Shown here: positions 1-64,000 of the stretch, piece by piece
Position numbering within the stretch: position 1 is the first letter of the stretch
How the letters are laid out: every line of letters begins with the position of its first letter
From: Antedon mediterranea
Taxonomy: Eukaryota; Echinodermata; Crinoidea; Comatulida; Antedonidae
Reading direction: 5' to 3'
DNA length: 64,000 bases
Assembly (NCBI RefSeq): GCF_964355755.1
Contig: NC_092678.1
Span: 5,984,922-6,048,921 of the forward strand
The notes under the pieces: generated by a model
Told to the model about the DNA's origin: nothing
Databases searched by the model: none
The model's input: the letters and a program-made list of their open reading frames with translations, nothing else
Translations under genes and position numbers: made by a program

Positions 1-40
1 TTGCTATTGGATGCAAATGAAATGAAAAAGTGGTACATAC

Positions 41-181
41 CTCGTTTACGCATTCTAATTCTTCGTTGAGGAAGTTTTTAGCTGCCGTCGGCATCTTTTG
101 AATGCTACTATAAAAATTATTTACATATTCCCGGTATTTTGGCACTTCTCGCGTGTACAACAATCGATTTGTTGACGTGTC
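41..181 (-). CDS. Plexin exon: GAP-C, last exon in window (aa 1283-1329)
   Basis: 47 codons, phase 0 to 0. Encodes 'DTSTNRLLYTREVPKYREYV' and 'MPTAAKNFLNEELECVNE', matching plexin 'D-S-P-x-N-K-L-L-Y-A-R-D-I-P-x-Y'. The acceptor is 'ctatag' and the donor 'gtatgt'. Bases 72-181 lie inside a tandem duplication whose second copy repeats the acceptor and most of the exon. The remaining C-terminal exon or exons lie before position 1. Confidence 0.92.
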
Positions 182-3100
182 CTATAGAAAGGTAAAAAAA
201 AAAAACAGATTTAACAAAAACATTGAAGCTGTATTGTCCCTTGAAACACAAAAAAATGAAGGTCAAAATATTCTAAAAGTTTTTAGCTGCCGTCGGCATC
301 TTTTGAATGCTACTATAAAAATTATTTACATATTCCCGGTATTTTGGCACTTCTCGCGTGTACAACAATCGATTTGTTGACGTGTCCTATAGAAAGGTAA
401 AAAAAAAAAACAGATTTAACAAAAACATTGAAGCTGTATTGTCCCTTGAAACACAAAAAAATGAAGGTCAAAATATTCTAAATTTAAAGTGGCCATATCA
501 AAGTAATATTAAAGTTATTCACTTTAAGTCGAAAATTTGAGCCAAAAACAACAAGTTTACGTAATTAACAGGTAAATTAGTTTGATTACATTTCATCTGG
601 AAAATCGTCACGAGCGAAAGTAAACAAAGATTTCAAACCATGAGTACGCATTATGCATATGCTAAATTAGGATTGTTTACAACTCGTCACGGTTAAGAAG
701 GTTTTTTCACACAGATCATGAGGAAGTTTTATGATTATGCATACAGAGTAGCCAAACAAGCGCGTTTCATTATGGGATATGTTTTGATTGAAAACTTTGA
801 CTGGAAGTCAAAGTTATTTTTTTAACAAAAAAACGTCTGTATTTCAGTTAATTTTTTTTTTTCCGACAAATTTTTGGTGATAGTTAATAACTATTATGAT
901 ATTTCAAAATGACCCACCTTTTTTCGAAATCTATTATTTTTTATTTTTTTGGAATTAGTCAAAGGGACAATACATCTTTAAATGATTAATTTGTAATTCT
1001 AAAGAACCCGTAAACACATTTTTTCTCATTTGTTTGTGATTATCTGGTTAACAAAACATTCAAAGTATAAAAGTTATTTTTTCTAGACTTCACAAACCTT
1101 TTAAAATGAAAAATTGAATTTATAAAAGACTAAATCCGAGTTCGAAAGTTCAATTATTTATTTCTAAATGCATAGAACATTAAAAGCATCCATTTTTTCA
1201 TACTTGTTGAATAAGTTAGCCTTTTCTTTTTCTTTTTCCTTTGAAAATTGATATTAATATTCAAAATTACTATTAATAAAAATCTGGATGTCATATAGTA
1301 TTTTATCATAAACAACATGAAATCATATAAGATATCAAATCATAAAACAATTTTGGAATTGAAGAATTCTTTATTTAAAAATAGAATCATAGCGCTATGT
1401 TTCCAAGAAGTTCAAAGGTCATCAGTGAAAAATTATTTCCAGTTATTTTCATATACAAAAACAGATAAACAATTAGAAGTATTGCATCACTCTCGTATGG
1501 TATACTGACAAGCCTGAATGGCAGCTCGATAAAAGCAGTTACAAAAAATATTTGTAAGAGAGATGATGGACCGGTAACGTCTGCTGCGAACACCTCAAAT
1601 ACACTATGTATGGTACGAGTAGAATCTTGCTATATAGAATTTGTTTTCTTACTTTGTTGTGTTGTGTTTCCCACAAAAGGAACATCAAAATGACTTGTGT
1701 TTCTCACAAAAGGAACATCAAAATGACTTGTGTTTCCCACAAAAGGAACATCAAAATGACTTGTGTTTCCCACAAAAGGAACATCAAAATGACTTGTGTT
1801 TCCCACAAAAGGAACACCAAAATGACTTGTGTTTCCCACAAAAGGAACATCAAAATGACTTGTGTTTCCCACAAAAAGAACATCAAAATGAATTGTTTCC
1901 CACAAAAGGAACATCAAAATGACTTGTGTTTCCCACAAAAGGAACACCAAAATGACTTGTTTCCCACAAAAGGAACATCAAAATGACTTGTGTTTCCCAC
2001 AAAAGGAACATCAAAATGACTTGTGTTTCTCACAAAAGGAACACCAAAATGACTTGTGTTTCCCACAAAAGGAACATCAAAATGACTTGTGTTTCCCACA
2101 AAAGGAACATCAAAATGACTTGTGTTTCTCACAAAAGGAACATCAAAATGACTTGTTTCCCACAAAAGGAACATCAAAATGACTTGTGTTTCTCACAAAA
2201 GGAACATCAAAATGACTTGTGTTTCCCACAAAAGGAACATCAAAATGACTTGTGTTTCCCACAAAAGGAACATCAAAATGACTTGTGTTTCCCACAAAAG
2301 GAACATCAAAATGACTTGTGTTTCCCACAAAAGGAACATCAAAATGACTTGTGTTTCCCACTAAAAGGAACATCAAATGATTTGTGTTTCTCACAAAAGG
2401 AACATCAAAATGACTTGTGTTTCCCACAAAAGGAACATCAAAATGACTTGTGTTTCCCACAAAAGGAACATCAAAATGACTTGTGTTTCCCACTAAAAGG
2501 AACATCAAATGATTTGTGTTTCTCACAAAAGGAACATCAAAATGACTTGTGTTTCCCACAAAAAGAACATCAAAATGAATTGTTTCCCACAAAAGGAACA
2601 TCAAAATGACTTGTGTTTCCCACAAAAGGAACACCAAAATGACTTGTTTCCCACAAAAGGAACATCAAAATGACTTGTGTTTCTCACAAAAGGAACATCA
2701 AAATGACTTGTGTTTCTCACAAAAGGAACATCAAAATGACTTGTGTTTCTCACAAAAGGAACATCAAAATGACTTGTGTTTCTCACAAAAGGAACTGAAC
2801 ATCAAAATGACTTGTGTTTCCCACAAAAGGAACATCAAAATGACTTGTGTTTCCCTCAAAAGGAACATCAAAATGACTGATCAATAAATATATAATAATT
2901 TGTGATGGCTATAAATGTATATATATATCCTTACCTTTGTGTATTTGATAGCTTCCACTGAACATGAATCAAGCAATGTCTCAGCGATAATCTTGAGGGC
3001 AGCCTCTACAGGTAACGTTTGTAAAATATCAAAGATAAAGTTTGGATGCGTAATTACCGTCACCCAGAACCTTTGACCAAGGCTGTCAAAAATAACATTA

Positions 3101-6100
3101 AGAATCATTAAAATAAATAACTTATTACTCTTACTGCTATTTCCTCTTTACATATAACTGGTTCCTCCTTTACATGATACCAATTCTATCTTTTACATGC
3201 CACTGCTTCCTTCTTTTACATGCCACTGGTTCCCTCTTTTAAATGCCACTGGTTCCCTCTTTACACAACCCCTTGACACACCATCGGTTCCCTCATTTTA
3301 AATACAACCCATTAGCACACCACTGGTTCTATCTTTACATGCCACTTGCTCCATCCCTGGTTCCCTCTTTTAAATACCACTGGTTTCTCTTTACACACAA
3401 CCACTTAGCACAGCACTGGTTCCCTCTTTTTTAAATGCCACTGGTTCTTATTTACACACAACCACTTAGCCCACTGCTGGTTCCCGCTTTACATACCATT
3501 TGCTCCTTCCCTGGTTCCCTCTTTACATGCCACTGGTTCCTTATTTACATGCTACTAACTCTTTCACAGGTTTTCTCCTTACATGCTACATTTTAAAAAG
3601 CTTTACAACAATTACCTATTGTTCTTCCATGTCTTAGCCATGGCCTGACCAGCATCATTTTCTTCTGCTTGTGCATCAAAGAAATCAAACAGATACTTTA
3701 TGGTGACTGGAACGGAAATGTCACTGTCATCGCTAGGAGCCTTTAACATTGCTCTAAACATACCATCCACATACTTTTGTATTGTTGTCTAAAAACATAA
3801 CACAAAATAAAATCAGAAAATAACAGGGTTGAAAAACAAATGCAATACCTAATTTAGGAAGTGGAATTATACTCAAGGAGGTAGGATTATACTAAAGCAT
3901 GCGATTATACTAAAGCATGGGATTATACTCAAGCATGAGATTATACTCTACTGTCGGATTATACTCTAGTGTGGGATTATACTCTAGTGTGGGATTATAC
4001 TCAAGCATGGGATAATATTCAAGTATAGGATTATACTATTAAGCATAAGATTATACTCTAGCATGGGATTATACACTAGCATAGGATTATACTCGAGCAT
4101 TATACTCGAGCATGGTATTATACTCGAGCATAGGATTATACTCAAGCATAGGATTATACTAAAGCCTGGGATTATACTCAAGCGTAGGATTATACTCAAG
4201 GAGGTGGGATTATACTCTAGCATAGGATTATACTCTAGGGTGGGATTATACTCGAGCATGGGATTATACTCAAGCATGGGATAATACTCAAGCATGGGAT
4301 TATACTCAAGCATGGGATTATACTCAAGCATGGGATTATACTCAAGCATGGGATTATACTCAAGCATGGGATAATACTCAAGCATGGGATTATATTAAGC
4401 ATGGGATAATACTCAAGCATTGGATTATACTCAAGCGTAGGATTATACTCAAGGAGGTGGGATAGTACTCTAGCATATGATTATACTCTTGAATAGGATT
4501 ATACTATAGCAAGTATTTTTTAAATGAGACCTTAGTGGACATAAGACGAGGAAAATGGACTTCATGGATTGTCTTTAACTTCCGTCTGTAGATGGATCCA
4601 GTTTTATTTTTCCTTCGGGAATTCCTTTGTTCATCTTCTAACGGATCTACGTCTTTGACCTACAACAAACAACACATCAAAACAAAGTAAGAAGAATTTA
4701 ATTAAGTAATTCAATTTTTGTAAAGACAGGACCTGGAACTCAAAGCATTTCAACTCAAAGGAACTAGCTGTGCAAGAGAGCAACTGAACTGAACTAGTAT
4801 GTGAGCGTTTATGTCAACATATGGAACTAGTGGTCAACAAAACGCACACAAATCAATTAGGAACCAATGCGTGCAAGCCCTATATGTAATCATCAAACTG
4901 ATTGCTACTGGTTGGTTACCCAAACCTCTCGTGATTTACAGTCGTCAGTTGCATTAAGTTCTTAAAAAAAGTAGAACATGTTCAACTCAACTGAAAGTAT
5001 TGCAAAATAGATTGACATAAAGGGGTTGAGTTTCGTTGAGTTCTTTGTTGACATAAGTCCACCTTTAAGAGAAGATAACACAGTTTGCTTACCAAATGCC
5101 AGGGCTGTGCGCCCTTTTCTAAATTGGAATCTTCAGCATTAAAGCCATATTTTGCATCCATGTTAATAGTATTTTCTAAAAGTAATCAAACTTTACAAAT
5201 TAACAAATGTCGGTAATCACAACTTTTCAGAATATATAAATACCATATAGGTATATATCTTTACTATTAAAAAGTGCCATACCAAGTCTTCATGACTGGT
5301 TTGAAGTCAAATAACTTAGGGTTGGACGACTATAAATTCATTATTATTAGGTCACTATCATCTGATATATATATTATCTGACAACTTTACTCAATTTGGC
5401 AAGAGGATAAACAAAAACTGGTGTCAGTACTGAAAAGATGGAAATTAGATACACTCCTTTTCAAGAGCACTTCCATGCCTGTATTAGATTTATGCATGTC
5501 TTTTATGAGATCTTTGTCCTATACCATGACAAAATACCAACGGTAGATGTTGCCATCAATGTAATTGCATTTAAAAACTAATACTATTTTAAATTTATTT
5601 TTTAACATTTTTATACATTTAAAAAAAAAAAGGTTACAAAAATAAAGATAACAATTTCATATATCTATAGATGGTAAATCATTCCTTATACATTTCGAAT
5701 TAGTTTACTAAATTTTTTTCCATAATGCATAAGAAATAAAAGACTGTATACAATTAAAGATCAGAAAATAAGAAACAATACATTAGAGCCTCTTTAAGAT
5801 GTATTTCAAAACCAAATAATATTAAATATATGGGACTGTTTCCTTAAAGATGTATTGTCCCCCAAAAACATGAAAAATGAATTTAATAAAATCATACTTT
5901 GAATATGTTATTTTGTAGTTTTAATAAAGTTAATCACTTCCTTAGAAAAAAAATGAAAAAAAAAAAAAAATGTTTTCACTTATAAAATAACAAAATTCAA
6001 CCAAAAATCCATTGGCTGGCAGCCAATTTGACCATTTTTTGCTTTAATTTACATTTTTTCAGGTAAATACAATTTTTTTTGGATCAAATTTGTGGTCAAA

Positions 6101-9100
6101 GTGGATAACTATTATGTTACATTAAAATAGAATATTCAACACATTTTTTTTTAGGAATTATTTTTTCAGGGGGACAATACATCTTTAAGGGGACACTCTC
6201 GGGACTAAACAAAGTGTCCCCTGAATAGGGATTGGCTGTAGTGTTAAAATATATATATTTCCTGTTGTTTCTTGGAAATGTCCCCTTAATAGGGGTACCT
6301 TTTGAATTGGTGTTAAAATATATATATTTCTTTTTTCATGGGAAAGTTGTCATCAATACCTTAAAAAGAGTACCAAGAGTCAAGTAAGCCAAAGTTGTTT
6401 ATTTAATAAAATGGTATGTAACAAAATATAAGTGTTCTCAATAAACTCTAGCTAAACAACAGTCTAGTGAAAGAAAAAATAATTAGAAAAAAACATTTGC
6501 AAAAGAATTTAATAAAGACCACATTATCAATATTGATATATTTATGTTTGTACATCAGTAATTAAATTATAATTAATAACCTTAATTTAAAATTTTGTAA
6601 CAAAAAAATATAGAAATTTGTAACAAATAGAAATTCTGAAATTTAATAAAAATTTTTTAATAAAAATTGAAATCATAAAAATGATCGATTTGAAAAAAAC
6701 AGTTCTCACCGTATACTGGATTTGTATTCGTGACGATCTGGCCTACAGTGGCGCTATGCCGTCCGTTTGCGCGGTGTATTAGTGACACAGTGGCACCGTC
6801 TTTTATCTATTGAGTGAAATTATCTAGAGAATCAGATCTGAGATCCTCTTCTGCAACCACGCATGACTGTTGCTACCACAGCAAATTTCACCCAATCATG
6901 GGGTGAAAGGTCATGCACAAAAAAAATCTGGGACTTGTCTACTAGACAATATATTACTTATTTATCCGCAGAAATAATTTACTGAGAATTTTTTTCAGTT
7001 AGAATAGAAAATTGTATGACAAATTATGTACAGGGAGAAATGCAGTATTTTTCCAGTAAAAAACTTTTACCTAAAAATGTGTTATAAACCAAATATGTAT
7101 TTGAAAATATAAAAATGACTAAATAAGTTAAAAATAGCATAGTTTACAAGAATAAAAGATTATACCATATAATTTTAATATTTACATTGATTTTTCAATA
7201 TAATTCCAATATTACTTTTATAAAAATATATATTTTGTTTTGACATATTGGAAAAAATGTCCAAATCGCCCAATGATATACTGAAAACCTATGAATTCAT
7301 GTCTAAATTTAAAACAAAAACATGCTCTGAAAAGTTTTAGACCAAATTTTCAGATTTTTTTGTGTGTGATGACCTTTAACCCCAATAATGTGCAACCGAA
7401 GAAAAGACATGCATGAATGGACACAAGTGCGATTTTCAGAAAAATAAGCATCTAATGAACAAACCATGCGAAGGTTGTCATGAAATTGTTGAAAAACAGT
7501 GGTGCAAGCAGAAAAAATAAATAAAAAGATAGTCTTAAAGTAGGCCCTATTTTTATCCTCAATATTACACTGCATATCTACAATAACTAAAACCGTACTA
7601 AAAAGTCTGGACCAAAAGTCTACCATTTCTATTTCACAACAAATATAAATTTTCATGATTATTAATCCAATCATGCATTAATAAATCAAATTTCAAAAAA
7701 TATTTGAATAATTTATGTAAATTAGTTACGCATAATTAAAATTTGACCAATAGCCGAATAGAATCTGTTGAAATGCAGTAAACATTGAGGACTATTTTCG
7801 TAAGCCAAGCTTTTAGGACTCACCTAAATGATCAACTGTCGTGGGACTAATAAAAATAGATGAAGGCTTAGCGTTAGCTACTTCCTGCTTTGGAACAAGT
7901 GCGACTAACGAGCCATTCCTTATCTAAACCATAGTGAAAGAAAATGCGAGGAGAAAAAAAAAACAATGGGGAAAAGAAAAAAAAAATATGAGGAGCGATG
8001 AACAGAAAGCTGTAAAAGAAAAATGGTGATAAGCACAAGAAACGCATCAAGCAAAAATGAAAATTGTTTGCATAACAAAATTAAATTAATGTGTCTAACA
8101 AAATCAATTAACCGTTTCTCAGTACTGCATCTTAAATTTTTACTGTACCATAGGCAAATTCTGTAATACAGCATCACATAAGAAACACATGTGACACCTG
8201 TATCATTAGCTATACACCTGACATAAAACTGGTGACACATGTGATACAATATGACAGTGTATTACCGAATTTGCCTACAATACTGCACAAATAATGCCAT
8301 ATGTGGAGATACAGTACAGATATTCAGGTGGATCAATTTGAAAATAAAAAGCATAATTTTAATGAGCAAACTAAAATCGTTTAGTATTCCAAAGCTCTTT
8401 CCAAATTAAAATGCAACAAAATATTTTGGAAAATGAAATTATTGCATATCAAAGGGGATGAAATGTCTACTAAAAGCATGGAAATAGTTCCATGTGAAAT
8501 TTGACAACCTGTATCATGCAAATTTAAATGCAAACTATGACCAATTCACACACAAATACAATGCAACAAATTAGATAAAGATTAATGTCAAATTTATTCT
8601 ACTGCAGTTATTGCATTAACTTTCTTCAGTAACATATGGTTATGGATATGGTTTTAGTTTCAATGTAGAGGTTTATGAGGTTGTCACTGCAATAAACAAT
8701 ATGTATGAACAGCAAAGAGTAAACAAATGTAGTTACTGCAGTAACTGCAGTTAGAACAATTTGGAAATGGTGAGTTATAAAATCATTTCTCACAGATTTT
8801 GGCCATGTTTGTAAATACTTGCGTGTTTTAGAGTTTTTTATCTAATTGTTTTTATTATAATTATCAGGTGTAATTATTATACATAATTTGATTCTTTATA
8901 TCTTTTTTTTATTATTAATAACTTTTTCATTTTTTCAAAAGAAAACTTTTATAAGAATTATGTTTCCACAACAAACAAGTTCAACACAGCATTCAGATTT
9001 TGCCAATTTGTTTTTGTTCCACACTTAAAAATCAATATTTATTAAAAAAAATATTCCAGGTAAAAGTGAAGGTTTTAAACCATAACACAATCAAATTAAT

Positions 9101-12100
9101 CGTGACATTAAAGCCTTGTCTACACTATTAAACTTGATATGACAACAAAATGTGATGTGTCCATATATGGACATGATGATGTCATATCAGTACCATCTTT
9201 AAGCATATCACTACCATCTCTAAGCATATCACTACCATCTTTAAGCATATCACTACCATCTTTAAGCATATCACTACCATATTTGGGCACATCACACTTT
9301 TTTGTCAAACTAGTTTGATAGTGTAGACAGTCAAAGTCAAGTTAAGTTTTTGTATTTAATTTTATTTTATTCTTCTTGGACACGAATTAATAAAAATGTC
9401 ATTTCAATGTGCCACATAGTACAACCAAAATAAATGACTTAGACAAGCAAGCAAAATAAAACATACCTTAAAGTGTTCTAATGTGTTTAATTGCCGCCAG
9501 TTGTTGACTGTCTTGGAGGTGTTATCTATATCTGATAAAACAAGGTGACCGTGTTTTCCTGCCCTTAAATCTATCAAAATACAAATTTTACATTTGTAAA
9601 TTATTAAAAATAAATCTCACTATTCCGATCTCCCGATTCTCAGTAATTTACCTATATTCCACCGGTATCATATCAAATTCAATAATACAGAATCACATTT
9701 TATTTCACATCTACGGCCTATTATCATAGATTATAATATAAAGAATGGTTCTCACTAAAAGAAAAATAATCTATCAATTTTGCATCCCCTCTTAAGGCAA
9801 ATTGAATAATACTTTTTACGACGTACAACACGAAGCAGAAAGCAGAGTTTGATTCTCATTTTCAGCTCTGGGAACGCAGCTTAACCTTTGACCTTGCTTA
9901 CCTAAATCTACACTGGAAGCGGAGGGTCTATTAGAATATGGTCTGCTTTTATACATGGCATCAAGAATCTTCTCTTTTACTTGAGATATACAATCGCAAG
10001 TAAGAACGTTCACACTGATCATATCTGCATCTCCCTTGTTGTCCATTGCAACTGTTAATTTCTAAAGTAGTTATAAGTTTTTGAAAAATGATAATTGAAT
10101 ACGAGGGGTGTTACAATATAATACTTACAAAATAAATCAAAAGTATTGTATAGGAATAATATTATCAATTCTTAATTATCATTGCACTGTGCTTTTATGC
10201 AGTAACCTAAGCTTACAGGCCTAGGACTAAACCGGTTAATATAGGACGATAGGCCTGGCTGGAAGAACAGTTCTGAAAAATTGGACATGACAGAAAACCA
10301 AAATGTTCAGACAGTCTGAAGAGTGTCAGGTTTTGGGAGATTCCACTGTACTGAAAAACAATGCCTCTCGTAGGATCAAGATAAAAAAACAATGCAGTTC
10401 GTAGAACTGCGATCAAAAAACAATGCAGTTCAAAAACAATGAATCACATGGAATCGGGACCAAAACACAGTACCTCGTAGCATGTACCATGTGTAGCCTG
10501 AAGTAGCCACAAAGCTTGATGTGGGTTACGGTGCAATAATTTTTAACTGTACTGTACTTCGTAACTCATGAAACATTCCTTAATGTGTTTTTATGATGGA
10601 ATTTTAGGAGGTATTTGGCATACTTACAATTTCTTCAAAATCCACACTATCTTTAAATAAGTGATCTATGCTTAATGAATGGTAAGACTTTTGTGTTACA
10701 GCATCAACTGGTCCCTTCCATACTTTGTATTTAATGGCTTGATATAAAAGGAAAAGTGGGTAACCAGCGTGATCCTATAAAAAAATACAAAAAGTGAAAT
10801 ATTATGTACATCTTTCAACCAGTGTGTTCATATATTTTTATTTTATTTTATATACATCCAAATTTTTAAATTAAATTTTTCATACTAGATAGTTCTCGAA
10901 TACACAGTAATTTCACATGTACTTAAAGCAGGACTATAATACATGTCGCATGAGCCCCTTTCTCACAGATGTGCCCGCAATATACCGGTACAGTGCTGGC
11001 GTCGTGCCGGTATCGTTACCGGCATATACCCATTCTCATCGGACTATCGTGCCGGAAATATAACCGGTATATACCGGCTTTCTGTGAGAAAGGAGTCGGG
11101 CATATTCGGCCAATAAAAAGTCTCTGACAAAATAATTATTGAGGGCATCCTTTATTATTATTATTTTTGTCTAGCGATGATATGGCGGCGAATGTTAAGT
11201 TACAGATTATTATCTTCCTTTATAGCATATTTATGCAATACATGCTATGTACAGTATATTGTGCATATATTATACAGGTATAGCAATTAATTTGCCGTCA
11301 TCGGCAATCTGTAAAACACCTTAGAAGGCTGTAGGCCTACAATTTACAAGGCGACGAAAGGTCAGGCACCAACAAACAAAGAGCTAAAATGGCCTAGCCT
11401 AGCGGCCTATATAGATTATGCTACAAATTTCTTCTTGTCCCCTTATTTTAAGCAGCTCTCTTATCTCATTATCCCTCCAGTTCGACATTATTATTGTTAA
11501 TTGAATTGAATAGGCGCCAAAGTGATACACTTGACTGCGCAAGGTGTCAAAGCCTCGACGGGGAACCCCGGAATATAACGGCAATACGTTCTCACAGAAT
11601 GCCCGTCTGGCATTGCGGGGAATATCCTTAGAATATTACTAGGTCTAAAGCAGGTCATGTCGATGCCGGCATGGTGCCGGCATGATGCCAAGACGACCCG
11701 TTCTCACAGAAAACCATACCGGCATGGTAATGGTATATTCCCGCAATATTCCTGGCACACAACTCTGTGAGAAAGGGGCTATACAGGAACGAATACATAA
11801 ACATAGACAAACAAGTTATAGTATGTTTTCAACAACATGATACTAATATGCTTACCTTTAGATGATCATACATACACAAAGCAACCCAGTTACTAACTAA
11901 CTTCTCTCTCACTGATTCAGTCCTACAAAGTATACATCAAAATATCAATGTGAATACTTTTACAAAAAGTTTATATGAAATGTTGAATTCTTTTATAACA
12001 TCTATTGACATTTTTATAAGTGAATAAAGGGAGAGATGGGGAGACAACTCATATCAAATCAAACTGGTTATAAAATTGGGCAGAAAGTACTAAAAATCAG

Positions 12101-15100
12101 AATTATTTATTATTATCTTGCCATTTCAATGCATAGGGTATAGAAATTTAAAACCTGAACATTATGGAATGACATAATATAATTTAAGCACAAAGATGAT
12201 ACTAAAAATATTCAAAAAAGAAATGATGTAAGTTAAAAAATATTGCCAATTCAATCCACCCAATGTTTTAAAGTCTTTAGGGCACAACAATTTTAAGGCT
12301 CAAGCATTATAGTATGACATAATGTAAGTTATAAAGATGATACTACAAAATGAAAAAATACTTACCATCTAAATAGTTGTTTTGATCTTTTATAGACTAC
12401 ACCATCACTGATGTAGTCCTTAAGTAAGTCTGTTAGTACCCTGAAATAAAAACACATAGTTCTCACAATCAGAAATTCCTATCAAGAACGTTTTAATGAA
12501 TATGTATTTGTCAATGTACTGGTGACCGAATAATTATTATTATTATATATTTATGTACGCACTTAAAATTTTCTTTTAAATATTGTATTCCTTCCAAATA
12601 AACAAGCCATTAAATTGACAACATTATTACAGATCCTGGTTTTTGTCCAATCAGCAGTGAGCATGAATGACCTTGCTGACAACAGAATTCGTGCTTGATG
12701 TGAAAGTATGCTCAATGATCACGATATTTTTCTTAGGGCACCGCAACCGAATCTGGGCGCGATGTCAAAGTAGCTTATTGATAAGCCTAAATTCTTAAAT
12801 ATATTTTCTAAAATAGTACACTTACTCTGTGAAATAAGGTAGTTTTCTTTCTGAAATCATTCCAACCGTCAACAGAGATGCAAAGTTTCCCCTACAAAAG
12901 AAATACACAGGTATACTTTATTAAAAACAATAAAAAAACACTACTCATATAGCATGACAAACAAGCAGCCAAGTGCTGAAACCGTAGCTTCAATTATGAC
13001 AAATGATAGATGTTAAATTGGAGGACAACAGATCAATTAAGTACCTCTTTTGGGGACACCGATATATATAGTCCCTTTTCACATAAAAGAAAACGGTGCC
13101 ATTTTATATGATTTCCCATTATTTAACAACGGTGCCATCTTAAACGGAACATTTGTGAATATAGCTTTAGGTGAAACTTTCCTGTAAAATGAACCCAATG
13201 AAATATTCATTCATTCATCCATAATGGTATATTTATTAAAATCATCTTCACAGAAAAACTGAAATACATTATCAAAAGGTACTTAAAATATTTAAAATGT
13301 TTTACAAAGATAGCATAACATTTGAGAACCACACAATACATCATATAAAAACATTAAAATAAACGAGCACAAAATCAAAACAAGTAAAAATCTAAATGAC
13401 TGGCCAAGTGAATTGAAAAAATTACCTAACATATTATATTTTATTATTCTTGTTACTTCAAACATATATTATACAGAGGAATAAAATTTTTTCAATACAG
13501 AAGTAAAATCAGTTGCGGTTCCACTGCCTAATATATATGTTTAACACTACGGCCAACCCTATTCAGAGGGACACTTTGATGGGTTTCTACTCTGTTATAT
13601 TACTACTGTATTACTATTTGTCATAATATTATGTTTCTGATTTCCTGTAGTTAGATAAAGGATGTTTCAGACTAGGTCAGCTTAATTTATGAGCCAATCA
13701 GAATAGTATAATTTTGGTGGGAAACTTTTGGAGGCAACATTTGATCCTCCTCAGAAGCCCCGAATTTGCATTGTTTGTTTGTTTATTTGTTTGTTTTATC
13801 TTTATACTGGGTGACCTCTTCAGTCAAAGACTGATCTCCCAGAGGGCCCAGTTGGTGATCAGTGGCTGTGATGTACTAATGCACCGGGGTAACCCCCTAC
13901 TCGTCTCGAAAGATGTACTAGGTTCTTTAAAGTGCACACGAGCAAGTTGTGTACACTGGACCTACGGTTTATAGTCCTTATCCGAGAAGACTCGTTCTAC
14001 CACCAGAACCATGGAGTGAGTGAGCCTCGAACCCCTGCCGATGTTATGGCTACGTGATTACGGTTCCACTGTCTTAACCGCTCGGCCACTTACTCATATT
14101 ATGTCAAGTATAAACTATAAGTAGTAAATGTTATAGATATTAAAGAGGAGAAAATAAGATCATAGTAGAAAGACGTATAGAGTATAGAGAAGAAAGGTCT
14201 GGACTGATAGAAAGATGTATTAATACTGAGTTACAAGAAATAAAAGTTTTAGTTGAATACAGTATACTTTTTTTATGTGGAAGCATTTGGCAGTCAGTGT
14301 ACGGTCTCGTGGATTTAATACGCCAGAGAACGCATTACGCTCGGAACCAACACCCTATAAAATTTCCTACACTATTGTTTTGTTCATATGTTTTGCCATA
14401 CATTTTCACAATCGTTTTGCAGTCTCATTTTAGTGGACACTTTGTCTGGTAGCGTATGTATGATGCCGGAAACGATTTCACCATAAATATTATGAGAGAA
14501 TAGATTCATCAGGTTTGTTTAAATCCAGATAATAAGTATTAATTTGTCAAAACCAAGTTGTACTCACGATTAATATTTCGTCTCAACACTTCGGGAGACT
14601 TTGTCAGAATGACCATCCGATCTTCTTTTTCGAGGAATCAATCCACTATGACGTGCGTCATTCAAGTGGTCATTCTGACGAAGTCTCCCAAAGTGTTGAG
14701 ACGAAATATTAATCGTGAGTACAACTTGGTTTTGACACATTAATATTATTATCTATAAATATTATGATCAATAAAAAGTTTTAGTCATACAAGTATTTTT
14801 TTAGATGGGAATGTTTAAGACAATACTTACTTTTCTTTTTTACTAATGTTTTTATTTTCTTCTACCATCTCAATAAAAGCTATTAAGAAGTCTTTCTTTC
14901 CAAGCAACTTCGCAAATTCCTTTAGGCCGTGTTCATTCAGATAACTTTCTGTCGTCTACAAGAAATAGATTATGAAACAATAAAATTGTATATAACTATA
15001 AATTCAAATCAACTTCTACACTTTAGACTCTTCATCGTGAACCATACAGAACCTTAAAAAACCAAGGCTCATTTTCACTAAATGTTCAAACTCAATCCAT

Positions 15101-18100
15101 GAAGATTAGAAATTCTTTCACTCAATAAAACTGAAAAATGTCACGCCAACAAAGAATTAATCAAACAAGGGGCAATAAGTTTTATTTTTGTTTGAGAACA
15201 AGATTACAAGCACTACTAGAAAACAGTTAGTTAAAAAGGTATATTAAACCTTTCATTAAAAGCAGAAAACATGATACCAAAGGTTAAATTCTTTTTTTTT
15301 TTTTTTTTTTTTTACTTTTAGACAATGACTCAAATATTTTGACCAGAATAGCCTGATATATGATTGTCTCGAAAGATGTACTAGGTTCTTTAAAGTGCAC
15401 ACGAGCTAGATGTGTACACTGGACCTACGGTTTATAGTCCATATCCGAGAAGACTCGTTCTACCACCAGAACCATGGAGTGATTGAGCCTCGAACACCTG
15501 CCAATGTTATGGCTACGTAATGACGGTTCCACTGTCTTAACCGCTCGGCCACTCACTCACTCAATATATATATGTGACAAAAAATATGATTTCCATATGA
15601 TGAATATTTTTTATTGTAACTTACGTCCGATCCATGGTCAGCAGGAACGTGATCGTATCCGGTGAACATCATCTTCTTCATGTAATCCAGCATGGTTAAG
15701 AATGGCATCCCAGTGCCCTCCAGTTCATTGGTCAAATCATCCAAATTAGTGGCCAGCTCCGCAATGGCTATGAAGAAAATAAATTTGAAATCTTGAAAAT
15801 GTTTCATTTTACAAAAACCTCTATTAAGGGGACACCTATCTAACAAATGCTCCACTTTAGACATTTTTTACAATATAGTGCACTAGATAAGTAATTATTT
15901 AACTTACCTCTTCTGCTATCTTCTCGTACGCTCTTTTCTAATAGTTCCATCTCCTCCATAACTCTTTCTTTATCTTGCTCAATTTTTTTCGTCTTACAAT
16001 AAAAAAACAAAATCATAAAAACGAGTATTAATAGCATAAGGGTTCCGATTGCAGCAAGAACCGCGTACAACCACCACGAAAGCATCGGGTATTTGACTGG
16101 TCCAAGCACAACCTCGATGTTACCATGAACAACCTGCGAAAGAAAAATGTAAAGTTGGTAAATTTATTAAGAGCTCAAACTCAATAACGTTGAAATAAAA
16201 TTTGAAAAATACAAATGAAGAAACACCAATACTTAATTAACTAATTACAAAGAATAAAAAGTCAAGCTCCTCTTTGATTTTTAAAATTAAATTCCATCAT
16301 AGTCAAATCTAAAACTTGGTTCCCATAGAGACGCAGTGCAAGGATGTGGATGTAACACAAGCGAGTTTATAATACACAAAAATGTATGATTTTAAGTTGA
16401 ATAGATCAAATATGACTGACTGAGGAATCGTCCATCATTTTACAAACAGCAACATTTGCTCATTTGTGAAAAAAGGGACCAAAATGTTCTGTTTTGCAGT
16501 AGAATCCCTCCTTTGGGACACCCCCATTCAGGGGACAACCCTATCAATCAATCAAGTTGTGTACATCAAACGAGGAGCAATATACGTGTTGAGACTAAAT
16601 CCAATCCCTATTCAGGAAACACTTTCCCACGATCCATACTAAAGTAGAAGCAACATGTTTTAACACAAAGGAAAACTCCTATTCAGGAGACCCTCTATTA
16701 AGCTCTGTCTACACTATCAAACTAGTTTGACAAAAAAAGTGTGATGTGGCCAAATATGGTAATGAATTTTTTTTGTATTTTTGTATTTTGTATTAATATT
16801 TGTCCTCAGTGAGGAAATTAGGATTAGGCCCTCCACGGACCCACGGCAGCCAGCAGTGCAGCGCCTACCAGATTAGGCAATGAGAGTAAAGCATCTTGCC
16901 TAAGGATGCAATTAGTATGGTACCGATAACCTCGAACCCATGCCTATCACATGCTAGTCCGATATTACCATTACACCATCACTCTCCAGTATATACAGCA
17001 CCCAAATATACCCAAATATGGTAGTGATATGACATCATCATATCCATATATGGGCACAGTACATTTTTTGAAGTGTAGACAGAGCTTTAAAATGAGACTT
17101 TGTTGGTTCCTGAAGGTGTTCCCTTAATAGAGGTTCAACATTACTTACTGTTACAAGAGGGTTACCCTTCAAAGTGGTACCAGAAAGGTTTTCTTTGGGA
17201 CGCTTTTCAGGAGCAATACACTGAAGATGTACAGCAGAAAACAAGGACACACTGCATATCTTGTTACCAATGTAAACAACTACATCTTCTTTTGTGCTAG
17301 CCAAGGCAAGTCTTTCACCCTATAAACAAATTAAAAAATTGGCATTAAAATTTGCGTTTATTTAAAAAAGAATCAAATTCAAGCATACTAGAAGGTAATT
17401 CAGAGCGCAAACCTCCACCTAGGCATATGAAAATTTCATGATGAGTTCCCACAAATTTTGAGTAATCCTGCTAACTAACAAATATATAAATTGAGAAAGA
17501 AACAAACACACATACGCGAGCGCGATCGACCACGTAACTTCTCACCAGAAGTGCGGAGATAACAAAAACAATCGGAGAGTTTCAACCTTCCTCAGCGGTA
17601 ACAACCGGAAACTGATCAAGAAATTTGTTAAATTTGTTGCTACATAATTTTAGTTGGCTACTAATATCAGTATAGGCAATCTGACCAAAGGACTAAAGAC
17701 ACACTTACCATTAACTGTAACGTTCCATCATCCTTCAAATCAAACACGCCATCAACGACATTCGACTTATATTTTTCCGTATCATTGAACAAGTAGTAAA
17801 TCGGATCAGGATAAATTTGCATTGTAACATTTTCCATTGAATGTTCTGACCACGTTAAAAGTTTCTTTACATTTGCGAAACGGAATCCCACGTCAGCTGT
17901 AAAAATAGCCTTGTCCGCATCATCCGACTGTCGTTTGAACCGGTGGTTTACTGATGAGAGGTCGGGAGTAGGGCAGAACATCGCCGAGTCATTGTAGGGC
18001 TTTAGGCACTCCTAAATTTAAAAAGAAATGCATTACTGTTTTTCTCTCAGAATAAAAAATGTCATGTGGGCATATCCAATCTGTCACTTTCCCAAGTCAA

Positions 18101-21100
18101 GAATCTCCCTTTACATGGTTTGGACTAGGCCCTCTTTGCACCTATGGCAGCAGCAGTGCAGTGCTTACTATGAACTGCCTACCAGGGACTAACAGATGGA
18201 TTGGTACACCCTATTTGAGAAGACTTGTTTTACTCGGTAATTTGAATCTCCCCACAAATAAGAAAGTGCTTTTTTTTAATACTTTTTTTTAATTTTTAAA
18301 TCTAAATTTTAAAAATAATATATAGTTATAATTATTTGAAAGTATGATCAAAAGAAACGTTTAATAATAACGTTTTAATACACATTAATTAAAAAAAAAA
18401 TCAAAATGATTTTTTAATATAGTTCCCATTAGACAAGCATAAAGAAACAAACACAGCAAGGTATGTTTGGAAGGAAAATTCGCCCGAGGTGGATGAATGC
18501 ATAATTAATTTGGTACAATTATTCGCCCACGGTCATGTAACCTCTCTTTAATCGTTTCACAGGTAGTGTCCCCTTAATATGGGAGTTCCATAAAGATCAT
18601 TTTTACCATTTAATCTAAACTTTAAAAATATGTCACAAAATGATAAGTTTATATTTATTATGGGTGCAAATGACCCCGATTATCAAGCCAGTTATGAAGT
18701 ATGTATGTTCGGCATTTGAAAGGCGCTTGACTATTCAGGCCTCCACCTGATACTGAGTGACCTTTATGCAACATACATGTTCATTGAATGCTTTTATCAT
18801 TGCCTTTTATTTTATATCTTTGTTCATTTTTGTAAATGTTGTTCCTTAACCTAGACTTGCCCCAAGTCTGTATTATCTTTTTTTTAAATTTATTTGTTTT
18901 TATTTCGACCGCGATTTTTGTCTGAAAATACAGACTTGTGAAACACGTATAGAAATCGATTTGCAGACCGCAAACATACGATAAGAATGACGTAGGTTAT
19001 CATACCGTATTTGGCTATATGGGGCGGGCGGTATGTAAATATGGATTTCGAATCAACCAATGATCATTTTGTTTCAAAATGAAAGAGATCGAGTACGTAG
19101 GCCTACCAGTGCTTAATGTACGATCGAGACTGTTGAAATATAAAATAGTAATGCCAAGTTGTTTTGTTTATTAATTGTTTAGTCCTTGGCCTAGGCCTCT
19201 TTCGTAGGTCCTACTCAACTCGCACGTATGACCTGCCAAATAAAACGCCAATGAAGTAGGCCTACATACCACCGGCACACAACAGGGCTACACCACCACA
19301 CAGAACAGGACAGGGTCTGGGTGGGAATTAAATCAAAATTATCTCCGCGTAATAAATGATCCATTCAATGTTTGATTTGCGGAGAAGCTAGCCTATCATA
19401 TATCAAGACGAGTTTTCATGTTTCAAAGATCCCATCAAATGTTTACCAGACTACTAGGCATATAAAATAATTTCTAGCCTTCAGAACTTTCATAAATGTA
19501 CCCAAGTACACATTGTCTAAACGTAACATAGCGCATGCGCATCATCTTAGTTGTTGAGTCTTTGAAATTCTTAAATATGAATATTTAAACGGTGTACGAG
19601 AGAGTAGCCAATCGCATGCAGCTGAAACTAGTCAACCGGATAATCGTATGCACCAAGAATTCTTGGTGTCAAACCACGTGACTTGTGCGTGTTTCCCCAG
19701 ACGGAGTATCCAAAATCAAGTAGTATACGTATGAAACGCCATATGTGCCAAAATATTTATCTTTTAACTAATATTAAGACAAAACTCCGTCTGGAACCCA
19801 GACTATCCTTAACCATACCTTGATGTTAAGGTGAATGTTAATAAATTTTGAATTTTTACCTTTTCAAAGGAATAACTTCCCCAATAAATTCTCATACTTG
19901 GCTTCTGTATCAGGTTAAATCCATAGCCTGTTATAGTAAGCACACGACCACCTCTACAAATATAAACAAACAATATTTGGTAGACAGCATTCCACCAAGA
20001 AAATATAATATGCACATGTGAGCCTACAAAACTGAGCCTACAAACCTAAGCCTACAGTAGCTAGGCTAGGACTTAAAGACTGTTCACAAGCGGACATTTA
20101 ACGCGACCAACTTAGGTAGTGCATTGTTTCTCTCTTTTTACCATAACTTACCATAAAATGTACAAGATGACATGGTTTAATGTTTTTATAGTAAAATATA
20201 TGCATTATTTTTACAAAACGAAAAAAATTGTTTGAAATGGTTTTAAGTATTTCACTTTTATTCAATCAATATTTTAAATATTTATAAGGATTTCCATGGA
20301 ATTTCAAAAAACATTGGGAACAGCTTTTGTGATTTGTTATAAAATTGTGTTGCAGCCCAATTTTTAAGCTTGGTTCCCGACCCAATGTAACGCAACCTAA
20401 AAAAATGCCCTTCCAATAATTTTTTTTGCTGCCGCCTATTAAATGGTTCTATTGCATTTTGAGAAAGCTAAGCTTGGTTGGTAAAAACTGGCTGGTGTGT
20501 GTGTTTACAAAGTAGGCGGAGCTTGCGTGTTAAATTAAACATTTATGTACAAAATATCCTAATGTTTTTATATTCTGCAGGTAGTACGGTATAGAATATA
20601 CTTACGACAGTATTGTAGATCTTGGCCTTACTCCATCAACCAATGGGTCTGAATCAAACTTGAAATACTTGCTTGCCACACGCTTTTCATTAGAGAAGTA
20701 GACATATAGGTTGACATATGATTTACTTATATTCACTTTAGTCGTTTGGCATTTAATAATTGTATCACTTATATTCCTAAAAACAATAAAACAAAATCAT
20801 TCATTTAATTGCGATTAACAATATAATTATTATTATTATTTTTTTATTTAATAATAATAATCATTTCTCTTTAGTCATTTCATGAAACTAAAAAAAAAAC
20901 AAAAACAAGGAGTATAAACGTATTTTTAAATAAATTATATAACTGTATCACTTATGTTTCTAAAAACAATAAAACAAAATTATTCATTTAATTGCGATTA
21001 ACAATATAATTATTATTATTATTTTTTTATTTAATAATAATAATAATTTCTCTTTACTCATTTCATGAATAAAAAAAAATTTAAAACAAACAAGGAGTAT

Positions 21101-24100
21101 AAACGTATTTTTAAATAAATTATATAATTGTATCACTTATGTTTCTAAAAACAATAAAACAAAATTATTAATTTAATTGCGATTAACAATATAATTATTA
21201 TTATTATTTTTTATTTAATAATAATAATAATTTCTCTTTAGTCATTTCATGAAACTAAAAAAAAAACAAAAACAAGGAGTATAAACGTATTTTTAAATAA
21301 ATTATATAACTGTATCACTTATGTTTCTAAAAACAAAATTATTCATTTAATTGCGATTAACAATATAATTATTATTATTATTTTTTTTATTTAATAATAA
21401 TAATTTCTCTTTACTCATTTCATGAATAAAAAAAAATTAAAACAAACAAGGAGTATAAACGTATCTTTAAATAAATTATATAATTGTATCACTTATGTTT
21501 CTAAAAACAATAAAACAAAATTATTAATTTAATTGCGATTAACAATATAATTATTGTTATTATTTTTTTTTATTTAATAATAATAATAATTTCTCTTTAC
21601 TCATTTCATGAATAAAAAAAAATTAAAACAAACAAGGAGTATAAACGTATCTTTAAATAAATTATATAATTGTATCACTTATGTTTCTAAAAACAAAATT
21701 ATTCATTTAATTGCGATTAACAATATAATTATTATTATTATTTTTTTTATTTAATAATAATAATAATTTCTCTTTACTCATTTCATGAATAAAAAAAAAT
21801 TTAAAACAAACAAGGAGTATAAACGTATTTTTAAATAAATTATATAATTGTATCACTTATGTTTCTAAAAACAATAAAACAAAATTATTAATTTAATTAC
21901 GATTAACAATATAATTATTATTATTATTTTTTTATTTAATAATAATAATAATTTCTCTTTACTCATTTCATGAATAAAAACAAAATCAAAAACAAACAAG
22001 GAGTATAAACATATTTTTAAAGATGAAAGTGACCCCCAAAAAAAAAATCTCAAGAGGATTGTGATAGGAGACCCACTACAAACTAGTTACATTAATAAGG
22101 ATACCGTAAAAAGAATAGATAAATTGACAGATAGACCATGGCAGGATTAACAAGGGACGCACATTGTTAGGGAATGTTTTTTTAATAAAATTTAAAAGAT
22201 GTATTGTCCCCTGAAAAAATAATTTTTTTAAATTGTTGTTGTTGAATATGCCATTTTAATGTCACATAATAGTTATTGACTTCGACCAAAAATTGGATCG
22301 AAACTAAATTTATTTACCTGAAAACACTGGAATTTAAAGCAAAAAATGGTCAAATTGGCTGCCAGCCAGGGGATTTTTGGTTGAATTTAACCATTTATTT
22401 TGTCATTTTATAAGTGAAAACATTATTTTTTTCCGTTTTTTTTTCTACGGAAGTGATTCACTTTATAAAAACTACAAAATAACCTATTCAAAGTCTGGTT
22501 GAATTAATCTTCATGTTTTTGGGGGACAATACATCTTTAAGATTTTAACAATCTGATTTATGTGTTGTGTTATATATATAATTTTAGATTATTGTATTGT
22601 ATATATAGTTTATGATATAGCACTTATATATTATGTATGGATTACACACATTGGAATAACGTGAATGAATTGAATTTGTTTGAATAACCATTAAACACAG
22701 CCAAAGTTACTTACGTTATTAGGCAAGGCGAGTAGTCAATCATCACCTTCTGTTCAGAACCGGTTTTGAATAACTTCCCATGTACGGTTATAGTTATTCC
22801 TCCTGACATTGGCCCAGCTAAAGGAGAGAAGCTCGTCACTTCTGGATTCTGCAGCGGAAAAAAAAATCAATCAATTAAAAACCCCTCAATAAAATTGAAT
22901 GAATATACCTCGTGTAGATTCCAAATCAACATAGTCCTCGTAATTAATTTCCATAATTATAGAGAGAGCTATAACAGTTACAAACGGAGCCATGTGTACT
23001 AGTAACACTAGGGAAAGTTGTGGTGTTTCAATGTTGCTGTGTAGCCGCTATGCATATTCTGCACAGCAATTTGACCCCCTGTCATGCTTCATTGCCTGTC
23101 AGATCCGAAAGTTCATTGTTTGACTACAAAACATTGGCCTAGGACAAAAGTTTATATGTATCTTTTATTGCAGGTGTTATTTCTTTATACTCGGCAACTT
23201 CTTCTGTCAAAGACTGGTCTCCCAGAGGGCCCAGTTATGATCAGTGGCTGTGTGTGTACTAGTACACTGGGGTAACCCATACTCATTTCGAAAGATGTAC
23301 TAGGTTCTTTAAAGTACACATGAGCTATATGTATACACTGGACCTACAACTTTTAGTCCTTATCCGAGAAGACTTATTCTACCACCAGAACCATTGAGCC
23401 TCGAACCCTTGCCGATGTTAAGGCTACGTAATTACGGTTTCACTGTCTTAACCTACCACTCACTCGTTCATACAAAAACTATGGTTATGCTTTAGATTGT
23501 ATTACCTGGTATTTCAACTTAAATGATTTGCTTGATAGATCTTCACCATCTGACCCCTTTATCACCAATACCACATCTTTATCACCTTCTGTTGTAAATT
23601 TAGGAGCCTGGACTGTCACGCTACAATACACAAAAGTAAGGTAAGACATACAGCAGAACCTCTAACAAGGGGACACTATTGGGATCCAACAAAGATTTTT
23701 TTTCATAGTGGTGTTTATTTGAATTAAATTTATTCAACAATTTCAATTATTCAAAATGCCTTGACTAAAATTAGTTAGTTTACCACTGCAACTTACCTTT
23801 CTCCAACAATGTACTCATTTTGGACAATTGAACTACTTTCACCATCGATTGTGACCGACACAACGTCTTCTACTTTTTGGCCAAGGTTTACTCCCTTGAT
23901 GGTCACAAGATCTGGTGGGCTTGCTGTCTTCCCCATCGTTGCCAAAGTAGTTGGGGTGACCTGAAAATAACAAGTATACTAGTGAATATCTTTATCAGAT
24001 GTTATAATAGCGCAGTCTTTTCTGTTTTTTCGCCAAGAGTAGAACAGATGGCCAAAGACAGAACAAAATGGAGAGGTTTTGTTGAAACCGTATGTCAATG

Positions 24101-27100
24101 CTGGGATGAAGAGGATAGCACCTTACCATGTATGCTCAGTAGAAACTCTTTAATGTTCTACTCTCAATTTGGCGGGGCATGTATTTTAGTCGAGGGGTTT
24201 TCAACATAATCTTACGAGCCAGATATACAGTACAGCTAAAAATTACTGCAACGTAACGCACATCCCAGCTTTGTGGCTGTGAACTGCATTGTTTTTACTT
24301 CCCCATGGTATTGCGTGGTAGAGCATGGGACAGCAATAAAAAGACAATACTTCATGGGTTTTCGATCAAAAAACAATGCCCCAGGCATAGATTACGAAGC
24401 AGTGGGAATGAAGGCGTAATTAATAGCTGTACTGTACAGCATATTTATGTCGACAATAATAATGTGTTAAATACATAAAATTTCTAAACGCTTCACATTA
24501 TAAACTCAGTCATTGGATGAAACATGTATGGACAGTTTCGAATTAGGCAGCTAGCAATCAGCGCAATTGTGTTTGACTCTACTAGGCACACATATGCTTG
24601 TACATTAACCTCTTTTTGATTATTTTATTTCATTCATATTATTTTGCAGTAGCTCTTCATGCATTAACGGACCGCATTTGCCACACAGGCCTTCTGTTGC
24701 AGTGCGTGTACCATTTCGTTATTCAGGATTACGACACAGACTAAACAATTTGTACCTTAGTAATTTTTGGGGCTGGGCAGACGTCAACTTCGTTAGAACA
24801 TAGATTGCTAACGGTACAACCTTTTCCGTTTCCACACCACACACAGTCGAGAGATGGTTCAGCTGTGATGTTGGACAGACATCTACTACAATCAGGTCGT
24901 TCAACTGAACAATTGTATAGCGTAACTAAGAAAGTATTAGAAAATCAAACACAAAGGTTATACATAAAGGATACTTCAGGAAATTACAGTAGGCCTTCTT
25001 CAGGACACCCCAATTAAGGCCAATTTACACGAGTAAATAAAACTATAGGATCTATGTTATTCCTAATTATGACCTTTTACACACAATGCGGAGTGGACGG
25101 GCAGTTTCCGCTCAGGATGGACACAGATTCTACATGGGACAAGCTACATGGTTTTCCATTTACCGTTACTGCTCATCTTTGTAAATTGACCTTTAAGTGG
25201 ACACATTCCTGTGAAACAACCCATATTTCTAAAAAGGCAGAGAATCAACTGGTGCTGAACCAGTTCATTGGTTCAAATCCTGGTTAGCGGGGAGGGCATA
25301 TCCTCATACTTATCAACCAAGCTACATCCAGACCTTAATAGGGGTGTCCCCTGATTATGGGCATTCCCCAATAATGGCTGTCCCCCAATTACGGGTGTCC
25401 TAAATCTCAAAGCAGGGATTTTATTAGAAAGTAAAGAATATAAATATATAAATATAATATACGTACCATTGTATTCATTGTCAATGATGGTATCGACATT
25501 TTCAATTACCCAAAGGACTGTTACTTTTGTTGTTATGTTTTGGACATCCTCAGCATATTCATACTAACAAAAAAAAATTTATTTAAATGAATTTTATTTA
25601 GTATTTATTATAGAAAAAATGTTGAATGAAAAACAACAATTGCTCATTTCAAGTTCCGCTATAAAATGTGATAAAATTTAAATTGAGTGAATCAGTATGA
25701 TCCGATTGGTAATTTTTTAAAATTAAACTTCATATTTTGGAGAAATTTGTGCAAGGGTTAACATTTAATATTCATCCCCAAATGGAGAAAATTCAGATTC
25801 GGTCCATGGCAGTGTTATAAAACTAATATTGATAGTTTGTATATATAATATGAGAAATAGACACTAATATTTTTATGAGTTAAAAAATTGTTAATATTCT
25901 CTCCATTCCACTAAAAAAACATTCATTATTTGTATAATATAAACAATAGGTTTTAAATGAATGAAATAAATATTGAAACCTAGGGTACACTTTATTCCAA
26001 AAGAGGTTCTATTTATGATAGACTAGCAATAGAACTGGACCTAAGACCCTGTTGAAGGTAGGCAAGCTATACTTGCAACAAGTCACTAAACCATTCATAG
26101 CATAGTGCCAAACATACTGTTCAGTGCATACATTAGTAATACTAGTCACATTTAAATATGTTGCATTGACAGGCACTAGAATATCTCTAAACCTTATAAC
26201 ACTAAATATGAAATATCCCTTCATTAATATTTGAAAATTGCAAACAGGAATTTTATCCTCAGGGGTATTATGATATAAACTAAGAGATTCGTTGCAAAAC
26301 GACTCGCTTTAATAATGTAGCATATTAAAACAGAATAATAAAATGTAAATAACATTGTATTGTATGAATAAAACATAGTTCTTTTAAGAAATTTGAAATT
26401 TGCATAAATAAAGTTATGCAAATTTCAATTAAAAAATAGATAAATGAATTTAGGTATAATAATTTATTATTGTGCAAGTTTTAGACTAAACCTGGGTTAC
26501 ATTCAATTGTCTTGGTTAATTACAAATTGTTAACGTTAACATGCTTCCTTCCAATCCCAAGGTTCAATGCTAGGGTTGTAACTCACGACTCTTTCAACTC
26601 CACTTCCTAAGCCCTAAGTACTTACTGCCTTGCGATCACAAATGATGTCATCTCCTTTACGTTTCGCATTCAGTTTTGATTGCAGTGTCTCCACTTGGCA
26701 ATAAAAATTTGATACCTGGAACAAACAAAAGTGAAATTAATTTTATTCCATATATCTGTATAATTATTCTTAATGCACTTGGTTATAATAATATAAATAA
26801 TTACGTCAGAGTTAAGTACAATTGTCGCCCTGTATAAGAAAATATCGGCCTTTTCTCGTTAAACAAACGAGGGCTAATAACACTATAGGCAAATCTACAA
26901 GATTCTCAGTGATATATCTTAACATATAACATTATTTTTCCAGTATCATAGGAATATCGGTAATACAGCATCTCATGTGTAGTTTAAGGGTTAGGTTATC
27001 ATATATGATACAGTGTTTCTGCCCTAGTATATTAGATTAACTTACTATTTCTGGGACGTTGACTGTTTTGATGACGAATTCATCAGACACACCAACATGA

Positions 27101-30100
27101 AGCTGTTGACTTTGACCATTAACAATCTGTGGACACCGGGCTGCCGAGGTCACCTTTACAAAAGATAAAACGAAGAAAAAAAAGAGAAATGTTGTTAATG
27201 AAACATACTTTTAATTTGCGACACTTATCAAACAAACACATTTACCCAGGAGTTCATTTAATACATTAGATCTAGGGTCAATTGCGGACATGACACTACC
27301 ATCTTAAGTTTTACCAATTTTAATATTGTTTGTTACTTCTTTGCTACACAAGAACACAACAAAAAAATCAGAATGCAGAAACATCATTTCTTAACAATTC
27401 CGTTCTTGGTTCTCTAGGGCCAGCAGCAAGGAACCTTCTTCAAATTTTGGAACAAAGAATTTATGATCCATGCTATTTATTAATTTATTATTTGGTGGCA
27501 TTCAATGTTTGTAAATGGCTGGCTAGATCCGAGGATGTTCTGGCTCTCTAGTGCCAACAGCCTGTTCAGAGTGCTTAAAAACATCATACAGATCGAAAAA
27601 AGTGATGTAGAGCAGCAATTGACATGGGCAAGATATATTTACAGCTTTGTCTACACTATCAAACTTTATGAAACATAAAAATGCGATGTGCCATATATGA
27701 TATGGACATGTCATATCACTACCATATTTGAGCATACCACTACCATATTTGGGTACATCACATCTTTTTGTCAAACTAGTTTGATAGTGTAGACCTCGAG
27801 CTTAATGTGGCCTGATAAATGTTCATTCATATAAATTGCTTTAATGCTTATATTATCATCAGCTCCGCTGGGAAATTTAAACTTTCCAATTGAAGTACAT
27901 AAAATATAAATGACTATCAAATTTTTTTAGACAGATATGATGAAAAACTATAAATGTTCATAATTATAGTTCATCTTAAGCCATTTGTCTATTTTATAAT
28001 CAATAGATTATTTAAGAGAGAAAGGTCTCTGTGGTGTAATATATCAAGTCAGAATTAATACGATGTGAAAAATTCTTTATTAGAAAAAATTCCAGCTGTT
28101 TGTTTAAGAACATTGTAACATACGTTTTGTGTAAAATAAAAGTCAAGAAAAGGACACATAAATTATTTGTCAAAGTTCTATGTAAAAATATTCGTATCAC
28201 CTGCTTGTGGAAAAAATGTATCTTAAATATATATAGTAGTCGGTACAGTAAAATATAACGTGACTAAAATTTTAAGAACTTGTTTCTCCTTTATAAAATA
28301 TTTAAAAATGTGATATCCTTTGCCATTTCATTGGTTAATTAAGCATCACATGCCGTTCGGTATTAGTTCTATCTAACAGAAAAGTGATATCTTATGGTGA
28401 TAATTAATTGTTCTAATGCATGTTTAATTTGAGAATTTCCTGCCATGCATTAAAAAATTAACCTATAGTACGAGTGTTCTACTACGCGTTTAAAATTGAA
28501 GAAATTCTTAGCCTCGAAAATGATTCAAAATACTAAAAACGATACACAGTGCTCTAAACAACATTTTTTAAACGATATATGGCGTCTTAAATAATAACGC
28601 CTAGTTGACTCTCAAGTAGTTTAACATATAGTATTTCTATGGATATATCCCATATTATGTCATTCTACAAACTGTTATAATCTAGTAGAGTTTTTCAGCT
28701 TATAATACTAAACAGGAACAATATTCATTGTTTTAACGCTACTTGTACTTTCAAGTACCAATAGAATATATACAACAATTTCCTATTGCATCTATTCCGA
28801 CAACCAGTTAAGCTCTGTCTACACTATCAAACTAGTGTGATGTGCCCAAATACGGTAGTGAAATGCCCAAATATGGTAGTGATATGACATTATCATGTCC
28901 ATATATGGGCACATCACATAATGTTTGAGAGTGTATCTTACGTTTTCTCCTTGCAGAACTATAGATTGGTCTTTACACTCTGTTTGGTCTATTGTACACA
29001 AGTTGCTGAGTACACACCAGTCACAACCCCATCCACTTTCAACACAACTAGAACATCTGTTGGAGAAAAAAAGAAATTAAATTTAGTTAATAATAATATC
29101 CTGTATTAGTGCTAAATGTTGTGAAACCTCTAACCCCGGTCATTTTTGGATCAAACACGTATGGAAACATACTCCGATAAATGAAGTTAGTAAATAACTT
29201 TTTTTGTAATTTATTCTTTGTTTTGATGATCATTTTATGATGATGATAGACAAATAAAGCATTTCAGTATACAAAGAGGCATTGATCAAAATAAAAATTT
29301 AACACTACATTCAGACTTATATTGTTAGGGTTTCTTATCTAAAGCCAAGTGTATGACAATCCAATGTAAGTCAGGGTGTTCAGACACTAATGATTAAATT
29401 TCCTAATGCCTAGCATTGTAACACATCACTGATCAGGGTTGTTTATTTGCCAGTGTCAACATTAAGTAGGATTTTGGTAACGGACCTCTTGCTGCTAATA
29501 CATAATATAATCTTCTGTTGCGTAAATCTTTTATGCTCCTAATCCACAAGTGTATGTCGCGTATGGTAAATAGCGCTAAATTTAAACTTTATCTAAATTT
29601 GAGGTGCGAGGCATAAAGGAAATCTTCCGCTAATCCGCAGCCTAGTTCAGAAATAACGATGTGTGTGACATTAGACTAACTAGTTTAAAAACAACAACAT
29701 TGACTAAAATAAATAATATTTTATAAACAGTTTGTAATGCCGATTTAGAATATCATGGTTTGTAACATTAACATCAAATTATTCTAGTTGGCCTTTGAAA
29801 AAATAGAAATTAAACCATAGAGATATTATAGTTCACTATAATATCTCTATGATTAAACCCGTCACCAAATACTCTATATATGTCTGTATGATTATACATA
29901 GAAATTAAATTTCCCTGACTATAGATTCAAAAAGTCAAAGTTCATAAATGCCAATCATATAATTCATAGACAGTCAAAATACAAACACAATTACAACAAA
30001 AACACATTAGGAAACAAATAAACACCACAAAAATAATATCTCTCAGCAATGCCTCTTTCACTGTATTAATGAAGTGTCTAATGGCATTACACGGTTGACT

Positions 30101-33100
30101 GAACACAGTGCAATAGCAGCATAGTACTTGTATATTATTATTATGGTGCACACATTGATAGGACGTGTGATACACTACTTTGTCTAGAATGATTAATGTC
30201 ATGTTTAGTTGCAAACTTTAGGAATCATCAGAATTGTCTAAGGGCATTTTGATTAAAACTCTGGCGTTGGACAAAGACGAACGCAGGGGTGTACTTGAAT
30301 AGTAAACGTCCTTTATTTTTCATACTAGTAATTTTTCATTTTATTAAATAATTGGGTTTCAAACTAAGACTTCTTCCAAGTCTTTTTTGAAATATTTTAA
30401 TTATACTGGGCGACCTCTTCAGTCAAACACTGGTCTTCCAGAGGGCCCAGTTATAATCAGTGGCTGTGATGTACTAATTCACCGGGGTAACCCCTACTCC
30501 CCTCGAAAGATGTACTAGGTTCTTTAAAGTGCACATGAGCCAGATGTGTAAACTGGACCTACGGTTTATAGTCCTTATCCGAGAACACTTGTTCTACCAC
30601 CAGAACCATGGAGCGAGTGAGCCTCGAACCCTTGCCGATGTTTGGCTACTGTATGTAATTACGGTCCCACTGTCTTAAACCGCTCGGCCACTCACTTACT
30701 ACTTGACCTGTGAACCAAACCCTGCTCCTCTTTGCAGACAACCCCTTTGAAACATAGTAGTACATTCCTTTTAACCCTTGTAAAAAGCATCTTGATTGAT
30801 TACAGCAGGTTTGATCTGCATATTTTAGGTCCCACCAAAAAACAACATGCAATATCTGTTCAGTAGATATCAGGGATGATGTCAACATGATTCCACTTCT
30901 GCAGTTACTCTTTAACCTGTTAATGTAATCATTTATTCTTAGCAAGCTTTTTCTGGGTAATCACACACACACACACACACTGCTTTATTGCAGTGACTGC
31001 CTCATAAACGTCTTCATCTTCATCCGGCTCCTTTGTTTGGTCACCTAGGTAGGGGTCTGGAACCGCGACAAAATGGTGACCTTCCAAAGACATTGCGTAT
31101 TATTATCATATATTATTATTATTATTATGACAGACGATGACCTCAGATCCAAAGTATAACTAACTAAAATTAAGAAACTTCTCTACTAAGGATGAGTTCT
31201 GTTGGGTTCCGTTATTTGTTAAAATATTTTTATACAATAATTTATAATCATCTGCTATTAGGTCCTCTGCTTGTGATGAACACTACGTATAAGTATTTGC
31301 TGCAGTTACTGCAGTAGAATAATTTTAACATTATCCCCAATGAAATTGTATACTAGCCTAAGTGTAACTCCATTTTGTATTAAAAACAGTATAATATACC
31401 CAATCAAACAAATACACTGAAACTAGATTATAAAATATTATTTGAAGAATTCCTCCGATAGTGACTAGACAATAGCAAGGTATGCGCAGTACCCTGGACT
31501 TTGCAGACTTTTAATACGCATTCCTTTGTGCAACGAATCTCTTTCAATATCATTTATCATTGTATAAATATTGGGCACCTGGCAATCAACAGGTATTTAT
31601 AATCAACCCTTATGTTGCTTATGTTAGTCAACAATAGATTTTAAGCGGAACTTGTAGTTAATATCAACATTGGATGTCTGTAGTGATTGACGACAAAGGG
31701 TGTGATTACAAGATAAACACTTGCTCATCATCAAGAAAAATAATGTTAGGACTATAAGCATATCATATTTGAACATCCTTTACTTAATAGTGAATGCTGG
31801 AAACCTAGATAAACTGGTATATATTCCAATTGTAAAAAGGCGTTTTGTTTTTAAACTTTCTTTTATCAAGAAACGTCCGGGTTTTAATCAGATTAATCAA
31901 CACACGCTTGCTAAAAAGACGTGTGTTAAATAGAGCATATTTTACCATACTATTCATTATTTAATAGTGAACGTTTAAAATATAGACTAGCTTCCCACCA
32001 ATTCCCTGGTCTATATTCAAATTGAAAAAAGGCGTTTTTTGTTTTTAACCTTCCTTTATCAGGACACGTCCGGGTTTTAAACGGATCAAACACACGCTTG
32101 CTAAAAATAACAACGTAGTGAACTATGCTGACTTAAAACTAAGTAGAGAACGTATATGCAGTAAGCTTATCTTTCTGTCTAGGAAATTCCTTGTAATAAC
32201 AAAGAGGAAGAAATGATGACGGTGGTACATTGGGATGTTCCCACATGAGGGCTTGGTTGTGGACCGCTTCATTATGAGTGAGTGAGTGGCCGAGCGGTTA
32301 AGACAGTGGCACCGTAATTACGTAGCCATAACATCGGCAGGGGTTCGAGGCTCACTCACTCCATGGTTCTGGTGGTAGAACGAGTCTTCTCGGATAAGGA
32401 CTATAAACCGTAGGTCCAGTGTACACATCTAGCTCGTGTGCACTTTAAAGAACCTAGTACATCTTTCGATACGAGTAGGGGGTTACCCCGGTGTATTAGT
32501 ACATCACAGCCACTGATCACCAACTGGGCCCTCTGGGAGACCAGTCTTTGACTGAAGAGGTTACCCAGTATAAATATAAATTTCAATCAATCAATTTCAA
32601 TGATACAGGGGTGCTCTAGGAACTTTTTGTTTATCTAAGCCCTCCCTCTGGAGAGCATGGACTATTGTCAGTTTATCCAAGTATTGGCAATCCAAAAAAT
32701 ATACACAAATATTTCCCTGTCTGTTTCAAGAAAAAGTGTTCCCTTAATAGGGATGTCCCTTGAATAGGTGTTCTACTGTATTAACATTGCCACAAAAAAA
32801 AAGATGTTAATGTTGCTAACAATAAAACCTTTCAATTCAGAGTGTTTAATCTCAACAAATTTATTCAAACTAAACAATCACCTAATTATTATATTTTTAA
32901 TAAATTATATTTGATATAATTTGATAAGTCATAAATACATAATCAGATTATTATTATCATTATTGAATCACTTTCATATTGCTTTTAAAATATCATGATT
33001 AACTCTGATTTGTGTTGGCTTCACGTTATATTAAATCAATATTTTAAGAATCCAATATCATTGTTTGAAATGATATCACAATTAATAGTTAATTGAACTC

Positions 33101-36100
33101 TTCCATACTGTTTAAATCATGTTCACAGTCTAATAATAAAGCTAGTCATAGGATAGTGATGAGAATATGTGTCGCAAAGACATATTCCAATCTGGTGTAT
33201 AGTAGTTAAGCTAGTCATAGGATAGTGATGAGAATATATTCAAATCTGGTGTATAATAGAGTTGTTTATGGAATTGAAAATTGTGTATATTGTTTTTGCT
33301 TTATATATTTTAGATGTTATACAGTAATGTATGAGCAGCGTATTATTTATAGCTTTCATTTAAAAGAAAATAAAGTAGTCATTAAAACATCAAAAAAGAA
33401 ACAGAACGTTTCACATGCGGACATACACATGTTTGCTCAAAAACGTACAGAGTGGCGAACACAAGTGAGACGGGCAATGTCTAATGACGACTAGCATTTG
33501 ATGATTTTTTTTTTATACGAAAAACAATTCTGCAATGGCGGTTCATAGATACTACAATAAGCATTTAACATTTCAATTATGACTTCAGATTTATTTGCTG
33601 TCGTCCACAAAAATGTTGCCTTTGGTGGCGACATTTAATTTTGCTTTTTTTTTCAGCCGTGCGCCAAGTTAACAAAATTTTAAATAATCTACATTGCAAA
33701 TAATAACGTATCTAACGTAATGAATTATCTACAGTACAGTTAGTTACAGATAGTTAATATAAAACCAGATGAAAACATTTTTTGAAAAATACATCAAATT
33801 TATTTATAAGTTGGAGTATTTTGCAGGAAAATTGTAAAATAAGAATATCAGGTTAAATTTGAATATAAAGTTATATTAGTAAAAATCGGGTGAAAATCGC
33901 ATTATATCGGGAGCACTGAAGATTGGTTTTAAAATCTCCGTATATAAAATCAATCAACTATCACTAAAACCCGCTTCATATTTGTATGTCAAAAGTTAAT
34001 ACATTTCATCCCAATATTTTGCAGTAAATTCACCCATACTATTATCATATAATAGCCATTTGAACGACAGTACGCATTAAGACTTTATTCTCTGTTATTC
34101 TTAATGCCCATTAAAAACTTAATTATCCCCGAGCTATATATCCACTGGTTAGTTAATATGCTGCGTATAGTAACATATCTGTATTTTTAATATACCCAAA
34201 GGGGTATTATAATATAAGCATTAGTCTATTACTATAGCATCAACTAATGGGAAATTTAAAAACGCAGGTTTCCCTCTAATAAAAGACCACTTGGAGACCA
34301 GTATGAGTCACCTTGGAACAAGAACTACTTCTTTGATTTTAAATACAGATCGTAAAAGTTGCAATCAATTTAATATTATAGGATAGACCTACAAAATTTG
34401 ATATTTTAGATTCAAATGCTAAAAGAACCATGTCAAAATTATTCTACTGCAGTTACTGCAGTAAAACTACATTATGTTTATTTTTTAATAACCTGAATGC
34501 AATTATTTAACAAGTTTTTTTTTTTAAGTAATCATAAACACTGTTTATTATAGTGATTGACTCATAAACTAAAATCGTATGTTATTACAGAAAAAATCGT
34601 AGTACTGCAGTAACTGCAGTAGAATAAATTGACATGATTCTTTAGCATAATAATGCATGGCTAAAAAAGACTAACCAGTCAGAGAAGCATATGTAGTAAC
34701 AATTCAAATTTAACGACTTCAATTACAAAAACACACAAATTTAGGCCGACAAAACAATTTTTTTACTTTCGCTTTTATCACAACTCTAAATTTCGGTGCA
34801 AGCTAATTTCGCCGCATGCGGTAATGTTCTCTAAATTTACTCTCGTATTGAGTGAATTACAATGTAATGAAACTATATATGTGTATTCCAATTTAATGAC
34901 TATATCTAGCCAGTGTTATTGCTATCATTTTAGCATACCAATAGTTATTACGTATAACATCAGTAATGTCAATTAAATAGCTAAAATTAACATTTGTTGA
35001 AAGATTCGAATGTTATTGATGTGCAGTGCTTGGAAAGAGATAATAATATTGTATGTGTCTATAGTGTTACCTTTCTATATGCAGGATTCTCCATTTTGGA
35101 AAGTAACATATAAAATATTTAATAAATCTGATCAAAAAAACATATTTCTAAATATAATCATAATGTGCCATTAGTTAAATATTTATTTGTTAAATGAAAT
35201 ATCTGGAACATTATGAATTCTTTATGATTATATTTATATCTAACATTAGCAAATGATATGTAATGCAGCTGTTTATATATATGTCTTTTTTTCTGTTTAG
35301 CGGTTGGTATAAGACAAGTTCTTTTCCTTGAAACCGCTTCTATTATTGTTACCATTTAACTTATTGTAAATGTATGCTTCTTTTTTTTCCCTTGAACTGT
35401 TTAAATAAATTTTTGTATTTGTTCCTCTTCATTCCAATAAAAAGAATTATTGGGACCCAACAAAGTGTCGTTTTAATCGGGATGTTCCTTATATAGGTTG
35501 ATCATAGATTTAAATAGCAACAAAGAATCAGTAACAATGTACTATGAGGCTCTTTAATTGCCATACCAAAAATAACAGAAACAATAAGACGACTGGCATT
35601 TGCTGGACACTTTCTTCACAATAAAAAAGAAATTATTTCAGATGTTCTGCTGTGGCAGCCAAAACATGGGCTTGCAAAACAACTCACATACATTGATGTA
35701 CTAGAGATGGATACTGGTATGCAGAGAGATGAAATGGCTGTCACAATGGCAGAAAGCAAATTTATGGATGAATCTAGTCATATCCCGGACTAAAATAAGT
35801 ATAGTTTTAATTTTGTACCTTATCGGAAAGTATCTCAAACGGGTTTTACTGTACTAAGTAGCTCTTCACCAAAAGTATTTCCCCACTTGAACCTAGCCTA
35901 GTGATCCAGGGGTCATGGGTTCGAATCCCACCTGAGAAGCAACAAAGTACCACACCATTTTTTCAAATGGAATCTTTACTAGTAGAAAACTATATACTAG
36001 ATCACTACTGTAAAATCTTCAAGCTGTGTATTTTGATAAGTAATCGACACTGGCATTATCTCAAACGAAATCTAAATTTAATGATTAGTCCATTTTAAAC

Positions 36101-39100
36101 TACAACGCAGAAATAGTTCAGAAGCAAATTGTATATTCATTACGCGTGTCAACTTCGTTGTCATATATAATTTCTCGAACCTTCTATAAGAAGTAAAATT
36201 CATCGACAGTTTGTTTCCATTTATTTCGAAAGCTCTCAGAAGGTGACAAAAGTTGTAAACATCAAAGTAGCATTTCAGTGAAGGTGACGCGTGACTCACA
36301 AAGTTTTGCATTGGACCTTTTGCTATTAAGTGATATTTTTGGTAACTTTTATATTATGAGATGACACATGACAACAAATTAAACTAGGCCTCACATTTTC
36401 CATGGTTCTTTCCCGATCATTCCTTCCCGATCATTCCTTCTTTAAATTACTGTAACAACATTTTTTAACCGCAATGACAATTTTTAACCTGTAATTTTAT
36501 CTCTTGACATTTCTTTACCTGTAATGACATTTTTCTGACCTGTAATGACATTTTGTTATTTCTTACATTTTTTGACCTGTAATGACATTTGTTGACCTGT
36601 AATGACATTTGTTTGACCTTTAATGACATTTATTTGACTTTTATTACTATTTTTTTATTTGTAATGACATTTTTATAACTTCTAATAACATTTCTTTGAG
36701 CTGTAAAATGACAATTTTTTACCTGTAATGACATTTTTTGATCTGTAATGTTTGTTGTTCTTTTCTTAGTTGAATGACGTTACTCTTTTCTTAGTTTATA
36801 TTTTACTGTGCTATTCTCAATAACTTCCACAATAACAAAAGGAAAACATTAATAAATCTTTATTTTTATTGGAACACTTCCATTTAATGGTCAGTTACAG
36901 GATAACAGCCAGACCAATCAATTTCATCAAGTCTCATCATCAAAGTTCTTATGAAACATTATATGATGTTTAATGACAAATAATATTTTACAATTTCTAA
37001 TAACTATGATATGTGTATTGTATGTATGTAAAATGTTTCAACATTTTGAGTTTTGTATTTGTCTATTATTTTTTTATGGCCTGTCATGACCTTGACAAAA
37101 AGACAATTTTTGCATGATTTTTTTTATTAATGTTTATTGTGTATTTTTATGTATTTGTTTTGTTTTAATATATTTAGGTAAATTGATAACCATAAGCAAA
37201 TTCATGACAAAAAAAAATGTGTTTTTTTTAATGATTTTATGTGTACTGTGTTTATTTTTTCATCTTCATTAATGGTCACAACCTTGAAAAAAGAAAACAC
37301 CTTTGGTGATCAAGATTTAAAAAATGATATATATATGTAAATATGTTTTTTTTTATATGTATCATTAATGACCTTGAGAAGTGTTCTGTGTTGAAATAAA
37401 GTTATTACTGTGACCTTTAAACCAGGTCAAACAAGGATTCGAACCAAGAACCCTGATGTGCTAATCTCCAATGCCAGTATAATCATATCCTATTATTATT
37501 ATTACCAAATGGCAAATAGGATACAATGTTCATTTCTAATTACTTAAGCCGGTACCAAATATGACTAATACTAATCATTTATTTCAAATTAGAGACATCT
37601 CTAATTAATGATATATCTAGAAGCTATCCATATTTTACCAAATTCTGCATATCAATGAAAAGCTATTATGTAAATGGTTATTTTATGAGGTAGGTTTCTC
37701 GATGGTAAACCTGTGATTAAAGATATTGAACAAGATGTAATTATTATACAAATCAACGTTACAACCCTTTCTTTTGGATACCTCTATTTTGGGGATACCT
37801 CTATTATTAAGGAGCCACTTTTCTCATGAAACAAAAACAGTAAAACCCCTATTAAATGGACACCTTTGGAAAAGTGCCCCTTTAATAGAGGTATCCCTTG
37901 ATTAGGAGGTAACATATATATATATATTACCCTTCATTTGTTTCACTAGAAAATGTCCCTTTATAATAAGGGTGTCCCCTGAATAGGCGTGTCCAAAAGG
38001 AGGGATTCTACTGCATATGAACACCATGGCCAACATTTACAGTGAGGGAGAACTTTGGTTCCCAAAGTCCTTAATATGAGTACTACTAGTTCTGTATCAG
38101 GGAACATTTTCGCCAGTGTAACGTAGCAAAAAGCTATACAAAACAACCTTATTGCTACACATTTTGAAAATTGTGTAGCAAAAAATACAATACAAAACTA
38201 TGTTTCTCGACTTAAAAATCAGTTTGATTAGCAATATTGCTAAACAAAATTTTTAAATGAAAATTTTCCCTGTGTATTTTAAAATATTATGCAGTACTTT
38301 CTATACATTAATTTAATGTAATATACCCCAAGTATTTAAATATAAAAAATATATTATATAATAGATTATAATCCCAGAACAAATTAAGGGTTTACGTAAA
38401 GTACATTGCATCCATAATGAAAAAAAAAACTGCATCAATGAATTATGACCTTTGAAATATTATTAAACATTCATTGTATTGCATATTTTTTCAAAGTACC
38501 AATTAATAAATATTTAGATATTAAAAAATTAATATAAAATGAATTATTCATGAAGTTAAATCAAGGTTTTCTTTGTCCCTAGTGCAATCATACTGAATTT
38601 TTCAGAGTACATTTCTGTTTTAACTCGGGATGGGATATTTATTTAATATCGTAGAAGGCCTATCTAAAGGGACCCATTTAGGACCCAGAAAAGTGTCCAT
38701 TTAATAGGGTGTCCGCTAAATGGGTGTGGGTCTCAATGTTAAAAAATATATTATCCAACAAATGAACAACTCAAATTAGTTATTTTTGTATGTGTTTAGG
38801 CCGAGGATTAACAATAGTAAATTAATCACGGTCTTATCAGATAGGTGGTATTCTCCCCCCCCCCCCTCCCCGATACAGCCTGTTTTGTGAACCAGATCAG
38901 ATGGTTACTTGTCTCGAATGATGAACTGGGTTCTTTAAAGTTAAAACTGTGTACACTGGACCTAATATCGAACCCATATCAACATTGTTGGCTCTTTAGG
39001 TACGGTAAACAGCGTCCTGCCTTAACAGCTCAGCCATTTGACTTGCAAAACAAATAAAATCAAAACAAATAAACTATTAATATATGAAAGTGAAACCAAA

Positions 39101-42100
39101 CATTAACACAATGTCTTTTATGACTATTTCCAAAAAAATGAAAGTACTGTAACCTATGACATCAGATGTGCATGGACCATTACAGTCAAAGTTTATTACT
39201 TTAAACATAAACAATATAACTAAAAAACAACAAGCATTGGGCAATATTCAAATGTCAAAAAGACTTCCATCCGGTTTCTGTAGATGCAGGTTTTAAATGG
39301 GAGGAAAAACAGTTGAACCATGAAAGAGACCTTCAGGACCCAAGAAGGTGTCCCTGTAGAGGTGTCCAAAGGGACGAGGTCTATATCTACTGTATGCTTT
39401 GTGAGAAAATAACTCAATTGTATAGAAATAAAAACGGGGAAAAATTCAATTAACCAGTTAAATGCTGCTTGTGCGTTGGAAAACCATTTAAACAGTTATC
39501 ACTGTGAAATTCATTTTTTGCTGAAATGAAAAATAATGGCTTGATTGACTGATGTTAAAAGTGTTCATTTTTTAAGCAATGTCTTTTTACAACCAATATA
39601 GTTCAACAATGTAAATATTTTGAGTTTTAAGAATAATATTTAGAAATCAAAAGGTACATACTGAACATAACATCAACTCTGTGGGTAGATCTCAACTGAT
39701 ATGAAATATTAAGCACACTCAAAATATAAATACAGGTATATAGAGCCGGAGGGCCTGTTTCTGCTGCATTAACGCTGAATAACCATTTATTTGAAAATAG
39801 ATAAAAATCTAAAATTTATATATCGTTTAAATCAGGTGGGCAACATTTATTGTTATTATTTCAAAATTCATAAATGGTTTCTTTTATTTCTTTAAATATA
39901 TCAGTACAGGGGAAAAACATATTTACCGGTAAGTAAATTTTTTCTGAAAAAATTCTTTAAAATAAAAATGTATTGCATTGGAAACTAGAAGGGCACTCAG
40001 GAGAGCGCAAACCTCTGCATAGCCATATGCAAATTTAATGACTTTAAAATCTTATGAAAATCGGGCAATAAATTTTAAAAAAATTCTGCTAACTAGAAAG
40101 AAACAAACACACGAGATTAACCACATAACCTCTTTCTATTCTGGCAGAGGTCAATATTACAAGAACAAAAACAACTTTGTTTACCAGTGGCTTTAACATG
40201 TGATTTCATCACCAGAACATTTTACGTTTTTGTCATACAACTGTCTATTTAGTAAAAGTAACAGTTTTCCAAAAAACACAGTTGCCCGGAAATCTGTAAG
40301 ATGGCTACTGTTACACGAAAATTATGCCTTGACATCCATTAAAAGTATTGTATTTTGTAATTATTTCCTAAATATTTACTTTCTTTTAGTTTGTTTGGTC
40401 TCAACTTTCAGAATTACTAAACAAAAGACTGAAAACCATAGACCTAGTGTAAACAACGATTTGTATGGAAAAAGCTAATGCTCCCTTTAATAGGCTAAAG
40501 GTCAACTTGGGTATAACTAGTAGTAGTCTCTGTATTGCATTTTCAACTTAAGAAACATACATGTAAAGTTTGAGGTTGCTGCTGGCTTGAGATTTTCCAA
40601 TTATGTCCCTCCACCTCAACCCACAAAAATAATTTTTTTCGCGTTATATTGCGACAAAACGAATTCATTAACATTTTGCGTTGTTGTGGCCTATAGGATC
40701 GGCGATTCTTGGCATGATAAACAGAATTCCAGGTGTGTCAACAATATCTTGGATTCAAAATTTTGAGTGTCACGCCAGACTTGACATGTACGATAAAACA
40801 GTGACAAAGTATCAATATTGCACTTTTTCATTGTTCTGAACAAAACGATTCATAAGATTTTTAGCTACAGAATTGGCTAACTTAAAGCTCAGGTAGAGGC
40901 ATGAATTTTAAATATAATATTTGGTTAATTGTAAATAAATCAAATATTTGTAACAGAAATCAAGACGAAAAAACATCAATTTACCGTAATATGGTCAAAT
41001 ACAAAATTTGGCAAAATTCTTCCATAAAAACAAGGATAATTTTTTTTCAGTAGTTAGGTAGTTAACCTAATGTAATAACATGTCTGGTGACTCCCTAGAT
41101 GGTGAAAAAAGATGGTGGATATACAGTGGATAATTTTTGCTATAGCATGAAAATAAAAATCTGAAGTTGAATAAAAATATCAGAAATGTAATATTTAAGT
41201 TATATTACTTATATTTAATCATCTGATAACATTTTTTACCACACCGTTTATTTTTCATAGCTTTTTAAAACGCCTCTCTATTTACAAAATTTGTATACAA
41301 AAGAATATAAATTTTACTGTGTAATTTGAATTATCCCCCCACTGATAAGAAAGTGCTTATTTTCAACAAGCTCGTGTAACACAAATAAAATCCAAAAAAT
41401 TATGAAATATAGGGGAAACTATAGATCGATAATTATTGGAATGTATGATCAATAGAAATTTTTTGCCCGCACGTGGCCTTTAACAATCAAACAAACAAAC
41501 TCATAATTAAATTTTTTCAAAAAATAATTCTAGGAAATTTTGGTGATTCCCCGAAATGTTATATTTAGAAATGAGATAAATCATCAACAACACAAACAAC
41601 AAAAAGCTACGAAAACCCATAACTGTATTACATTCAACAAGTATGTTATCAAAGACCTTTCACACTTAACAATTCTTAGACGGTCCCTTTGTAAATTTCA
41701 AAGGTTAGATTGGAATGGCTTTTTTACTGTTAACTAGAACTGTTGAACTATAAAGATATAAAGCCATTTATTGTTATCTAAATTATAGTATGTGCACAGT
41801 AGAGCCTCTATTATGGGGACACCTTTAGGACCCAAAATGGTGTCCCTTACTTAATCATACTCAGTTGGGGATTAGGCACTATACGGACACACAGACAGTC
41901 TGGGTCTACATAAAGTTATTTATAAATGTTTTAAACTTTAATAAGATCTCCTCTCATTCTTTGTTCAAGCGGTAATAATATATCTGTATTATACCCAACA
42001 ACAGGGATAAGTACAGTACTTCTGAATATTTAATTATTCATATTGCAAGATAATTATATATTTACATATAAACTTTTTATGCAACACATAATTCTATCAT

Positions 42101-45100
42101 ATTAAGAACAGTGTCTCGGCTAAAATAGTAATAAAGTCACTATTGGTAATTAGTGAATCAGGTCGAGGTGCTACAAACATATTTTTGTATATTAAACTTC
42201 AATTCCTGAATTATATGTAATGAAAGAGTATTTAAATAGGTATTAGGTTTCAAATGGGCTGAGATGAGTCAACATACATAATAATAGGGAGACAACTGTT
42301 ATCTATTTGGAATGTTTAGTGGCCTTTGTTAGATAACTTTCATATTTATTCAGTTGTTGCATGAATCTGCAGTAATACATTAAAACCACTGTTATGGGGC
42401 ATCTTCGAGATGCAACAATATGTTGCTTTAACAGTGAGTGTCCAAGTGGTTAAGACAGTGGAACCGTAATCCAACCATAACATTGACAAGGGTTTGAGGC
42501 TCGCTCGCTCCATGGTTTTGGAATGAGTCTTCTCGGACAATGACTATGAACCGTAGGTCTAGCTAATTTGAACTTAGTACACATTTCAAGATGAGTAGGG
42601 GACTACCCTACAGTGTACTAGTACATCACAGCAACTGATCACTAACTGGGCCCTCTGGGAGACCAGTCTTTGACTGAAGAGGTCACCTAGTATAAATAAA
42701 TAATAATAAAAGTGTCCCTTGAATATGGGTGGCTCGTAATGTTAAAAATATGGCCCCCAGCCTTGTTCATTTCATTGAAAGTGTCCCCTGAATTGGAGTG
42801 TTCCAAATGTGTTCTATAAAAAAAACAATGTTTGGTGAACATCGATAGTTACATACAATCAGTTTAATTTTAGCTGCTCACAGTTCACAATTTATTTAGA
42901 TATTTACAGTAATACACTGTTAAAATCTACGTTAGATAATTATATACATTAAAGTTGTTCACCAAACAAAACACAAGCTAACTATATCAAATTACCTACT
43001 GTAATTTTAACAACAGACTTCATGTAAAAATAGTTAATAGTCTGCGTCGCACTGAAAGTAGTTTGAAATGTTTACAGCCTAACATTAAAATCGGGATTAA
43101 CAACAAATTGAAGTTACGCTCGGAATGTTTCGTGACTGAAGGACGATAATAGATTCCGTGGGTTAACATCGAATAACGAAAAGCAAATCAATTATGCGTA
43201 AAAATTAAAATTAAGAGCATTGTAATTGTGGTAAACTATATGATAAAGTGTTCGCACAACTTTAACTATAAATACGATCAATAAATGCCGTATTTTTTAT
43301 TGCACGGCAGCAAACGTGAAGAGGAAACCTGCGTCATATGCTGCCATTCTCATAAATCTTTGATCAAAATTAAACGATCAAATATGAATAATCGTAAATC
43401 AAAATTATGAATTAGAAATGTATTTTAAGTTGTTGAATTATAGCCGTTTCCTATTCACATTAATGATGATATTTAAACAGGAGTTTATGAATTAAAAATT
43501 TAATCAAATGTTTTATATATTAGAAAAATAAAAACAAATTGATACAAAACCAATGACATTAACCTAATAACCGTAATTTCCGTAATTTTAGACAAATCAA
43601 TGAACATGCCTTTCGCAAAATAATAATTGTTGCGATATAGTCACATATTTTGTTGAAATTTGGTTTAATAATTACAATGTTTTACCTCAAACTATTATTA
43701 AAATTTGGTTTTCACTAGTCTTAAGCATATCTTAATGGTTGACTTAAGCAAAAATATTAATAAATGCTAGCTTAGTATTTTTTTTTAAGGCAATGGGGCA
43801 CCAATTACAGTAGGGCTTTTTACACATCAATCATACATTGCAATCGGCGCTCTCTTACAACCAATCGGGATGATTGTCAGAACATGGTATTAACCAATCA
43901 TTTTAATTAGTCTAGGTTGAGAGAACATACAATCAATTTAAATGTGTCTGATCTTTGATATGCACATGAGGTATAAAGCATAACACTATGTCACCTGGGA
44001 TGATCAAATTAATTGAAGTCTCTAATTAAATCAATGAAATCACAGTGGAATAACTTAAGTGTTAATGTTTTTCTTATCAATATTTTGTGTTATCTTTTCT
44101 AATGTACTATGTTGAGACATACAGTACAAATGCTGGAATGATGACTGAATGAGAATAAAGCCACGCCTTAATATATTACCTAACCAAACTAATTTTCTTA
44201 AGAAAGGGAGGAAGCAATATGGAAATAATGTTATTAAAAGTTATTCCATGCAAGACTGAGGTATGGGTTTGAGACCTATCTTTGCCACATTGCTTGTATC
44301 CTTAGGCATCATCCTTCGTATTGGATATACTGTATGCCTGATAAAGAACTTAGTACACTACTCAAAAACAGTAGATCAGAACAGAAAATGGCAATGAATC
44401 TATTTAGATGTTAGATAAAACAAATAATGCTTCACCTTGTGAAAATCAAATTTCATCTTCCACCTTATGAAATTATTTGTACCATCGCACTCATAAACAT
44501 TCATTATTTATAATATACCATGTACTATATACAGTACCATGGCTATATTTAATGTTTTTCATCTCTGGCTATGATAGCCTGAACATCGCAACTACAGTAT
44601 AATTATTTCCGAAAGTTCGAAAAAAAAATTGTGTACAGGTCGTAATATTTTCTAGTGACACAGTTTCGGCTGAAGAATCGCCTCTGGTTCATGTTTGTAG
44701 GGCAGGTAATGGTCAACAGATAAGCTTCATAAAAATTATTTAAATATTAAAATATGGATTTTTACCGTATTCATACATGTATACGAGTAGCTTGTTTAAA
44801 GGGAGTCCAACTAATCATTCATTTTAATTATTAATCAGAAATGTATCTACAGTACTACAATGGGTTAAAGTTCATAGTCAGATTTCTAGTAGACCAACAT
44901 AGGATAGAACATACTGACTGTTATTATACATGAAATTGCCGTTTGACTGATTCCTTATGGTTTCCTCAACAAAACCAATCAAGAAAAGGTTTAAATTCTT
45001 ATTTCAACAAATCCAATATATTATAATAAATTAGTTGTTGGTAGTCTATTAGGGCTACTGTACTTATCTGGATAAACCAACATAGGCCTATACTCCTTGA

Positions 45101-48100
45101 AGAGTTAGATAAAATTAGGAAATTCTTTGAACATCTCTCAAGAGAGAGCATTCCCACAATCCACCATCATCATCATCTACTTATCGAGCTTGCTCTTTGA
45201 GAAGAATAGGCTGTTGTTAAATTCTGCGAGGCCTACTTACCTGGATAAACCGACATAGGCCTATACTCATTCTTGAATAGTGGGTGATATTAGAAAAGTA
45301 GAAAATATTTTAAACATCTCACAAGAGAGAGCATCCCCACAGACCACATCATCATCATCTTTTCAAGCTTTCTCTTTTTGTGTCATATTGGTAGTCTATG
45401 AGGACTACTTAAATGGATAGACTAACATAGGCCTATACTTTTTACCGATATACAGTATAATTAAAAAAGTAGAACATTCTTTGAATATCCCTCAAGAGAG
45501 AGCATCTCCACAGACCTCATGATCTACTTTTCGGGCTCGCTCTTTGAAGAGAATAGGCTATTGTCATGTTAGTATTCTATAAGGCCTACTTACCTGGAAA
45601 AAACCGACTTAGGCCTATACTCCTTAAAGAATGCGATAAAATTAGAAAATTCTTTAAACATCCATCAATAGAGAAAATCGCTACAAACCTCCATCATCAT
45701 CACCTACTTTAGTTATACTCGATATTTGAGAATAGGACATTAAGATAGCCACAAAAAAAAATCATTAAAATCCTTTTTTTTTTACATTTTTACACATTTT
45801 TAGTGTACAAAGGTGAGAATGATAAAAGACATTCTGTTGATCACATACCACTTCCTGAGGTTTAACAATACAATCGAACGAACTCCTTTAAGGAGGCTAC
45901 AAGAACAATAGACTAAAATGTATATAAACCAAGCCTTGACCATATTGCACAGCCAGACAAAAGGATTAAAATTTCTCCAATACTAGCAAAGGGTATTAAA
46001 GTTTATGCACCCCAATGGAGTAATATATATAACATATATAATGCAACATTTATATAGTGCTATTTCATGAAGATCAGAGCGCTGTGGACTTAGATGTTAC
46101 ACCTTTTCAACAATATTCAGGGTCACATCGTGTCATCAGCAGCCAACTATGGCGCCATTACGTCTGTCCACGACAGTGTGATGTGTGTGAACTAGTACAC
46201 CGGGGTAAACCCCTACTCGTCTCGAAAAATGTACTAGGTTCTTAAAAGTGCACATTAAGTAATAATTAAGAAAAACTGAAAATTGGATTCCTAATTCCAA
46301 AAAAGTTGTTTAACTTGTTTTTATAAGGCCCAAATAAAGTGGTTAAAGCTGCCCAAACCTGACCTATTCAAATATTCATTACGGTATAACTAAAACATGA
46401 GACTGTTTCACAACAATTTGTTTTACAATGCGGCATCACATATCTATTACCGAACAATATTGTAAATTCATTTTAATTATTAATATTTTATATTATTCCA
46501 CTAAACTCATCTTCACATTTTTGTAATTGCTTGGAAATTAATTTCCGTATTATAAAACATGGCTTGAGTTTTTAATTTATCTAAAATAGAAATAATCTAA
46601 TAACTTGTATAATTAAAAATAATACGTGCCGTATCATGGATTTGAGATTACAATTCCCTATGAAGCTTCAATGAATACAGATTACCATCGTGAAAGGTAA
46701 GCACATAATTGGATAAAACTATACGGAATAAAACAACACTCTTAAATTAACTAGGGCACTATTCGAAACATTGTTAGACTTCCAAGTAGAATCTTAAAGG
46801 ACAATGCCTCTGTTGAACCTACAACTTTGATGCGCAGAATTTAAAATGAACGAAAGAATTTGTAAAATAAACGAAAGTTGGGATGTGATGATATACGTAA
46901 CCATAACCTCTTCACTAGACTTTCTAAGTGGAATATCTAAAATCTAACACGTTGATGCGCAGAATTTAAAATGAAGTTACGCAAGAATTTGTAAGATAAA
47001 CTAAAGTTTGGCGTGATAATATACGTAACCATAATCTCTTCACTAGACTTTCCAAGTGGAATATCTAAAATCTAACACGTTGATGAACAGAATATAAAAT
47101 AAAGTTAGTAAAGAATTCAATTATATAAAACAAAGTTGGGACTTTAAAACACTCAAACTGTATGTGAAAAAAAATGTGATGTGCCCATACAGTATATTGA
47201 CACGATGATGTCATATTCCTACCATATTTGGGCACATCACACTTTTTTTGTCAAACCAGTTTGATAGTGTTTCAGTTCATTTCATCATTTATTCGGTCTA
47301 TTTCAGTATATACATAACAAAAAAAACTGAAATTGGGGAGACCAGGGAACTTAGCTCACTGTAGCTGAGCCGGTTGACCCAACCCCAAAGTCAGTTTACA
47401 CATAAAAGACAAATTACAGTTACAGCGAATCAAAATGAATATGAACTTTTATAATGATGGGCTTTCTAGGACTGCAGCATCTGTCAACGGGAAGCTGGTC
47501 CCAGACACAGGGTAACCGGATTGCTATAGAAATGTAGACAGAGCTTTAGGCTAGTGATCATATCACAGAGCTTTAGGCTAGTGATCATATCAAAAATTAT
47601 TCTACGTACTGTAGTTTACTGCAATAACTGCAGTAGATTTAATGAAATGTTTATTGTAGCTATTCAACAATAGGCTTACTACTACGATGATTTTTAATTC
47701 ATGATTGCATTTTTTCTTTCGGTTTTATATACACAGCTTAATTTCTTTCAGCCTCATTTCGTTCCATTTTATTACCCAGTCGTTTAAACAAATGGCTTCG
47801 CAACGTGCGCGCCGTTCCCTGGGGTTGGGACATTAATCACAGAAATGACTTTTAAACATTTCACCTATCCATTTATACAAAAAGGAAAACATTGAAAAGT
47901 ATATCGCTGAAGGATATATATGATTGACCTACGATGAGATATGAACCATTCACCTTCTAGAAGGCAGTTGTAGCATACAAGTACGCCACATAAATAACTG
48001 AATAATATAAGACTACTAGTAGAAAATTTGTATGCAAATGGATTGGTATTGATTAACCTAGATTGGTATTATTCATCAAAATTGACTAGTATGGTATTGA

Positions 48101-51100
48101 ACAAAATGGATTGGTATTGATCAAAATAGATTGGTATTGATCAAAATAGATTGGTATTGATCAAAATAGATTGGTATTGATTAACCTAGATTGGTAGTAT
48201 TCATCAAAATTGACTAGTATGGTATTGAACAAAATGGATTGGTATTGATCAAAATAGATTGGTATTGATTAACCTAGATTGGTAGTATTCATCAAAATTG
48301 ACTAGTATGGTATTGAACAAAATGGATTGGTATTGATCAAAATAGATTGGTATTGATCAAAATAGATTGGTATTGATCAAAATAGATTGGTATTGGTTAA
48401 AATTGACTGATATTGATCAAAATGAATTGGTATTAAACAAAACTGATTGGTATAATATTGATCAAAATGGATTGGTATTGATCAAAATGGATTGGTATTG
48501 ATCAAAATAGATTGGTATTGATCAAAATAGATTGGTATTGATTAACCTGAATTGGTATTGATCAAAATAGATTGGTATTGTTCAAAATAGATTGGTATTG
48601 ATAAATGAATTGGTATTGATCAAAATGAATTAGTATTAAACAAAACTGATTGGCATATTGATCAAAATAGATCGATATTGAACAAAATGGATTGGTATTA
48701 ATCAAAACAGATTTTTATTGATCAAAATGGATTTGTATTGATCATTTACTGTACTTTACTGTATTTTAAGTAATAATTTATTTAATAATTATATTGAAAT
48801 TATTTTCAATCAATGGAATAATGTCTGTTATATATTATTGTTACCGTACATAAGTTTGAATTTCAGCTTTCATATATTGAACGTTCTTATAACCATGGAC
48901 ATCTCATTTCTTGAGGTTATTAAACTATATACAGTACTGTACCAACTAAGAAAATTTCAAACTAGCTCGGCAGTACATTAATACTTGAATTATTAAAAAT
49001 CCCCCAAATTGATTTTCAACAAATATCAATGAAACGAAGGTTTACCAAGTTTGACTGTTCTGAACACATCCACGTATCAACTTTCAGTTTGCGCTTAATG
49101 CGACGCCTCTTAATAATATATACATCATCGGGGAGTTTTAGCACTTAATAACTATGTTGGGAATATTTAAATGTCTTTTTAACATGCCAAATGTCAGTTA
49201 TCATGTACAGTTCTGTCTCCATCCATTAGAAGTATTTGTTAATATGTATCTCATCAATATATATAAACTTTTAAATGACACTTTTCTAATAACCTGCAGA
49301 GAATAGACAAGTAAATGCATATTTAAGCCAAAGTTATACTACTTTAATCATGTACATATAAACTTAAGCACTTATCAAAATTATTTAGGACATTTTGAGA
49401 GGTGTACTTCACTATAACTAATGGAAAAACAACAGGAATATAACAAATACTTGAAAACATTTGAGAAGCTAACATTAATAAGAATTAAATACAGATGATA
49501 ATCTTCAACTTTGCGTCAGGGAGCTACAGTAAGTCAGATGATTTGCCCTACCCTGACGTACTGTAGTGTCAGCTATATATTCTTGTCCTTAAGCTTAACT
49601 GGAAACTGAGGCAACTCTACAGACCTACATCAGCCAGCAGTGAATGGCCTACCCAGTTCAGCACACCAGAAGATGATCCCATAGTGTACCATGTTCTTTA
49701 ACATGCACTGTATGTACACAACAGCTTTATGTTCCATCCAAAGGACAAGACAATGAGAATAAAGCATCTTGCCTGATAGAACAGATATGGCACAGAAAAG
49801 CTCAAACCCATGTCTATTATCACATGCTAGTTTGATTCCCTGATCATAACATCACTCTCAGGTCTATAAAGCGATATTCTAAGATTATCGTCTTCCATCC
49901 AAGAATGCAACCAGGCCCGACGTTGCTTAACTGCAGTAATCTGATGATAACCAATGTTTCTGTATGGCCTTATATAATAATATACAAATATTAAACATGA
50001 TATCTAAAATAAAATAATTAGGGTATCCATCATTCTATACTAAATGAGGACCGCAAATATAATATTGTAAATAAATGAATAAATTATACACTGTTTCCCT
50101 CTTACTAAAAATATACAAAACTAAATCTATATTAAGTACATCTTGTGCTGAACAAACATTGTTCAAATCCAAAAAAAATAACCCCCAATCTGGACTTCCT
50201 GTTTTAATTTATGGTTCCTTTGGGAATACAATTCTTCCAGACGGAAACAGGTATTAGCTAGGATCAGACCTAGACGTTCAACTGATATACAGATAACATT
50301 TTCGTAACACAACATTTTTTTAAACATTGCTTTCATATTTTTACATTTCAGTTTTTTTTTTTAAATGGTTTTCAACACTATGGCCAAGACCTATTTAGGG
50401 GTTATCAGCTCCATTCAGGGGACATTCACATTAAGAGGACACATTGTTGGTTGGTAAAGATGTGCCCTTAATATGGGTACTACTGTATATTATTTAGCAA
50501 GATCTCACTTTTCGTATGTTTTTTCGATCTAATTTAAGACCATAAATTGCATTGTTTTTCTGTCATAATGATTAAATGTTTTTAAAGTAATATGGATTAT
50601 TTTCACAAAATGTTAACAATTATAGGGAAAGTGTTTTATAAGCTACTATCGTTTTTGTCTTATGAAACACCCTGTGCACAGACTGTGCAAAGATCACTTT
50701 CAGAAACGTAAAGACCCGGCCTTCTCATAGACTACATTACCTTTTATCAAAAGCACTTAAATCGAGATATAATTTAAACTAGACATGAAACTCGTCACTT
50801 TGACGAGTTAGTTATCCGCACGAGAAACGCCACGTGCACGTCATACGTTGGAATATTGCACACAGAAAAAGATTATGGCATTATGACCTGAACTGAAGAA
50901 TATCATGTATTGTTAGTGCTGAATTCTGTCTATTTTGTGTCATATAGTATATACAGTATAATCTGTATACATATTACATACAGTGTAGAATAGGTGGAAT
51001 TACGGGACCCACCGTTTATTCCAATTTTTAACATGGCGACGGTATTCAAATTAAACACTAAGATAGCAATTTCGGAAGGACATTATCTCACCAACAACAT

Positions 51101-54100
51101 ATTAACGTGTAGAAGAAATTTGAATACGTAGAATATGGATGCCTGCTCGTTTAAATGTGATGAACTATGACGCAAAATATGAAAATACGACTTTTTTTAT
51201 TCAACTGGCCATATGATGACTTCACAACATCCGATTTGCAAAATGTTAACATTAATTCGTATCAACAGTCCAATAGCTTCCAGAAAACGTTTTAATCATA
51301 ATTATCACTTTTTGTTCTTACAAGCTATAACAGATTAAAATTTACTGTAAGAATGAAATTAATGACCCTGTTAATTATAATTTTTAGGCATGATGACGTC
51401 ATAAAAATTAAAATATTTTTAACTCATGCGTAAGATAGGTGATTGACCTAGACAATATTAAAATCTCGGAGAAAACGGAATACAGATAGGTGTAATGCGC
51501 TCCATTGAATATGATGAGCAATAACAAAAGAGACAAAAATCCTATATTTTACATTCGTGTGGCCATACGATGATGTCACAATGTCCGGTTAGCCATATTG
51601 ATTCATGATCCGATATCTACAACTCATCAACTTCCAGAATATGTAATTAAAAAAAAGTTCACCTCGTTGTTTAGAATCTATGACTGTTTAAAAAAAGGCA
51701 TAATTTTGACGAATTTTGACAAATTTTTTAACTTTTTCATCAAAAACGCACGTAAATTATCCAATTCAACGTGCCCGTATGACGTAATTTTAAGTCGAAA
51801 TTGTTTAAAAGTTGGTAAAATTACTAGAAAAGGCTGAAAAAACATAAATCACGCAAAAAAAATTGTTTTCAACACTACGTTCGCACCATGCGCGTAAAAA
51901 AATGCGCGCGCGTGGGAATTTTTTACATGCTCAAAATGACATGAAATGCGTAGAAAGTTGATTAGAAATTGATTTTTCGCATTTTGAAATTTTAAACGCG
52001 CGTGCACGCGTAACTTCGTGTGAAACATGCCATTTTTTTCCCATAGTCAGTTAGCGCAAGATATAACTTAAACTTTTGTTAAGTTTCATAATAAATTGTT
52101 ATATGGTTTTCGATCTATGTTAAATACGCGAAATTCGTAAAAACGCGCGTAAGTCATGTTGCGCAACTCTGAGGTCACTCAAAATAGGAGGTGCACAATT
52201 TCACGTAAATGCCCACATGTTGACAAAGTTATGAAATGTTATGTTTACACGTTTTTGAGTTACGCGAGACACAAAAATGACAGAAAGAAAGAAGAATACA
52301 GAAAAAAAAAAAGATGATGAAACAGGACAGTTACAAGGAGTTATCCGCTGAATGCGGATAACTAATAATTTTGCTTTCCAAAAGTAAAAATGGAACAATA
52401 AAAAAATGTCATTGTAAACTTTGGTATTTTTCAGTAGTAGGCATAAGTATCCCTGCACAGTCATATTTTCCCTTGACTTTTGTTTTGTCTGTTCTTCTTT
52501 GATGTAAAATTCTCTATTTTGGTTACTTTATTTATTCAATATTTTAAAAGGATTTTGATATTTTCATGTAATTATAACAATACTATTTATTGTATAATTC
52601 AACAAATTCAAAAAGTTGCAATAAAACTAATTCAGTTATACCTTTTAGAAATCCATAAATAAGATCTTTACTGCAGATTACTGTACCTGAATAATACCAG
52701 TATAAATAAGATTCTTTACAGCCTATAAATCAAGTCTGAGAAATAGTTAACGCATTAACGTGACACACAAGATAATATAGGTTAATCTCATTGTTAGTAA
52801 CAATGCATGATGACAAACCACTGTTTATCTGTAGATATGCCAGTAAGGCATTAAAATACAGTAGTTTAAATAATATTTATCATACAATACTACCTACAAC
52901 ACAATAGAACAACGTAGAATAGAATGTAATTCAGTATTTAAGTACAGTATTGTCAAATTTGATTTGATTCATGTTTATTTCTTCAAATCAATTTTATTGC
53001 ATGTTGATTAAACTAGTAGTATGCACTATTAACACCCTCCTCTGACGACCTGTAAAAATCCTGCGGTACAGCCTTGATTAATCATTAAACAAGAAATATT
53101 TCTTACAAAAAACGCTGCTCGCTTATTGAAAAATATTTTTTATTTCAATTTCAAATGTTTTTTAATGTGTCATTTTATTGTCACATAATAGTTATTTTAC
53201 CTGAAAAAATGTAATTTAAAGCAACAAATACTTAAATTGTCTGTCAGACAATGGTTTTTGGGTTTCTTTTCTTTTTTTATATGTGAATAAATATTATATT
53301 TTTGTTACAGAAGTGAATACTCAATTTCTGTCACTTTAGTTAATTTTATTGCTAAGGTCAAATCATTAAAAAAAGAAACTACAAACAATTTTTTTAAAGG
53401 CAAAGTGTATCTTGTGGCTCCTCAGTTTTTGTATGATTGTACTTATTCGATGTGCTATGCAAAATCATTATTATTATTATTACACCAGAATGGATCTTTA
53501 CAATTTGATTGGTTAATTCTGTATCATGGGCCTATCACTTATCAGTATTAGTTCTATTGCCCGGTAAAAGTTCTATTTAATGGTTCTATTGCATGGCATA
53601 GAATGTTGTGGTATGCGAAGCTGGCTACAAATAGGTGTTCAAAAACAACCTGTAGTGTTCACTGTTCTATTCTGCAGCCAAATCCGAGAGTTAATTTTTT
53701 TATTTTTTTAAATTTTTTTTTTTCTTTCTTCGACATTGATTCAAGATAGAATTGAAACAAATTTTACACTTAGAACTCTCATTTGCATTTGGTTGAATTT
53801 TTAAACATAGAAACATTCTCATAAATAAATTAAATATTCTAGACATATTTTATTTTTCTGGATACATGCGCCATAAGAGCACACCTTGATTCACGGCCAA
53901 GACATTGTATCCGCTTAGAACAGTTTGTTTTAATCTAGCATTGTGAATTTTACGATATCTCTATAGTTATGATATTAGCCAACGGAACAATTAATGTATT
54001 TGTGGTATACCACATGGAGAGAAAAAACAATCTATAAGGATATTATTTTTTCCTGGTCTGATTACTGTACTGTATATCTTGAAATCAAACATTCAGTTCA

Positions 54101-57100
54101 TTTTGTATGTAATAATAGTCTCATACAAGCACACCTAATTTTAAACTTTTCTTTTCATGTAATTTTCTCTTAAAAATAATACATTGTAGTTAATAACAGT
54201 TATAAATCTCATTAATTCATTTCACTTTCAGTTTGACAAAAAATGGTTTTTGTTAATAAAAATGAATAGTTTCGTTACATTCAATGTACAATATGTAATA
54301 AAACAGAAAGTAAAAATGGTTAATAAAAACTTTAATTTATATCAAATTCATTTATATCATTAATTAAAGATGTATTAAGAAAAATATTTTCTGTTTAATA
54401 TACAGTAATAACACTAACATTTTATAAAAACTTGTTATCAATAGTTGAGATTTCCCCTGAATAGCCATGTCTCAAAGAAATGGGTTCTATCTTTAAAATA
54501 CATGTATTTCACTAAAAAAAACTTAGATATGGAAGGCCTAATAAGACAAAAAAAGAATCTAGTTGTATACTTTAATCTTGTAATGAATATTCATGAAGAT
54601 GATGATATTCCTAAAGGCAAATGAATAAAATGAGAAAAAGAAATCTCAGAACTTGAGAAATTAAAATAATCAATTGAGCTCTAGTGTGAAAATGTGTACA
54701 TGGTTGTACATTGAATATTAAGTCGGAAATTTGGATTAGCCCTCCAGGGAGCGAAGGCAGCCACAGAGTAGCACTAACATGAGCAATAATCAGTGTTACT
54801 TGTGATGTTTATCTCGAACACACTCTAATTTTCTATAGAAACACAGACAAGAAAAGCAACCGTACAATTTCTAAGCTAAAATTACTTGAGGCTGGCGATC
54901 CATCTTCCTTTATGTCTGATGTAAGCTAGCGAAGAAACTATTTCAGGAACAGTTAACGATACAAAAAACGAGTACAGTAAATCTTGACCAACATATTGTT
55001 TGTATAATTTAATTCAGGCCAGAATATGAGCTTAAAAAACTACAATTTGATATGAAAATATGTATAATAAATATGTAATGTATTGTGATTTATGAAAATA
55101 TTTTATATAAATGACTATCTATATTTATACGATGAACGTTTGTGCAATTGTTCGTTACACATACATATATTTTTTTATTTGCACGCATCCATATTGACAT
55201 CAAAACGACCACAATTGTAATCGAAGTTGGTTGGCAATTTTTGTGGGAAATATATTGATATAATTATCTTATAATTTGGAATTAAGGAAAACAAATTGAC
55301 AGGGGGTAGAACTGGATAAAAAAAATATAAGCATGTGCTACCCTGCCGACCACTACGTAAAATCAAGCCATTGTTATAGCTCAGCCTAACTTATTATGCA
55401 ATTATTATCATGTATTGTCTGTTCACTGCAGCACGAAATTATACTGTCTGTATTAGTTACAATTACTTGTAGAATTGTCTCTCAGAGGAAATAGTTAAAA
55501 GGCGTAATTCCTTGCATCCAATTTTTCAACAAAATAAGACAAAAAATGGAATTGAACATATTGCATGGCGTTGTCAACCTTCACATATTTCCTGTAGAAA
55601 ATCATGACCTGGTTCGGTTCACACGTACACTCATTTGCTTCAAATTACACATTAGAATGCAATTGTAACCATGTTACGTTGATGAAGTTTAGATGAGTTA
55701 CGTCTTCACTTCTTGTATTAATTATGATTGGTCCCATTTGTTAGCTAATCTAGTTATGTATATTATGATTAGCATGAATATGCACAATTGAAAGTGATGC
55801 ACATAATCTATACAATTTCTATTATACAATAATGCCCTGTCATCAAACATTTGTGTTAAAAAGGCTTAAAATCTACCTTATTATATGATTTGCCCCTTTT
55901 GTTTACTAGTCTAGTTATTTTGATTGGCATAAATTTGCACAATTAAAAGTGATGCACATAATCATTTTTTTGGTATACACTAATGCACTGTCATTAAACA
56001 TTTTGTGCTAAAAGTCCTAAATCATAAAACTTTAGTTTAATATCCTCAGTTTATTTTATTTGTTTATTTATGTTATTTAAATATTGTTATGTTTTTGTAG
56101 AATATTAGACACTGTTTAAATAATAAATGCAATCACGATAGGAAAGATATTTGCGTTACTTTGTGTATGTCTAGATTATGCTAGAGTCGTTCTGTATACT
56201 ATAAGCACTCAAATCTTTTCATCTACTAACATTTTTAAATGTGTCTGTAAAACTGAAATGTACAGTTAAAGTGAAATGTACATTTAAGTATCAAATATAG
56301 CCAACAATAATTTAAACATAAACTTCAGATACAGACAGACACAATTTCAGAAGTGATTAAATTGATTTTTCATGTGTACAGTCCCACGAAACAACAAGAT
56401 TGATCTTGGCCTTCATGGTTAAATGAGGTTGACTTTTAACTATCAATATATTCAATATTCCCAACACAAAAACGATTTAACTATGCTCAAGAAAAATATG
56501 TTTTAACTATACTTTTAATATAGCCTTAGTTTTTAGTACGTTTTCATGTATACTATGTGAATATTTTGTACATTATTAAATGTTTGGTTTGGTAAAACTT
56601 GCTTTATCACAGCATTTTGTTAAATGCAAAAACCTAAATTATGTTTATGCTTTCCTCAATATGATGTGTAAATACATACAGAGTTTGTAAACATTTGTAG
56701 AATAATTCCTGGTTTGGCTAAACTTTCTTTATAAAGCATTATTAAGTTAAAATGCCAACATTCTTCTCAATACTGTATGTGTAAATATGTGTACATTTTT
56801 AATGTTTGGTTTGATAAAACTCACTTTACAGAATTTCTTTAACTGCAAAATCACAACTTTTATTTACACTGATCTATGTATAAACTAAATACTTAAACCA
56901 CATTAGTACAGTGATATATACAGAATAAAAAGAACAGAAGGGATTCCTGATGCTTCTAACCTCACTTAGGGATTAAATGTCAACCAATCCATAAGCTCAA
57001 GTTTGACTGCTTCAAGTGCTACAGTGTGCCCCAATAGTCCTCAGGGAAATAAGTTCCTATTGTTAAAATCATATAAACAAATAAAGGTGTTCACTTACCC

Positions 57101-58285: not shown

Positions 58286-59198
58286 CTGAAAGATCAAATT
58301 ATTATTTACATAAATATTTAATATTTAATAAGGTTAATTGAATACTATAAAACTTTGCAATAAACTTTTATTAGGGTAATTTTTAACCAGATATAAATGA
58401 TGACGTTTTCACCGAGCAATCAACTCTAGGCTAGCCATACTTGAGTTCCTACCACCAATAACTCATTAAACAACACATTAAGCTCTACAGACCATTTTAT
58501 ATAAATTATAACAATTTTTGTTATAATTTTCAAATTAAACATAATGTATGACAGGAACATTAGTTGAGTTGAGGTAATTTCCCGATTGATCGTAATCAAA
58601 ACGGTACTGGGTATGGTCTACTAGTTTTTCTGCTCCCAACAAGTACATCCATTCATAGAAGCTTTGATGAAGTAAGCCTACCTGGTGGTGGCCATAGAAC
58701 GGTCCCGAGATAACGACTATACTTCGGCTTTAGTCGATAGAAGATTGAATAAATTGTTAGAGATAGAGTATACGATGTTATGATTATTTGTATATATGTG
58801 ATTTGTTCTTTTTATTCAAATGATGTTATGTATTTAATAAATTTGTTATATCAATTAATAAAATTATCGTAGATTGCATATTATGCGATAAATATTATTT
58901 AATAAATTGTTGATATATTATTATTATTATATTAATAAAAAGATATTTGTTAGTATAAATTAAAAATATAGATATAAGGAAGAAAAGCAAAGAGATTATG
59001 GAGCGGCTGTACCAGAACATACAACATTAAGTATTGTAAAGTTAATATATAAAACATTTAGGCGATCTTGTCAAAGGTCAAGCGCCTTCAGCCTGCCACG
59101 TTTCGATATTCAATATTATTGAACTTGACCTTTTAATTTCTATTTTAAAAGTAAATCATGATATCAGTTTATTAGGTGTCTTTTGATTTATCATCATC

Positions 59199-59297
59199 TT
59201 AAAGCTGTCTACATTATCAAATTAATTTGACAAAAAAAGTGTGATATGGCCAAAAATGGTAGTGATATGACATCACCACTGTCCATATATATGGCTT
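59199..59297. mobile_element. MITE family 2, truncated copy
   Basis: 'aaagctgtctacattatcaa', 'aaaagtgtgatatggcc' and 'atggtagtgatatgacatca'; the right terminus is missing. Confidence 0.75.
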
Positions 59298-60892
59298 AAT
59301 TCATTGTGCGCATGATGCGACGGTGGTTTCAATGACAATATGTATGTCTGAGGCAGACAATTTTTCCAATATGCCTTATATCCAATTTTGAACTTTATCC
59401 TTGCTTGTCTTGCATATAATAACCAAAGTTTATTTTAGTGACTAAATATCCGGTATTAAGTAGAATTTGCATTTGTACATTGTTTATTTAAATTATTCTG
59501 TAAATAGAATCTTGTAATTGCTAATGTAATTTCTTCATACCAGCAAGCCAATTATTTGGCTACCCCACTTATTACATCATTCTTGATGGAATGATGGTAC
59601 GGTATATAAAAAGATTAGCTATTGTCATATGACATGCATGTATGACTAAAAATATGATAATTATTTAGCAATAAAGTACATTAGTTACAGTAGCATACAG
59701 TAGCTGGTTAATGGTGATCTAATTTTATTATTTGTTTGTCTATTATGTTTACACTGAGGTCAAAGTTCGTATTGAGATTAAACTAGGGCTGAAAATGAAA
59801 GGCACTATTAATACAGAATATCACAAGTAAATAAGAGTTGCCGCAAATACGCCTCGCATTTTGGTGGCAATTTGTATTCAATGCGGGGATCAAGAGTGGC
59901 AACTTGGGGAAAGGTGACAATGTTTCACGTATTCAATTCAATTCAACTTTATTTCAGACAAACTGTCCATATGAAACATATAAATACAATAAAAAATAAT
60001 ACAAAGCATTATGTGACAACCGTCATGGAGAGAGGACTAATAATTATTTGTTGACATATAGTGCCTCTTAAAATACATGTGGATTATGTTTTGGGATTTA
60101 TGGGATGTAGACTGTAGACATTATTATATTATTGATTACTATAGTTTATAAAACAACACATTATTATGGCTATACTGATAGAAAAAGTAAAAGTATACAT
60201 GAGATTATATACAGAAGTTCTATCCATTTTCTATGCAACTTTGAATCTTTTATTATTATAGTACAAATTCATCAACAATTCGCGAAATACACAAAAGTAA
60301 AATTTAAATTTAAACGCAAATGTGATGACGTGTAGAATATACTCATACTGCAATTTTGTATGGTTTTACACGTTTATAGTAACTCTATAAAAAACACAGG
60401 GACACTTTTGTTTATGTTCTATTCACAACTCGCCAATTTTCAGTGGCGTCAACAAGTTCACCATTTCCCTCAATTATGATATCGATAACTACTGTATACT
60501 ACAGTATAGCATTTTCACTCAAGGTCACACATCTTAAACGGGGGTGACAGTGACGCTATAACTATGTTTGAAGTGTCACATATAAATATCTTATAATCTC
60601 GGAAATAACAATTCTTAAAATGTCAATTAGGAAAGTCGATTACGATTTAAGAATATAGATTAAGAGTTAGTATAGATTTAGAATATAGATTGTCAGATTT
60701 GAGTGCCATATATAATTTAGTAGACATATAGTGGAAATCGGAAATTCTTACACTTCAAAATAGATAAATCTTATGATATTACAAGAACTCAAAGATAGTC
60801 CTCAATATTATGTATGACAGTGCAAGTATTACTGTAGTTCTTGCATAGTAAATTACTAGCTGTTAAAGATGCTCAACATTGAAGTATCATCA

Positions 60893-61022
60893 TAGGCAAA
60901 TTCTGTAATACAGTGTAACATATATCACATGTGATGCCTCTATCATAGGAAAAAAGCCTAAAAACTGTACTGTAGGCATCACATGTGTATACATGTTACA
61001 CTGTATTACAGAATTTGCTAGG
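60893..61022. mobile_element. MITE family 3 foldback element
   Basis: 'aggcaaattctgtaatacag' at the left pairs with 'ctgtattacagaatttgcta' at the right; inner arms 'atcacatgtgatgcc' / 'ggcatcacatgtg'. Confidence 0.88.
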
Positions 61023-63183
61023 ATAAACTACATAATACACTCTTGATGTACCTTCTTTTACAAAGCGTGTCACTGTTTCAAAAGAAAACCTTCCAAATTA
61101 ATCATTAATATATGTAGTCTGCACGATCGCAATAATCCTTTAAAAAATATTATAACGGATAATAAAAATCCTTTGAAACAAGTCAATTTCCTTCACGGCT
61201 ATTATATCACAATGATATTGGATTTCGTTAATTAGACAATCCATGCGTTTAGCTACAGCTGGGCGCCATTTGCTAGCTAACCGATAAACTAAGTATACCA
61301 TACACACACAGAAATCAGTTACACGAAATTCAACATGATCATTATTATGTTTAAATTACTTTTATTTGTATCTTAATACACTAACTGTGAAAAGCATCGC
61401 TGTTGATTACAGAAGTCAATGAACTTTTGACGTGACTGAATAGCTTGGCGACTCATATACTGGTCTTATAATGTCAGGTTCTTGGGTTCAATTCAGAGAA
61501 TGATCACATTACAATACTTTATTGTCATCATTTGTGTAATTATATGTAAAGTAATTATAAATATTATCACTGATGACATGATGTTGATTATAAAAATTGA
61601 TGAGTTTTCTATTTTGGTGACGATGCAGCTTGGCAACTCGTATACAGACTCGTTAAATTTACGGGGGATCAAATTCGTGCATGATTAATTATGCTTGCAT
61701 TATGTTTACTTCATTATACTGATAGTATCTTTTGTGTCCACACAATTAATTCATTACTACTAAATAATAATAAGTTGATTGATGTAGTATGGACTTGCTA
61801 AAACAATGTACAACTTGCCCACATCCAAAGCGGTACAGTACTTTAATATTCTAAATCGATTTCAAATACGTAACTATTAGTCAGTAGTTTTACAAGTAAG
61901 GAATAGTAGTTTTACAAGTATTAATTAGTATTAATTTTTAAAAAAATACATTTTTATAATATTTCAGGTGGAAATTTAACCACATCCAAATATTTAGTAA
62001 GGGTTCAAACATACAAATGGACCAGACATAATACAATTACAATTTGATCTCAAATAAAAACAGACAAGTTTTAGCAAATCATTCAAATTTTGATTCTATA
62101 AAGCTAATTGTGGTTTATAGAATAAGTTTTCAGAGATATTGGTTAAATCTCATAAATGATACTAATTAGTTTTAGTAGTGAGTTTTTGTTTTTTCTATAC
62201 TAAAATGTTCAAAGTTTATCCAAAACTATATTAATAATATATTTGTACAGTATAATACATACATACTCAGCCATATTAATTTTTTATTATAAAAGTTTTA
62301 TTTCATTAATTTCAGTAATGGATTAAATTCAGCTACAGTACATGACTTGTATATAAATAATTAAAACACAATAATTTAATTGACAGTCAAACTATAATTT
62401 CAAATCAAATAAATATTAATTTATATTTTGTTATAAATAGGAAACACATAATGTGATGATTTTACAAATCATATCGTTGATTCTGATGGATTTTGACAGA
62501 TTATGTCTTCAAATTCTAAAAGGGTCATACGGATGACCTCAATGTAATTATCATAACGGATTACGAAACACACAATACTGTTTAGTTTGCGAGTTGTTAT
62601 TTCCTTTGATTTAAATCTGTATTTACTTATTTTATCACTCAAACACATGGGATTTATTGCTCGAGTCTTTAAGATGAGTTATATATACAGATTAAGACGA
62701 AATTACTATCTGGGGAGAGCGGCTTTACTACAACAATAGAAGGATATTTATAGAGGTTATATGAAGGAGGTTAAATATACTATGCACATTAAAATTTGAC
62801 TAAATTCTTCACAGAAATATAATTATCATAATGAGCAGATAGAAGTGAATAATTAACTAAGAATTATAAAAAGTTTATTATTTGGTACAGCGCTATCCCC
62901 GGTTGTTGAATGTTTGAAGGCCTAACTACTGTATGCCAATTGGACTACTGCAAAGTTTCAATGCCTCAAAAGATAATAGTGAGGTATAATGGACTATACC
63001 ACTGTCTTGAAGGGGTGTTCAAAGTTATTTTATTTTAGAGGGAAAAGGGCCTATGTTGATTTATCCAGGTATGCTAGACCTACCTGTAAAATAAACTACA
63101 AAATTGTATAACCAAAAGATAGGAACCTAGTCAAATTTAGGAAACTTAATTTTGCCTAAAAGAGTGGGATTATTTATTGTGTA

Positions 63184-63430
63184 AGGGCGTGTGGCGCAGT
63201 GTGTTGGACGTTCGACTATCGATCTCTAGATCGATTCCAACTCGTCGCATTGCTTGTATCAAGATACTTATGTTTGCCTCTCTCCACCCAGGTGTATAAA
63301 TGGAAACCTGGTTATATCAAGACAAAACTTTGCGCGGATTACTAGCTGCATTATGTTTGATCCAAAAAATATGATGGGGGTAATAATGCTCAGCGCTTAG
63401 AGGTCTCACAACATTAGGTGCTATATTAAT
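63184..63430 (+). mobile_element. SINE family 3 (tRNA-like) ending in (ATT)n
   Basis: Head 'gggcgtgtggcgcagtgtgt' resembles a tRNA A-box region, with 'gatcgattccaactcg' as a weak B box. The 3' end 'cagcgcttagaggtctcaca' and 'ggtgctatattaatatagg' is typical of invertebrate SINEs with trinucleotide tails. A head-end scrap is near 44266-44345. Confidence 0.7.
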
Positions 63431-63435
63431 ATAGG

Positions 63436-63495
<60 letters not shown>

Positions 63496-63510
63496 ATTAT
63501 TATTATTATT
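63431..63510. repeat. (ATT)n microsatellite
   Basis: About 26 ATT units with one interruption, forming the tail of the SINE. Confidence 0.95.
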
Positions 63511-64000
63511 TCTAGAATGTGATTGTACTGTACTAGGTCAAAAATCAAAGGTGTCCCCTTAATAGAGGTTTTACTATACAGTATCATATTTTTTCATTAT
63601 TAATTATTCTTGTACTATATTCATTATTTGAAAGAAGTACCAGGAAATTAAAGCACAGATGTAGTAATTTATTTTAAACAGAATGTTCCCTTAGGTAACC
63701 AATTGTATATTACATAGTATTTTGTCCCAATTAATATAAATATGATAAAGGCTCCGGAGACTTTAGTACACTATTAAATATAAATGTTATAATTTATTAA
63801 TATTGAAATTTTGATTATTTTCTTCTTGAAAGGAAAATTGGCAATTGAGAAAGCTTTAGTGAATCTAACTTAAGAAATATCTTAAAATAATAATATATCG
63901 CAGTCACATATCCCATAATGCAACTGGGCCGTAATTATGAATTAGTAAATGGACACATTTATGATATTATCTAGTTCAATATATTGAATATTGAAACGTG

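Follow-up and report, generated by a model that had tools for sequence, protein, structure and literature searches.

The window analysed here, a stretch of 64,000 nucleotides from the feather star Antedon mediterranea (Crinoidea, Comatulida, Antedonidae), is part of contig C9 in a genome of 354 Mb and 18 contigs. It holds part of a plexin gene and, at the end of the region encoding the RBD, a pair of alternative exons, here called A and B. The features are as follows, in window coordinates:

1 to 58285, minus strand: the part of the plexin gene within the window, from exact mapping of the protein P0003 and Pfam matches to Plexin_cytopl and Plexin_RBD
9467 to 9570, minus strand: shared upstream exon encoding RBD strands and ending ...NTLEHFK, phase 1 in and 0 out; boundaries match the P0003 mapping
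7924 to 7990, minus strand: long pyrimidine-rich tract 5' of exon A, 84% pyrimidine at -40 to -3
7824 to 7923, minus strand: alternative exon A, 100 nt, phase 0 to 1, beta5 strand with LVP and start of the RBD-GAP linker; used in P0003
7891 to 7899, minus strand: LVP codons of exon A, from the sequence
6710 to 6806, minus strand: alternative exon B, 97 nt, phase 0 to 1, homologous beta5 strand and linker start; inside a P0003 intron, same form in Anneissia P0004
6774 to 6782, minus strand: LIH codons of exon B at the place of LVP, from sequence and alignment
6754 to 6756, minus strand: TAG met when A and B are both included (nt offset 50 of B, 18th codon)
5093 to 5175, minus strand: shared downstream exon encoding the rest of the linker, ...QPWHL, phase 1 in and 0 out, from sequence and P0003 mapping
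5119 to 5121, minus strand: TAG met when A and B are both skipped (nt offset 54 of exon 5175-5093)

All 1813 residues of P0003, a public Antedon protein named 'plexin-A4-like', map exactly to the minus strand in 33 coding exons with 32 introns resolved, and its first exons fall beyond position 64000, from 69083 upwards. With a concatenated query, matches above the Pfam cut-offs were obtained for PF08337 (360.5 bits), PF20170 (124.5), TIG (43.6), PSI_Plexin-B (29.9) and PSI_PlexinA-B (28.7), while PF01437 and PF17960 stayed under theirs; a SEMA domain (PF01403) is among the precomputed domains of P0003. The gene is thus identified as a plexin by its cytoplasmic GAP, RBD, PSI, IPT and SEMA domains.

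Our own model of the cytoplasmic part agrees with P0003 residue for residue over 619 of 629 residues. The last 10 residues differ because P0003 uses another copy of the last exon. More specifically, exon 181-41 has an upstream tandem copy with a period of 205 bp, identical over 144 nt (window 420-1; copy starts 386 and 181), which soon runs into a stop; P0003 takes this truncated copy and therefore stops early. The tandem copy reflects either a partial duplication of recent date or an error in the assembly. Elsewhere in the gene, long tandem repeats lie inside two introns (1640-2890 and 3984-4480, with frames reading VSHKRNIKMTC... and YNPMLE...). At the 12366/11922 junction, an intron-split codon in Antedon gives W in place of the second arginine of the GAP stretch that reads FRRTESV in Anneissia P0004; in P0005 and P0008 this place reads RNETV.

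Exon A (7923-7824) reads IRNGSLVALVPKQ... and exon B (6806-6710) reads IKDGATVSLIHR.... They are adjacent homologous exons at the same protein position, matching in phase and nearly equal in length, and both have GT-AG borders, with AG before each exon and the donors GTGAGT (A) and GTGAGA (B). The introns measure 1543 nt from the upstream exon to A, 1017 nt from A to B and 1534 nt from B to the downstream exon. Because both exons are entered in phase 0 and left in phase 1, either one alone keeps the frame, and the combinations with A alone or B alone between the shared exons are open; with both exons or with neither, the frame runs into a TAG. An earlier sequence-only reading had placed both exons after NTLEHFK, with these lengths and phases and with gtgag donors, and had predicted a stop at the 18th codon of B on joining A to B and another in exon 5093-5175 on skipping both. 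The sequence bears out each of these points, the stops being found at 6756-6754 and 5121-5119. The match to Pfam Plexin_RBD runs to the end of the profile in both isoforms, with 118.9 bits for B and 114.4 bits for A. P0003 includes A, whereas B falls within its intron between 7824 and 5175 and is absent from that model; the public Antedon entry consists of this single model with A only (1 member sequence).

To score exon B, a 10-residue beta5 profile was derived from other plexins and exon A, leaving out exon B itself, and was combined with the presence of an AG, an open frame and a phase-1 GT. One reference peptide in the profile is offset by one residue, which blunts the test slightly. The score of 17.8 makes B the best phase-correct candidate in the 2648-nt intron, and it was reached by none of 3000 dinucleotide shuffles (maximum 16.4). 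Codon log-odds are the same for B and A, 0.13 bits per codon (median of the other exons, 0.18), a value reached by 0 of 30 intronic AG-open-GT decoys. At the peptide level A and B resemble each other beyond shuffles (score reached by 14 of 5000), but their DNA similarity is not above shuffles (121 of 500), which points to an old duplication. That same DNA result is what could be said for B being an open frame with splice sites by chance. The shuffles and decoys nevertheless rule this out for practical purposes, and the occurrence of the same form in Anneissia strongly disfavours it; we give it next to no credence.

The Anneissia sequence, P0004, is a 'plexin-A4-like isoform X2' from Anneissia japonica, of the family Comatulidae, and contains the B form. 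Antedon B is identical to it at 26 of 32 residues (0.81), compared with 23 of 34 and 21 of 27 for the flanking exons and a range of 0.57 to 0.92 over 15 cytoplasmic exons. B is therefore conserved about as well as the neighbouring exons, linker residues included, and on this comparison it is constrained between two crinoid families. The sequence-only reading had named a decayed exon in an orthologous alignment as an outcome that would speak against it; B is instead intact. The public models annotate A in Antedon and B in Anneissia, each model holding exactly one of the two forms. P0004 is the representative of 2 sequences, and the B form is taken from that one representative; no exon of type A was seen in Anneissia. 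The Anneissia isoforms X1 and X2 may differ outside the exon pair, since the C-terminus of P0004 is odd and looks like intron read-through. Protein searches confined to single exons added no further species: of 9 candidates in one search and 2 in the other, the sole hit was the query.

Further plexin RBD exons lie on the same contig. At least 16 places on C9 match the first plexin RBD exon (at 2.46, 3.44, 5.82, 5.99, 12.2-12.97 and 14.05 Mb), 11 of which lie at 12.2-12.97 Mb on both strands. A scan for beta5 exons at 9 of the 16 found two in the present gene and one in each of 8 others; it lists phase 0-to-1 candidates above a score, using profiles and patterns from these exons, so that a very different second exon would escape it. 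In 6 of the 8 other loci, all but those at 5.82 and 12.82 Mb, the scan extended to the next shared exon; an extra weak match at 12.63 Mb, upstream of the preceding exon, was left out of the count. A duplication common to the whole plexin cluster is unsupported, since the 8 other scanned loci have one beta5 exon each.

In the paralogue at 3.44 Mb the preceding exon also ends QLNTLEHFK, and the single exon reads IKSGYRIALVPKQ. Pairwise scoring puts the single exons nearer to A than to B in P0008, P0005, the genes at 12.50 and 12.63 Mb and a fish plexin-A1, and puts the 5.82 Mb exon nearer to B. Judged by such pairwise scores, A is probably the ancestral type and B the derived copy, with the 5.82 Mb exon speaking against this order. 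Two paralogue introns (C9:12501900-12504176 and 12629000-12629900) harbour a tandem repeat whose period is about 41 nt, and for this reason the same peptide (SNVQHTVPLFTISNPMSNTLCPYSQ...), broken by stops, appears in all three frames.

According to the sequence-only reading, one exon resembles class A plexins and the other class B. As a resemblance over some ten residues this holds. The A stretch alone has its best match, a weak one (E 0.03), in solved plexin-A1/A3; with its flanking exons it matches plexin-A1 (E 2.8e-10) and plexin-B1 (E 4.2e-10) almost equally; and the B isoform with both neighbouring exons matches plexin-B1 best. When the Anneissia B stretch alone was searched against the PDB, the one hit was a lyase (E 0.007) and no plexin was returned. 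A switch of class is not indicated: the shared cytoplasmic part scores plexin-A1 (223.4 bits) and plexin-B1 (221.7 bits) alike, and the ALVPKQ form also occurs in a paralogue that has a single such exon. The PSI_Plexin-B profile is also matched, and the names 'plexin-A4-like' and 'plexin-A1-like' look automatic.

Splice signals were compared within the gene, with an acceptor matrix built from its own 31 other acceptors and correspondingly small. The B acceptor scores below all 31, and that of A is weak too, with only 3 of 31 lower. Pyrimidines make up 84% of positions -40 to -3 before A and 57% before B (gene median 61%, lower quartile 57%). The donors of A and B fall in the lower third, where 9 and 10 of 31, respectively, score no higher. 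These signals offer a slight hint that A could be the default and B used upon activation. An inverted-repeat scan, read over the 25 longest of its 40 pairs, brought up AT-rich or local pairs and nothing convincing as competing RNA pairing, docking or selector sites or duplication scars. The intron after exon B contains a 35-nt inverted repeat (window 5834-5868 and 6164-6198, 86% complementary), perhaps the ends of a mobile element.

Taken as a whole, the locus is likely to represent an old tandem exon duplication that is spliced one-or-the-other and alters Rho-GTPase coupling. The splicing step of this explanation we regard as highly probable; its functional step stands at about an even chance. 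One exon of a crinoid plexin gene would have been duplicated in tandem long ago, giving two alternatives of which one is chosen. The intron of 1017 nt between A and B looks too long for steric exclusion, and exclusivity would for this reason be policed mainly by the reading frame and nonsense-mediated decay. Nonsense-mediated decay would remove the wrong products. A would serve as the default and B would be switched on in certain cells. The original claim, that the end of the RBD is encoded by duplicated exons used in mutually exclusive fashion, accordingly gains from the anatomy, from the conservation and from the presence of each form in a different crinoid's public model; exclusivity itself is read from sequence and models.

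Two other accounts of the splicing deserve consideration. If the duplication were ancestral and each species had since settled on its own exon, Antedon would now use A only and Anneissia B only, and in both the unused copy would be a relic. The public models, with A only in Antedon and B in one Anneissia representative, would fit, as would the Antedon B acceptor, the lowest-scoring of the gene; but in Antedon B is open, has both splice borders, shares 26 of 32 residues with Anneissia and has a coding score equal to that of A, all of which is unlike a long-dead exon, and we find this account unlikely. Alternatively, B might be included together with A mainly for the sake of the TAG, lowering receptor levels through nonsense-mediated decay, and the B protein would be of little importance. 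Such poison-exon control would suit both the weak acceptor score of B and the position of the A+B stop upstream of several further junctions. It is harder to reconcile with an exon that alone stays in frame, is conserved as protein and is present without A in the Anneissia model, and we consider it more improbable still.

The functional step concerns a tripeptide, LVP in exon A, LIH in exon B and LLH in the Anneissia B form, and the first part of the RBD-to-GAP C-linker, which exons A and B also encode. Plexin RBD mutants carrying GGA are reported to lose binding of Rac and Rnd. Judging in part by alignment, we take LVP of plexin-A2 and LSK of plexin-B2 to occupy the same structural position, the beta5 tripeptide. 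The available parts of the two sources describe a plexin-A2 RBD mutant with LVP replaced by GGA (PMC9852426) and a plexin-B2 RBD mutant with LSK 1558-1560 changed to GGA (PMC7846610). 'LVP' occurs 0 times in PMC3166162, PMC5645086, PMC8219378, PMC5117210 and PMC9553217. In the portion of PMC8219378 available, mammalian plexin simulations place the C-linker within an allosteric route from the RBD to the dimer interface. AlphaFold2 models of the two isoforms, of low confidence (mean pLDDT 55.7 and 48.8), have a strand at the tripeptide in both (residues 96-101 and 95-100).

Because the swap affects both the tripeptide strand and the start of the C-linker, it could plausibly shift GTPase choice or coupling, and GTPase binding or autoinhibition may be altered. 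Under the preferred explanation, replacing LVP by LIH along with the first stretch of the linker would lead the RBD to bind another Rho-family GTPase, or would change the coupling of the RBD to the GAP dimer through the C-linker. In its strongest form, the pair would be a switch that turns the Rho-GTPase input of one crinoid plexin on and off or swaps its partner: A would read Rac/Rnd via LVP, B would be deaf or hear another Rho protein, and cell types would select between them. This remains a tentative proposal. A comparably tentative view is that the isoforms are real but functionally near neutral, with the swap varying no more than a strand end that tolerates change and a linker that is flexible. 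The place of LVP is taken in crinoid paralogues by LVM, LIA, LVK, LIN or FVD, with LVP itself at 3.44 Mb, so a change there alone need not abolish binding; the C-linker, moreover, is partly disordered in plexin crystals, as stated in the part of PMC8219378 consulted. Against near neutrality, B is about as conserved as its neighbours even in its linker residues, and the strand end is the site altered to make the RBD mutants in the accessible text of PMC9852426 and PMC7846610.

Mutually exclusive tandem exons are a well-known type of splicing, and what appears new here is their location in the plexin RBD. In the part of PMC9741552 available, tandem duplicated exon substitutions are described as mostly ancient, found in many membrane proteins and mostly bringing a conservative change within one region. 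The plexin pair resembles such events (PMC9741552, in that part, and PMC5740500) in consisting of adjacent homologous exons of which one would be chosen, here as judged from sequence. It would likewise share a one-of-several choice among duplicates with mutually exclusive exons governed by RNA structure (PMC6071210, and PMC9013439 as far as available), but unlike these it has two copies only and no clear docking/selector pairing among the longest inverted pairs. Compared with the laboratory mutants of plexin-A2 (PMC9852426) and plexin-B2 (PMC7846610), as reported in the portions available, the change falls at apparently the same beta5 tripeptide, whereas LVP and LIH would be natural splice alternatives in which the following linker is altered too. 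The main text of PMC5740500, which concerns human, contains neither 'plexin' nor 'PLXN', and that of PMC9741552 does not contain 'PLXN'. Literature searches over titles and the starts of abstracts, one of them covering the best 20 of 286 records and supplementary files being outside their scope, returned no report of an exon pair in the plexin RBD; exon lists from fly or elsewhere may hold a plexin case. In the same phylum, an expansion of plexins, called Plexin-B, is described for Acanthaster planci in the available part of PMC6374515, and it resembles the present case in its many plexin copies, the chromosome of this gene carrying many RBD exons. The word starts 'exon' and 'splic' occur 0 times in PMC6374515.

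We conclude that the exon pair is real and probably functional, and that its position is unusually informative. Work on plexin RBDs has used artificial mutants of a single tripeptide; two natural versions of that strand together with the linker, if both are spliced, would provide a ready-made comparison: comparing the isoforms for GTPase binding and GAP activity would show what the RBD and the linker contribute. If the explanation is true, a receptor family that gene duplication had enlarged in echinoderms gained additional diversity through exon duplication, and splicing could re-tune a plexin, a cell-guidance receptor, at its presumed Rho-sensing spot.
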